Part shown: positions 1 to 64,000 of the stretch, in pieces
Numbering within the stretch: position 1 is the stretch's first letter
Layout of the letters: every line of letters starts with the position of its first letter
From: an uncultured archaeon
GTDB taxonomy: Archaea > Thermoproteota > Bathyarchaeia > Bathyarchaeales > Bathycorpusculaceae
Direction of reading: 5' to 3'
NCBI GenBank assembly: GCA_938023865.1
Contig: CALJDG010000048.1
Location: forward strand, 26,515-90,514
DNA length: 64,000 nucleotides
Translations under genes and position numbers: made by a program
Notes under the pieces: generated by a model
What the model was told of the DNA's origin: nothing
The model's database searches: none
What the model saw: only the letters and a program-made list of their open reading frames with translations

Positions 1-88
1 CGTTAGGTTTACAGGCTTTCCAAAACCCGTGAAAATAGTTACTGCAGTTGATTTTGAACGCTAAAAAAGAAAAATGGGCTGAGTCTTT

Positions 89-1732
89 TTACTCTTCAAA
101 TTCTGGCGTTTCTTTAGGTTTTCCTTTTTCCTTTTCCTTTTCGATTCCCTTGGCTGCGATTAAATCGTCAATCTTTAATATCATGTTTGCTGCTTCGGTG
201 GCTGACTTAACGACTTGAAGCTTAACCCGCAATGGCTCCAGGACGTTGAGTTCCAGCATGTCTCTAATCTTGCCAGAGAAGACGTCAACACCGTATGAAG
301 CCGTCGCAGCGCTTTCGTGTTTAGCTCTTAAGGCAACCATTATGTCAACAGGGTCTAAGCCGGCATTTTCAGCCAGAGTTAATGGTATAGACTCGACAGC
401 ATCGGCAAAAGCTTCTATTGCTAGTTGCTCGCGCCCGCCAACTTTTACTGCATAGTCTCTGAGCTGCTTTGCCACTTCGGCTTCTGGTGCACCACCTCCA
501 GGCACGATTTTCCCGTCTTCAATGGCATTTCTGACAACGCACAAGGCGTCGTGCAAGGAGCGTTCAGCCTCGTCGACCACGTGTTCTGTTCCACCCCTAA
601 CCACCATTGTGACCGCCTTTGGATTCTTGCACTCCCGTATATAGACTAGCTTGTCTTCGCCTACCTTGATTTCCTCGACAAGTTTCGCCTCGCCGAGCAC
701 TTCTGGCGTTAGGTCTTTCACGCTCGCTACTATTTTGCCGCCGGTTGCTCTTGCCAGCTTCTCCATATCACCGCTACTTATGTTTTTGACCGCCAATATG
801 CCTCTCTTTGCCAAGAAGTGCAGTGCAACGTCGTCTATGCCTTTTTCGCATAAAACAACGTTGGCGCCTGCCTCTGCAATCTTGTCCACCATCTCACGGA
901 GCATGCGCTCTTCCTCATCCAAGAAGAGCTTCATCTGTTCGGGGCTCTCAATGTTTATTTTAGCATCAAACTCCGTCTTCTCAATCTCCAGCTTTGCGTT
1001 CAAAAGTGCAATCTTCGCATTATTGACTATCTTTGGCATCTGCGGGTGAGCCACTTCCTTATCTATAACCATGCCCTTGACAAGCTCTGTCTCTTCAAGG
1101 CTTTTGCCGTGCTTTTTCAAAATCTTAATTAAGTCGATGTCAGCCCTGAGCTTCCCATCCTTCTCCTCGGCGACTTGCTTCACGGCTTCAACAGCCAATT
1201 TCGCAAAGTGCTCTTTTGCAGCAGCTATTCCCTTGCTACCCATCGATGTTATCGCAACATCCATAAGCCTAATCTCGTCGTTAATGCTTACCGGCAGTGC
1301 CATATTCTCCAAAACTTCACGGGCCTTTTCACTAGCCTTCTTAAAACCTTCAATTATTATTGTTGGATGAATATTCTGATCTAAGAGTTCCTCAGCCTTC
1401 GAAAGAAGCTCTCCAGCTAGGACAGCAGCCGTAGTTGTTCCATCGCCAACCTCGTTGTCTTGGGCTTTAGCAACTTCCACAAGCATTTTCGCCGCTGGAT
1501 GCTGGACATCGATCTCTTTTAATATGGTTGCCCCATCATTAGTTATTGTGACATCGCCGAAGCTGCTGACAAGCATTTTGTCCATGCCCCTAGGTCCTAA
1601 AGTCGTTTTAACAAGCTCCGCTATTATCTTGGCTGCTGTAATGTTATTCCTTTGAGCCTCTCTTCCCGTCGTCCTACCAGTTCCTTCCTTCAACACTAGA
1701 ACAGGAACCGTTCCAGAGGGTACAGCCGCCAT
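89..1732 (-). CDS. thsA: Thermosome (group II chaperonin) subunit
   Basis: 547 aa [38 protein letters not shown] and a GGG(A/T)PE-like motif typical of group II chaperonins. Confidence 0.97.
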
Positions 1733-1815
1733 ACACCATCACCCCCTTCATCCCGTTTTCTGCTAGCATGAGGTAGCAAATCACACGAAAAATTTACTTC
1801 TATATAAATTTTTCT
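1733..1815 (-). promoter_or_regulatory. Probable thermosome promoter
   Basis: Minus-strand AATTTATATAG (about 1795-1808) TATA-like box upstream of the chaperonin start. Confidence 0.4.
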
Positions 1816-2878
1816 AGAGGCTTGCCTTAACAATTCTATAACCAGAAGCCTTCCTAAGCCTATTCATAACCGCCAGACCCAGCCCTTCAGTCGGTACACC
1901 CTCTGCTATAATTACATCAACACCTTCAGCATCAAACTCTCTCAAAAGCCCAAAAAGGTTCTTTGCAACCACATCAAGATGGTTTCTACCGCCAAGGGAC
2001 TTTACGACGTCAGCCTTATAGAAGCTAACAGTCTCATTTGTAGCCAAAACACCAACTTTCATTTCCTGCTTTTTATAATTGTTTACCAGCTGCATAACCT
2101 TTTGAACAATGGCTGGAAGCTCGCCTTCCACAACAACTAATTTAGCTTTTGGAGCATAATGTCTATGCTTCATCCCAGGCGAACGCGCCTTTTCAACGGG
2201 TAGCCTTTTCTCAGCAACCACTATCGGGTGCAGCTCAACTTTCCCCAGAACGGCCTCCAATGCCTCGCGGGGTGACCCACCTGGACGAAGTATCTGAGGC
2301 GGGTCGACGGTCACGTCCAAAACAGTGGATTCCACACCAATTCTGGTCGGTCCAGCATCCAAAATGGCGTCTATCCTTCCATCAAGGTCTTCTAGGACAT
2401 GCTCAGTCGTTGTCGGGCTTGGTTTCCCAGCAAGATTTGCACTTGGAGCAGCAATGGGGCAGCCGCTTTCTCTTATCAGGGCTAACGCCACATTATGTTT
2501 CGGCATCCTAACCGCTATTGTATCCAAACAAGCTACAGTCACGTCTGGAACAATATTGGAACGCTTAAAAACTAGTGTTAAGGGGCCTGGCCAAAACGTC
2601 TTCATTAAGATTTCAGCTTTGGCTGGAACATCCATCGCAAGTTTATAGACATCTTCAAATTTTCCAATGTGGACTATGGGTGGGTTGTCCGGTGGACGCC
2701 TTTTGGCTTTAAAAAGTGCCAAAACAGCCTTGGCATTCAATGCGTCGGCCCCTAAGCCATAAACTGTTTCTGTTGGAAAAGCTACCAAACCGCCATTTCT
2801 AATAATGCCGGCTGCCTCACGTATAATTTTGGCTTCTGGGTTTTCAGAGTTAACCTTAAACACTAAAGTCTTCTTCAT
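1814..2878 (-). CDS. sua5: L-threonylcarbamoyladenylate synthase (Sua5/YrdC/YwlC family)
   Basis: 354 aa; GGLVAFPTETVYGLGADA, KRRPPDNPP, SANLAGKPSPT, C-terminal Sua5 domain. Confidence 0.95.
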   Translation of the reverse strand: MKKTLVFKVNSENPEAKIIREAAGIIRNGGLVAFPTETVYGLGADALNAKAVLALFKAKRRPPDNPPIVHIGKFEDVYKLAMDVPAKAEILMKTFWPGPLTLVFKRSNIVPDVTVACLDTIAVRMPKHNVALALIRESGCPIAAPSANLAGKPSPTTTEHVLEDLDGRIDAILDAGPTRIGVESTVLDVTVDPPQILRPGGSPREALEAVLGKVELHPIVVAEKRLPVEKARSPGMKHRHYAPKAKLVVVEGELPAIVQKVMQLVNNYKKQEMKVGVLATNETVSFYKADVVKSLGGRNHLDVVAKNLFGLLREFDAEGVDVIIAEGVPTEGLGLAVMNRLRKASGYRIVKASL

Positions 2879-2959
2879 AGGACCTCAGCCGAGTTTATCG
2901 CTCTTAAAATAGCTTAAACCTACTTAAACACATTTAGAACGAGAAGGATGAAGCTTAAA

Positions 2960-3457
2960 CTATACTACGTAGTAATCTATGACTTTTTTCATGCTTTTTG
3001 GTGCTGCTTGTCTTGTGGCGAGCTGTTTAAGGATTTTTATCATTTGGGGTTGGAAGCGGGCTATATCCGTTATGGTTACAAGTCCAACGAGACGTTTTCC
3101 ATCAACCACTGGCAGCTTCTTGATCTTCATCTGAAACATTAATTTTACCGCTTCTTCCAGTTCCATCTTTGGTTCCACAACAACAAGCGGACTTGACATA
3201 ATATCTTTAACTTTTGTTTTGTTCACATCTTTTGCTTCTGCGACAACCCTTTTTAGAAGGTCTCTTTCGGTTATTATGCCGACAGCTTTTCCCTTCCTAA
3301 TAGCTATTAGGCAGCCGATCTCAAACTTGTTCATCACTTCGGCGGCTTCACGGACGCTTGACTCCTCATCTATAGTTATTACTTCTCTAATCATGACATC
3401 TTCAACTTTAAGAGAAAGGGAGCTTTCCGCTTTTCTCGCTTCTTCCTCGTTTTCCAA
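2960..3457 (-). CDS. CBS-domain protein (two CBS repeats)
   Basis: 165 aa; two CBS motifs (VREAAEVMNKFEIGCLIAIRKGKAVGIITERDLLKRV and KKLPVVDGKRLVGLVTITDIARF). Confidence 0.9.
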   Translation of the reverse strand: MENEEEARKAESSLSLKVEDVMIREVITIDEESSVREAAEVMNKFEIGCLIAIRKGKAVGIITERDLLKRVVAEAKDVNKTKVKDIMSSPLVVVEPKMELEEAVKLMFQMKIKKLPVVDGKRLVGLVTITDIARFQPQMIKILKQLATRQAAPKSMKKVIDYYVV

Positions 3458-3521
3458 GATTTCACCAAGCTTCCTATAAGGAAACCTACATAAATAATTT
3501 GACGCTTAGCAAGGAGAAACT

Positions 3522-4865
3522 TCAGTGTCCAAGCATTTTACGCGTCAGTTCTTCAACACGCTTGCTTGCAGGTATTCGCGCCCTCTCAAACTTTTCTTTA
3601 GGTTTTGTTAATGGTTTGGTGGCATCCAAACCCATTTTTGAAGTTAAACCTGTCTCTTGGTTTGCCGACGAGTCCAGCGTTGAACCTCTCACGTTTTCTA
3701 TTATGAGCAAGTCTTCAGCCGCTTGAAATCGTGTAGCAATAGCCCATTCAACATCCGCTATTTTAAACACGTCAATGTCAGAGTCCACAACGACAGCATG
3801 TTTTAGACTCGGGTGAGCTGCAAAAGCGGCTAACAAAGCGTTTTTTCCGTCGCCGTCAAGCTGTTTTTCGATAGATATTATTGCATGGAGCCACCCACCA
3901 CCGCCAACTGAAAGGTTTACAGCCTTAACCTTTGGCACAACTTTTGAAACAGCCTCATAAATCGCAGCCTCATAGGGAAGCCCCATTAAAAGCCTATGCT
4001 CCGTCCCTGAAGGCAAAAGCGCTTGGTAAATGTAGTCTCTGCGGTGCATTGCATTGACGATTTCAACGACGGGCTGCTTACGCTCAATATCGTATGTTCC
4101 AGTAATATCCACCAGTGGTCCTTCCGACACCTCCTTTGAAGCTGAAATTCTGCCCTCCAAGACAAGTTCAGCGTCTGCCGGAGCATACGCATCTACATAC
4201 CTGCACTTTACAAGCTGAAGTTTTCCGCCCAACAATGTGTTTGCAACTTCAAACTCATTTACGCCAAGGGGCACCGGCGAGGAAGCCGCCAACATGACCG
4301 CCGGATGAACACCAATAGAAATTGCCACGTCCAAGTCAACTTCAGCCTCCTTGGCCATCTGCCACAATTTATAAAGGTGCCGCGGAACCAAGCGTATCGC
4401 CAAATGCCTCCTGTCCAAAAGCTGCAAACGGTGAATAGATACATTTTCGGTGGTTCCGTCGAGACTTTTAGCGTGAACGACAGCTGAAGTGATGTAGGGA
4501 CCAGCATCCCTCTCAAAATGAGTCAAAATTGGAATTCTCAGCAGGTCTGGCTTTTCAATAACCTCCTTGATAGCGCCATCCTCAACAATTTTCGGTTTTT
4601 GTGGATTGCGCCAGGCCTCCAAAAGCCTTTGGTAAAGCCCTTCGGGCTTAATGCTTAAAGCTTCGCATATGCGCCTTCTTGCCCCACAGACATTCGCCAC
4701 AATCTTGGTTTTGGTTGCTTCAACATTCTCAAACATAAGAATAGGTCCCTCAGCGTCGAAGGCTTTTATTATATAGGATATTTCAAAGCTTCTCGAAACC
4801 TTTTCGTTTATGTGGAGCACGTCGCCTTTCTCTTCCATCTTCAGCAAGAAAGTTCTCAGGCTCAT
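3522..4865 (-). CDS. UbiD family decarboxylase
   Basis: 447 aa; SLRTFLLKMEEKGDVLHINEKVSRSFEI and UbiD-type ISIGVHPAVMLAASSPVPLGVNEFEVANTLLGG. Confidence 0.92.
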   Translation of the reverse strand: MSLRTFLLKMEEKGDVLHINEKVSRSFEISYIIKAFDAEGPILMFENVEATKTKIVANVCGARRRICEALSIKPEGLYQRLLEAWRNPQKPKIVEDGAIKEVIEKPDLLRIPILTHFERDAGPYITSAVVHAKSLDGTTENVSIHRLQLLDRRHLAIRLVPRHLYKLWQMAKEAEVDLDVAISIGVHPAVMLAASSPVPLGVNEFEVANTLLGGKLQLVKCRYVDAYAPADAELVLEGRISASKEVSEGPLVDITGTYDIERKQPVVEIVNAMHRRDYIYQALLPSGTEHRLLMGLPYEAAIYEAVSKVVPKVKAVNLSVGGGGWLHAIISIEKQLDGDGKNALLAAFAAHPSLKHAVVVDSDIDVFKIADVEWAIATRFQAAEDLLIIENVRGSTLDSSANQETGLTSKMGLDATKPLTKPKEKFERARIPASKRVEELTRKMLGH

Positions 4866-5251
4866 GTTACGCTCTCCTCTCGACTTTCCAAGCCTTCGCT
4901 TTTAGATTCTGTTAAGGTGACCCTATCAATAAGCCGTTTAAAAATGGCTTGCGCCTGCGTCTCGTCCATTTTCTCGAGATAGACTGAAACTATTGCTATT
5001 TTCCCCTTTTTTGAAGCCAAATATTCAGCAAACATGCGAGCTGAAACAACGTTTCTGTTGCCTAGTATAACGGACGACGACGGCAGTCCAGGAGTGCCAG
5101 GTGGTTTTGGTACGGCTATGGCTAGCGTTCCAAGCCGATCCTCATTCTCGCTTAAAAGTATTAGGCAAGAGTTCTTTGTTTCAAGGTAAACCACTAGAAA
5201 ATGAATGCGTTGCTCAATCAACTCGTCTTTAATAACCTTCGCTCGCTCCAT
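4862..5251 (-). CDS. Small conserved protein, candidate proteasome assembly chaperone 4 (PAC4)-like
   Basis: 129 aa; overlaps the start of the ubiD-like gene; LGTLAIAVP...SSSVILGNRNVVSARMFAEYLASKKGKIAIVSVYL resembles the PAC4 core as I recall it. Confidence 0.45.
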   Translation of the reverse strand: MERAKVIKDELIEQRIHFLVVYLETKNSCLILLSENEDRLGTLAIAVPKPPGTPGLPSSSVILGNRNVVSARMFAEYLASKKGKIAIVSVYLEKMDETQAQAIFKRLIDRVTLTESKSEGLESREESVT

Positions 5252-5280
5252 CCCTGATTCTCCAACGTATTTATAGCTCT

Positions 5281-5979
5281 ATGATTCACTATTTATTATT
5301 TTCAAAAAGGAAGGGGGAAATGAATAAGAAAAAAAGAGCGGAGGAAATTCTGCAAATCCTACGTGAAGTTTTCACGCTGCCAAGATGGATTTCAGAAGGC
5401 CGGAACCCATTCGAAATCCTAGTTATAACAATAATTTCCCAAAACACCTCTGATAAAAACACGGAAAAAGCCTTCCAAAAACTTTCAAAAGCCTTTTTAA
5501 TTACACCTGAGACATTGGCAAAAGCTGAAACAACCAAAATCGAGGAGTGCTTGAAGGTCGCTGGCCTTTATAGAAACAAGGCGAGAATAATAAGAGAAGT
5601 TTCAAAAATAATTATGGATAAATTTGGCGGAAAACTAGAAACGATATTGGCTTTACCCTTTGAAGAAGCAAGAAAAAAACTTATGCAGCTGCCAGGCGTC
5701 GGCCCAAAAACCGCTGATGTTCTGCTGCTTTTCTCGGCAAATAAACCAACAATACCAGTAGATACGCATGTGAAACGTGTTTCTAAAAGGCTGGGGCTTA
5801 CACCAGTTGATGGAGATTATGAATGCGTTCGTCGATCTCTTCAGCTGCTGTATAACCCAGAAGATTATCTCGAGGTTCACATACTCCTAATTTTGTTGGG
5901 AAGAAAATACTGTAAAGCCATAAAACCCCTTTGCAAGCAATGCCCAGTTAAAACATTTTGCCCATCCAAAGCTGAATAG
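5281..5979 (+). CDS. nth: Endonuclease III (HhH-GPD DNA glycosylase/AP lyase)
   Basis: 232 aa; LPGVGPKTADVLL, PVDTHVKRVSKRLGL, C-terminal CX6CX2CX5C FeS cluster (CKAIKPLCKQCPVKTFC). Start may be the internal ATG MNKKKRAEE. Confidence 0.95.
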   Translation: MIHYLLFSKRKGEMNKKKRAEEILQILREVFTLPRWISEGRNPFEILVITIISQNTSDKNTEKAFQKLSKAFLITPETLAKAETTKIEECLKVAGLYRNKARIIREVSKIIMDKFGGKLETILALPFEEARKKLMQLPGVGPKTADVLLLFSANKPTIPVDTHVKRVSKRLGLTPVDGDYECVRRSLQLLYNPEDYLEVHILLILLGRKYCKAIKPLCKQCPVKTFCPSKAE

Positions 5980-5980
5980 C

Positions 5981-7279
5981 CTATGGAGGTTTGAAGCTCT
6001 CTTCAATTGTGGGGGACATGACCTCTTTCAAATTTTCGTCCAACCTCACTTTGCCAAAGATAACTATTGATATGCCGCTGGAAACTGGTGTGAAGATTTT
6101 TACAACTTTTCTACCGTAGTCGATTTCCTTAAGAACACCTATCCCGAGAAATTTTTTCTCGTCGTTATAGAGGGCTAGGAGCAAACCCTTCTCATCGCCC
6201 TTGAATGTAATCACAACCTTTTTTCCGAGTATTTCTTCGGTTTTTATGACGTTCTCAGGGCTTATCCAACGGTTTTTGCCAATAACAACATAGACCTTAT
6301 CTCTTAGCTCGACCATGTATAGGGGTTTCATTCCCAGCATACTGTAAATTTCCCTTTCCCGCCTCTTGCCCAAAAAGTTCTTGCTTGGAACCATAACTTC
6401 TTCACTTTCAACTTTAAGCCAGCTCATTGGTATGGACTGAACCTTTGAATTTTTCAGGTATTTTATGTAGCCCAGCTCTCGAAGGCTTCTGCGTTTGTCT
6501 CTGCTCCTTTGTTTTATGGTTTGAGGTGAATCAACAATCACTGTAGGGAAGCTCTTAACAGCATCCATAAGTGGTTTCAGCTTTTCGTCTTGTCGTATGC
6601 AGTAGATTATACTTGGTTCAATCTGTTCTATAAGCCGAACCTTATAATTTACTGCGTCTTCCCCCTCCACCCAACCATCAGTATTTACAATAACAAAATC
6701 TAAGTCCCCTCCCATAATTTCGTTTTTCAACAACGTCAACCCTTGAATTGCCTTATCTACGGCTCTGCTCGGTGACGTTACACCCACAAAATAGGCGTTT
6801 TTCGCCTCTAGGTTGAAAAGGTCTGTAATATGCCTCGATACGAAGGCGTAAGCTAGCGTGCATGGAGGCCCGACATCCGACTGCCCCAAATCGCCGTCTA
6901 AAATGGCTACCTTCTGCTTATCGTTCAATAGCCTATTCACCATGTACGTGCAAAAACTCGTTTTCCCAGAATCCGCCGTTCCTAACACCAATGCTAAGGC
7001 TGGTTTCGATCGAATTGTTGATAGTTCCTTGTAGGCTTTATCCCACGAAGGTGGAATGGTGTTTCCATCAACCTCCTCTAAGTTCGCATTCTCACCAAGT
7101 GCAACTTTGAAGGTTGCCGGTTCCATTACGAAAAAGGGCATTCTTTTCCCATCTCTTATTACGACCTTCTCCATGTTCCGCAGAGTATAGCCGAATACCT
7201 CAGCTTTACCCGAAACCAACGTAACCGACGCTGGTCCATCAACAAGCAGAGTTTTTCCATCCGCGACGTTTATGTCCAT
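5981..7279 (-). CDS. Clp1/Grc3-family polynucleotide 5'-hydroxyl kinase
   Basis: 432 aa; Walker A GTADSGKTSFCTYMVN and ILDGDLGQSDVGPPCTLAYAF. Confidence 0.9.
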   Translation of the reverse strand: MDINVADGKTLLVDGPASVTLVSGKAEVFGYTLRNMEKVVIRDGKRMPFFVMEPATFKVALGENANLEEVDGNTIPPSWDKAYKELSTIRSKPALALVLGTADSGKTSFCTYMVNRLLNDKQKVAILDGDLGQSDVGPPCTLAYAFVSRHITDLFNLEAKNAYFVGVTSPSRAVDKAIQGLTLLKNEIMGGDLDFVIVNTDGWVEGEDAVNYKVRLIEQIEPSIIYCIRQDEKLKPLMDAVKSFPTVIVDSPQTIKQRSRDKRRSLRELGYIKYLKNSKVQSIPMSWLKVESEEVMVPSKNFLGKRREREIYSMLGMKPLYMVELRDKVYVVIGKNRWISPENVIKTEEILGKKVVITFKGDEKGLLLALYNDEKKFLGIGVLKEIDYGRKVVKIFTPVSSGISIVIFGKVRLDENLKEVMSPTIEESFKPP

Positions 7280-7917
7280 TATTTTTCTCTCCTAGCGTAA
7301 ACTTGACCGTTCCTTCGGGCAATTTTTATGGCCGAAACAATATCTCTTAAGCCTCTCCTATGCTTTGAGTCACTTATATACCGGTCTGTTCCAGCCTCGC
7401 TAACGCTTTCTAACACTATGTTACTAGGAAGTCTCATATCTAGGGCTTTTAAAAGTCTCTCTTTATATTCTGATACGCCATCACCAATCTTAACAGCAAC
7501 CATAGACGCCCTAATGTCCTTGAGGCTGTTTATAATGTTCTCTATCTCATTTAGTGCTTCATTTATGCTAAAACAGTTTTCAGTCCTAATAACTTTTCCA
7601 TCCGCCAGAACAGCTAAGCCCAAAATCTCGCCTGGATCTACGCCTATAATTATTTGCTCATAGGAATCTTTTCCCTCGATATGTTGAAGTGTCCGGTTCA
7701 CCAAAGCCTGGAGATCCATCTCATCCCTAAAAACTAGGATGTTCTCGTGATTGATGTAGGAGCGCTCCATTTCTGTTGTTATTACAACTTTTATCTCTAA
7801 AGGTATAGGCTCATGAGGTGTTAAGCTTATGAAGGGTACGTTGGCTCTCTTCAACTCGTTAACTATTAGGTAATAGGCTTTTCCTGAAACTGTAGCCACC
7901 GCCACTTTTGCTTTCAT
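7279..7917 (-). CDS. Conserved archaeal protein with RuvC/RNase H-like core
   Basis: 212 aa; IIIGVDPGEILGLAVLADGKVI resembles the first strand of RuvC/YqgF-type folds; abuts the Clp1-like gene. Confidence 0.55.
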   Translation of the reverse strand: MKAKVAVATVSGKAYYLIVNELKRANVPFISLTPHEPIPLEIKVVITTEMERSYINHENILVFRDEMDLQALVNRTLQHIEGKDSYEQIIIGVDPGEILGLAVLADGKVIRTENCFSINEALNEIENIINSLKDIRASMVAVKIGDGVSEYKERLLKALDMRLPSNIVLESVSEAGTDRYISDSKHRRGLRDIVSAIKIARRNGQVYARREK

Positions 7918-7975
7918 ACAACCTTCCTAATTTAGCCTTTTTAACAACAAATTATTATTTCGAACCTTATATCTA

Positions 7976-8683
7976 TTGATGTGCATGCCATTGTTACATA
8001 AAATTCCAACAGGCTGCAAGACGCTTGACGAAGCCCTTAAAGGCGGCTTCGCAATAGGCGAGGTTAGCTTGTTATATGGAGAGGCAGAAACAGCCAAAAC
8101 AACCCTGGCAATACAATGTGCAGTAAGCTGCGCGAGAGAGGGGTGCAAAACATTTTTTATGGATTGTGATGGCACGTTCTCCGGTCAAAGACTTTCACAA
8201 ATAGCATCCAAAGAAGCAGATAAAGTGGCGGAGCTCATAATACTTGCAAGGCCAAAGACCTTTCAAGAACAAACCCTTGTCATAGACCAACTGGCTAATT
8301 ACATAACCAAGGGCTTCGGGCTTGTCGTCGTAGACACTGTGACCTTCCTGTACCGCATGGAAGTAGCGGAAAATCCGGATAGTACATTCACTCTTAACCG
8401 CGAATTGAATAGGCAGATGGCTTTGTTAGCGCAAACTGCAAAAACACAGAAGGTGGCGGTTCTAGTCCTAAGTCAGGTTAGAAGCATCTTTGATGAGGCC
8501 TTTGTAGACGTTGAGCCCGTCGCCACAAGAGTGCTGAAATTTTGGGCAAACACAATAATTGCAATGAAGCCAACAGAAAATCCAAAAGTTGTTAAGATAA
8601 CAATAGAGAAAAAAGAAAAAATGACTAAACCTTTTTCATGTTATGCAGAAATAAGCGAAAAGGGACTTTGCGAGCATCTATAG
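7976..8683 (+). CDS. radB: DNA repair and recombination protein RadB-like (RecA superfamily)
   Basis: 235 aa; GCKTLDEALKGGFAIGEVSLLYGEAETAKTTLAIQ, ATRVLKFWANTIIAM. First ATG at 7979 is an alternative start. Confidence 0.88.
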   Translation: MMCMPLLHKIPTGCKTLDEALKGGFAIGEVSLLYGEAETAKTTLAIQCAVSCAREGCKTFFMDCDGTFSGQRLSQIASKEADKVAELIILARPKTFQEQTLVIDQLANYITKGFGLVVVDTVTFLYRMEVAENPDSTFTLNRELNRQMALLAQTAKTQKVAVLVLSQVRSIFDEAFVDVEPVATRVLKFWANTIIAMKPTENPKVVKITIEKKEKMTKPFSCYAEISEKGLCEHL

Positions 8684-8701
8684 CTATATGAAGGTTAAAA
8701 T

Positions 8702-9208
8702 ATGAGCACACTTTGGGAGCTTATTGCCAACGCCGTAAAATTCATATTTCCAGCTTACTGTGCCAACGCCATACCGGTGCTCACCGGCGGAGGCCTGCCT
8801 CTTGATCTTGGAAAAAAATTCTTCGACGGAAAACCAATCTTCGGAAGAAACAAAACCTTCAGAGGCTTTTTATCTGGGCTGACTATTGGAACAATAGCCG
8901 GCTTCGCAGAAGCCGCAATTTTCCAAGAATACCAAAGCATAGGTTATTTCGGCTTTTTGTTGTCTTTAGGCGCCTTACTTGGCGATTTAGCTGGAGCCTT
9001 TCTGAAAAGGAGACTGGGAATAGCTCCTGGCGGGCTTTTACCTATAGTAGATCAGGTGGATTTTGTTGTCGGAGCTTTAATATTCTCCATCCCGTTACGT
9101 GTTTTATACCTTGAGCTTACGTTGTCTGTACTTGTTATAACACCTCCGTTGCACATGGCAACGAATTTTGCAGCCTACAAACTTGGATTAAAAAGCAGTC
9201 CATGGTGA
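8702..9208 (+). CDS. carS: CDP-archaeol synthase (CarS, DUF46)
   Basis: 168 aa; YCANAIPVL, LDLGKKFFDGKPIFGRNKTFRGFLSG, DLAGAFLKRRLGIAPGGLLPIVDQVDFVVGAL. Confidence 0.95.
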   Translation: MSTLWELIANAVKFIFPAYCANAIPVLTGGGLPLDLGKKFFDGKPIFGRNKTFRGFLSGLTIGTIAGFAEAAIFQEYQSIGYFGFLLSLGALLGDLAGAFLKRRLGIAPGGLLPIVDQVDFVVGALIFSIPLRVLYLELTLSVLVITPPLHMATNFAAYKLGLKSSPW

Positions 9209-9215
9209 GCGGAGG

Positions 9216-9650
9216 TTATACGCCCTTCCAGTAGTGCAGCACAGCTTCTAATGAGATATAAGCCATAATCAGCAAGATGGCGCCTATAATAAAAGTTAAA
9301 TAGGCCTGTCTGGGCTTGTAAGCGTATTTTGTGCTTTGATAAATGAACATGGTACCAGCAACACCGAGTGAGAATAAAATCATTGCGATAAGGCTGTCTG
9401 AAACCCACTGCTCAGACAGCTGCGGATAAACAAAGAGAAAACGTTCACCGTAATAGACTGCCGGAAGAGGCCTCACAATTATTAGGTGCAGTCCACCGCC
9501 ATACAAAAAAATGGCAACAGCCATGGCGATTACAGCAAGAGCGAATACTGATGGTTTGGCTGTGGATAGTTTTGTGTAAAGCTTCTGTAGGGAATAGGAC
9601 ATTGAAACTGCTGTTTTTTTGGCTTTACGCGCCACCTTTTTCCCATCCAA
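9216..9650 (-). CDS. Membrane protein, possible OST3/OST6-like subunit
   Basis: 144 aa, about 4 predicted TM segments; HLIIVRPLPAVYYG...PQLSEQWVSDSLIAMILFSLGVAGTMFIYQSTKYAYKPRQ. Confidence 0.4.
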   Translation of the reverse strand: MDGKKVARKAKKTAVSMSYSLQKLYTKLSTAKPSVFALAVIAMAVAIFLYGGGLHLIIVRPLPAVYYGERFLFVYPQLSEQWVSDSLIAMILFSLGVAGTMFIYQSTKYAYKPRQAYLTFIIGAILLIMAYISLEAVLHYWKGV

Positions 9651-9852
9651 TTTTTATTAGGTGTTCTGCCACCTCTTTTGCCCATTCGCCGGTAAATGGA
9701 TTCTTAACAATCTCACTTAAATACTCTTTCCAAGAAATCTCTAAGGCTTTCTTCCAAACCTCATACTTCTTCACTATACTCTGATACGCTCTGGCGTGCA
9801 GTTCGCAATATCTGTTTTCAACAGCTTCCTTATTGCATATTACGCATTTCAA
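9625..9852 (-). CDS. Small zinc-finger-like protein
   Basis: 75 aa; MKCVICNKEAVENRYCELHARAYQ; overlaps flanking genes in an operon-like string. Confidence 0.6.
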   Translation of the reverse strand: MKCVICNKEAVENRYCELHARAYQSIVKKYEVWKKALEISWKEYLSEIVKNPFTGEWAKEVAEHLIKIGWEKGGA

Positions 9853-20177: not shown

Positions 20178-20236
20178 AACCGCTCTTAACCTAACCTAAA
20201 TATCACCCAACAGACTAAAAACCTTACTTGCCCCCT

Positions 20237-21477
20237 TCAGCAGTGTATATCGTGCTCTTCGCTTTTGACCTTCGTAATGAATTGCTTCAGCGTCATCATA
20301 CCTATGTTCCCAAAACCATGTCTTCTGACAGAAACCTTTTTGGCTTTTAATTCACGTTTACCGAGGATTATCATATAAGGGATTTTCTGAACTTCAGCTT
20401 CCCTAATCTTATAATTAATTGTTGACTGACTTTCGTCAATTTCTGACCTAACTCCATTTGACTCAAGTTTTCATGGATTTTCTTAGCGTATGACAAGTAT
20501 CTGCCTCCCACGGGTAATATTTGCACCTGCACTGGTGAAAGCCAAAGCGGAAGATTGCCCTTAAAATGTTCGAGAAGTAGGGCGAAGAATCTTTCTATTG
20601 TCCCGAGGAGGGCTCTATGAATCATGATTGTCCAGTGTTCCTTTCCATCTGGACCCACATATGTTACATTGAAGCGTTTTGGAAGGTTAAAGTCAAACTG
20701 GATTGTTGAGCATTGCCACTTTCTTCCAGAGGCATCCTCTATGTAAAGGTCGATTTTCGGACCGTAGAATACGGCTTCTCCGGGCATCTCCTTGCACTTT
20801 AGTCCTTTCTTTTTTAGGGCTTTTGCCAATGCTTTTTGAGCTTGGCTCCATTCTTCATCAGAACCCATGTATCTTTCTGGCTGGCTTTCATCTCTGGTTG
20901 ATAGAAACACCTCATATTTGTGGAAGCTGAAACATTTGAGGATGCGCTCTGTAAAGTCCAAGAGTTTTAGGATTTCGTCTTCCATTTGTTCTGGTGTGCA
21001 GAAGATATGGGCGTCGTCTTGTGTTAACCCTCTAACCCGTAATAGTCCGTGCAGTGCGCCGGAGTGTTCATATCTGTAGACGGTTCCCCATTCTGCGTAT
21101 CTTATTGGCAGTTCTTTGTAGCTTCTGGGTTTTGCCTTGTATATTTGTATGTGGAAGGGGCAGTTCATAGGTTTAACAACGTAAAGTTCACCGTCCTTCT
21201 CGAAAGTGTACATGTTTTCCCTATAATAATCCAAGTGTCCGGAAATTTTCCAAGGTTCTCCTCTTGCAATGTGTGGAGTACAGACGAGCTCGTAGCCGCC
21301 TTTAATGTGTTCTTCCTCCCAGAAGTTTCTGATTATCCTTCGAACAGTTGTGCCTCTCGGGTGCCAAAGCACTAGACCTACACCAACATCTTCGTTTATA
21401 GAGAACATATCCAAGCGTTGGCCGAGAACTCTATGGTCTATGTCCAAATGCTCTTTTGTTTGCGCTTTGTTTTCCAA
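20237..21477 (-). pseudogene. thrS: Threonyl-tRNA synthetase, catalytic plus anticodon-binding type without N-terminal editing domain; apparent -1 nt frameshift at 20468-20471
   Basis: ORF track frame (20371-21477) encodes class II ThrRS core (VVKPMNCPFHIQIYK, YRYEHSGALHGLLRVRGLTQDDAHIF, TIMIHRALLGTIERFFALLLEHFKG). After one extra A in the AAAA run the C-terminus reads HEKLESNGVRSEIDESQSTINYKIREAEVQKIPYMIILGKRELKAKKVSVRRHGFGNIGMMTLKQFITKVKSEEHDIHC*. Possibly functional if the deletion is a sequencing error. Confidence 0.85.
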
Positions 21478-21590
21478 AATTTCAGCGGGGCTTTTAGGGG
21501 CTGGATTTTCGCTTACAAAACGTTTAGACTTGTGTTTCTAAATACCCCATTTCAACCACAAAGTCAACAAGTGCCGCGGTTCTATTTATC
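21478..21590 (-). promoter_or_regulatory. thrS leader: TATA-like box, 8-codon uORF (21524-21550, MGYLETQV*), potential hairpin
   Basis: Minus-strand GGATAAATAG, then GTGGTTGAAATGGGGTATTTAGAAACACAAGTCTAAAC; GGGGTATTTAG pairs with downstream CTAAAAGCCCC with one mismatch. Confidence 0.5.
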
Positions 21591-21659
21591 CTTTGTTCTG
21601 CTGGAAAATGTGCGCATTACCGTTTCATGGAAACTTTTAATCCTTAAAGCGCTTTTCTA

Positions 21660-23036
21660 TTGCTGTTTAGCCGAGTGAAGGGAATGCTTAGAGAGGCTTG
21701 GTCTCTGGCCATTGAAGCCTTAAGTTGGATGGAGAAAGCGCAAATAAGCGAGCGTCTAGCCATAGCCAGAACAGCAAAACAACTGGAAATAAGCGATATT
21801 GACGCTTTACGCTTTGCCCACGGTCTCGTTTGTGAAACTGTTCGGCGTCGCAATCTTATAGACCGCTTTATAAACGAGGTTTTGAAACCCAAATCCATAA
21901 ATGAGTTTACATTGGGCGTCCAGTCTTTTTTGAGGCTTTATGTCTACCAGATGAGGGTTGCCAAAAACTGGGGGAAACTTGACGTTGAAGAGGCGAAAAA
22001 TATTGTACAACTTGCCCGTTCAATTTTGGGTTGGAGAACTCTTCACAGCGTTGAACCCTTTCTAGGATTGCTTTTAACAGAAAGCCCGAACGCCATTCTA
22101 AAAAGCGTTAGTGACGAGGAAAGAATTGGACTTTTAACTTTCCATCCAACATGGTTTGTGCGGTACTGCTTCAAACTTTTTGGAAGGAAAGAAGCCATAA
22201 ACATGTTTGAGGCAAACCTAAAGGCGCCTCCAACCTATATAAGGTTTAACACATTGAAAGGGGATGAAAATGAAATTTTGGCAAGGCTAGCTGAAGAAAA
22301 GGTAAGAGTTAAAAAAATTGAGGGGTTACGCTATGCTTACAAGGTTTTGGGCACAAAAACCCCACTGACAAGAACAAAAAGCTTCAGCGAAGGCTTATTT
22401 TACATTCAGGACAAGGCTAGCTGTTATGCAGCTGAAGTGGCAAACCCACAGCCGGGAACTGTGCTTTTAGACGTTTGTGCTGCTCCAGGTGCCAAAACCA
22501 CCTATTTGGCTCAACTTATGCAAAACTGCGGCGCAATTTATTCGGTAGACTTTTCGAGACGTAGGCTGGGTGTGTGGAAAAGTGAGGTTGCAAGGATGGG
22601 TGTGGAAATTGCCGAGCCAATAATTGCTGATGCGTGCAATCCGCTGCCGGTCTCCATCGAGGCGGACTTGGTGATTCTAGACCCACCATGCACAAGCACC
22701 GGAGCCTTCGCAAAGCTTCCATCAGCCAAATGGAGGCTTACACAACGCTCAGTTGAAAAGATGGCTGAAATCCAGTGGCAAATGCTAGAAAACTGCGCAG
22801 AAAAAGTCAAGCCAGGAGGCACACTAATCTATTCCACATGCAGTATAACAATCGAAGAAAACGAAATGCTCATAGAACGATTCTTAAAATGGCATCCAGA
22901 GTTCTCGCTGACTGAAATAACCCCAAAAATTGGGCTTCCGGGACTTAGGAACATGGAAAAATGCCAGAGGCTTTACCCCCACATCCACGATTGCAATGGC
23001 TTTTTCATCGTAAAGCTGTTAAGGAGCAAACCATAA
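21660..23036 (+). CDS. RsmB/NOP2/Sun-family RNA m5C methyltransferase with NusB-like N-terminal domain
   Basis: 458 aa; VLLDVCAAPGAKTTYLAQLM, ILDPPCTSTGAF, LIYSTCSITIEENE. Confidence 0.95.
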   Translation: MLFSRVKGMLREAWSLAIEALSWMEKAQISERLAIARTAKQLEISDIDALRFAHGLVCETVRRRNLIDRFINEVLKPKSINEFTLGVQSFLRLYVYQMRVAKNWGKLDVEEAKNIVQLARSILGWRTLHSVEPFLGLLLTESPNAILKSVSDEERIGLLTFHPTWFVRYCFKLFGRKEAINMFEANLKAPPTYIRFNTLKGDENEILARLAEEKVRVKKIEGLRYAYKVLGTKTPLTRTKSFSEGLFYIQDKASCYAAEVANPQPGTVLLDVCAAPGAKTTYLAQLMQNCGAIYSVDFSRRRLGVWKSEVARMGVEIAEPIIADACNPLPVSIEADLVILDPPCTSTGAFAKLPSAKWRLTQRSVEKMAEIQWQMLENCAEKVKPGGTLIYSTCSITIEENEMLIERFLKWHPEFSLTEITPKIGLPGLRNMEKCQRLYPHIHDCNGFFIVKLLRSKP

Positions 23037-23075
23037 CGAAACTTTAAAGAGGTAGCATAATTTGAAAGATGTAGA

Positions 23076-23345
23076 TTGATTGGGAGAATTGTAAAGGTTG
23101 AGGGTGAATGCTCAGCGGGACATCACGTTGGAGAAGGGTTCGATTTAACACTTTACTCTGAAGAAGCAAGCAAAAGCCTTAGAGCTCCCAACATTTGCAG
23201 TTTCTTCTATGACTCCATTTTCCCGTATCTGATGACCTTGCAATTTGGCGGAGCCTTCCCATGGGAAGAAAACAAAGACACCTTCACTTCAGGCTGTCCA
23301 GACCGACAAAAAGTTACAATAGAAATTAAAAGAGTTAAGAAGTGA
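23076..23345 (+). CDS. TIGR04076-family protein
   Basis: 89 aa; GECSAGHHVGEGFDL...FPYLMTLQFGGAFPWEENKD...GCPD. Confidence 0.75.
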   Translation: MIGRIVKVEGECSAGHHVGEGFDLTLYSEEASKSLRAPNICSFFYDSIFPYLMTLQFGGAFPWEENKDTFTSGCPDRQKVTIEIKRVKK

Positions 23346-23354
23346 AAAGGAGTT

Positions 23355-24254
23355 TTACCCTCTTCTCGCTTTTTCTATACCACATAGCACCTCAAAAACC
23401 ACTTTGGCAGCCTGTGCAGCCGACACTCCACCATCATAGTTTGGCGCAATTTCGACCACATCAAAACCAATAACGCGTTTATCACAAACATCGCATAAAA
23501 TGTCTAGCAAAGTGTAGCTTTCAAGACCGTCGGGTTCTGGATTTTGCACTGCTGGAGCATAAGCTGGATCCAGAACATCCATATCCAGAGACACATAAAC
23601 ACTTTTCACATCGGCTAGTTTCCGCTTCAAAACCCTCAGCGTCTGCTCCAACCCTTCTCTCCTAATTTGCTGGGCTGTTATGAACTCAATTCCAGCCTTA
23701 TTAGCATAGTCAAGCTCCTCTCTGCAGACAGCCCTTGTGCCAACTTCCAAGATTTTAGCTGGTTTTAGCTGCTCATTTAGTCTCCGCATAAAGGTTGTGT
23801 GGGAAACCTTCAAGCCCATAAACTCGTCCCTCAAATCAAGATGGGCATCAAAACTCAAAACAGCCGTCTTGGAAGCTTTGCTGCCAAAACCTTTTAAAAT
23901 GCCAAGCGTGACCGTGTGCTCCCCACCAATAGTAACTGGCGTTTTCCCAGCCTCAAAGATTTCGCCAACAACCCCAGCAAGTCTTTCAAGGGTCTGCTCC
24001 GTGTCTGCGGAAACATGCAAATCGCCTAAATCATGAATAAGCAATTCTTCAATATCTATGCCGCTGCGAAAACTGTAGGTTTCAATGTTTAGGGAAGCCT
24101 CCCTTATAGCGTTGGGACCAAATCTAGCCCCCGTCCTATATGTACTGGTCACATCAAAAGGCACGCCTAAAACCACGTAGTCGGCTTCGTCGAAGGTTTT
24201 TTGAAAACCGCTGAAAATTGTGGAGTGCGAAATATACAAATTGCGGTAGCCCAC
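23355..24254 (-). CDS. speB: Agmatinase/ureohydrolase
   Basis: 299 aa; IGGEHTVTLG, SFDAHLDLRDEFMG, VYVSLDMDVLDPAYAPAVQNPEPDGL. Confidence 0.95.
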   Translation of the reverse strand: MGYRNLYISHSTIFSGFQKTFDEADYVVLGVPFDVTSTYRTGARFGPNAIREASLNIETYSFRSGIDIEELLIHDLGDLHVSADTEQTLERLAGVVGEIFEAGKTPVTIGGEHTVTLGILKGFGSKASKTAVLSFDAHLDLRDEFMGLKVSHTTFMRRLNEQLKPAKILEVGTRAVCREELDYANKAGIEFITAQQIRREGLEQTLRVLKRKLADVKSVYVSLDMDVLDPAYAPAVQNPEPDGLESYTLLDILCDVCDKRVIGFDVVEIAPNYDGGVSAAQAAKVVFEVLCGIEKARRG

Positions 24255-24293
24255 CCTTTAATCCTTCCAGCTAGATAGATAACTTAAAACAGT

Positions 24294-24373
24294 TACCCTC
24301 GAAGTTTTAAACTCTTTTGCTTTATTATTCCTCATAAAAAGGTTTAAAACGAAAATATCTCAATTCGAGGGTA
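24294..24373. repeat. Composite inverted repeat between divergent genes
   Basis: TACCCTCGAA(24294-24303)/TTCGAGGGTA(24364-24373) and GTTTTAAAC(24304-24312)/GTTTAAAAC(24342-24350), both perfectly complementary. Confidence 0.7.
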
Positions 24374-24465
24374 TACTTAGACTAAAATGCCTCATCAAAG
24401 CATATGATTTATTAACTATGTGTGTTTCAATTTAATGCATTAATTTAGATAGCAGGGCGACAGAC

Positions 24466-24825
24466 ATGGGATTCAAGTCGAGGCTTAAAAATGAGAATAT
24501 GGGTTTGTATTTAACCTCAATTTTTTACGCTGCTGCGGGCATCATCTGCTTTATTGTGTTAGCCGCAATAGATCTAGAGCTGGTTCATATAGGCCTGATT
24601 GGCATAATAAGTTTAGCCACAGCTTACGGTTTGATAAGGCGTAGGCGCTGGGCCCTCTGGAGCGTTTTCGTCCTCTTCTTTACGAATACGACTTTTGCTG
24701 TTTCCATGCTCTACTACACAGTGGGTGGTGACATTCTTATCGATGCAGCCATGATTTTATACTTGGTTCTAACATGGATTGCGACAATTTTTCTGGCTGC
24801 TAGAAGGAAGAAGCTCGAATTTTAA
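24466..24825 (+). CDS. Small membrane protein of unknown function
   Basis: 119 aa, about 4 hydrophobic segments. Confidence 0.6.
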   Translation: MGFKSRLKNENMGLYLTSIFYAAAGIICFIVLAAIDLELVHIGLIGIISLATAYGLIRRRRWALWSVFVLFFTNTTFAVSMLYYTVGGDILIDAAMILYLVLTWIATIFLAARRKKLEF

Positions 24826-26081
24826 ACATTAATATTCCTTAAGCTTCTTAAAAGGTGAACTGTGACCTCCTCCTCTGCATCCACAAACTGCTGGTTTTTG
24901 GGGATTTCTATGAATCCGTCAGCCCTTAATAGGGTTGTTATGGCTCCAGAAAGCCCAGTTGGAACAGGTTCCGCTACGAACCGTTGTCTTTCGTCTCTTT
25001 TTAGTTTCACCATAATAAATGTACGTCTCCCCCTTGCTGAAAACATCCGTGTTGACGAAAAGGCCTTAAGAGTGGCAGTCTCCACCGTTTGTTTTCCAGC
25101 CATTCGTTTTATTATTGGGCGCACAAGCAAGTAAAATATTAACAGCGCAGAAGTTGGGTGTCCGGGAAGAGCGAAAACAGGCTTGCCATCCAAAACAGCA
25201 ACCGTTGTTGGCTTTCCCGGTTTGGTAGCTATTCCGCAAACAATCACGCCTGGTTTTCCAAGAAGGCTGAGCGTTTGGGGAATGACATCTTTCGGTCCTA
25301 CAGAGACTCCGCCCGAAGTCACAACAACGTCTGCCAACGTTAAAGCTCTTTTTAATGCATTTTCAATTTCATTCGGGTCGTCTGGGAAAACTCCCAGATA
25401 AACTGGTTTTCCGCCGCTTTCCACGACGGCTGCACTTAGGCTGTAAGCGTTAATATCATAAACTTTACCGGGAGCTAGTGATTTCCCTGGCTCTGTCACT
25501 TCCTCGCCTGTGGATAAAACTGCCACCCGCGGAATTTTGTAAACCTTGACTTTTGAAAATCCAACCGCTGCGATGGCTCCAATTTCTCTAGCACCTAAAA
25601 GCTGTCCTCGCTTGGCAACCATTCCGCCCCTTTTTATGTCTGCTCCAGCCTTCATAACGTTTTCATCTTTTGCCACTGCTGCATAAACGTAGACTTCGCC
25701 GTTTTTTCGCTCAGTTTTTTCAGCTATGATAACGGCGTCTGCGCCTTCCGGAATTGGCGCGCCAGTCATTATTTCTGCTGCTGTTCCACGTTCCACTTTC
25801 ACTTTTGGCATTTCACCGACGTTAACCGTTCCGCAAAGCATCAGCTTTACCGGTCTATTCTCATCTGCGCCAAAGGTGTCTCCCGCTTTAACGGCATAGC
25901 CATCCACTGTTGAGCGGCTGAAAGGTGGAATATCCAATGGGGCTATAATGTTTTCCGCTAGGACTCGATTGCAAGCCTCCAAAAGGGGGACTTCTTCTAC
26001 ACCCAGTGGTTTAGCCTTAAAATGCTTTTCTATAGCTCTTTTCGCGTCCTCAAAAGTGAAAAGTCTTCTAAACATTTTCAT
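24822..26081 (-). CDS. moeA: Molybdopterin molybdenumtransferase MoeA (copy 1)
   Basis: PPFSRSTVDGYAVKAGDTFGA, MTGAPIPEGADAVI, SGGVSVGPKDVIPQ; start taken as internal MKMFRRLF (26081) rather than 26129. Confidence 0.93.
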   Translation of the reverse strand: MKMFRRLFTFEDAKRAIEKHFKAKPLGVEEVPLLEACNRVLAENIIAPLDIPPFSRSTVDGYAVKAGDTFGADENRPVKLMLCGTVNVGEMPKVKVERGTAAEIMTGAPIPEGADAVIIAEKTERKNGEVYVYAAVAKDENVMKAGADIKRGGMVAKRGQLLGAREIGAIAAVGFSKVKVYKIPRVAVLSTGEEVTEPGKSLAPGKVYDINAYSLSAAVVESGGKPVYLGVFPDDPNEIENALKRALTLADVVVTSGGVSVGPKDVIPQTLSLLGKPGVIVCGIATKPGKPTTVAVLDGKPVFALPGHPTSALLIFYLLVRPIIKRMAGKQTVETATLKAFSSTRMFSARGRRTFIMVKLKRDERQRFVAEPVPTGLSGAITTLLRADGFIEIPKNQQFVDAEEEVTVHLLRSLRNINV

Positions 26082-27318
26082 TGAAAACCTCCAATGCGTC
26101 AAAAAGGTGAACTGGAACGGTTTCGTCATCCTCTAGTCCATCGCGGTTTTCAGGCACAATAATGTAGCCGTTGGCCCTCGTCAATGTTGAAATTATGCCG
26201 GAGCCCCTAGCACTTATAGGCTCAGCGTAAAACTCTCCATTCTGCTTGAAAACACGGACTCGAACAAAGGTTTTTCTCCCAAGGACTGTTGATGTCCGCC
26301 TTGTTAGTCTCGCCACCACAATAGGTCTAGACTCGTTTTCAATGCCCAATATTCTGAGGATTAGGGGTCTAGCGAAAACCTCAAAGCCAAAGAAGGCTGC
26401 AACTGGATTACCTGAAAGCACTATTATTGGCTTACTATCTACAACGGCTAGGGCTGTTGGCATGGCTGGGCGCATTGCAATGCCATGGACAATAACGCCT
26501 GGTTTGCCAAGCTCGTTTATGGCTGTTGGAACTAAGTCGGATACCCCGACACTTGTGCCGCCAGTAGTTACCGCTACATCCGCCTTTTTCAACCCATGCT
26601 TTAGTTTTTGTTTAATTTCATCAATATCGTCTTTGGCTATTCCCAAGTCTATAGGTTCGGCGCCCAGCTCATGGCATAAGGACGCGAGCATAATCCTATT
26701 TGTCTCATATATTTGGTCTTGCCTTAGCTTTTCTCCAGCTTCGACAAGCTCGTTTCCGGTTGCCAAAATTGCCACTTTCGGTTTTTTAAAAACTGGCACT
26801 TCGCTTATACCGAGCGCCGATATTAGGGCTAAATGATGGGGTTTTAGGCGTGTTCTGGCTTTCGCTGCAACCTCGCCCTTTGCTATGTCTTCTCCCCGCT
26901 TTGAAACATTTTCGCTTGGCGTGACAGCCGTCCAAACCTCTATTAGGCTGTCACCGACACGCCTAACATCTTCCAACATTAAAACAGCGTCTGCCCCTAT
27001 TGGTAAACGATTTCCGGTCCAAACTTGCTTAGCTTCGCCCTTTTTCACTTCGCTTCCACTCGTAAGTTTTAGGGTTTTTGGTTTAAACTGGGAAGCCCCA
27101 AAAGTGTCTCTGGCTTTAACGGCATAACCATCAACAGCAGAACGGTCAAATCTCGGCAAGTTTTCCCCTGCGATTAAGTCGTCTGCCAAAACACGATTAA
27201 GCGCATCCCATATGGGAACCAATTCGATTTTCCAACGCCTAAATTTTTGGTTATCGAAAAAGAGTTTTTTCGCTTCCTCAATTGTTGTTAGTTTTTGGAA
27301 GCCCCTTAGCCTAACCAA
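26068..27318 (-). CDS. moeA: Molybdopterin molybdenumtransferase MoeA (copy 2)
   Basis: 416 aa; RFDRSAVDGYAVKARDTFGAS, WTGNRLPIGADAVLML, TTGGTSVGVSDLVP. Confidence 0.93.
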   Translation of the reverse strand: MVRLRGFQKLTTIEEAKKLFFDNQKFRRWKIELVPIWDALNRVLADDLIAGENLPRFDRSAVDGYAVKARDTFGASQFKPKTLKLTSGSEVKKGEAKQVWTGNRLPIGADAVLMLEDVRRVGDSLIEVWTAVTPSENVSKRGEDIAKGEVAAKARTRLKPHHLALISALGISEVPVFKKPKVAILATGNELVEAGEKLRQDQIYETNRIMLASLCHELGAEPIDLGIAKDDIDEIKQKLKHGLKKADVAVTTGGTSVGVSDLVPTAINELGKPGVIVHGIAMRPAMPTALAVVDSKPIIVLSGNPVAAFFGFEVFARPLILRILGIENESRPIVVARLTRRTSTVLGRKTFVRVRVFKQNGEFYAEPISARGSGIISTLTRANGYIIVPENRDGLEDDETVPVHLFDALEVFNENV

Positions 27319-27383
27319 AATAAAAGGCCCCTATAATCAGCACACAAACTTAATAAAAAAGGTATCGCAAAGAAACTTTGAAC

Positions 27384-28247
27384 TTAGGTTTTAATTTCTT
27401 TTCTTAGGATGTCCCGCATTTTTATGGCGTCCACGTCTAACACTGGGCTCTCACTTATTATGACGGGGTTAAGCCTAAAATTGGCTAAGACCCTTGCGAG
27501 CATCTCAAATTCTGGTCCATAGCCAGCCTCATCCATGGTATGGTGGCATCTTTCCCCCTTATCAGTGAACTCAACTTTTGTGAAGTGGCAATGCATGTTT
27601 TTGACAGCCTCGGTTCCCAAACGCCTCTCGATTTCTTCCACAACTATGCAGAAGTCGTTAACAGTTTTGAAGCGTCCATGGTCCCTCGCGTGCAAGTGCG
27701 CCCAGTCTATCACAGGCTGGGTTTGCTCAACCTGTTCGCATAAAGCTAAAACTTCTTCTAAACTGCCAAACTGGGTCGGCTTTCCCATAGTTTCAGGACC
27801 AATCCGCACATCTGTTATGCTAAGAGACCTCAGCCTTTCAACAACGTCTTTTAGAGCCCCGAGGCATGCCTTAAAAACGTCTTTGGGAGGTTTTCTTCCA
27901 TAAAAACCCGGATGAAAGACAACAATTTTAGAGCCCATCCATTTGGAAGCGGCGGCACACGCTATTAGGCGATCTTTGCTGGCTTCAACAGTTTCCTTCT
28001 CGCCGCACAAGTTTATGAAGTAAGAACCGTGAAGGCTTAAGAGGACATCGTTCTCCTTAGCCTTCAATCCAAGGTTTTCAGCTTCCTCCCTCCGCATTTG
28101 GGGCTTCCCGCCCCAACGCACAGCTTGGTACTCAAAAGCATCCAACCCCTCTTCCCGCAAGAGTCTCGGGATATCCGTTAAGGAGGCTTTCATAGCCCTA
28201 AAACTTGGAGGAACCCCCGCCGGACCGAATCTTGGACGGTCAGCCAT
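27384..28247 (-). CDS. TIM-barrel protein, endonuclease IV-like
   Basis: 287 aa; VLLSLHGSYFINLCG, IVVFHPGFYG, GPETMGKPTQFGSLEEVL, PVIDWAHLHAR, MHCHFTKVEF. Confidence 0.75.
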   Translation of the reverse strand: MADRPRFGPAGVPPSFRAMKASLTDIPRLLREEGLDAFEYQAVRWGGKPQMRREEAENLGLKAKENDVLLSLHGSYFINLCGEKETVEASKDRLIACAAASKWMGSKIVVFHPGFYGRKPPKDVFKACLGALKDVVERLRSLSITDVRIGPETMGKPTQFGSLEEVLALCEQVEQTQPVIDWAHLHARDHGRFKTVNDFCIVVEEIERRLGTEAVKNMHCHFTKVEFTDKGERCHHTMDEAGYGPEFEMLARVLANFRLNPVIISESPVLDVDAIKMRDILRKEIKT

Positions 28248-28257
28248 TCAAGAGCCT

Positions 28258-29142
28258 CTAACTTCTCTTTGCCTTCCTAAAGCGATAACTTTTTCGCGTT
28301 AAAAATCCATAAAAGATCACCGCCAAGGCCGAAACCCAAGCTGCAACATTTTGAAAAACGATATATTTACCGATTGGAGGCAAATTCACAAGAGGCTTAA
28401 CTAGGCCTACAAGGGCCGAAACGAAACCTCTCAAAGTTGGGGCAGCAGAAATTATGGCATTATTTATTGATGAACAAAGCCAACCGATGGGACCAAGAGC
28501 TTCAACAAAACCTTTTAAACCATTATTAACAGACTTTACAAACTCAAGAAGGGGACTATTTCCGCGATAAATGGTTGAAAAAGTCCCATATATAAGCCCG
28601 GGAAAAGCAACAACTGAAACTAGTAGAATTAAGGATGAAAAAACCAAAATTGTTATTATAGCGCTTTTTATCGTCGCCCTTGCAAAGCTAACCTTGTTCC
28701 GGATGTAAGAGATCCCTTTAATCCGTAAAATTCCAGATTTCATCTTTGCGAATAAATTCCTTACAGCGCCACCTGCTATGAAAGTGAACTCTTTCCCTGT
28801 TTTTTGGTCTTGCTCCTTCCTTTGCGGCTTAGTTTTGGGTTTTCCTTCAGGCGGTTTTTGAGGCTGCATAGCTGCATATTTTGTCATGCAAATCCAACTG
28901 AAGGCAAGGGTTATAGTAACTGATAATGGAACGAGGTGAAAGAGCGGACTCACAACGATAGTTATCGTCCAGCCAGTCCATGGAATTTGGAAACTTCCTT
29001 TCAGAGGGTTTTCTTCCCTTACTCCGAGGGAAATGGCAAAAATGACAATGGCATATTCAATTAGGGAAGTTATTATGAGAAAAAGTATTATTGCCATTAA
29101 ACCCTTAAGAGATGCCCACCGAACTATCAGACGTTTAGACAA
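28258..29142 (-). CDS. Multi-pass membrane protein of unknown function
   Basis: 294 aa; hydrophobic segments; TTG start after GGTGGTT. Confidence 0.6.
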   Translation of the reverse strand: MSKRLIVRWASLKGLMAIILFLIITSLIEYAIVIFAISLGVREENPLKGSFQIPWTGWTITIVVSPLFHLVPLSVTITLAFSWICMTKYAAMQPQKPPEGKPKTKPQRKEQDQKTGKEFTFIAGGAVRNLFAKMKSGILRIKGISYIRNKVSFARATIKSAIITILVFSSLILLVSVVAFPGLIYGTFSTIYRGNSPLLEFVKSVNNGLKGFVEALGPIGWLCSSINNAIISAAPTLRGFVSALVGLVKPLVNLPPIGKYIVFQNVAAWVSALAVIFYGFLTRKSYRFRKAKRS

Positions 29143-29240
29143 TTAACCACCACTTGTGCTTCTTTAAATTTGCTTTAAAAATATAGGGAATCATGTTAAA
29201 AAACGTGACTGTTGTAACTTTGCTAATCATATAGCTTAGT

Positions 29241-29399
29241 CTAACGTAATGGAAATTCATGCCCGCACTTTGGACATTTTGCATAGCTGCACTGCACGGT
29301 TGATGGGCACCCTGAACATGCAAAGGCTCTTCCGTAAGATATGTCAAACGTGAAGCCGCACTTAGGACAGTGTACAGGCCTTTTTGTTTTTAAGCCCAT
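29241..29399 (-). CDS. Small zinc-ribbon protein (52 aa; absent from ORF track)
   Basis: Minus translation MGLKTKRPVHCPKCGFTFDISYGRAFACSGCPSTVQCSYAKCPKCGHEFPLR*. Confidence 0.75.
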   Translation of the reverse strand: MGLKTKRPVHCPKCGFTFDISYGRAFACSGCPSTVQCSYAKCPKCGHEFPLR

Positions 29400-29542
29400 T
29401 TAGTGCACCATTCAAACGACGAGCGCAGCAATACTTTAAAACCTTTCGAATAAACGTGCCTTTATGGAAAGTTTTAACAGTAACAAGTTTTAAATTAATT
29501 TTGAGCCTTTAAATGCTGGTTTAAAAATCTCGGTACGGGAAA

Positions 29543-30520
29543 TTGATGCAAACTGAAAAACTTGAAAGGATGAAGCTATATAAAGACTTGCATGTTCAGG
29601 TTTTCTTAAATAAATTTATAAGCGGCGAAATAAGCGAGCTACAACCCACCTTCGATCCAAAGTTTGGTTATAGATATGCTGAAGTTGAAGCAATCTTGGG
29701 GGGTTCCTCAAAAGTTGAGGATTTCTTGAACAAGCTTTATGAAACAAAAGTTATAAAGCGAAAGCTCTACGACAAGATATTATACTGTCCAAATTGCGGT
29801 TCCCAGAACATTTCAACTCACTATTGTTGCCCATACTGCAAATCCTTCAACATAAAGAAAGGCTCACTTATCGAGCATGTTAAATGTGGTTATATGGATG
29901 TTGAAGAAGACTTCAGAAAGGGCAAAAAGCTTGTCTGTCCTAAATGCCGCGAAGAACTAAAAAAACCAGACGTAGATCATAGGAAGGCTGGAATATGGTG
30001 CACATGCAAGGACTGTGGTAAAAGCTTTGACATACCTGTTATAAAGCATTTTTGCAGAGATTGCCAAGCCGGCTTCACTTTTGAGGATGTGGAAATTCGA
30101 GATGTTTACACGTATACATTAAATGAAGAAGTGAAAGGCGAAATAACAGCAGGATGGATTTTTGTTGCGCCAATAAAAGAGTTTCTCATCGAGAGCGGGT
30201 TTGTAGTGGAGGCTCCAGCCTTCTTAAAAGGCAAGTCGGGTGCGAACCATATGTTTGACATATCCGCCTATAAAAAGGGAAACGCTAGAAAAGTGACCGT
30301 GATGGATGTGGCAACTGCAACAGAAGACGCGGTTTCAGAACAGCCAGTGATAGCCTTATTCGCAAAAATATACGACGTGGCGCCAGACAGCGCCATCCTC
30401 ATAGCTATCCCAAAGCTAGGAGATAACGCAAAAAAAATGGCTGATCTTTACAACATCAAAGTTATAGAGGGAAAAAATGCGAAAGGAATAACAAACGCCC
30501 TTAAAGAGAAATTATTTTAG
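29543..30520 (+). CDS. Zinc-ribbon protein resembling TackOD1-type domain, with C-terminal nuclease-fold-like region
   Basis: 325 aa; repeated CXXC pairs (CPNCGSQNISTHYCCPYC, CPKCREE, CTCKDCGKSF, HFCRDCQAGF), C-terminal DISAYKKGNARKVTVMDVA... Confidence 0.55.
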   Translation: MMQTEKLERMKLYKDLHVQVFLNKFISGEISELQPTFDPKFGYRYAEVEAILGGSSKVEDFLNKLYETKVIKRKLYDKILYCPNCGSQNISTHYCCPYCKSFNIKKGSLIEHVKCGYMDVEEDFRKGKKLVCPKCREELKKPDVDHRKAGIWCTCKDCGKSFDIPVIKHFCRDCQAGFTFEDVEIRDVYTYTLNEEVKGEITAGWIFVAPIKEFLIESGFVVEAPAFLKGKSGANHMFDISAYKKGNARKVTVMDVATATEDAVSEQPVIALFAKIYDVAPDSAILIAIPKLGDNAKKMADLYNIKVIEGKNAKGITNALKEKLF

Positions 30521-30533
30521 AAACCCCCAAGCA

Positions 30534-32354
30534 TTACTTAACTAAGGAGACCGCGATATTTCCGGCTTCTGTGATAACTTTAACCATATAGGCACCTTTA
30601 GGCCAAAGTATGTCTTCCCTAAGGTAATAGGCAGTTTCGCCGGAGTTTAGGAATCGGTTTTCCTCGTAACGAACATGATGGGTGGCGTTGATTACCCATA
30701 AAGAAACAATGTGAACTGTTGTTATGCCAACATTTCTAATCTTTATAAGAACCCCATTAAAAATTACTTGTACTCCAAAAAAGTCCAAATAAATTGTCGT
30801 CTGGGTTGTATCTGGCCCTGAGTCATTGATTATTAAATTTAGAATACCGTTGTTATCGATATAATTTTGCCAGTTAAGCAAAGTTACATTATAATATTTG
30901 AACGATGAAGAAATACCAAACTGGGCAATTACATCTCGCTGTCTACTTATCCGGTTATAAGCTTTTAAAATCAAAGTCTCAAGGTTATCGCTTGCTTTTA
31001 CACGAAGGCTAACATTTATAGACCTTATAGAACTTGGCAAAAAATTTCTAATGTTCGCTGTAAATTCTCCCATTATACTTAAAGTAAAATCGCTGCCATT
31101 TTGAATACTGAATTTTAACTCGATTAGATCGGCTTTAAAATTAAAGGGATTAGAGGTAGATTTAACACATGTAACCTTTAGCCTCCATTCGCCATTATAA
31201 TCAATATAACGGTTAATGTTAGATGTTATGTTCTTTCTTAACAAGAAGTCGTTCGTCCCTATAATGGAAGAGGTATATCCGTCCTCTCCGACTTCGGAGT
31301 ATCTACCAGCCTGGTAATCATAAAGCTGGAATACGGCTGTTACTGAGTCACTTGTAGAGCTGCTGTCTATAGCCAAAGTGGCTTGCGTCCAAGAGGCCAA
31401 AGTAACATTTCCTAAAAATTCAACTTCAACCCTATGTTCTAAATCCATCTCGTAAGTGCAGTAAATGCAGTATTGGTAATTATTGTGCTGCGAGTCGGTT
31501 GGATTGCTTGGCGAATTATAATTATTAGAAGTATCATAGTGTCCTTGATCCGCAAAGCCTTGTGTATAGTAGAATCTTATGGAGTTATTAGGTATTATCA
31601 TCAGCACATATTGAGTGTCGGGTTCCAAGATTGGCGGAGAAGAGAAAGTAGCTGTCCACCACTGCAACGTTGCAGAAATAGAAATGGACTCTGTTATTGC
31701 TATTATCTGCATGTCACTGTGGCGTACAATTATACATTTTACATTTCTTGTTCCGCTGCTGCTGCGCCCATAAAAAGAGATGCTTTTGGCGGTTATGTAG
31801 GCTGATGGTGAAATGAAAAGGCTACCGTACATTTGATTCCCTCCGACAGAAACATAATTTGTGCCAGTAGCAGTGTTACCTAATACATCTGTTAAATTTT
31901 CAGATGAGTAGCTGCCAAAGATAAGGTATATGTTATCATCGTTTTTTAGATCATCTACTGAACCATCAATGTAACTTGTTAACCCTAGAATTGTATACTC
32001 GGATGGTGACGATGATATAAATGCGTTATTATAAGTGGATTCTTCAACGAAAGTTTGATAAGCATTATCTTGGGGATGCCAAGTGTCCTCATAAGTTCCT
32101 CCAATACAGTGACCTATTTCTAAGATATATTCGGTGGTGCTAGTAAACCATGGAGATTTATCGCTGGCGTAGGTTATTTCGATTTTCTCTTGCGCTTTTT
32201 CCCAGTCTAGCTGATTCATTTGATAGCTCCATAAAACTACGTTAGCAACTATAACTGTAATTAGAATTAGGCTCAGCATTACAACTAGAACATTACTTAC
32301 GCCATACTTATCTTTGTTTAGCCTTTTATGGCGCCTTGTAATAGCCTCCAACAT
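30534..32354 (-). CDS. Large pilin-like/secreted surface protein with class III signal-like N-terminus
   Basis: 606 aa; HKRLNKDKYGVSNVLVVMLSLILITVIVANVVLW then Ser/Thr/Asn-rich beta-type sequence. Confidence 0.65.
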   Translation of the reverse strand: MLEAITRRHKRLNKDKYGVSNVLVVMLSLILITVIVANVVLWSYQMNQLDWEKAQEKIEITYASDKSPWFTSTTEYILEIGHCIGGTYEDTWHPQDNAYQTFVEESTYNNAFISSSPSEYTILGLTSYIDGSVDDLKNDDNIYLIFGSYSSENLTDVLGNTATGTNYVSVGGNQMYGSLFISPSAYITAKSISFYGRSSSGTRNVKCIIVRHSDMQIIAITESISISATLQWWTATFSSPPILEPDTQYVLMIIPNNSIRFYYTQGFADQGHYDTSNNYNSPSNPTDSQHNNYQYCIYCTYEMDLEHRVEVEFLGNVTLASWTQATLAIDSSSTSDSVTAVFQLYDYQAGRYSEVGEDGYTSSIIGTNDFLLRKNITSNINRYIDYNGEWRLKVTCVKSTSNPFNFKADLIELKFSIQNGSDFTLSIMGEFTANIRNFLPSSIRSINVSLRVKASDNLETLILKAYNRISRQRDVIAQFGISSSFKYYNVTLLNWQNYIDNNGILNLIINDSGPDTTQTTIYLDFFGVQVIFNGVLIKIRNVGITTVHIVSLWVINATHHVRYEENRFLNSGETAYYLREDILWPKGAYMVKVITEAGNIAVSLVK

Positions 32355-32760
32355 GGGTTCCCCTCATTGTTACAACATCTAAATGGTACAGGATATTTGA
32401 TGTCCAACTGTAAGTGATGTTAAGCCAGCCGTGGTCGCCCAATTCCAGTTCTAGGGTTGGCGACGAACAGCGGGTGTGGTTTATGTAAACTGTGGATACC
32501 CGTATTGGCACTTTTCCAACATTGCGAAGGTAAATGCTTATTTGACGTGTTCCAGTAGTAGTCGCATCGTTGAACCAGACGTCTTCTATAATTAGGCGTT
32601 CGCCCATAGTTTCGCGAAGGTTTGTTGTTATGACGTATGTGGTGGTGGCGGCTATCGACATAGCGGCAACAGCAACAACCATAAGAAGCAAGTTGCTTAA
32701 TACCGGGGTTATGGCCCGCTTGTCTTTGAAAAATCTCAAAAACCTCAGCATATTCACCAC
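32326..32760 (-). CDS. Archaeal type IV pilin-like protein
   Basis: 144 aa; FFKDKRAITPVLSNLLLMVVAVAAMSIAATTTYVI class III signal/pilin N-terminus. Confidence 0.75.
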   Translation of the reverse strand: MVNMLRFLRFFKDKRAITPVLSNLLLMVVAVAAMSIAATTTYVITTNLRETMGERLIIEDVWFNDATTTGTRQISIYLRNVGKVPIRVSTVYINHTRCSSPTLELELGDHGWLNITYSWTSNILYHLDVVTMRGTHVGGYYKAP

Positions 32761-32768
32761 GGATCACC

Positions 32769-33614
32769 TCATAGGAGGAGTCTTATGGCTAAGTAGCCGC
32801 ACACCATCATCACCAGACTATGCTTCAGCCCGGCACTTACTGTGCCCTCACCCATCTTTCCAGCCACCAAACCGCCGAAGAAGCCTTGAATCGCAGTCAT
32901 ATGCAGAAATAGGCGTTTTATTTCCGCCGGCGTCATGATGGCTGTTCCAAGGATAGGCAATCCTTGTATTTCCACAAAGAAAGATTTGAAAAGTAACACT
33001 ATGGTGAATAAGAAGACAAAGAAAGCTACATGAATTATGGCAATATATGGTCTTGTACGATTTCGCCGCTCTTTGTGAAGGATAAGGGTTGACTGGATAA
33101 ACTTGCCCATCGGGTCGAAGACCTTCTCCACGTGTCCGCCAGAGCGATTAGCCTCAATTATGAGCGGTATGGTTCTATGTATAAGAACGGTGTTAACTCG
33201 CCTAGCAAATGCGATCAGGGCTTCTTCCAAAGTCATACCCCAAGAGATTTGAGCATTCACCTTCCGTAGCTCAGCCGTTAAAGATCCGAAATCCCTTTTC
33301 GCCGCTTCATCCAAAGCTCTGGGCAGGGTCATGCCCGTTTCCTGTGCTTGCACGATGCTTCTGAATAGGTCTGGTAAGTGCTCGTCTATGGTTCTCTTCC
33401 ACCTATAATCGATATAGTTCATGATCGTTGGCGGTGTGAAGGCTGCAATAACGGCGAAAAACACAAACTCGTCAAAAATTGTTGTGCTCCAAGCCGTGAG
33501 AAAACCGAAAACTATTATTGAGATTGCTAGGATGCCTGACAAAACCCAGACAATTTTTTTGACTGTTTCCCCAACTTTTGGCATACGCACCCTACCACTT
33601 TGGCGAGACAGCAT
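32769..33614 (-). CDS. Type IV pilus/archaellum-like platform membrane protein (TadC/FlaJ family)
   Basis: 281 aa; LPDLFRSIVQAQETGMTLPRALDEAAKRDFGSLTAELRKVNAQISWGMTLEEAL. Confidence 0.85.
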   Translation of the reverse strand: MLSRQSGRVRMPKVGETVKKIVWVLSGILAISIIVFGFLTAWSTTIFDEFVFFAVIAAFTPPTIMNYIDYRWKRTIDEHLPDLFRSIVQAQETGMTLPRALDEAAKRDFGSLTAELRKVNAQISWGMTLEEALIAFARRVNTVLIHRTIPLIIEANRSGGHVEKVFDPMGKFIQSTLILHKERRNRTRPYIAIIHVAFFVFLFTIVLLFKSFFVEIQGLPILGTAIMTPAEIKRLFLHMTAIQGFFGGLVAGKMGEGTVSAGLKHSLVMMVCGYLAIRLLL

Positions 33615-34587
33615 CTAATAGTAGTAGGAACATGATTGAGCCCGCAGGAATCCCGATGTAGGTTAAGATGTTAAGTAAAAGGTCTGGACTTAAAATTCCA
33701 AGACCGCCACCACCCATCATAGCCATAACAGCCAGCATGATTATGAGAAGTAAGGGTCCAGTGACAAGTATAGCCACATAAAACTCTGAAAGCATAGCTA
33801 AGGTGTCTGAAAATTTGCGGAGGCTTATCCTCTTTAACCTCATATGCTGCTTCGACTTCTCTCTCAAATATGCAGCAAGGTTACTTCCAGAGTGAATTGT
33901 TGAGATAAGACCTTCAATCATTTCGCGAAACCTTTCAGAAGGTGTCCGCTTCGAAGCTTGCTCCAAAGCCGAAATTATGTCCAAGCCGAAGAGGCCCACA
34001 TCCCTAATGATGTTCTTTGCCTCTACAGAAACCGCCAATTGAATTGGAAGATTCGAAAGGGAATAGAAAATTTTCTCCGGTGGAACGCCAGCACTAGCCA
34101 AAATTGACATATAACCAGTCGTAAAAGCCAGCTCGTCTTCGAGTTCTCTCTTGAACTTGTCAGCTCGATAAACTGGGTATATATAAAATCCAAGAATTGA
34201 AAAGGCGACCGCGAAGAGGCCTCCACCAAAGCCGAAAAGGAAGGCTGGGAAAAATGGCACATCAAACATGAAAATCAATAGGCATGGAACTAGCATAAAG
34301 GTGGCAATCGCGATTATGAATGTTGAAAATACTGTTAGGCTTATGTAAACCCTGAAACCAATCTTAAGTCCAGCCCTTTGTAAGTGCAAACTCAGATCTT
34401 CAAAAAGGGGTAAGATTCGGCTGATTTTGCCGCCCACAATCCCATAAGTAACTGATTGGAGGCTCCCAGTCCTAATTTTCCTTCTTCCGTTCGCACCTGA
34501 AACTTCTGAAGAGCGGATTTTCGATGTAAATTGGTTTAGCTTTAACAGAACCTTTTTAAAGGCTTCCGCGAGATTTTTGTTTTTCAT
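33592..34587 (-). CDS. Second TadC/FlaJ-family platform membrane protein
   Basis: 331 aa; ELEDELAFTTGYMSILASAGVPPEKIFYSLS; overlaps neighbours. Confidence 0.85.
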   Translation of the reverse strand: MKNKNLAEAFKKVLLKLNQFTSKIRSSEVSGANGRRKIRTGSLQSVTYGIVGGKISRILPLFEDLSLHLQRAGLKIGFRVYISLTVFSTFIIAIATFMLVPCLLIFMFDVPFFPAFLFGFGGGLFAVAFSILGFYIYPVYRADKFKRELEDELAFTTGYMSILASAGVPPEKIFYSLSNLPIQLAVSVEAKNIIRDVGLFGLDIISALEQASKRTPSERFREMIEGLISTIHSGSNLAAYLREKSKQHMRLKRISLRKFSDTLAMLSEFYVAILVTGPLLLIIMLAVMAMMGGGGLGILSPDLLLNILTYIGIPAGSIMFLLLLDAVSPKW

Positions 34588-36170
34588 TTCATTTCCATCC
34601 TCGCCTTCTGATAAACACGCGATGGATTAGCGTAGTATTCGCGAATTATATTGGCGACTTCTGTATGTCTGCGGATACCCCTCTTAACCATCCATTCCAA
34701 GACGGTTTTTCTGCAGCTCAGCTCCCGCTTAACATCCTCCTCACTCATATCCCTCTCTTTCACGTGTTCTTCGAGGAAGAAGCTGCGTCCCAGAAACTCG
34801 AATTTGTCCTCACTGGCTCTCCATCTGAAAATTTCCTCCGTCATTAACTCCTTTGTTTTAGCGTTTAAACCAACGACTTCTGCGGTGGTAAGCGTTCTTC
34901 TTGCTGGTTTTCCTTCGATTTCGGTCCTTGCCAATACCAGTACAACGTCAATCATGGCCATGAGAGACTTTGGAATATTCATAGGCTCTGATTCAAGGCG
35001 ATTTATTACGGCTTCAACAGATTCAGCGTGGATTGTACACATGCCCAAGTGACCCGTTGCCATAGCTTGGAAAAGCGTGTAGGCTTCCTCCCCCCTGATT
35101 TCGCCGACAATTATGTAGTCCGGTCTCTGCCGCACAGCGGCCCTTAAAAGGTCGAATAATGTTATGCTTCCCTTGTCTTCATACCCAAAACTAAGCCTAA
35201 CAACTGAGGGGATCCAGTTTTCATGGGGTAGGTTAAGCTCTTGCGTGTCTTCAACGCTGACTATCTTCATTTCTGGTTTTATGAACATGGATAGGCAGTT
35301 CAGCATTGTTGTTTTTCCTGCTGCTATGCCCCCGGCAACTAGCACAGAAGCCCTGTTCTCAATGATATACCACAAGTATGCAGCCATATCTGACGAAAGC
35401 GTATTGAAGGCGATTAAGTCTGAGATGGTCAGTGGGTCAACACGGAAACGGCGGATGGTAAATGTTGAACCTCTGCGAGTGATTTCGTTCCCATAAGTCA
35501 GTTGTATGCGGCTTCCGTCTGGAAGCGAGGCATCCAAAATTGGAGAGGCGATCGAAATGTTTTTTCCAGCCAAGTATGCTAGGCGAATTATAAAGGAGTT
35601 TAGCTCTGCCTCATCATTGAAAATTATGTTTGTTGGCAGAGACTCGTATATACGGTGCCAAACGTAGATGGGTATGTTTACTCCGTCAGCTGATATATCC
35701 TCAATAAGGTGGTCCTTCATTAAGGGGTCTATCTTCCCATATCCAATAAAATCCCTTGTAACATAGTAAAGGAGCTTGTCGACGGATTCCGGCGGGACTT
35801 TGATGTGGTATTTTTTGATTATTTGGGCTGTTTTTTCCCTTAGGTATTTTTCTGCTTTTTCCTTTGTTTCTATTTCTTTTAGGTTTATGTCTATCTCTTC
35901 CATTAGAAGGTTTTTGATCTCTTTCAAGAGGCTTTCGTCTTCTTTTTGCAGTGTTGGCTCTATTACCTCGTATTGGTTTTTCTGGGTTTCCGGGTCTTTT
36001 ATTATGGCGGCGTACACGTATGGCTCTTGTATTGGATAGACTTCTCTAAAGATAGTTGGTTTTCTGGCTTTTCCTTCAATTATTATGCCTAGCTCCGTCT
36101 TTTCTTCTGTTTTTTGAGTTTCGGGCATCTGTTTCCCTTTATAGCGTTTAGGGTGGTAGCTGGGTTTCAA
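34584..36170 (-). CDS. Type II/IV secretion ATPase (TadA/FlaI family)
   Basis: 528 aa; Walker A LVAGGIAAGKTTMLN, VSVEDTQELNLPHENW, RPDYIIVGEIRGEEAYTLFQAMATGHLGMCTIHA. Confidence 0.95.
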   Translation of the reverse strand: MKPSYHPKRYKGKQMPETQKTEEKTELGIIIEGKARKPTIFREVYPIQEPYVYAAIIKDPETQKNQYEVIEPTLQKEDESLLKEIKNLLMEEIDINLKEIETKEKAEKYLREKTAQIIKKYHIKVPPESVDKLLYYVTRDFIGYGKIDPLMKDHLIEDISADGVNIPIYVWHRIYESLPTNIIFNDEAELNSFIIRLAYLAGKNISIASPILDASLPDGSRIQLTYGNEITRRGSTFTIRRFRVDPLTISDLIAFNTLSSDMAAYLWYIIENRASVLVAGGIAAGKTTMLNCLSMFIKPEMKIVSVEDTQELNLPHENWIPSVVRLSFGYEDKGSITLFDLLRAAVRQRPDYIIVGEIRGEEAYTLFQAMATGHLGMCTIHAESVEAVINRLESEPMNIPKSLMAMIDVVLVLARTEIEGKPARRTLTTAEVVGLNAKTKELMTEEIFRWRASEDKFEFLGRSFFLEEHVKERDMSEEDVKRELSCRKTVLEWMVKRGIRRHTEVANIIREYYANPSRVYQKARMEMK

Positions 36171-36261
36171 TAAAAATATATGTCGTAAGTCTTAATAAGT
36201 TATATGCATGCTAAATCCTTACCGAACTTAACAACGCAAAATCGCTAAGAAAAAGTCGCTA

Positions 36262-36348
36262 TTACTTGTATCGAGCTCTCCGCTTCTGCCTCTTCTTCTT
36301 CTGCCGCCTCATCCTCTTCTTTTTCCATTTAGCCCTGATTTCCAGCAC
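36262..36348 (-). CDS. rpl41e: Ribosomal protein eL41 (unlisted micro-ORF)
   Basis: Minus translation from a GTG: (M)LEIRAKWKKKRMRRQKKKRQKRRARYK*, ungapped match to eukaryotic L41 [25 protein letters not shown]; start codon uncertain. Confidence 0.85.
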   Translation of the reverse strand: MLEIRAKWKKKRMRRQKKKRQKRRARYK

Positions 36349-36368
36349 TCTCCATAAAGGATTAAAAC

Positions 36369-36968
36369 TCACTCTATTGTGGCGTGCCTGCGCCTTAAAT
36401 CTTCTTCAGTTGTCCCCATGCGATGCATAAGCTCCACAATCAGACCATCCAAAAAAACCATACAGTTGTTCTCGAAAATGCTTCCAAGCGGGGTTAAGGG
36501 CTCTCTTTCACCCATTAACTGCCTTGCTAAATAATCCTCCTCTTTAGGCCATCCAGCCTTAGTTCTACCTTTAATCGTCACAACCAAGTCGGCTATACGA
36601 CCCAAGGGAGACTCCGGAAACGATGTTATTGCAACAACAGTTGCACCAATTTCTTTTGCCGCTGTGCTCGCTGTTAAAACCATTTTCGTTGCGCCCGTCC
36701 CTGAAATAGCTATTATAAGGTCTCCTTTTTCCGCCGCTGGCGTTATTGTTTCGCCTAAAAAGTAAACGTTAAAGCCCAAATTCATTAGACGAAGGGCGAA
36801 GGCTCTTCCTACGAAGCCGCTTCTGCCCATGCCGACAACGAATATCTTCTTGTTTTTTGCGCCTAAAAGTATATGGATAAAGCGTTCAACTTCTTTCGGG
36901 TTAAGCTCTTCGATGGAGCTTTTAATCCCTGAAATGATTTCCTCTGCCGCCGCCTTTAACCATTCCAA
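36369..36968 (-). CDS. hxlB: 6-phospho-3-hexuloisomerase
   Basis: 199 aa SIS domain; VVGMGRSGFVGRAFALRLMNLGFNVYFLGET, GDLIIAISGTGAT. Confidence 0.92.
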   Translation of the reverse strand: MEWLKAAAEEIISGIKSSIEELNPKEVERFIHILLGAKNKKIFVVGMGRSGFVGRAFALRLMNLGFNVYFLGETITPAAEKGDLIIAISGTGATKMVLTASTAAKEIGATVVAITSFPESPLGRIADLVVTIKGRTKAGWPKEEDYLARQLMGEREPLTPLGSIFENNCMVFLDGLIVELMHRMGTTEEDLRRRHATIE

Positions 36969-37023
36969 GTTTTCAAGCTCCGTGAAACCCTTTACACGGA
37001 AGTCTGTGTTAAAAGTCTTGCGG

Positions 37024-37833
37024 TTAAACCAAGCCCGCTACAATTTCTTCTAAACGTGGGATTGGAAGGTATAAGCGGGTTAGGATAGAGATGGCTAAAA
37101 TGCCCACGGTTAAAGACATGAAAATATAGTCGTCCATCCGCAGCTTTAAAACGTAGAGGTTTGTGCGTTTTTTGGTTGCTCCCCAAGCGCGTGATTCCAT
37201 GGCTTCAGCCAATTCGAGACTCCTACGAATTGCACTAACGATAAGCGGAATCAGAATTGGAACGTAGTTTCTAATCCTTTTAAGAAAATTGCCCTTCTCA
37301 AGTTCTAAGCCTCTTGCTTTTTGGGCATCCATTATGGTTTGGGCTTCTTCTGCAATGACGGGAACAAAGCGCACGGCTGTTGTGAAGGCGAAACAGAACT
37401 CGTATGGCACATGAGATTGTTCCAAGGCTAAGCCGAGATGATCCGGTGATGTCGTTAAGAAAAATATAGAGAAAGATTCAACAAGAACAACAAAACGCAG
37501 CATCATAGATAGAGCATGTTCTAAAGCCGATAGCGTAACCACGTAGCCGGAGCTTATGAATGAGAATATGAAATTGACAAAGAATATTAAGGAAGCCAGA
37601 AAGGCTGCACCCTTCATGGATCGAGCCCACTCACGTTTGACGCCCGCAATGACGACGAAGGGAATCTGTATCAGGAAAAGCAGGGCAAGTGGTAGCAACT
37701 CCCAAAAAAGTATGGCGACAACAAAAATTATGCACGCATAAAAAAACTTTATTCGTGGGTCGAGGTCGTGGATTGGGGATCTAACCCTTCTGAAGCGGAG
37801 CCCATCAAAAAAGCTCATACCTTGCGCCTCCAT
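37024..37833 (-). CDS. ecfT: ECF transporter T component (EcfT/CbiQ)
   Basis: 269 aa; LDPRIKFFYA, AFTTAVRFVPVIAEEAQTIMDAQKARGLE, LAEAMESRAWG. Confidence 0.93.
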   Translation of the reverse strand: MEAQGMSFFDGLRFRRVRSPIHDLDPRIKFFYACIIFVVAILFWELLPLALLFLIQIPFVVIAGVKREWARSMKGAAFLASLIFFVNFIFSFISSGYVVTLSALEHALSMMLRFVVLVESFSIFFLTTSPDHLGLALEQSHVPYEFCFAFTTAVRFVPVIAEEAQTIMDAQKARGLELEKGNFLKRIRNYVPILIPLIVSAIRRSLELAEAMESRAWGATKKRTNLYVLKLRMDDYIFMSLTVGILAISILTRLYLPIPRLEEIVAGLV

Positions 37834-38639
37834 AAGGCTTTAAGTAGGATTTCTCTTGCTTCGTAAACGTCTATTATGTCTTTTGGAAAGCTCAAGTCTG
37901 ATAGATTTATGAAGATTTGGGTTATTTGGGGCGGAACAATGGAGGCTTGTTCAAGTATTTCTGGATTCGTGAGAATTTTTCTGGCCTCGCCATCGGCAAC
38001 AATTTTTCCGTCGCGCATAAGCACAACTCTTGGGTTGCATTCAGCGACAAACTCTACGTCATGCGTCACAATGACAACGGTTTTTTCTTGAGCCTTCATC
38101 TGTAAAATGAATTGGCGGAGCTTCTCCTTTTGCTGGTAATCCTGCCCGATGGTGGGCTCGTCTAAAATCAGTATTTTTGGATCCCATGCGAGCACAGAAG
38201 CCAACGCTACCCGTTTCCTCTCTCCTCCGCTGAGCATAAAGGGCGAAGTCTTCCTATACTGTGCTAAGCCAAGAAGGTTAAGCGCCCACGTCACCCGCTT
38301 TTCTATTACGTCTGGGCTGAAGCCGAAGTTTTTTAGGGCGAAGGCTATTTCTTCCTCAACAGTTTCGCTGAAAAGCTGGTGATCCGGGTTTTGAAAAACG
38401 AAGCCAACTTTTCTGGCCAGAGTTGCAACGCTTACCTTTGTTGTTTCCACGCCGTCCACAAGCACTTTTCCCGTAGTCGGTTTCAAAAGTCCATTAAAAT
38501 GTTTCACGAGAGTTGTTTTCCCAGCCCCGTTTTCACCCATTATTGCTACAAATTCCCCGTCATGAATTGTTAGGGAAACCCCCTTTAGCGCTTCTACTCC
38601 GCTTGGATATTTGAAGTAGACATCCTGAACCTCAATCAT
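37815..38639 (-). CDS. ecfA: ECF transporter ATPase A1
   Basis: 274 aa; GENGAGKTTLVKHFNG, FQNPDHQLFSETVEEEIAFAL, LSGGERKRVALASVLAWDPKILILDEPT. Confidence 0.95.
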   Translation of the reverse strand: MIEVQDVYFKYPSGVEALKGVSLTIHDGEFVAIMGENGAGKTTLVKHFNGLLKPTTGKVLVDGVETTKVSVATLARKVGFVFQNPDHQLFSETVEEEIAFALKNFGFSPDVIEKRVTWALNLLGLAQYRKTSPFMLSGGERKRVALASVLAWDPKILILDEPTIGQDYQQKEKLRQFILQMKAQEKTVVIVTHDVEFVAECNPRVVLMRDGKIVADGEARKILTNPEILEQASIVPPQITQIFINLSDLSFPKDIIDVYEAREILLKALWRRKV

Positions 38640-39486
38640 GATGTTTAAGCGCCCCCCTAACCTTTTCAGCCATCTCCTCAGAAGATAATGGAACTTTTCC
38701 GCCGAGCTTTATTCCGTCGCTTTTTAGTATTTGGTAAAGACGTGTCGCCTTTGGAATTCCAACACCGATTAGGCGAGCTTCCTCAGAGCTAAGAATTTCA
38801 TGGGGCTCCCCATCCAAAACAACAGCGCCCTCATCCATTATTATGATGTGGTCTGCATATTTGGCTGTCAAATCCAGCCTATGCTCAACAAGTACTATGG
38901 TTATTCCAAGCTTCCTATTAAGCTCATAAATAACCTCAAAAATCCTCTTAGCGCCCAATGGGTCAAGGAAGGACGTTGGTTCGTCTAAGACTATGACTTC
39001 GGGTTGCATAGCTAGAACCGAAGCTATGGCAACACGCTGTTGCTGTCCACCAGAAAGCTCTGAGGGCGTACGCTCCCTTAGCTCGTATATCCCGGTAAGC
39101 TTGAGCGCCCAATCCACGTTTTCGCGAATTTTTTCGCGCGAAAATCCAAGGTTTTCAAGTCCAAAAGCTACGTCCTTCTCTACTGATAAGGCAAAAAGCT
39201 GGTTTTCTGGGTTTTGAAAGACCAAGCCCACGTGGGTTGCAAGCTCGTATATTTGGTGTTCTGGAACCCTCAAACCCGCAACGGTTACTTCGCCTTTCAA
39301 TTCGCCCTCGTAAAAGTGTGGAATTAACCCGTTGAAACATCTACACAGAGTTGTTTTTCCACATCCGCTAGGGCCGGTGATTAATGTAAATTCACCTTTT
39401 TCAATTTTGATAGAAACATCTCTAATTGATGGTTTTGCGGCGCCCGGATAAGTGTATGTTAAGTTTTTTGTTTCAATTATCGCCAT
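38632..39486 (-). CDS. ecfA: ECF transporter ATPase A2
   Basis: 284 aa; GPSGCGKTTLCRCFNGLIPHFYEG, FQNPENQLFALSVEKDVAFGLEN, ELSGGQQQRVAIAS. Confidence 0.95.
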   Translation of the reverse strand: MAIIETKNLTYTYPGAAKPSIRDVSIKIEKGEFTLITGPSGCGKTTLCRCFNGLIPHFYEGELKGEVTVAGLRVPEHQIYELATHVGLVFQNPENQLFALSVEKDVAFGLENLGFSREKIRENVDWALKLTGIYELRERTPSELSGGQQQRVAIASVLAMQPEVIVLDEPTSFLDPLGAKRIFEVIYELNRKLGITIVLVEHRLDLTAKYADHIIIMDEGAVVLDGEPHEILSSEEARLIGVGIPKATRLYQILKSDGIKLGGKVPLSSEEMAEKVRGALKHHD

Positions 39487-39543
39487 GCTTGGTTTTTTCC
39501 ACCAAGTCTTAAGCCTAGTACTTTACCATTTAAGAGTAACTAC

Positions 39544-40554
39544 TTAAGCTTGAGTTGTTTTCTTGGCCATCGCTATTTTTTCCTTCAAAAGCTTCAAGCA
39601 ACGTTTAAGCCCAGCCTCAAGCTCCCCAAAGCCGTTAACTCCGGCGGCTGTTGAGTGCCCCCCACCCATCCCATTGAGGTATTCGCCTAACGGTTTGGCT
39701 ATATCCCTTCCTAGATGAATGCCCGTCTTTTCATGAAACTCTTTCGTGCAGCGAAGGCTTATCTCCAAACTTTCATTTTTCTGTCCAGCCACGACAGCCA
39801 CATGTGCGCCAAGGTCCATTATGGCTCTGGCTGCTGAAGCTTGAAAGGCACTAACATGTGATAGGGCAATTATCCAATCGTTTATTTTAAAGAGCTTAGC
39901 CCTCTTACACGCTTTAAGTCTCGCAACCCTCTCAGAAAAATCCATGGGCAAGGAAAGAATTGCCAGCGCTTCTTGAACGTTCACACCAGAGTCTATCAGT
40001 TCAGCAACTGTTTTAAGTGTTGAGGAATTAGCCAAAACAAAGTGGCGCGTGTCGAAAGCTATGCCTAGGAAAATCGCCTTGGCCTCTCTCTCCTCAATTT
40101 TCAGGCCCGACTGTCTATAAAAGTTGTATATTATTTCGCATGTTGATGAGACATTTTCATCTGTAATGCAAAGTTTCGCCATCTTCTCTGTTTCTGGATG
40201 AGCCGCATGATGGTCAATAACAATTATGGGCGCCCTTGAAGTTTTCACTTTTTCTGCAAGGTTGTTTAACTGTTGAATAGTGTTTGTATCTAAAAGAATT
40301 ATCAAGTCCGCCTTTTCCACTTTGGGCTGGACTTCCACATTGATTGGCAAATATTTTAAGATGTGCTTTGAAAGGCGACTTATCCCTTGCGCTGCTCCGA
40401 TCTCAACGCTGACTTTTGGTTTACACTTTCTAATCAGACTTGCTAAAGCATACGCCGAACATATGGCGTCTGGATCCGCATTATGATGGCACAATAAGAC
40501 TATGTGCTCAGAATTTGCTTCCTCCACTATTTGGGTTAACTCTGCAAACGACAC
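39544..40554 (-). CDS. DHH/DHHA1 family phosphoesterase
   Basis: 336 aa; LCHHNADPDAICSAYAL, IIVIDHHAAHPE, GGGHSTAAGVNG. Confidence 0.92.
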   Translation of the reverse strand: MSFAELTQIVEEANSEHIVLLCHHNADPDAICSAYALASLIRKCKPKVSVEIGAAQGISRLSKHILKYLPINVEVQPKVEKADLIILLDTNTIQQLNNLAEKVKTSRAPIIVIDHHAAHPETEKMAKLCITDENVSSTCEIIYNFYRQSGLKIEEREAKAIFLGIAFDTRHFVLANSSTLKTVAELIDSGVNVQEALAILSLPMDFSERVARLKACKRAKLFKINDWIIALSHVSAFQASAARAIMDLGAHVAVVAGQKNESLEISLRCTKEFHEKTGIHLGRDIAKPLGEYLNGMGGGHSTAAGVNGFGELEAGLKRCLKLLKEKIAMAKKTTQA

Positions 40555-40838
40555 TTAAGCTCCCTCAAGTATTTTTCAGCCGAGTTGAACGCCTCTTTAA
40601 CAGCCTCATCCGCAAGTCTTTGAACGTCGTATTTTTGCATTAATGGCGACAAGACTATTTCAACATCAATAGTTAATGTTAAGGGTTTCTCACCGTTCGT
40701 TTCAACGCTTATGTTTAATGTTTCAACACGTTTAGGCGGAACCTTTAGCAGCACATATTCTCTTGCAGCCTCCTCAGCTCTTGAACAGAGCTCTTCAATC
40801 TGTTCTGGAGTTAACTCTGGCAAGCCTATGTCTTCCAA
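40536..40838 (-). CDS. DUF3194-type conserved archaeal protein
   Basis: 100 aa; located between prefoldin beta and DHH genes, a context known in archaea. Confidence 0.65.
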   Translation of the reverse strand: MEDIGLPELTPEQIEELCSRAEEAAREYVLLKVPPKRVETLNISVETNGEKPLTLTIDVEIVLSPLMQKYDVQRLADEAVKEAFNSAEKYLRELKCRLQS

Positions 40839-40869
40839 GGCTCCACCAGTCCTTTTTGATGCGCTTTGT

Positions 40870-41241
40870 CTATGGTTGTGTTCCCGAAACTGGAGCTAGA
40901 TCTTGCTGAAGTTTTGTTTGAAGATCCTTCATTTGACTTCGAAGACGTTCCTCTTGCTTGCCTAAGACAGAAGCCCGCATATTGAGAAGCTCCTTGCGCT
41001 CGTTTAAGTCGGCCGTCACCTTTGCCTTATCAGCCTTAACTAAAAGCGAACCTATGGCCTTATAAATAATCGTGTCGTCTGCAACCTTTTGCAGCTCACT
41101 TAAAGCCTGCTCAATCTCTGTTAGCTCCAATTCCACCTGCTGCTTCTGAGCCAGAACAGACTGCAAAGTCTGTTGCAGCTGTTGAAACCTCAAGAGGCGC
41201 TCCTGAACCTGCGGAGGAAGTTTCGCCAACTCTTCGCTCAA
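40870..41241 (-). CDS. pfdB: Prefoldin subunit beta
   Basis: 123 aa coiled coil; LPPQVQERLLRFQQLQQTLQSVLAQKQQVELELTEIEQAL, YKAIGSLLVKADK. Confidence 0.95.
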   Translation of the reverse strand: MSEELAKLPPQVQERLLRFQQLQQTLQSVLAQKQQVELELTEIEQALSELQKVADDTIIYKAIGSLLVKADKAKVTADLNERKELLNMRASVLGKQEERLRSQMKDLQTKLQQDLAPVSGTQP

Positions 41242-41507
41242 ATTTATCCTTCCATCTGCACAGCTTTACACTAAACCAGTTAATTAAACATTTTCTATAA
41301 AACGGTGGATAAACAAAAATTAACAACGAAACTAGAGAATAATAATCAACTTTGGCTTCCACTACACCAAGATTGTCGGAAACCAAAAAAGGCTTTGCAT
41401 TTGCCGCTTTATCCTAACTAAAAATATGAACCTTCAACGTGATTGAAACAGTTAATTTTAAAGGCTTAAAAATAGAAGATTAACAACTACATGCGAGGTG
41501 ATATTGC

Positions 41508-41927
41508 GTGGTTAAGGTTGACGGATACGAAGTCCCGGAAGGTCTATACTACTCGAAGGATTTTGAATGGCTCAAAATTGAGGGCGACAAAGTTCGCGTT
41601 GGCATAACAGACTACGCTCAAAAACAGCTTAGAGAAATTGTTTATGCAGAGTTACCAAGTCCGGGAACCACAACAAAACAGAACGAACCATACGGCACTG
41701 TTGAATCTGTAAAGGCCGTTTCAGACCTTGTGGCACCTGTGAGTGGCACAATAGAAGAAGTAAACACAGAGGTGCAGTCAAAACCAGAGCTTCTAAATGA
41801 AGACCCTTATGGGAAGGGTTGGCTTCTTGTGATAAATCCCTCAAACTTGCAAGCTGAACTGAAAAACCTAATGGACTTTAATGCGGCTATTGAATGGCAC
41901 AAAAGCCTAATAAAAGAAGGGAAATAG
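41508..41927 (+). CDS. gcvH: Glycine cleavage system H protein
   Basis: 139 aa; YYSKDFEWLKIEGDKVRVGITDYAQKQL, YGTVESVKAVSDLVAPVSGTIEEVN lipoyl site. Confidence 0.96.
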   Translation: MVKVDGYEVPEGLYYSKDFEWLKIEGDKVRVGITDYAQKQLREIVYAELPSPGTTTKQNEPYGTVESVKAVSDLVAPVSGTIEEVNTEVQSKPELLNEDPYGKGWLLVINPSNLQAELKNLMDFNAAIEWHKSLIKEGK

Positions 41928-41930
41928 CAG

Positions 41931-43277
41931 TTGCCCAGACGCATAGTAATAATTGGGGCGCATGCAGCAGGCGTAGATGCAGCCTCAGCCGCTAGAAAAA
42001 CAGACCGCACAGCAGAGATCACCTTAATAACCGATGAGAGATATGCTGGATATTCTCGCTGCGGATTACCATTCGTCATAGGCGGGCACATACCAAGCTT
42101 CAGCAACCTAATAGTTTTCCCGCCAAGCTACTTCCAAATGATGAAACTAAACATAAAAACAGAGACAAAAGTGACAAAAATAGACACTGGCAAAAAAACC
42201 GTACTAACAGTGGACAAGGCTGGAAATACTGGGGAAATTCCCTATGACGGCCTAATAATAGCCGCTGGTGCAAGCGCCTTTACACCTCCAATCAAAGGAA
42301 GAGAAAAACAGGGAATATTGCCCTTAAGAACAATCGAAGATGGACAGCGAATAGATCAGTCAATAAAGGAAGGAGCAAAAACAGCCGTCGTCATGGGTGC
42401 CGGACTCATAGGCTTGGAAACTGCAGTAGCGTTGCAAGAACGAGGTCTGAGAGTAACGGTTGTAGAAATGCTGCCCCAAGTTTTGCCAGCCATGCTTGAT
42501 GCAGATGTAGCGAAAACGATTCAGGAGATGTTGGAGCAGAAAGGCATACGAACCCTAACTAACAAGCCCGTTGAAGAATTTCTTGGAACAGAAAAAGTGA
42601 CCGGCATAGTGGCTGGAGGAGAACAAATAAATGCAGACCTTTTTGTCAGCGCTTTTGGTGTTAGGGCAAACACCCAGCTTGCCGTGGATGCCGGAATAGC
42701 CCTTGGCGAAACGAGAGCTATTAAAACAAGTGTAAGAATGGAGACTAGTGTTAAGGACGTTTACGCTGTCGGTGACTGTGCAGAATCCACCCACATAGTC
42801 ACGCAAAGACCAGCACTTCAACAACTTGGAACGGTGGCCGTACGACAAGGAAAAGTGGCTGGAATAAACGCCGCTGGAGGCTATGCATTATTCACGGGTG
42901 TTTTAGGCTCGGCTGTAACACAGCTTTATGACATGCAAGTAGGTGTAACAGGCCTAACAGAGGCTGCAGCTCAAAGATCGAAAATAGAAACCATCACCGG
43001 TACCATCTCTTCCAAGACGAAGGCTGATTACTATCCGGGCGCTTTACCGATAAAAGTTAAGCTTGTCGTTGAAAAGGAGTCGCAACGAATTATCGGAGCT
43101 CAAATTGTAGGCGGGGAAGAGGTAACCCAGCGCATAAACGCCGTTTCGTTCGCTATACAGAAGCAGATGACTGTGCGAGAGCTAGCTAAAGCCGACACAG
43201 CTTATGCGCCACCCCTCTGCGAGACATGGGAGCCTCTGGTTCTGGCCGCTGAAATGGTTTTGATGAAGCTCCGCTAA
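41931..43277 (+). CDS. FAD/NAD(P)-dependent pyridine nucleotide-disulfide oxidoreductase (CoA-disulfide reductase/NADH oxidase-like)
   Basis: 448 aa; RRIVIIGAHAAGVDAA, YSRCGLPFVIGG single-Cys motif, VVMGAGLIGLETAVAL, VYAVGDCAE. Confidence 0.92.
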   Translation: MPRRIVIIGAHAAGVDAASAARKTDRTAEITLITDERYAGYSRCGLPFVIGGHIPSFSNLIVFPPSYFQMMKLNIKTETKVTKIDTGKKTVLTVDKAGNTGEIPYDGLIIAAGASAFTPPIKGREKQGILPLRTIEDGQRIDQSIKEGAKTAVVMGAGLIGLETAVALQERGLRVTVVEMLPQVLPAMLDADVAKTIQEMLEQKGIRTLTNKPVEEFLGTEKVTGIVAGGEQINADLFVSAFGVRANTQLAVDAGIALGETRAIKTSVRMETSVKDVYAVGDCAESTHIVTQRPALQQLGTVAVRQGKVAGINAAGGYALFTGVLGSAVTQLYDMQVGVTGLTEAAAQRSKIETITGTISSKTKADYYPGALPIKVKLVVEKESQRIIGAQIVGGEEVTQRINAVSFAIQKQMTVRELAKADTAYAPPLCETWEPLVLAAEMVLMKLR

Positions 43278-43368
43278 AGCCCATATTTTTCTTTTTATTT
43301 CTGTCGGAAAATTAATTAAGAGAACCGATTTTAATAATATCCGATATTTAGGATGAATGGTGATTTAA

Positions 43369-44382
<1,014 letters not shown>

Positions 44383-44453
44383 CCCGATCAGATATAAAAT
44401 TTAAAAGCAAACAACCCTCTATTTTTCTTTTCTAAGTACGAAGAGGGACATGA

Positions 44454-45683
44454 ATGGCTAAATATTTGACTTTAGACGATGTTGACGTTAAAAATAAGGT
44501 GGTTTTTGTAAGAGTTGATTTCAACTCTCCGATAGACCCTCAAACGAAGAAGGTTCTTGACGACACAAGGATTAGGGCACACGGAGAAACTACCATAAAG
44601 GAGTTGGGCCAAAAAGGTGCGAAGGTTGTGGTGCTTGCCCACCAAGGGAGAAAAGGCGATCCAGATTTCATACCGCTGAGAGAGCACGCTGAAATCCTAG
44701 GCAAAGTATTAGGAAAACCAGTGAAATTCGTGGACGATGTCTTCGGAGAGAAAGCCCAAAAAGCAATTAAGGAATTGAAAAGCGGCGAAATTCTGGTCCT
44801 AGATAACGTTAGAAACTTCGCCGGAGAAACAAAGGAGGGCACACCAGAAGACCACGCCAAAACAGAGCTCGTCAAGACACTTGCACCACTGGCAAACATA
44901 TTCGTTAATGACGCCTTTGCAGCAGCCCACAGAGCCCACGTCTCAATGGTTGGCTTTACAGCCGTTCTGCCAAGCGTCGCCGGAAGAATAATGGAGAGGG
45001 AACTAAAATCCTTAAGCAGAGTGCTGGAAAACCCAGAAAAACCATGCGTATACGTGCTTGGCGGTGCTAAGGCGGACGACTCCCTAGAAATCTCAAAATA
45101 TGTTTTAGACAATGGAGTAGCAGACTACGTATTAACAGGCGGTGTTGTAGGGCACGTCTTTATGGTTGCAAAAGGATACGACCTGGGCAAGCCTAACATG
45201 AAATTCTTAGAAGAGAAAAAACTGATGGGACTAGTCCCCGGAATAAAGGCGCTCATACAAAAATATCCGGATAAGATTAAGGTTCCGGCAGACGTGGCGG
45301 TGGAAGTAAATAAAAAACGTCAAGAAATCCCAGTGGAAAAACTTCCCATAGAATATCTGATATTTGACATAGGAGCAAAAACGGTCGAAAACTATGTAAA
45401 GATAATACGCAACGCAAAATCAATAGTGTTAAGCGGACCAATGGGAGTTTTCGAAAACAGCGAATTCATCTACGGAACAAAAAGAATTTTCGAGGAAATT
45501 GCAAATTCAAAGGCTTTCTCCCTAGCTGGTGGAGGGCACACAATAGCCGCCCTCCAAGAGTTGGGACTGTCCAACAAAATATCTTATGTAAGTACCGCTG
45601 GCGGAGCCCTAATTGAATTTCTAATGGGCAAAAAGCTTCCAGGCGTTGTAGCATTAGAAAAAGCTGTAACTTATAAACCTTAG
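44454..45683 (+). CDS. pgk: Phosphoglycerate kinase
   Basis: 409 aa; VVFVRVDFNSPID, LVLDNVRNFAGE, GPMGVFENSEF, SLAGGGHTIAAL. Confidence 0.97.
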   Translation: MAKYLTLDDVDVKNKVVFVRVDFNSPIDPQTKKVLDDTRIRAHGETTIKELGQKGAKVVVLAHQGRKGDPDFIPLREHAEILGKVLGKPVKFVDDVFGEKAQKAIKELKSGEILVLDNVRNFAGETKEGTPEDHAKTELVKTLAPLANIFVNDAFAAAHRAHVSMVGFTAVLPSVAGRIMERELKSLSRVLENPEKPCVYVLGGAKADDSLEISKYVLDNGVADYVLTGGVVGHVFMVAKGYDLGKPNMKFLEEKKLMGLVPGIKALIQKYPDKIKVPADVAVEVNKKRQEIPVEKLPIEYLIFDIGAKTVENYVKIIRNAKSIVLSGPMGVFENSEFIYGTKRIFEEIANSKAFSLAGGGHTIAALQELGLSNKISYVSTAGGALIEFLMGKKLPGVVALEKAVTYKP

Positions 45684-45880
45684 CTTTAAACCTCTATTCC
45701 ATTTTTATTTACTTGCTAAAATAAGTTAACCATTTATTTCTTTATTTCCTATATTTTACATGCGAAATTACTTAAAATCTCAAATATTTGTTCACCGAAT
45801 TGGATAAAAAGCTCCAAAACTCAGCAAACCAAAATAAGATGCAAGTGGACAATAACAATTAACAATAGAGGCAAAATAAG

Positions 45881-47428
45881 TTGACGGACATAGTTTTCGT
45901 GTTCGAAGTGCACCAGCCTCACAGATTAAGGAGGAATTATTTCTGGGAAAGCAAGCCCTTTAAGCGCCTAAAAAAGGAAGAGCTTTTTGGCTATTATTTC
46001 AACCATGAACTCGACAGGGAAATCTTTGAAAGAGCATGCAAAAAATGCTATTTCCCATCAAACCAAATATTGCTAGACTTAATAGACAAATATAAGCAAG
46101 AGAAAAAACAGGTAAAAGTCTCATTCAGCGTGTCTGGGACCTTTCTCGAACAATGTGAAATGTTCAATAAAGACCTTCTGGAGTCTTTCAAACAACTTGC
46201 AGAAACGGGCTGCGTAGAATTTCTAAACCAAACATATTATCATTCATTAGCAAGTCTTTACCCGGAAAAACAAGAATTCATCGAGCAGATAAAAATGCAC
46301 ACACAAACCGTAAAAGACTTACTGGGTTATACGCCACGAGTTTTCGAGAACACGGAACTGATCTATAATAACGCCATAGCAAAAACAGCAGAAAAACTAG
46401 GCTTTGCTGGAATATTCACAGAAGGCACGGAAAGAATACTCCATGAAAAGTCACCCAACTACCTATACAAGCCAAAAGGATGCAGAAAAATCAAAGTGCT
46501 CCTCAGAAACTACAAGCTAACAGACGACATAGGCTTTAGGTTTTCTGCAAGATGGTGGAGCGAGTGGCCCCTAACAGCCCACAAATACGCAAGCTGGCTT
46601 GCAGCCACGCCTGGAAACTGCATAAATATATTCCCAGACTACGAAACCTTCGGCGAACACCACTGGCCAGAGACAGGCATACATGAGTTTTTAAGGCACT
46701 TGCCTGGGGAGATTTTGAAGTGGAAGCACCTTCACTTGGCAACGCCATCAGAAGTCATTGAAAAATATGAGCCCTTCGAGGAAATTGACGTGCCAGAGCT
46801 AGGCGGTACAGTTTCATGGGCTGATTTAGAAAGGGATGCAAGCTGCTGGCTTGGAAACACCTTACAATGGGCCTATTACACGTCCGTTAAGAGACTTGAA
46901 CCTATAGTTAAGGAGTCGGAGGATAAAGATTGGCTAAGAATATGGCGTTATTTCCAAACAAGCGACCATCTATATTACATGTTCACAGCTGGCGGAGCTC
47001 CAGGAGAAGTCCACTCTTACTTCAGTCCCTTTAGCACTCCAGCAGATGCCTATATAACTGCGCAAGCGGCGATCCTCGATTTTGAGAGCCGCCTTCGACT
47101 TGCAACAATAACAGCTAACGAGCCATTTCTCTTCTACCAGGGCGTAGGAGAAGAAAATTATACTGGAGTGATTGCTTGGAGCCTTAAAGGCTTCATCAAA
47201 GCCTTGCAAACGGCTGAAATAAAGTCTATAGAGTTCCACAACAGTCGCCGTGATTTTGAAAGGTGGGCCGAAAATTCGCTTCACGATAAAGTTTTAGCTG
47301 GAAGGCTCAGGGAAATTAGACTTTCAAAGCTTAAGGGAGAGACTTTAAGGAAAGCCTTGACTACAACTGCAAAAGAAAGATTTTACGAATTGTCACGGCA
47401 GATAAAGGCTGTGACAGAATACTTTTAA
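45881..47428 (+). CDS. Glycoside hydrolase family 57 (alpha-amylase-like)
   Basis: 515 aa; FEVHQPHRLRRNYFW, GFAGIFTEGTERIL, FPDYETFGEHHW, RIWRYFQTSDHLYYM. Confidence 0.95.
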   Translation: MTDIVFVFEVHQPHRLRRNYFWESKPFKRLKKEELFGYYFNHELDREIFERACKKCYFPSNQILLDLIDKYKQEKKQVKVSFSVSGTFLEQCEMFNKDLLESFKQLAETGCVEFLNQTYYHSLASLYPEKQEFIEQIKMHTQTVKDLLGYTPRVFENTELIYNNAIAKTAEKLGFAGIFTEGTERILHEKSPNYLYKPKGCRKIKVLLRNYKLTDDIGFRFSARWWSEWPLTAHKYASWLAATPGNCINIFPDYETFGEHHWPETGIHEFLRHLPGEILKWKHLHLATPSEVIEKYEPFEEIDVPELGGTVSWADLERDASCWLGNTLQWAYYTSVKRLEPIVKESEDKDWLRIWRYFQTSDHLYYMFTAGGAPGEVHSYFSPFSTPADAYITAQAAILDFESRLRLATITANEPFLFYQGVGEENYTGVIAWSLKGFIKALQTAEIKSIEFHNSRRDFERWAENSLHDKVLAGRLREIRLSKLKGETLRKALTTTAKERFYELSRQIKAVTEYF

Positions 47429-47489
47429 GTATACGCACACTTTAATAGAAAACACATTGGTATGTTTTAGGGTTTAAAGGTGAAAACCG

Positions 47490-47741
47490 TTGAGGGAGGA
47501 GCTTCCAGTCTCTGAGAAAATCCTACAAACGCTTCATAATTTATGCGCGACAGCTCCGGACCTAGCCAGGAAAAGCGAGGAACTAGCCCAAGTTTTACAA
47601 TTAGAAGTGACAGAAGTCGAAAAGATTCTTGATGGATATGGATGCGATGGATATGTGGAAAGTTTCGCCGATAACCAAGGTAAAAAGTGGTACTATCTCA
47701 CTGGAAGGGGAATAATTAAGGTCTGTGCACTTTTTACTTAA
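47490..47741 (+). CDS. Small winged-helix-like protein
   Basis: 83 aa; helical pattern with ...LTGRGIIKVCALFT; overlaps next gene. Confidence 0.5.
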   Translation: MREELPVSEKILQTLHNLCATAPDLARKSEELAQVLQLEVTEVEKILDGYGCDGYVESFADNQGKKWYYLTGRGIIKVCALFT

Positions 47742-48366
47742 CCGGCGGTTGCAAATGCGGGTTATAATTTTTTCATGGGAATACCCGCCAAGAGTGGTTG
47801 GAAAACTCGCAGATTATGTTAAGGAATTGGCGGTACAGCTTGCCAAACATAGTGTCGAAACATATGTTGTCACCTATCACGATTATATGTCTGGAATGTT
47901 TGAGGAAAACGGCGTCAAAACCTATAGGGTGGCAAACCCTGTTAAAACTCACATAAGCGTTCTCACATGGGTTTTGACCCTAAACCAGGAAGTTGAACGA
48001 GTCGCTGCTAACATTTACTATGGAGGTGGTGGGCACATCGATCTAATAGACGCGCAGGACTGGCATTTTATACCGGCAGCAGTCACTTTGAAAAAGGCGT
48101 TAAACATTCCATTTGCGTATTCCGTTGAGAGCTTGGAAGACCACCGTTCACACGGTGCAAACTCGCCGTTTAATATGGCTATTAAAAGCATTGAGTGGCT
48201 GGGCATGTACGAAGCAAGCAAGGTTCTGGTGAAATCCGAGTGGATGGCAAGCGAAGCCGTACGAACCTATAAAGTTCCAGAAGCCAAAATAAAAATTGTT
48301 AAGCCGGGATCTGAACGATGGCTTAAAACGATTTTAGGAGCCTATCAAACCATCAAGGGGAGTTAG
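47725..48366 (+). CDS. Stand-alone N-terminal half of a GT-B glycosyltransferase (glycogen synthase-like)
   Basis: 213 aa; MRVIIFSWEYPPRVVGKLADYVKELAVQLAKH, HIDLIDAQDWHFIPAAVTLKKALNIPFAYSVESLEDHR; ends before a donor-binding C-domain. First ATG may be the internal MRVIIFSW (47755). Confidence 0.75.
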   Translation: MHFLLNRRLQMRVIIFSWEYPPRVVGKLADYVKELAVQLAKHSVETYVVTYHDYMSGMFEENGVKTYRVANPVKTHISVLTWVLTLNQEVERVAANIYYGGGGHIDLIDAQDWHFIPAAVTLKKALNIPFAYSVESLEDHRSHGANSPFNMAIKSIEWLGMYEASKVLVKSEWMASEAVRTYKVPEAKIKIVKPGSERWLKTILGAYQTIKGS

Positions 48367-48372
48367 AGAGAA

Positions 48373-49578
48373 ATGCTTGGTGAGTTAAGGGTTATGATGC
48401 TTACATGGGAGTTTCCGCCAAGAATAATCGGCGGGATCTCACCCCACGTCTATTACCTGTCAAAAGGCCTCTCAAAAAATGGCGTAAAAGTTTACGTTGT
48501 TACATGCGATTTTCCCGGAGCCCCCCAACATGAGAAACTGGATGGAGTTGAGGTTTTCAGGATTGATTCTTACAAGAACCCCTCTCCAGATTTTGCAAGT
48601 TGGGTTTATTTAATGAATATGAATATGCAGAAGGAGGCGGCCTCCATTGTTAAAGAGTTGGGCGGAGTTGACATTTTTCATGCTCATGACTGGCTTGTGG
48701 CAAATGCCGCGATGGGTTTAAAACACGTTTTTAGGAGGCCTCTTTTAGCTACGATCCATTCTACAGAATATGGAAGGCGAAATGGCATTCATTCCGACTA
48801 TGAGAGGATGATTCATGAAACAGAGGCTTGGCTCACTTATGAGGCTTGGAGGGTTATATGCTGCAGCAACTACATGGTTTCCCATGTAAAATGGGTTTTC
48901 GGGCTTCCGCAAGACAAACTCATAATGATTCCAAATGGCGTAGACGCAAAAGAGTATGTTAAGAGCGCCGATATAAGCCTAGACCAGTTTAGGCTTCAGT
49001 TCGCCTTACCAGAAGAAAAAATTGTATTATTTGTTGGACGACTTGTCTATGAGAAGGGCATACATGTCCTCATTAATGCGGTGCCAAAGGTTTTGGAGAA
49101 AGTTAACGCAAAATTCGTTATAGTTGGAAACGGATACTTGCATCAATCCATGCTAGAACATATAAGAAACATAGGGCTAGCGCATAAAGTTACATTTACA
49201 GGGTTTGTGGATGATAATACATTGCGAAATCTGCAGAAATGCGCCGACGTATCAGTTGTTCCATCCCTTTTCGAACCGTTTGGAATTGTTGCCCTTGAGG
49301 CGATGGCGGCTAAAAGCCCGGTTGTTGTTTCAGATACTGGCGGTTTATCAGAAATAGTTGAGCATGAGGTTACCGGCGTTAAGGTTTATCCAAATAATCC
49401 AGACTCGCTGGCGTGGGGAATCACAAGAGTTTTACATGATGAGAATTTGGCGAATATCTTAAGAGAAAAAGCCTTCCGAAAGGTTACTGAAAATTATAAC
49501 TGGGAGAAAATAAGCCAGCAAACAAAAAAAGTTTATGAGAGTGTTTTAAGCGAATGTTCGAAAACATTTTGGGCTTAG
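48373..49578 (+). CDS. Glycosyltransferase (GT4/glycogen synthase-like), full-length
   Basis: 401 aa; MMLTWEFPPRIIGGISPHVYYLSKGL, VGRLVYEKGIHVLINA, VPSLFEPFGIVALEAMAAKSPVVVSDTGGLSEIV. Confidence 0.93.
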   Translation: MLGELRVMMLTWEFPPRIIGGISPHVYYLSKGLSKNGVKVYVVTCDFPGAPQHEKLDGVEVFRIDSYKNPSPDFASWVYLMNMNMQKEAASIVKELGGVDIFHAHDWLVANAAMGLKHVFRRPLLATIHSTEYGRRNGIHSDYERMIHETEAWLTYEAWRVICCSNYMVSHVKWVFGLPQDKLIMIPNGVDAKEYVKSADISLDQFRLQFALPEEKIVLFVGRLVYEKGIHVLINAVPKVLEKVNAKFVIVGNGYLHQSMLEHIRNIGLAHKVTFTGFVDDNTLRNLQKCADVSVVPSLFEPFGIVALEAMAAKSPVVVSDTGGLSEIVEHEVTGVKVYPNNPDSLAWGITRVLHDENLANILREKAFRKVTENYNWEKISQQTKKVYESVLSECSKTFWA

Positions 49579-49583
49579 CAGCA

Positions 49584-50522
49584 TCACGGATACCTAAGCC
49601 TAATCGCCTTATGCGGGCAAGCGTCGGAACACTTTAAGCAGTAAATACATTCCGGGTCGTTGAACTTCTCCCACGGAAGCTCCAAAATTGGAACCATCAT
49701 TGGACAAGCCTTAACACATTCTCGGCATTCCCCCTTAACACATTTCACGGGGTCTCTCCGCAAGCCAAGAAAGCTAAACCTGTTCAGAAAAGCCATCATC
49801 GCGCCGTGGGGACATAAATACCTACACCATCCTCTTGGAACATAAGCCGCTAAAACAAGAACACCCACAAGAATGAATAACTGAACCCAGAAAAGCGGAG
49901 GCAAATCTAAAACCCCAGATAAAACATCCACAACCGGTCTCTCCATAATCTCGATTGAAAAACTTTGAATACCTCTCGGCAGCGTTGAAAACAAGATTTC
50001 AGCCGGACTTATAGCGGTGAATGGAGCATAGGCAAATATGCCTAACGCCCTCTCATAGTCTCTATAGGCTCCAGTAACCTTAGCTGCTGAAAAGGTTAAA
50101 CTAATGAAAAGCACGATGCCCAAAACAAAATACTTCAACCAAGTCATGTTCCTATGAGTTTTTGGAGAAACCTCTGTTTTCTTTACTTTAATAAAACTTA
50201 ATAGGTCCTGGATAAAACCGAAGGGACAAACCCAACCGCAGAGGGATTTGCCGAGCAAAACGCCTACCAACAGAAAGGATGCCACAGCAAACCATGGAAA
50301 AACAATTGGTGACCGCTCCCAGCCACTAAACATCAACTGCAGTGCTGTGAAAGCATCTCCAACTGAGTTTGGCTGGTAACCCCAAGTCCATAAAACCGGA
50401 AGCACCATTGGCAGCGAGCTCAAATTAAAAATCATCGCACTGAAAAGTATGAAGGAGAGAAACTGGATCGTTCTGCGAAGCATATTAATCTTAAGCAGAT
50501 GCTGCTGAATGCTCGCCTTCAA
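49584..50522 (-). CDS. 4Fe-4S membrane protein (NapH/polyferredoxin-like)
   Basis: 312 aa; GKSLCGWVCPFGFIQDLL, CRYLCPHGAMMAF, CVKGECRECVKACPM, CIYCLKCSDACPHKAI. Confidence 0.9.
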   Translation of the reverse strand: MKASIQQHLLKINMLRRTIQFLSFILFSAMIFNLSSLPMVLPVLWTWGYQPNSVGDAFTALQLMFSGWERSPIVFPWFAVASFLLVGVLLGKSLCGWVCPFGFIQDLLSFIKVKKTEVSPKTHRNMTWLKYFVLGIVLFISLTFSAAKVTGAYRDYERALGIFAYAPFTAISPAEILFSTLPRGIQSFSIEIMERPVVDVLSGVLDLPPLFWVQLFILVGVLVLAAYVPRGWCRYLCPHGAMMAFLNRFSFLGLRRDPVKCVKGECRECVKACPMMVPILELPWEKFNDPECIYCLKCSDACPHKAIRLRYP

Positions 50523-50568
50523 CGTTTCAGCCCCATTTTGAGTGAGATAGTTTAAGGTTTAGATTATT

Positions 50569-51936
50569 TTACTTTCCGATAACTTTAACGTTTTCCGCAA
50601 GAACCCAAGGCGCAACAAGTGAGCCAATTTTCCTTTCATTATTTGCTAAACCCGAAACATTCTTCAAAACGTCAAAAACGTTGCCAGCCAGCATGGCACC
50701 CTTAACCGGATGGACTATTCTGCCTTTCTCGATCTTCCACGCTGGAGCCGCCACAACAGAGAATTCCCCGCTTGCCGGATTGCTGCTATGTGCCCCCTGC
50801 AAGGAGTAAACAAGAAGCCCCTCATTAACCTCGCCAATAAGCTCTTCTGGAGATTTTTCCCCAGCTTCAAAGTGGAAATTTGTTGTTTCAACATTGGGTG
50901 TCGATAAATAGCCAGCCCTAAAAGCGTTTCCGGTGCTCTCCTTCCCCTCTTTATTGGCGGTATAATTATCATATATAAAACTGCGCAAAAAGCCCCTCTC
51001 TATTATAAGAGTTTTCTGCTGTGGGACTCCTTCACCGTCAAACCTCCACGTACGTAACCCACCTTCAAGTAGGCCATCGTCATATATCGTTACGACCTCG
51101 GAGGCAACTTTTTCGCCAATCTTATTTTTAAGAGCCGACTGGTTTCGCTGCATGTAATCTGCTTTAACCGCGTCCATCAAAGTGTAATGGAGCAGCTGCT
51201 GCAAGGCAAAATGAGCAAAAATAATCTTCAGATTTCTTGTCTCTATCTGTTTGGCTCTTAACGCCAAAGCCGCAAGACGAGCGGCTTCTCTCCCCACCCA
51301 CTCGGGATCTATTTTATAAATTCTTTCGGCATTGAATTCAAAACATACAGGTGTTACCTCGCCACCTTCATGAGCTACGGTTGCCAAACTGCATTCAATG
51401 ACCGTTCCCCGATCGAAACCTGACACACCATTTGAGTTTACAATGGCCATAGAGAGAGAAGAGGCCCCGACACCGCCTTCTATTGGAAAGACGCGTTCGT
51501 CTGTCTTTTCGGCAGCCTCCAACATTAAAGAAGAAAGCCTAACCAGATCCTCCGACGAGGATTCGCAAACGGCACTATCAAATGTGCCTCTCACATTGGC
51601 GCATAGTTTTCTCGAGGGGAAACCTTTCCAATCTTTGTCTGGTTTACTTGCCCTTGCAGATTTCAAAGATTTTTGGATCACCTCCTCAATTGCCGCTTTA
51701 CTTCCAACAATGTTTGTGTAGGAAAAACCGATGGCCTTACTAACAACCGTTCTAACTCCTAGACCTTGGTCGATTATTCTTGAACTTTTTGCAATCTGTC
51801 CTCTTTCAATGGCGACAGTTTTTGTTAAACCCTCGTATGCGAAGACTTCAGCCTCATCAGCTCCATGTTTAAGAGCAAAATTCACAGCAGCCTCAGCCAA
51901 ACTGATAGTTTCTTCTGGGTTAAGCGCTACCACCAA
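50569..51936 (-). CDS. pmbA: TldE/PmbA-like metalloprotease family protein
   Basis: 455 aa; TldD/PmbA fold, lacks the HEXXXH seen in its neighbour. Confidence 0.92.
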
Positions 51937-53347
51937 CGAGCACCCCCTTTACTCTTATGTGAGGACCCCCATCGCAAACAAAAGCTGTTTGACCCTTACC
52001 GCACCTTCCAGGCCAAAGCTCAAAATCCTTTCCAACAGCATCCACCTTATACAAAGTTTCAAGTGTATTACCGCTTATTGAAGCGTTACGCACTGGTTCG
52101 CCAATTTCACCCTTAACTATTTCATAGCCCTCTTGAATTCCAACCTGAAAAGTGCCGTCCAGGTTTGCTTGCCCGCCTCGAAAGCTTTTGAAGTAATACC
52201 CAAATTTTACGCCTTCAATAAGTTCTTCAAAAGATTGATCTTTCGGAGCTAGGAAAGTGTTTCGCATCCGTACTATTGGCTCCACGCGGAAGTCTTCAGC
52301 CCTCGCATTGCCTGTTAGCTTAGCATTAAATTTTTGTGCTGTTTCACGATTATGCATGAGCCCAACAACAAAGCCACCCTTGACTAGCTGCGTTTTTTGA
52401 GCTGGTACACCCTCGTCATCATATTTAAAAGAGCCAAAAGCTCCCTCAATGGTTCCATCGTCATAAATGGTGACAGCTTCAGAAGCCACTTTCTTTCTAA
52501 GCTTGTTCATGAGAACAGAGCCTGACATGGTTAGATCAGCCTCAGCCAGATGACCAAAAGCCTCGTGGATAAAAACCCCGACAACGTTTGGACCTAAAAC
52601 CACGGGGAAAGTTCCGCCTTTTGGAGCCTTTGCCTTTAATTGCTTGATAGCCCTTTTTGCAACTCTTTCCCCGATAATCTCTGGGGCCTCGATATCAAAG
52701 ACTTCAAAGCCGCTTGTTGAGCCCACTTCTTCGCGGCTAAATGCGAAAACTTCTCCTTCTTTTGCAGTAGCGAGAATTCTTGACCAAACATACAGTTTAT
52801 CTTGCCCAATGAAAGAGCCTTCATTATTCAAGAAATAGCTTGTTCCAACAATGTCTAGATAGTCTATCGTGCAGCTTTTAACTCGCTGATCATACTCCAA
52901 GACTGTTTCTGCGATAGTTGAAGCTGTTCTTATCTTATCTTCTATGGAGATTTTTGAGGGGTCTTTTTTGGGCTTTACAAAAACACGATCTTCAAAGGCT
53001 TTACTTTCAATAAGCTTTATTGGATTTTTAATTTTCTGGCTGGCTGCTTTAGCCATTTTGCAAGCTTCAGAAACAACATCCATCAAAACTTCAGCATCAA
53101 GCGAGTATGAAGATGCAAAACCCCACGCACCATTAACGAGCACCCTTAAAGCGGCTCCATTTTCAATACCTTCTTTAGCTGCTTCAACTCTTTCCTCCTT
53201 GATGGTAAGCATAGTCTTGAAAAGTTTCTGTACACGAACCTCTACATAATCAGCGGCAAACTTATCGACAGCTGCATTAACGACTTTGGCTATAGTATCT
53301 TCCAAAACACTCCTTCCTTGTGCAGGGTCTATAGAGGATGTAATCAC
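51920..53347 (-). CDS. tldD: TldD metalloprotease
   Basis: 475 aa; [22 protein letters not shown] (HEXXXH), [13 protein letters not shown]. Confidence 0.95.
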
Positions 53348-53408
53348 GAAAATGCCATTAATAAAAATTGTTAATAGAATAATCGTTTGGTGAGTTGAAT
53401 TTTACGCC

Positions 53409-53750
53409 TTACGCATGAGAAGCTTCACTTGGCTTGCAAAGTCTCTTTCTCGCAGGTTCTTCAAACTCTATTCGACGGAGTAGCCCGTAACTTGAGTAGA
53501 TATCTTCCAAAATTTTCCGCTCAACGACATAAGCTCCAGACCTTAGGAATTCCTCAAGTCCTTTCGCAAATAAATCGATCTTATCAGCAATTTCATTTGA
53601 TTTAACCGAATAGTTGCTCTCTAAATAACGATAGATTAGGCGTGTGGCCTCGTCGCCGAAGATTTGTCTCATGATACGGTCGATTATCTTACAGATTTTA
53701 TCATTTTCTCTTGGCATTAGCTGGTTTATTGTAGTGTTCATCGACATCAA
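53409..53750 (-). CDS. Hypothetical helical protein (possibly NitrOD5-like)
   Basis: 113 aa; IFGDEATRLIYRYLESNYSVKSNEIADKIDLFAKGLEEFLRSGAYVVERKILEDIYSSY. Confidence 0.5.
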   Translation of the reverse strand: MMSMNTTINQLMPRENDKICKIIDRIMRQIFGDEATRLIYRYLESNYSVKSNEIADKIDLFAKGLEEFLRSGAYVVERKILEDIYSSYGLLRRIEFEEPARKRLCKPSEASHA

Positions 53751-53833
53751 AGTATCGTGTGTATTCCGACTTAATAAGCTTTGCCGTTTACACGTCTAAC
53801 ACATATACACAACAAAAACATAAACAAAAACTG

Positions 53834-55123
53834 TTACATGAAATCAGTAAGATTCAACTGTTGAACTTTTCCCGAATTACTCTTCACAGAAATCGCCTCA
53901 TCGCCGAAAATAATTGGACGGCCATAAACCCCATCGTATCCGGGCACCACCTTGATTCTATCTTCTCTAACCAGGATTATTGCCTCTGCAACTCTCTCAT
54001 AAACAATTGATTGCAAAGCATCCCTCGACACGTCAATTAATACGGAATATTCGTCTCTAAACTTTTCCACCAACTTATTGTAAATGCTCCAAACCTGCTG
54101 TGAAGAGGGAGAATCGACCTTTAAAACAGTTGCAATGATCTCTGACAGAGGAAGCAAATGCAAATATCCTATAGCATTTTCAGGCTTAAACCCAGTTGGG
54201 CGATCTGCAAGCTCCTCAACCCTTTGCTCAACGCCCTTAGTTAATTTTTTGCGGCAAACAGGACAAATGTTGCCGAGCTTGATAGCTTCTCTCGGCGAAA
54301 GTGAAACATTACAGTTTCTATGTCCAGTCCAGTGGTACTTTCCATAAGCGGGGTCTGTTTCAACCGTAAACTTGAACTTTGCCTTGTCCTTATTTTTGAT
54401 GGCATCTACAATTTTCCAATAGCTTGGGCTCTTCAACTCGAAAACATTAGCCTCCCTTCCCATCCTCCATGGCCAGAAGCTGTGACTGTCGCTGTTTGAG
54501 ACTAATGCGAACTTATCAAGTTTGCTTAGGCGCCAATTCATGAGCGGATCTGAAGATAACCCTGTTTCGAGGGCGTAAATGTACTTGGTCATGTCTTGAT
54601 AGCAGTCTTCTACATTATCGAAGCCACTAAAAGCGCCGAATATGCTGAACCAAGGTGTCCAAGCATGGGCTGGAAAAACCATGTTATCCTTTGAAACTTC
54701 CATAACCTCTTCAACGAGTTGTGGAGCAGACATGTCGAGGGTTGGTCGTCCATCAACCGATAAATCACCATACTTTGCAAGGCGCTCGTTTATTTGAACT
54801 GCAGTTTCCATGCTTGGTGTCAGTATAACGTGGTGAATCTTTTTTACCTCATTTTCAAAAGCGAATATTGTGCTGACCTCAGTTGTTACCATAAAATATA
54901 TCGAAAAATCTGGATTCCTGGCAACTTTATATAGTCCAGTTCCAGCCTCTTCCACTAGTGCCTCTTGCAGTTCCTTGATCCATTTAGGATGGGTGAAATC
55001 TCCTGTGCCAACAAGGTTTAAGCCTTTAATTTTGGCGAAACGGGCAATTTCTTCAATGCTCATTTTCTGGCTTGTGGCACGACTATAACGCCCATGAATA
55101 TGGAGATCTGCTATAACCCTCAT
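53834..55123 (-). CDS. nucQ: Endonuclease Q (PHP-domain DNA repair nuclease)
   Basis: 429 aa; VIADLHIHGRYSRATSQKM, VGTGDFTHPKW, PAHAWTPWFSIFGAFSGFD, NSDSHSFWPWRMGREAN, zinc-ribbon-like C...CPVCRKKL. Confidence 0.92.
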   Translation of the reverse strand: MRVIADLHIHGRYSRATSQKMSIEEIARFAKIKGLNLVGTGDFTHPKWIKELQEALVEEAGTGLYKVARNPDFSIYFMVTTEVSTIFAFENEVKKIHHVILTPSMETAVQINERLAKYGDLSVDGRPTLDMSAPQLVEEVMEVSKDNMVFPAHAWTPWFSIFGAFSGFDNVEDCYQDMTKYIYALETGLSSDPLMNWRLSKLDKFALVSNSDSHSFWPWRMGREANVFELKSPSYWKIVDAIKNKDKAKFKFTVETDPAYGKYHWTGHRNCNVSLSPREAIKLGNICPVCRKKLTKGVEQRVEELADRPTGFKPENAIGYLHLLPLSEIIATVLKVDSPSSQQVWSIYNKLVEKFRDEYSVLIDVSRDALQSIVYERVAEAIILVREDRIKVVPGYDGVYGRPIIFGDEAISVKSNSGKVQQLNLTDFM

Positions 55124-55225
55124 TGTTCTCGTTAAACATCATAGTGCTTAATGCTTAAGTTATTTGCGGAAGTCAGCAAAGCGCCCTATCCCCTACAGAT
55201 TAGTCCGTTGGTATATGCCTAATAC

Positions 55226-55825
55226 TCATGGATCGCAGAGGCTTGCATAAAGCATGAAGAAAGGTCGAATTTGCATTAGAAACTTTACAGAATTGATTGA
55301 AAAGCTGCCACTTAGTAGCGATTCATCGCCAGATGCGATCCAGTTTTTAATAACCTTGATAGCTTCGCTTAAATTGTTAACTATCATATCTGGTTCAGCC
55401 TCGGATGATAATTTTTGGGCTTTTCTGTCTCTTTCGAGGAAAAATGCGCGCATACCCACCTTTTGTGAAAGAGAATGTCAACATCCTTTTCGTTTCCTAT
55501 TATAACGGCTTGTTCTAGTTTTATCTTCAAAGGTTTTGAGGGCTTCCTGATAAATTTTGGGATTAGATTTTTCGCAGTGAAATGTGAATGCGTCGACTAA
55601 CAAGTCTACTTTGTCAATGATTGATTTTAACGCCTTTATATACATAAATTTAGCTATAAACGCGACAATCGCTGTTTTAAGTCGCAGCATTTTTGCCATG
55701 TTAAAGGCGTCCGGAACATCTGTGTAAAGCTTCCAGTTTTGGTTTTCGTAAAGGCTACTCCACTCATTAATGGTTTTGTTATCTATATTCACGCCTAACC
55801 TATTGCAAATCTGCCTAAGCCACAT
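55226..55825 (-). pseudogene. Degraded HAD-superfamily hydrolase-like gene
   Basis: DLLVDAFTFHCEKSNPKIYQEALK in one frame, PLKIKLEQAVIIGNEKDVDILFHK in a second, VGMRAFFLERDRKAQ in a third; upstream FVDYPKFE*WDMWLRQ has an in-frame stop. Confidence 0.7.
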
Positions 55826-56118
55826 GTCCCACTATTCAAATTTTGGATAATCAACAAAAGACACATGGTGCCAAGCAGCATCCAAAGCTTGAGGATAAAC
55901 CTTATAGCCGCGGGATACAGGAAAGTCCGAAACAAAGCGACCGCTCAAAGGCTTTTTTAGAAAAAGCCACAGTGCCGCATAAATCGAAGAAAACGGCGTT
56001 TAATCTCATAAAAACAATTTTACGTACAAGAGAATATAAAGATGCCTAAACATGAGGAATACAGCTTGCGTTTCAAAATGGTTTATAGGACGCTGACGAA
56101 ACTTTGAATTAGATAATT

Positions 56119-57240
56119 ATGAAAATGGGCTTTATTGTTAATCCGATTGCTGGCATGGGTGGAAGGGTTGGGCTTAAAGGGACAGATGGCGTTTTAGAAG
56201 AGGCTATTGCAAGAGGGGCTAAACCGGTATCTCCAAAAAGGGCCGTGGAGTTCCTTCAGGAACTTAAGGAAAGCACAAATGGAAACTTCATTAGGATAAT
56301 AACATGTCCCGATGTTATGGGCGAAGAGGAGGCAAAAGAAGCAAGCGTTGCCGCCGAGATTTTGCCCATGAAAATTGGAACGAAGACAACGGCAGAAGAT
56401 ACAAAAAAGGCTGTGGAGCTTTTGGCTGAGGCAAAAGTAGACCTCATAGTTTTTGTTGGTGGAGATGGCACGGCGAAGGACATCCTCGACGCTATGAAAA
56501 AGAAGCGTGTTGAACTGCCGGTTTTGGGGATTCCTTCAGGCGTGAAAATGTATAGCGGTGTTTTTGCCGTCAACCCGTCAGACGCCGTTGAGGTTATCTT
56601 AGCCTATGCAAGAAGCGAAGCGGAAACGACTGAGTTTGAAGTTATGGATGCCGATGAAACCGCCATAAGAAGCGACACTTTCGCTGTTAGGCTTTACGGC
56701 TTTTTGAAGGGACCCTTCCTACCTATGAGGATTCAAGGAAGTAAACAGGTCAGCCCAGAAACGGTAGATGAAAAAGAGAATCAGATGGCAATAGCCAAAT
56801 CAATAATTGAGGAAATGCAGCCTAACGCCACCTACATCCTCGGACCAGGAACAACCGTGAAATGCATAGCCGAGCTACTTGGCGTTTCCAAAACAGTATT
56901 GGGTGTTGACATATACAAAAACGGCAAAATCGTATTGGACGTAGACGAGAAGAAGATTTTAGAAAACATTGAAGACTGGCAGAATACTTGGGTAATTTTG
57001 TCGCCAATAGGGCGACAAGGCATCCTTTTAGGCAGGGGAAACCAGCAGATAAGCCCAGAAATCATAAAACGCATTGGAAAAAACAAGATAATCGTCGCTG
57101 CCACGAAAAGTAAGCTCCGCGACATAGAAGGCGGAATCTTAAGAGTTGACACCGGGGATGTGGAAACAGACAACATGCTTAGAGGATATATAAAGGTGGT
57201 TACGGATTACCGAGAATGGCGCCTTATGCCAGTAAAATGA
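56119..57240 (+). CDS. ATP-NAD kinase (AcoX-like) family protein
   Basis: 373 aa; GFIVNPIAGMGGRVGLKGTDG, LIVFVGGDGTAKDILDAM, LGIPSGVKMYSGVFA. Confidence 0.93.
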   Translation: MKMGFIVNPIAGMGGRVGLKGTDGVLEEAIARGAKPVSPKRAVEFLQELKESTNGNFIRIITCPDVMGEEEAKEASVAAEILPMKIGTKTTAEDTKKAVELLAEAKVDLIVFVGGDGTAKDILDAMKKKRVELPVLGIPSGVKMYSGVFAVNPSDAVEVILAYARSEAETTEFEVMDADETAIRSDTFAVRLYGFLKGPFLPMRIQGSKQVSPETVDEKENQMAIAKSIIEEMQPNATYILGPGTTVKCIAELLGVSKTVLGVDIYKNGKIVLDVDEKKILENIEDWQNTWVILSPIGRQGILLGRGNQQISPEIIKRIGKNKIIVAATKSKLRDIEGGILRVDTGDVETDNMLRGYIKVVTDYREWRLMPVK

Positions 57241-58488
57241 CTAGGCACCGAACTTTTTAACCTTGCCGATCAAATTCATCAGAATTGGCATTAAGTCTCT
57301 CCCTCTTATCCTTCCTAAACCGCCTATTGCACATGCCCTCTCGCTAAATTCTTCAACGTCGTCGCTGCGCACATATGGACCCATTACGGCTACTGGGACT
57401 GGGTCGCCTTCATGATTCCCTGTTATGCATGATGTTGTATGATCAGCCGTTAAAGCTACATAGGTTTCACTTAAATCAACCTTGTTAAGTATGTAGGAAA
57501 GCATTCGGTCAATTTTCCCGATAACCTCAACCTTCTGCCTAATATTTCCATCGTGACTAGCAACATCCGGAGCCTTCACATGCAACAATACCAAATCATT
57601 ATCATCCAACGCTTGAACAGCAGCCTTCGCCTTAGCAATGTAGTCTGTCTGCGGAGTCCCAGTGGCACCCTTAACGGTTAATAGTTGCATGTCAGCAGCC
57701 CTACAAACGCCGCGAATCAGCGAGGTTGCAGCTACACAAACAGCCCTAACACCGTAAATCTCGCTGAGAAACTTAATTTTTGGCAAGGTGCCAGCTCCCC
57801 TAACTAGAATGGCGTTTGCCGGGGACAGTCCTCGTGCAACCCTTTCCTTATTTACTGGGTGCCCCTTCAGGATTTCATGAAATTTCTGTATAAGCTCGTT
57901 GAGGATTTTTGCGGTATGCTTTGCTTCAGGACTGCCATCTAATGGTTTAACTTCCAAAACTTTTTCTCCAACAACTCCAGGGTCGGAGTCGCTAATAGCT
58001 CGTGAGAGTTTTGAACCGCGTAGGACGAGAACCCCACGATGTTGAACTGTATTGGCAAATAGAAATTTAACGGAAGTTTCTGAAAGCTTAATTTTTTGGA
58101 GGCTTTCAGCAAGTTTGAAAGCGTCAGAATTGGCTATTCTTCCAGCCCTCCTATCTAAAACTACAAGGTTCTCGTTCACCGTCGCGAAATTGACCCTGAA
58201 ACAGACGTCTCCTTTCATAACGTTTATTCCAGACCCCAACGCTTCGAAAGCACCTCTACCTGAGTACACTTCAAAAGCGTCGTAACCTAGAAGCGCGAGT
58301 GTAGCGGTGTCGCTTCCCGGTGGAACACCTGGTGCTATTGGGTCCATTATTCCGCAAATTCCAACGCTGGCCATGTGATTCATTGAGGGCTTTCGTGCAA
58401 CCTCCAGTGGGGTTTTCCAGCCCAGTTCTTTTAATGGTCTATCAGCCATCCCATCTCCGATTATAAGGAGAACTTTCAATTCGACCAT
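57241..58488 (-). CDS. apgM: 2,3-bisphosphoglycerate-independent phosphoglycerate mutase, archaeal type
   Basis: 415 aa; IIGDGMADRPLKELGWKTPLEVA, PGSDTATLALLGYD, LLHVKAPDVASHDGN, ALTADHTTSCITGNHEGDPVP. Confidence 0.96.
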   Translation of the reverse strand: MVELKVLLIIGDGMADRPLKELGWKTPLEVARKPSMNHMASVGICGIMDPIAPGVPPGSDTATLALLGYDAFEVYSGRGAFEALGSGINVMKGDVCFRVNFATVNENLVVLDRRAGRIANSDAFKLAESLQKIKLSETSVKFLFANTVQHRGVLVLRGSKLSRAISDSDPGVVGEKVLEVKPLDGSPEAKHTAKILNELIQKFHEILKGHPVNKERVARGLSPANAILVRGAGTLPKIKFLSEIYGVRAVCVAATSLIRGVCRAADMQLLTVKGATGTPQTDYIAKAKAAVQALDDNDLVLLHVKAPDVASHDGNIRQKVEVIGKIDRMLSYILNKVDLSETYVALTADHTTSCITGNHEGDPVPVAVMGPYVRSDDVEEFSERACAIGGLGRIRGRDLMPILMNLIGKVKKFGA

Positions 58489-58567
58489 CTTTCAAGCATG
58501 CTTACATTCTTAATTTGTTGGTAACGGTTAAAACACTTACCATTAGCTTTTGCTAGTCGAAAGAAAC

Positions 58568-58723
58568 TTTAAATAATCTGATTGCGTTTTTAGGATGCGA
58601 GTGGTTTAAAATGGGCGATTACGTTCCACCTTGCTAAACTTCTCCGAAAAGCGCCCAGCATAAAAACTAGCTTCGCACTAAAATTATATTCAACAAACAA
58701 CCAGAAGCAGAGGAGAGGATAAA
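58568..58723 (+). promoter_or_regulatory. proS leader: TATA-like box, 8-codon uORF (58611-58637, MGDYVPPC*), potential hairpin
   Basis: TTTAAATAAT near 58568-58577; GTGGTTTAAAATGGGCGATTACGTTCCACCTTGCTAAAC; TGGGCG (58612-58617) pairs with CGCCCA (58652-58657). Confidence 0.5.
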
Positions 58724-60166
58724 ATGTCAGATTTAGGAATAACTGTCAAAAAGTCTGAGGACTTTTCCGAATGGTACACTCAAGTTGTGCTGAAATCTGG
58801 CCTCGCAGATTATGCGCCGATAAAAGGATGTATGATCTTCAGAGAGCTTTCATATGCCATATGGGAGAGAATCCAAGAAATCTTCAATGAGAAAATAAAG
58901 CGGACTGGACATAGAAACGTGTACTTTCCCCTCTTCATACCTGAGAGCTTTCTAAAGAAGGAGGCGGAACACTTCGCTGGCTTTGTACCAGAGGTTGCAT
59001 GGATAACTATTGGCGGGGATACACCATTAGAAGAGAAACTCGCCATAAGACCAACATCAGAAACAATAATTTACGCGACATACGCTAAATGGATCAGAAG
59101 TTGGAGAGACCTACCGATCAAGCTGAATCAATGGTGCAGTGTCGTAAGGTGGGAGACAAAAGCCACTAAACTTTTCCTCAGAACGAGGGAATTCTTGTGG
59201 CAGGAGGGACACACAGCCCACGCGACAAAGGAAGAGGCAGATAAAGAAGTTATGGAAATTCTTAACGAATACAAAGACTTGATGGAAAATTACTTGGCTA
59301 TTCCAGTGCTGGTCGGCATAAAAACTGAAAGCGAAAAGTTTGCTGGAGCCCTTTACACAACAACGTTGGAAGCCATAATGCCAGATGGTAAAGCACTGCA
59401 AATGGGTACATCCCACAATCTTGGACAAAACTTCTCAAAAGTTTTTGACATCAAATTCATAGGCGAGGACGAAAGGGAACATTATGTTTGGCAAACTTCG
59501 TGGGGCATATCAACACGGATTATAGGTGCATTAGTCATGGTTCACGGCGACGACAAAGGACTCATCATACCGCCAAGAATAGCCCCAATACAAGCCGTGA
59601 TAATTCCCATACCTTATAAAGAAGCTGACACAAGCGCAATATTCACAAAAGCAAGAGAAATCCATGAAAAACTACAAGAGGCAGGAATTTCCACGATCTT
59701 TGATGACAGGAAAGAGTATACTCCAGGATGGAAGTTTAACGACTGGGAGCTAAAAGGCGTGCCGCTGCGAATTGAGATAGGACCAAGAGACGTGAAACAA
59801 AGACAAGTAACAATTGCGAGGAGGGACACGCCTGAAAAACAAGTTGTAAAAGAAGAGAAACTCATTGAAACAGTGCAACAACTTTTAGAGGCAATCCAGA
59901 TCAACCTATTCAGCAAAGCCAAAAAGTTCTTGGAAGAGATGATAACTCCAGTAAAAGCTTACGACGATTTCAAACAAGTTTTAAAGGAAAAAGGCGGATT
60001 CATAAAGGCTTCATGGTGCGGTAGCCAAGAATGTGAGGGAAAAATAAAGGAGGAGACAAGCGCAACCATCAGGCTTATCCCGTTTGAAAAGGAAGAACCA
60101 TCCTCCAACTGCATTTACTGCGGAGAGAGAGCGAAAGAGGTGGTTTACTTCGCCAAACCATACTAG
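58724..60166 (+). CDS. proS: Prolyl-tRNA synthetase (archaeal/eukaryotic type)
   Basis: 480 aa; FSEWYTQVVLKSGLADYAPIKGCMIFR, LAIRPTSETIIYATYAKWIRSWRDLPIKLNQWCSVVRWE, FLRTREFLWQEGHTAHAT, SAMGTSHNLG-like QMGTSHNLGQNFSKVF. Confidence 0.97.
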   Translation: MSDLGITVKKSEDFSEWYTQVVLKSGLADYAPIKGCMIFRELSYAIWERIQEIFNEKIKRTGHRNVYFPLFIPESFLKKEAEHFAGFVPEVAWITIGGDTPLEEKLAIRPTSETIIYATYAKWIRSWRDLPIKLNQWCSVVRWETKATKLFLRTREFLWQEGHTAHATKEEADKEVMEILNEYKDLMENYLAIPVLVGIKTESEKFAGALYTTTLEAIMPDGKALQMGTSHNLGQNFSKVFDIKFIGEDEREHYVWQTSWGISTRIIGALVMVHGDDKGLIIPPRIAPIQAVIIPIPYKEADTSAIFTKAREIHEKLQEAGISTIFDDRKEYTPGWKFNDWELKGVPLRIEIGPRDVKQRQVTIARRDTPEKQVVKEEKLIETVQQLLEAIQINLFSKAKKFLEEMITPVKAYDDFKQVLKEKGGFIKASWCGSQECEGKIKEETSATIRLIPFEKEEPSSNCIYCGERAKEVVYFAKPY

Positions 60167-60190
60167 TGTGCACAAACTAAAACTGCTTGG

Positions 60191-61477
60191 TTAAATTTGC
60201 AGTTTTTCAGGCTCAACACGCCTTTCCTTTATGCTTAAATCGCTAACCCTAAACTTTCTATCTCCGTAAAGAATGGCATAATCCTCGCCATCGTAAAGAG
60301 CCGCGGCTATCCTACCGATGGCATCCGCCTTCATAATGCCGCTCCCGCTGGCGCCGCCAACAGCTATCAAATCCTTTTCCTCAAAAACCACCGGGTGCCC
60401 ATCTAGAGTGTTAATTTCATAAAGCCCAGCAAAAGCGGAATATGGACGGCAATCTTGAAACTGGGGAAAATACTTTACAAGAACCTGATATATTCCATAT
60501 TGGTAGAAGCCTTTCTCAGGTTGGGGGTCATCCTCAAGCTTAAATGCCCTTGGAAAGTCATCTGCATAACTAAGCCAAAAAACCCTCTCGGTTGGAAACG
60601 GCCTTATCAAAACTCTCGGCTTAGGCAGAATAGTGAAGGGCAAGCAGCCAGCAGGATTGAATCCCTCGGTGAAAAGCAAATGCCTTAAAAGGGGACTCTT
60701 GGCTTCCACTGCAAAAACCTGCCTCTTTTTAGGCTTTATAAAACACTCAATTCCGACACTGTCCAAAAGTTGAGGAATCCAAGCACCCGAAGCTAAAATT
60801 GTTTTCTTCGCTTTAATTATCCCCGAATCCGTCTTTATACCTGAAATTCTGGACTCTTGCCAGAAGAAGGGTTCTCCGGCAATTCCAATAGGCTTGCATG
60901 CCTCAACTATTAAGTCTTGGACTTTAACGCCATAACGGATTTCCCCGCCGAGGCGCAAAAACTCTTCTTCATAAAACTTAACTACGCAGTCAGCGTCAAC
61001 GATTCCGGCCTTTGGAATAAAAATTCCCTTATAAACGTCTTTTAAACCCATAAGCTCAGCTTCTTCATCGTCACGCAAACATATATTTAAGCCGAGTGGC
61101 TTAGCAAGCTCTTCGGCTTCATACTCCCTATATTTTAGGCTTTTTGCTGCCAATTTTTTTAAGATTGGAGCCATTTCTGCAAAATCATCCTCGCCCAAGA
61201 GCCACAAATATCCTATAAAAAACAACTTTAAGTCTACGCCGAGCTCTGTTTGTACGTAATTATAGAAATCGACAGAAGAATCTGAAAGAACATAATTTAT
61301 TGGAGAAGAGAATAAACAGCGGAATGCAGACATGCTCTTAGCAGTGCTTCCTTGTCCAGCTGCGCTAAACTTGTCAATGACAAGTATTTTCGAATCTGGA
61401 TTTTGCCTTTTAATGTGATAGGCTGTTGATAAGCCGATAACGCCAGCTCCAACTATGATCGCGTCATATTCAGTCAA
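60191..61477 (-). CDS. FAD-dependent oxidoreductase (DAO/sarcosine oxidase-like)
   Basis: 428 aa; YDAIIVGAGVIGLSTAYHIKRQNPDSKILVIDK, AVGGASGSGIMKADAIGRIAA. Confidence 0.9.
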   Translation of the reverse strand: MTEYDAIIVGAGVIGLSTAYHIKRQNPDSKILVIDKFSAAGQGSTAKSMSAFRCLFSSPINYVLSDSSVDFYNYVQTELGVDLKLFFIGYLWLLGEDDFAEMAPILKKLAAKSLKYREYEAEELAKPLGLNICLRDDEEAELMGLKDVYKGIFIPKAGIVDADCVVKFYEEEFLRLGGEIRYGVKVQDLIVEACKPIGIAGEPFFWQESRISGIKTDSGIIKAKKTILASGAWIPQLLDSVGIECFIKPKKRQVFAVEAKSPLLRHLLFTEGFNPAGCLPFTILPKPRVLIRPFPTERVFWLSYADDFPRAFKLEDDPQPEKGFYQYGIYQVLVKYFPQFQDCRPYSAFAGLYEINTLDGHPVVFEEKDLIAVGGASGSGIMKADAIGRIAAALYDGEDYAILYGDRKFRVSDLSIKERRVEPEKLQI

Positions 61478-61604
61478 AGCTTTCCCTCGAGACTTGTGGA
61501 GTTTAAGAACGGTTAAAACATGTATTATAAATTTGCCTTTGGAATCTGTTTAAAAGGAACGTTTATCTATCTCAAAGGAATATGAGTCTAGAAATGCTTG
61601 GAAT

Positions 61605-63344
61605 GTGAAGGTTATGAACGTACGAATGGATGTTAAAGGTGTTTCAACCCTTTTGATTATAATTCTCATGATAATTTCAGCAATTGTTGGGGGAATAATT
61701 TCTTACGCCTTCACCATCGCCTACTTTACTAAAAAACCAGAAGGAACAACCCTTGCAATTACAGATGTCCGCATCGATAAGGAAGACGTCAGCCAATTCA
61801 CCATTTCCGTGCTTAACCCTTCTTACTCTCCAACAGATGCTACTGTTTCCAGAATAGCAATAAGCCTCGAAGAAGAGATGCAGCTCTACGATGTTGTTAA
61901 AACAGAACCGACCCTTGAAAATGGAATCGTTATCCCCATAGGCGAGTCTAAAAACATAACATGCATGAAGGTTAGGAGAGATAAAGCAAACGTCACACTT
62001 GGGGAACTCATTGGGAGTTATGGTTTCGCCGGGAAAAATATAATTATGCACGTGTTTTCTCCGGATTCGGTAGCCGCAAACGTAAAGGTAAAAGCTCCTT
62101 ACGTGAATCTCGACATAGCTGAGAAGTTTGACTCAAAATTCTCGTTCAAGAAATTTAACATAACTTTGACAAATAGTCCTCAATCAGAGGTTGATATAAT
62201 CATTAATGATATATTAATTGGCGGAATAGATGCACAAGCTAACCGCACAATTAAAGGAACCATAATTCCCAAAAATGGCGTACCTGTATGTTTCATGTTT
62301 AATGGAAGCTGGCATGGAGTTGTTAAGACATCAATTATTGTTTACACAAAGCAAGGATACATTTTCCGCAAAGAAGCTGAGCTAAAAAATGTAGAGGCAA
62401 CAATCCAAAACGTTAGTTTCAACATTGAGCGCAGAGACCACTTTAATGTGACAATTTTAAACTTTGCAGAATCCGCCCACTACGCAAACCTCACAATGAT
62501 TAAATGTAGGCTAAACAACGGAACCTACATCCCAGAAAAACTTTGCGATCCTCCTGTTGGAATAGCCCCAAATTCAACAGTCACCATCAGATACGATTGG
62601 AATTGGACAGAATATAGAGGAAGAAACATAACCATTGTGGCTCATTTCCTCCAAGATTTCGAAACCGCATTCTACACTGCGATCACCCCGCCTCCAATAA
62701 TAGTTAAAGTTTTGAATGAAACAAGCGTTTTTAATCCAAAGGACAAAGAACACTTTAACATAGCGATTCAGAATCATGTTTCATCGATTGAAGCTATCAA
62801 CGTGACAAAGATTGTTGTGAAAGGAGCAGTATTGAACGGCACAAAAGTGGATCCATCGCTTCCGTACGGGCTTATTGCACGGGGCGATTACACGACATTT
62901 AAATGCGACTTTAATTGGGCAAGTTTCGTGAGTGTTACCGACAGAAACTTAACACTAACAGTGCATGTTGTGGCAAGCATGTCGCGAAAGGAATACGCAT
63001 TTGATTTTGCTTTCGTTCTTCCAGTAGCAGAGCTCAACATTACATCCGTAGGCTGTGTAGAGATTGGTGGGATGAAATACTTGAATATAACCATTAAAAA
63101 CATGAATTATTCAATGTGGAACTTGACTTTGGCAAAAATTGTTATAACGGCTCAAGAGCTGACTGTTCCGCTAGAGTATGTATTTCCAAAAGGTCATACT
63201 CTTATAAATGTCGGCAGCGAGATTGTTTTGATATGTTCCTTTGATTGGCAAGAATACTTGGACAAAGATATAACAGTAACTGTCGTCACGGATGAGCGTG
63301 TAGAGGCTTCACGAGTTTATCATATTCCACAAAGTATCGCATAA
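61605..63344 (+). CDS. Repeat-containing surface protein with pilin-like N-terminal segment
   Basis: 579 aa; RMDVKGVSTLLIIILMIISAIVGGIISYAFT, then five divergent repeats starting (x)(x)FN(I/V)T(I/L)xN. Confidence 0.65.
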   Translation: MKVMNVRMDVKGVSTLLIIILMIISAIVGGIISYAFTIAYFTKKPEGTTLAITDVRIDKEDVSQFTISVLNPSYSPTDATVSRIAISLEEEMQLYDVVKTEPTLENGIVIPIGESKNITCMKVRRDKANVTLGELIGSYGFAGKNIIMHVFSPDSVAANVKVKAPYVNLDIAEKFDSKFSFKKFNITLTNSPQSEVDIIINDILIGGIDAQANRTIKGTIIPKNGVPVCFMFNGSWHGVVKTSIIVYTKQGYIFRKEAELKNVEATIQNVSFNIERRDHFNVTILNFAESAHYANLTMIKCRLNNGTYIPEKLCDPPVGIAPNSTVTIRYDWNWTEYRGRNITIVAHFLQDFETAFYTAITPPPIIVKVLNETSVFNPKDKEHFNIAIQNHVSSIEAINVTKIVVKGAVLNGTKVDPSLPYGLIARGDYTTFKCDFNWASFVSVTDRNLTLTVHVVASMSRKEYAFDFAFVLPVAELNITSVGCVEIGGMKYLNITIKNMNYSMWNLTLAKIVITAQELTVPLEYVFPKGHTLINVGSEIVLICSFDWQEYLDKDITVTVVTDERVEASRVYHIPQSIA

Positions 63345-63396
63345 GCCTTTTATCCTTTAAGCTTAAAAGCGTTGTTTCTCTAAGGTGAGGTAAGGA

Positions 63397-64000
63397 TTGG
63401 TCAATGTAAGGGTTACTGAGCGGGTCCGCACCATTGAGTATGCCATTCGCGATGTAATTGTTTATGCTAAAGTGCTTGCAAAGGCTGGGAGGAAAATTTA
63501 TTACTTAAACATTGGAGATCCTGTGGCCTTTGATTTTGATACTCCTGAGCATATTAAGCAAGCTTTATTTGAAGCCGTTAAGAGCGGGGCTAACGCTTAC
63601 TCCGCTTCTGAAGGTTTGCCTGAACTCAGAGAAGCCATTAGTGAGAAGGAAAAGCGATTGAATGGTGTGGATATTTCAGCCGACGATGTTATTGTGACGT
63701 CTGGAATTTCGGAAGGCATTCAAATGATTATGGCTGCCCTTATTGATGTAGGAGATGAGATCCTTCTTCCTGGCCCAACTTATCCGCCCTACATTTCATA
63801 TACAAGATTTTTTGGCGGGAAGCCCGTTACTTACGAAACCGTTGAGGAGCAAGGCTGGCAGCCAAACGTAAAAGATTTGGAAAGAAAAATTTCGAGTAAA
63901 ACCCGCGCAATTGTTATTATCAATCCCAACAATCCATGTGGTGCTCTTTACGATGAGAAAATTTTGAGGAAAATTTTGGATTTAGCCGCTGAGCATGGCA
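63397..64000 (+). CDS. Class I/II aminotransferase, 5' part (continues beyond window)
   Basis: TTG start; direct translation (M)VNVRVTERVRTIEYAIRDVIVYAKVLAKAGRKIYYLNIGDPVAFDFDTPEHI...DDVIVTSGISEGIQMI...LLPGPTYPPYISY...IINPNNPCGALYDE; no stop in window so absent from ORF track. Confidence 0.93.
   Translation, partial: MVNVRVTERVRTIEYAIRDVIVYAKVLAKAGRKIYYLNIGDPVAFDFDTPEHIKQALFEAVKSGANAYSASEGLPELREAISEKEKRLNGVDISADDVIVTSGISEGIQMIMAALIDVGDEILLPGPTYPPYISYTRFFGGKPVTYETVEEQGWQPNVKDLERKISSKTRAIVIINPNNPCGALYDEKILRKILDLAAEHG

Follow-up and report, generated by a model that had tools for sequence, protein, structure and literature searches.

The thrS and proS leaders

The window, that is, the whole stretch of 64,000 nucleotides analyzed here, is part of an archaeal genome (G000; 1.65 Mb in 115 contigs) and carries a thrS gene on the minus strand and a proS gene on the plus strand. 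The thrS gene (20371–21477, minus strand) encodes a threonyl-tRNA synthetase (ThrRS; TIGR00418) that lacks the N-terminal editing domain, and the product of proS is a full archaeal-type prolyl-tRNA synthetase (ProRS; TIGR00408). Each gene is preceded by a short uORF. The first-pass annotation had described an 8-codon uORF with a Thr codon at position 6 upstream of thrS and one of equal design with a Pro codon at position 6 upstream of proS, and both were recovered, at 21550–21524 (minus strand) and 58611–58637 (plus strand), respectively. The parts of the thrS leader are as follows.

21582–21590, minus strand: TATA box of the leader promoter (GATAAATAG), 40 nt 5' of the uORF ATG
21554–21559, minus strand: SD-like GTGGTT of the uORF (GTGGTT, GAGGTT, or GGTGTT in homologs)
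21524–21550, minus strand: zero-frame uORF, ATG GGG TAT TTA GAA ACA CAA GTC TAA (MGYLETQV, then stop)
21532–21538, minus strand: proposed +1 slip site, GAA_ACA_C (putative slippage)
20371–21537, minus strand: +1 frame, with no stop from the uORF into ThrRS (388 aa in the window)

The proS leader and gene comprise the following parts.

58568–58575, plus strand: P1 TATA box (TTTAAATA), 43 nt 5' of the uORF ATG
58601–58606, plus strand: SD-like GTGGTT of the uORF
58611–58637, plus strand: zero-frame uORF, ATG GGC GAT TAC GTT CCA CCT TGC TAA (MGDYVPPC, then stop)
58623–58629, plus strand: proposed +1 slip site, GTT_CCA_C (putative slippage)
58624–58722, plus strand: +1 frame (FHLAKLLRKAPSIKTSFALKLYSTNNQKQRRG, then stop), ending 4 nt 5' of the proS ATG
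58684–58689, plus strand: candidate second promoter P2 (TTATAT), 40 nt 5' of the proS ATG
58712–58718, plus strand: SD of proS, GGAGAGG, within the end of the +1 frame
58724–60166, plus strand: proS, prolyl-tRNA synthetase (TIGR00408, 632.7 bits versus a cut-off of 437)

What had been labeled a GGATAAATAG box is best read as an archaeal TATA box. In thrS homologs, AATAAATAG or GATAAATAG lies at about equal distance from the uORF, and in all 34 proS leaders measured, the spacing from the P1 TATA box to the ATG is 40 to 44 nt. Based on these spacings, leader transcripts would start approximately 10 to 13 nt 5' of the uORF ATG, and the thrS transcript approximately 10 nt 5' of it. A GTGRTY box (proS) or GTGGTT/GAGGTT/GGTGTT (thrS) is conserved 3 to 4 nt 5' of the uORF, and these boxes could act as SDs, GTGRTY being able to pair with GAUCAC in the 3' end of the 16S rRNA of a relative, G008 (GGATCACCTCCT).

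In most leader-bearing loci, a TTATAT motif like P2 precedes the proS ATG by 37 to 41 nt, and in four relatives without the uORF (L050, L061, L064, and L066) by 38 to 40 nt; one locus (L043) has retained the P2 DNA motif, though its reading frame through P2 differs. TTATAT is likely a second promoter of proS. ProRS need not depend on the leader, since the proS start is served by an SD and a candidate promoter of its own.

Two ThrRS-like genes are present in G000, namely a 633-aa frame on contig C113 (C113:7076–8068) and the short type found in the window, which has no editing domain and is the one proposed to depend on frameshifting. The reading frame of the window thrS is lost near the C terminus (20371–20480, minus strand), and the conserved anticodon-binding region carries on in another frame (...RSEIDESQSTINYKIREAEVQKIPYM...); this loss reflects either a genuine mutation or a fault in the assembly.

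Distribution of the leaders in related genomes

Both uORFs recur 5' of the orthologous proS and thrS genes in relatives across one archaeal order. A pattern in which codons 4 and 6 were free and codons 5, 7, and 8 were fixed at one base each gave 45 matches in 101 related genomes, all but seven of which were of the proS type (GTTCCAC) or the thrS type (GAAACAC); because the leaders share descent, these and the other leader counts are not independent. The motif was not found at random positions, and codon 6 matched the enzyme, so the refuting outcome named in the first-pass annotation did not occur. With codons 4 to 8 all free and an upstream AGTGRTY box required, 34 matches were found in 165 genomes, 33 of them of the proS type. 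The thrS type of the window was found in only 15 of 165 genomes of the order.

Across the class, 42 of 260 genomes matched with the stop in register, compared with 4 of 260 in a control with the stop displaced by one base. Three of the four control matches were inspected, and none was a leader; two of the 42 in-register genomes (G096 and G092) have matches that do not resemble leaders. Codons 4, 7, and 8 of the uORF vary widely, and the stop is TAA, TGA, or TAG depending on the species, with the register fixed. This pattern of variation suggests that the uORF is translated in frame. The amino acids at codons 4, 7, and 8 differ so widely that the nascent peptide is unconserved, which speaks against an arrest peptide. 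Judged from the sequences compared, the recurrence of the uORF is not a matter of chance.

The proS cassette occurs in four families (f1, f4, f6, and f7), all of the same order, and none was found in the other orders sampled within the class. When the strict pattern was run over 85,488 GTDB species genomes, 25 contigs were returned, all named Bathyarchaeota or Bathyarchaeia except one named Thermoplasmatota. The latter (L105) carries a proS with a Bathyarchaeia-type leader and the same +1 frame, and it is either a wrongly binned contig or the result of a transfer. Six proS orthologs within the same family (L048, L049, L050, L061, L064, and L066) are without the leader, which implies repeated loss, or gain, of the cassette there.

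The first-pass annotation had proposed a modular family of synthetase leaders with swapped specificity codons. This holds for the pair, but in the genomes scanned, the family consists only of proS and the second thrS: no third synthetase or other gene with the cassette was found with the codon-6-free pattern (101 genomes) or with the pattern in which codons 4 to 8 were free (165 genomes). A scan of G008 (1.556 Mb) for a short ORF with a TATA box and a +1 frame that enters a long ORF or extends as far as one gave 15 matches, of which only proS fits; four of the others were inspected, one being a tRNA gene and none being of the cassette design. The uORFs of one proS (L053) and one thrS (L012) are identical at 19 of 27 bases, which suggests that the proS and thrS leaders may be paralogous.

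A conserved +1 reading frame

The decisive feature, which the first-pass annotation had missed, is a conserved open +1 frame, which continues into ThrRS in one leader type and terminates at the proS start in the other. Between the uORF stop and position −7 of the start, 35 of 35 distinct proS leaders are free of stops in the +1 frame, compared with 7 of 35 in the zero frame and 0 of 35 in the +2 frame, and the +1 stop always falls between −7 and +23 relative to the proS ATG. By shuffling, the mean chance of an open frame was 0.18 per leader (first 29 leaders). The +1 peptides are recognizably related across leaders (e.g., FHIAKFSRNLAHIRICSTLELYSTTKEKGER), and pN/pS is 0.49 in the +1 frame versus 0.86 and 1.04 in the other two frames; when the P2 region is left out, the corresponding values are 0.45 versus 0.68 and 1.34. 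Only the +1 frame thus shows coding-like substitution.

Of 14 distinct thrS leaders, 12 have a +1 frame that continues without interruption into ThrRS, for a total of 427 to 437 aa in most intact homologs. In the aligned thrS extension, gaps are multiples of three, and changes are least frequent at codon position 2 and most frequent at position 3. The pN/pS values for the +1 and +2 frames are 0.59 and 0.61, respectively, a ratio that alone does not separate the two frames. Leaders with TTA at codon 4 have TAG there in the +1 frame, so that entry into this frame is possible only from codon 5 on. Taken as a whole, the uORF is very probably the zero-frame part of a conserved +1 frameshift cassette, as judged from the reading frames compared.

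One could suppose instead that ThrRS starts at a non-AUG codon and that ProRS is made from its own promoter only, with the open +1 frame being a by-product of other constraints. Some thrS genes do have an in-frame TTG, GTG, or ATG, and candidate P2 is conserved at a distance of 37 to 41 nt from the proS ATG, in relatives lacking the uORF as well. However, the thrS start candidates differ in place and kind, and the annotated-style start of the window thrS, the TTG at 21477, is not conserved among homologs. In three homologs (L014, L015, and L019), no ATG, GTG, or TTG precedes the DHR motif of the ThrRS catalytic domain, and likewise none was seen in two others (L129 and L133) in the sequences before the catalytic domain; L133 has GCG at the site where its sister L018 has GTG. 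For proS, a by-product would leave unexplained why all 35 +1 frames are open to the start and appear coding-like also outside P2. We regard this explanation as very improbable.

An artefact, that is, indel errors in metagenome assemblies or else transcriptional slippage, is the least credible of the alternatives, its probability being close to negligible. The genomes are indeed mostly metagenome-assembled, and the window thrS and two homologs (L016 and L020) have indels in or near A-runs. Yet dozens of independent assemblies show the same relation between the frames, with the stop in a fixed register, as the displaced-stop control illustrates, and the shift site contains no homopolymer run. 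The one-base indels in L016 and L020 break the thrS +1 fusion; together with L139 and L141, these are thrS copies that carry either a one-base indel in the leader or stops in the gene body. In view of these lesions and of the break in the window thrS, some copies may be misassembled, or the second ThrRS may be in decay in some lineages.

The proposed slip site and codon 6

Codon 5 of the 39 usable proS leaders is mostly GTT; ATT and CTT occur rarely, only base 1 varying, and codon 6 is CCA throughout; the regular expression used for this set required NTT CCA, and an orthology-based set showed no other type. The search with codons 4 to 8 free gave one leader (L242) in which codon 6 is CCG, a synonymous Pro codon, and in which the +1 frame is still open to the proS start. 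In thrS, GAA_ACA is kept in 14 of 14 distinct leaders. Codon 6 is thus cognate to the enzyme in every real leader, with one cognate codon only, at the fixed position 6.

The first-pass annotation also missed that codon 5 is swapped alongside codon 6. The Pro version has C at base 1 of codon 6 and GTT at codon 5, where the Thr version has A and GAA, a coupled swap that re-pairing upon slippage would demand. Re-pairing at +1 (NTT_C and GAA_A) would retain the pairs at positions 2 and 3 with tRNA-Val(GAC) and tRNA-Glu(UUC), both of which were found in G008. For Pro and Thr, CCA and ACA are the most frequent codons and should therefore be slow only under starvation. Within the genes of one relative, in-frame GTTCCAC was seen 31 times with 36 expected, and in-frame GAAACAC 74 times with 68 expected, so neither heptamer is avoided; the heptamer alone is therefore not very shifty, and real starvation or an extra stimulator would be needed. 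An internal SD approximately 3 nt before the slip codon is absent, the nearest G-run (GGG/GGGG) being 6 to 7 nt before codon 5.

The main rival to slippage at codon 5 is a programmed +1 frameshift at the uORF stop (NNC_TRA), as in prfB and antizyme, with codon 6 tuning a device that senses termination rather than charged tRNA. In its favor, nearly every leader has a stop at codon 9, codon 8 mostly ends in C, and many thrS leaders have CCC_TAA or CCC_TGA, CCC_UGA being a known +1 site (PMC5009743). Re-pairing there would be inconsistent, however, because codon 8 (GTC, CTC, TCC, or ATA) and the stop (TAA, TGA, or TAG) vary freely, and the +1 frame of one leader (L046) reaches the proS start even though its codon 9 is not a stop. 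Slippage at the stop also leaves the invariant TT_CCA and AA_ACA and the cognate match unexplained. Weakened by L046 and by the free variation of codon 8 and stop, it is an unlikely explanation.

Base pairing in the leaders

The first-pass annotation implied a mechanism based on RNA pairing and attenuation, which is not the best explanation of the leaders. In classical ribosome-mediated attenuation, there would be no frameshift, and a stall at codon 6 would alter pairing, either of GGGS with GCCC/CCCC or of an anti-SD with the proS SD. Consistent with this, many leaders have a C-rich block farther downstream with which ATGGGS can pair, some of them with matched GGGC/GGGU changes, and the stretch after the uORF stop pairs with the proS SD with a mean of −7.4 kcal/mol. 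This value is barely better than that of swapped leaders (−6.9) or of another segment (−7.2), and the GGGS hairpin is gone in several species. Moreover, attenuation explains neither the conserved +1 coding frame nor the thrS genes without a start codon, and there is a single cognate codon, not a run of several. We consider attenuation highly unlikely. The pairing of an anti-SD with the proS SD, being no better than in swapped leaders, was dropped.

The GGGS:CCC hairpin is real in many leaders, though not universal, and could possibly be a modulator. In thrS, the GGGG:CCCC pairing pointed out in the first-pass annotation reaches 10 of 11 positions in 7 of 14 leaders but is weak or lost in others, and the blocks said to be shared after the uORF (CGAAAA, C-rich, and TAAAA) turned out not to be conserved. 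In L041 to L080, ATGGGS (leader nt 1–8) can pair with a downstream block at approximately nt 35 to 49. In family f6, AATGGGTG pairs with CACCCATT, which would hide the uORF start; this pairing is lost in some species.

Searches with Rfam gave no match at the gathering score in the window, and over the proS leader there was none even with the E cut-off relaxed to 1. A T-box was rejected, as there was no match to the T-box covariance model.

A proposed switch controlled by charged tRNA

We propose, with a probability of roughly 0.75, that both leaders act, through +1 frameshifting, as autoregulatory switches responsive to charged tRNA; that slippage occurs, where it occurs, that it depends on tRNA, and that proS is re-initiated are steps that we infer from sequence comparison. 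Ribosomes would start at the uORF ATG and advance to codon 5. If Pro-tRNA (proS) or Thr-tRNA (thrS) is plentiful, codon 6 would be read, translation would stop at codon 9, and the transcript would yield no synthetase. If the cognate charged tRNA is scarce, the A site would be empty at codon 6, and the codon-5 tRNA would slip by +1. For proS, tRNA-Val would move from GUU to UUC with the Pro codon CCA waiting in the A site, and for thrS, tRNA-Glu would move from GAA to AAA with the Thr codon ACA waiting there.

The outcome of the shift would differ between the two genes. In thrS, the shifted ribosome would make ThrRS as one fused protein. In proS, it would read approximately 31 more codons, stop at the proS start, and re-initiate there; P2, the candidate second promoter, probably gives basal ProRS. 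Thus framed, the leaders probably constitute a natural hungry-codon switch for two synthetases, in which the slip codon and the sensor codon have been swapped together to change specificity.

Comparison with known recoding and leader systems

The closest parallel is prfB, the gene for bacterial release factor 2 (CUU_UGA_C), which, like thrS, has a short zero-frame ORF with the remainder of the enzyme encoded in the +1 frame (PMC5009743, PMC12421855). In prfB as in the proposed switch, the P-site tRNA re-pairs at +1 next to a slow A-site codon, and the amount of gene product determines how slow that codon is (PMC5009743, PMC12421855). In contrast to bacterial prfB, the present leaders are archaeal, and the role of slow codon would fall to a sense codon whose tRNA is charged by the enzyme. 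The synthetase leaders also lack an internal SD 3 nt before the slip codon. Furthermore, the +1 frame of proS ends at the gene start instead of encoding the gene, whereas that of thrS encodes the enzyme. On this comparison, the switch would work like prfB but would sense charged tRNA, and it would do so without the internal SD spacing of prfB.

The yeast +1 site of Ty1 and ABP140, CUU_AGG_C, resembles the leaders in combining a P-site slip with a slow sense codon in a heptamer of the form NYY_NNN_C (PMC5009743). The Ty1 codon is intrinsically rare and its effect constitutive, whereas CCA and ACA in the leaders are the commonest codons of their kind, such that slowing would need starvation. Hungry-codon frameshifting, described by Gallant, Weiss, and colleagues in starved Escherichia coli, is likewise promoted by a missing A-site aminoacyl-tRNA, but there it is known as an error, and the leaders would represent a regulatory use. 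Atkins et al. noted in 2016 that hungry-codon shifts could make starvation proteins but that no examples were known (PMC5009743).

Bacterial leader-peptide attenuation and T-box control of synthetases likewise use a cognate leader codon to sense tRNA charging. The present leaders differ in having no Rfam match, in using one codon, and in that the output would be set by reading frame and not by an RNA switch. Recoding in an archaeal cellular gene also occurs in fucA1 of Saccharolobus, but that case is a −1 shift and is unlinked to aminoacyl-tRNA. According to a 2021 review of archaeal recoding, the −1 shift of fucA1 is the only cellular case, and +1 shifting was recorded only in a haloarchaeal virus (PMC8211752). 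Among open-licence papers, we found no report of frameshifting in the control of synthetases.

Starvation frameshifting has been studied for decades as ribosome error, and this locus offers two possibly paralogous candidates that follow a clear logic, with a testable site. If the proposed switch is real, starvation frameshifting would for the first time have a regulatory use, and archaeal cellular genes would have their first programmed +1 frameshift, extending archaeal recoding beyond the one −1 case on record (PMC8211752). It would also mean that thrS genes of this type are mis-annotated at their 5' ends and can pass for pseudogenes. Beside T-boxes, attenuators, and protein–RNA autoregulation, this would be a fourth way of matching synthetase supply to tRNA charging.

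Follow-up and report, generated by a model that had tools for sequence, protein, structure and literature searches.

Conserved leaders of aminoacyl-tRNA synthetase genes in Bathyarchaeia point to sensing of tRNA charging by frameshifting

The leaders of several aminoacyl-tRNA synthetase (aaRS) genes in Bathyarchaeia probably act as translational sensors in which the ribosome would change reading frame at a hungry codon, namely the codon for the amino acid handled by the enzyme encoded downstream. In six gene families (Pro, Thr, Leu, Ile, Phe and Trp), an invariant or nearly invariant codon of a short upstream ORF (uORF) matches the enzyme. The comparative evidence for the arrangement is strong and covers the uORF itself, its invariant cognate codon, a zero-frame stop and a constrained second frame with its end point. 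We examined a window of 64,000 nucleotides of archaeal DNA, the whole stretch that was analysed, together with related genomes. An earlier note on the window had described two such elements, one before proS and one before thrS. Both are real, and the set to which these two belong comprises six or more synthetase genes.

The proS uORF of the window had been given as ATG GGC GAT TAC GTT CCA CCT TGC TAA (MGDYVPPC*), and direct reading confirmed it at 58611..58637 on the plus strand. All further elements of this leader lie on the same strand. A distal TATA-like element, AAACTTTAAATAAT (58564..58577), is a putative promoter of the leader and is found in the same place in the upstream DNA of proS in relatives. 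The uORF is preceded by the Shine-Dalgarno-like GTGGTT (58601..58606), which is kept as GTGRTT in relatives. GTGG(TT) is best read as a Shine-Dalgarno (SD) site, since it fits the 16S rRNA 3' end of the related genome G008, GGATCACCTCC, with which the GTGRTT of relatives could also pair. Taken together, the SD site and the conserved frame suggest that the uORF is translated. The proposed shift site, GTT-CCA-C (58623..58629), comprises the P-site codon GTT, the cognate Pro codon CCA (58626-58628) and the +1 codon CAC. From there the +1-frame leader ORF, FHLAKLLRKAPSIKTSFALKLYSTNNQKQRRG* (58624..58722), runs to 1 nt before the proS ATG. The gene itself encodes a prolyl-tRNA synthetase of 480 aa (58724..60166), recognized by its ORF and by the ProRS C-terminal domain PF09180, and its ATG at 58724 lies 86 nt beyond the uORF stop. 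The coordinates reported previously for the TATA-like box, for this 86-nt gap and for a CGCCCA at 58652-58657 all hold on reading.

We searched 61 genomes for proS and read the upstream DNA of 30 proS loci. The uORF element was present at 23 of these loci of relatives and lacking at the other seven. Twenty-seven distinct proS leaders, taken from the loci of this search and from further loci found by a family pattern search, were then compared. All of them encode MGDxVPxx* in the zero frame. Codon 6 is CCA (Pro) in 27/27, codon 5 is GTT in 25/27, and the stop (TAA, TGA or TAG) is codon 9 in 26/27; codons 4, 7 and 8 are variable. The uORF and its Pro codon are therefore kept in orthologues, which excludes one refuting outcome raised in the earlier note, that the uORF or its Pro codon would not be conserved. 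As regards the other, a transcript start downstream of 58611, conservation extends to the distal promoter-like box. The Pro-Pro pair that had been seen as the key feature did not fare as well. Codon 7 is His in 12 leaders, Arg in five, Gln in five and Pro in only three, so that Pro codon 6 alone is invariant. We dropped stalling at Pro-Pro for this reason, and the second Pro of the window's uORF is probably incidental because codon 7 varies.

Four of the loci examined (L011, L022, L025 and L027) have a proS without the uORF and share a different conserved leader (TGCGTTATGGTTATATG..GCCAG..AAAACAGAA) about 45 nt before the start. At a further locus (L009), a similar-looking short ORF without a Pro codon, ATGGGTTATTGTGCCAAGTAACCCCCAT (MGYCAK*), lies about 180 nt upstream of proS; the proS of that genome is without the cassette.

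The +1 frame that starts at the Pro codon (TTC CAC ...) is open in all 27 proS leaders and reads like a protein, FHxAKF..LAHIRI..TLELYST. Its end point falls between -13 and +26 nt relative to the proS ATG. From the uORF stop to proS, this frame contained no stops in 635 codons, versus 55 and 48 stops in the other two frames. Its substitutions were more conservative than those of column-shuffled alignments (z of 3.0, against -0.5 and 0.5 for the other frames), where the alignments were built in the frame tested with the other frames handled alike, and where relatedness among the sequences inflates this statistic and its counterparts for the other families below. In three proS leaders (L003, L017 and L018), a TAG directly precedes the TTC in the +1 frame, so that this frame could not be entered from upstream. 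A second frame conserved from the Pro codon to the proS start therefore argues for regulated frameshifting rather than for attenuation by RNA structure.

A hairpin had also been proposed, in which TGGGCG at the uORF start pairs with the downstream CGCCCA. In a count that covered TGGGC/GCCCA pairing only, the GCCCA partner was found in 15 of the 27 proS leaders and was missing from 12. We initially thought this hairpin likely, and likewise UUCUC as an anti-SD element; in many leaders, a UUCUC that follows the uORF stop might base-pair with the SD of proS. Both were dropped as the main mechanism given the count for the hairpin partner and the constraint on the second frame.

The similar element before thrS belongs to a paralogue, which we call thrS2. 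Its uORF, MGYLETQV*, runs on the minus strand from 21550 down to 21524, with the Thr codon ACA at 21535-21533. thrS2 encodes a short ThrRS found in only some relatives, and ThrRS genes of about 620-630 aa stand beside it in most genomes. In 10 orthologues the uORF reads MG(Y/D/H)xETxx*; GAA ACA is invariant, and codon 6 is the Thr codon ACA in 10/10. The enzyme lies in the +1 frame from the GAA ACA site (20371..21537 in the window, minus strand, from 21537 down) and has no conserved start codon: no ATG, GTG or TTG is common to the 10 orthologues compared, and L065, L066 and L070 have the first of these codons only 39-45 codons into the protein. Between the uORF stop and the enzyme core, the sequence shows conservation at the protein level (0 stops in 210 codons, z of 3.5). 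In 7 of the 10 leaders a TAG directly precedes the shift codon in the +1 frame. These seven and the three proS leaders with the same TAG indicate that the second frame would be entered only between codon 5 and the zero-frame stop. No other single comparison argues as strongly as thrS2 that the frame changes.

The earlier note had suggested that ribosomes sense charged tRNA in the proS leader by way of leader folding. An SD-led uORF with a cognate codon is conserved before both proS and the thrS paralogue, and ribosome-mediated sensing of charged tRNA is for this reason the most likely function of the two leaders. The folding step was not supported by the count for this one hairpin, which is unconserved; what is kept instead is a second frame entered at the Pro codon.

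Several thrS2 genes have broken reading frames. In the window, an apparent 1-nt deletion at about 20440-20460 (minus strand) leaves the conserved C-terminus (YKIREAEVQKIPYMI...) to continue in another frame, which may be an assembly error or a mutation. The thrS2 frames of L067 (G036) and L071 (G028) are broken near the N-terminus, and their uORFs are intact. In about 20 relatives we saw no such element before canonical thrS (about 620-630 aa) or serS.

Two further families share the +1 arrangement and, like thrS2, have the enzyme itself in the second frame. The leuS uORF, MRDxVL.., has the Leu codon CTC in 19/19 leaders, and its +1 frame is continuous with LeuS (0 stops in 272 codons, z of 2.0). 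Both non-zero frames are open after this uORF's stop, and the distance from the cognate codon to the stop varies from 0 to 7 codons. The ileS uORF, MKGDRQIxS*, has its Ile codon in 18 of 20 leaders, having lost it in L302 and L304. The +1 frame is continuous with IleS (0 stops in 159 codons, z of 2.4), and GAT, AAT and AGT codons in the other frame preserve the zero-frame stop. A GTG in the enzyme's own frame lies inside the ileS uORF and is a possible start.

The pheS and trpS leaders use a different second frame. The pheS uORF (MPRQF) follows the pattern SD-ATG CCY CGC CAA TTT xxx stop, with Phe in 25/25, and its -1 frame (..KPAKNMHTFIKT..) stops at or just inside the PheS start in most loci (2 stops in 735 codons, z of 5.1). 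At 14 loci the trpS uORF (L-D/E-W) ends in (T/C)TG GA(A/C) TGG xxx stop, and the -1 frame stays open almost as far as the TrpS start (0 stops in 392 codons, z of 2.8). The start of the trpS uORF is uncertain, being ATG in G008 and GTG, TTG or CTG elsewhere; the trpS leader L245 has an ATG of the second frame's own. The remaining frames of the proS, pheS, thrS2 and trpS leaders contain 14-64 stops each, and conservative substitutions are found in the second frame only.

Each of proS, pheS, leuS and trpS has its own start codon. TATA-like elements are kept about 35-60 nt before these starts, for example ATTATATTC, CTTTTATTAAAAC and CCTTTAATA, which suggests a second promoter for basal synthesis inside the leader ORF. 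No element of the kind described here was seen before valS in a few genomes. A TPP riboswitch (Rfam RF00059) adjoins valS on the opposite strand, where it serves a divergent gene (L347:2176-2288 and L317:1292-1404).

The six shift regions are GTT-CCA (proS), GAA-ACA (thrS2), GTT-CTC (leuS), CAA-ATT (ileS), C-CAA-TTT (pheS) and G-GAA-TGG (trpS). None of them contains an X-XXY-YYZ slippery heptamer, and no known frameshift stimulator is present at the proposed sites. The last two bases of the P-site codon can pair again in the four +1 families, where the slips would be GUU C to UUC for Pro and Leu, GAA A to AAA for Thr and CAA A to AAA for Ile. The proposed -1 slips would be C CAA to CCA for Phe and G GAA to GGA for Trp. 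Re-pairing is imperfect at one position in every proposed slip. The base before the P-site codon is variable in proS, thrS2 and leuS but invariant in pheS (C in 25/25) and trpS (G, in G GAA or GAC). We favour the -1 direction for pheS and trpS because an invariant preceding base is what a -1 slip needs; a +2 shift is also conceivable in these two leaders and would give the same frame. In G008 the codons CCA, ACA, ATT and TTT are common, so these sites should be slow mainly when their tRNA is uncharged. CTC, a Leu codon of lower usage, has its own tRNA (GAG).

The proposed mechanism is as follows. A ribosome would start on the short ORF and, shortly before its stop, meet one codon that needs a tRNA charged by the downstream enzyme. 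With plentiful cognate aminoacyl-tRNA the codon would be read, the zero-frame stop would follow within a few codons, and the ribosome would leave. When the cognate aminoacyl-tRNA is scarce, the ribosome would wait with the cognate codon in its A site until the P-site tRNA slips. At thrS2, leuS and ileS the shifted ribosome would already be in the synthetase frame. At proS, pheS and trpS it would translate the rest of the leader and stop at the synthetase start, and coupled initiation would follow. In either case more synthetase would be made, which closes the loop. Slippage at the cognate codon, its dependence on charging and a coupling that raises synthetase output are what we infer from the conserved arrangement. 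That the cognate codon recurs in six gene families suggests that shift efficiency depends on how much of the gene product there is or on its activity.

Genome scans bear on how specific these elements are. When 1.56 Mb of G008 were scanned with the skeleton shared by the proS and leuS uORFs, with any codon allowed at the shift position and any gene downstream, there were two matches: proS with CCA and leuS with CTC. Over the same 1.56 Mb, ileS was the sole match to the ileS skeleton. Openness in one genome means little and conservation alone counts, because whole-genome scans of G008 for an SD-led uORF with an open second frame returned 151 and 186 candidates. Of the 260 genomes searched in the class, 46 carry the exact pheS-leader pattern (0 for a reversed-pattern control), and many genomes of the class are without the element. 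The 11 named records with the pheS leader all belong to Candidatus Bathyarchaeia/Bathyarchaeota; in ten of them the contig extends to PheS, and in each of these ten the uORF precedes PheS by 126-137 nt. The window, too, is probably from Bathyarchaeia. No pheS leader was confirmed outside the order to which the window belongs; no PheS could be detected alongside the matches in G214, of the same class, and G442, of the same phylum. Searches against Rfam gave no family match, T-box included, in the window or in 15 leader loci.

Three other explanations were considered. It is unlikely that the shift is a constitutive programmed one, at the zero-frame stop or anywhere in codons 5-8, that sets a ratio or responds to release-factor activity and to which the cognate codon is irrelevant. 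Such a shift would fit the zero-frame stop, which is conserved in all families as it is in prfB, and the CCC before TAA in several thrS2 leaders, which is a plausible +1 site. However, proS, leuS and pheS show free variation in the codons adjoining the stop, and it is the cognate codon and its 5' neighbour that are invariant or nearly so. The variable cognate-to-stop distance in leuS points the same way, and a cognate codon in six different genes would have to be a coincidence.

We give a somewhat lower probability to the idea that the synthetases are made from their own starts on shorter transcripts, by way of proximal promoters and non-AUG starts, with a uORF that is only repressive or vestigial. 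Against it, none of the usual start codons is conserved in thrS2, and such transcripts would not need the stretch between uORF and gene to be constrained as protein in one frame only. The AT-rich, TATA-like elements near the proS, leuS, pheS and trpS starts and the GTG in the ileS frame are in favour of shorter transcripts, but basal proximal transcripts and a frameshift sensor can coexist. The least likely explanation, which we regard as very improbable, is attenuation via RNA structure, in which a ribosome stalled at the Pro codons alters leader folding and proS expression with no change of frame: it accounts for the presence of the cognate codon within an SD-led short ORF and can draw on the pairings described above, but 12/27 proS leaders are without the hairpin partner, and an open, constrained second frame and a ThrRS without a start codon are left unexplained.

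Frameshifting at the cognate codon is closest in logic to autoregulation of bacterial RF2. In prfB, a short zero-frame ORF is decoded slowly when the product is scarce, the ribosome slips by +1, and the product is made in the new frame (PMC5009743). The aaRS leaders are best read, by analogy, as the synthetase counterpart. Their zero-frame ORF is likewise stopped early, and in thrS2, leuS and ileS the enzyme is in the +1 frame. They differ in the slow step, which in RF2 is a UGA awaiting RF2 and here would be a sense codon awaiting charged tRNA; the stop and its 5' neighbours vary in the aaRS leaders and the cognate sense codon is invariant. Unlike prfB, they also span several genes with both slip directions apparent, and in three of the six the shifted frame ends at the enzyme start and is not the enzyme.

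As in bacterial leader-peptide attenuation and T-boxes, the leader of a gene concerned with a given amino acid would read tRNA charging by means of a codon (specifier) cognate to that amino acid. A short ORF with a codon for the regulated amino acid is conserved, and its SD site and frame suggest that it is translated. The output would be a reading frame, however, rather than a terminator or an anti-SD structure. Frameshifting at hungry codons is known in both directions (PMC5009743, PMC8211752). Archaeal frameshifting has been reported for Saccharolobus fucA1, a -1 case (PMC8211752), and predicted at -1 sites in magnesium chelatase genes of methanogens (PMC5009743); both have A-rich slippery heptamers inside the gene, and neither was described as a charging sensor. 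A literature search, with most subscription journals and preprints outside its coverage, found no frameshift control of synthetases in Bathyarchaeota or elsewhere.

The 5' ends of synthetase genes in Bathyarchaeia genomes are likely to be mis-annotated; thrS2, for one, lacks an ordinary start. Reporters of tRNA charging could be made from the elements, which are short.

To our knowledge, little has been established about how archaea detect that charged tRNA is running short; bacteria have T-boxes and leader attenuators, and eukaryotes have GCN2. Hungry-codon frameshifting, as studied by Gallant and co-workers, is known mostly from starved cells and test constructs. We think it likely, from the sequence comparisons, that Bathyarchaeia have a reading-frame circuit against amino-acid shortage, in which at least six synthetase genes (Pro, Thr, Leu, Ile, Phe and Trp) carry frameshift sensors built on their own codons and both +1 and -1 shifts are used. 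If this is true, these leaders would form a hitherto undescribed class of charging sensor and the first known case in archaea of synthetases controlled by way of the ribosome, and hungry-codon frameshifting would serve in nature to regulate the same enzymes that end the hunger.
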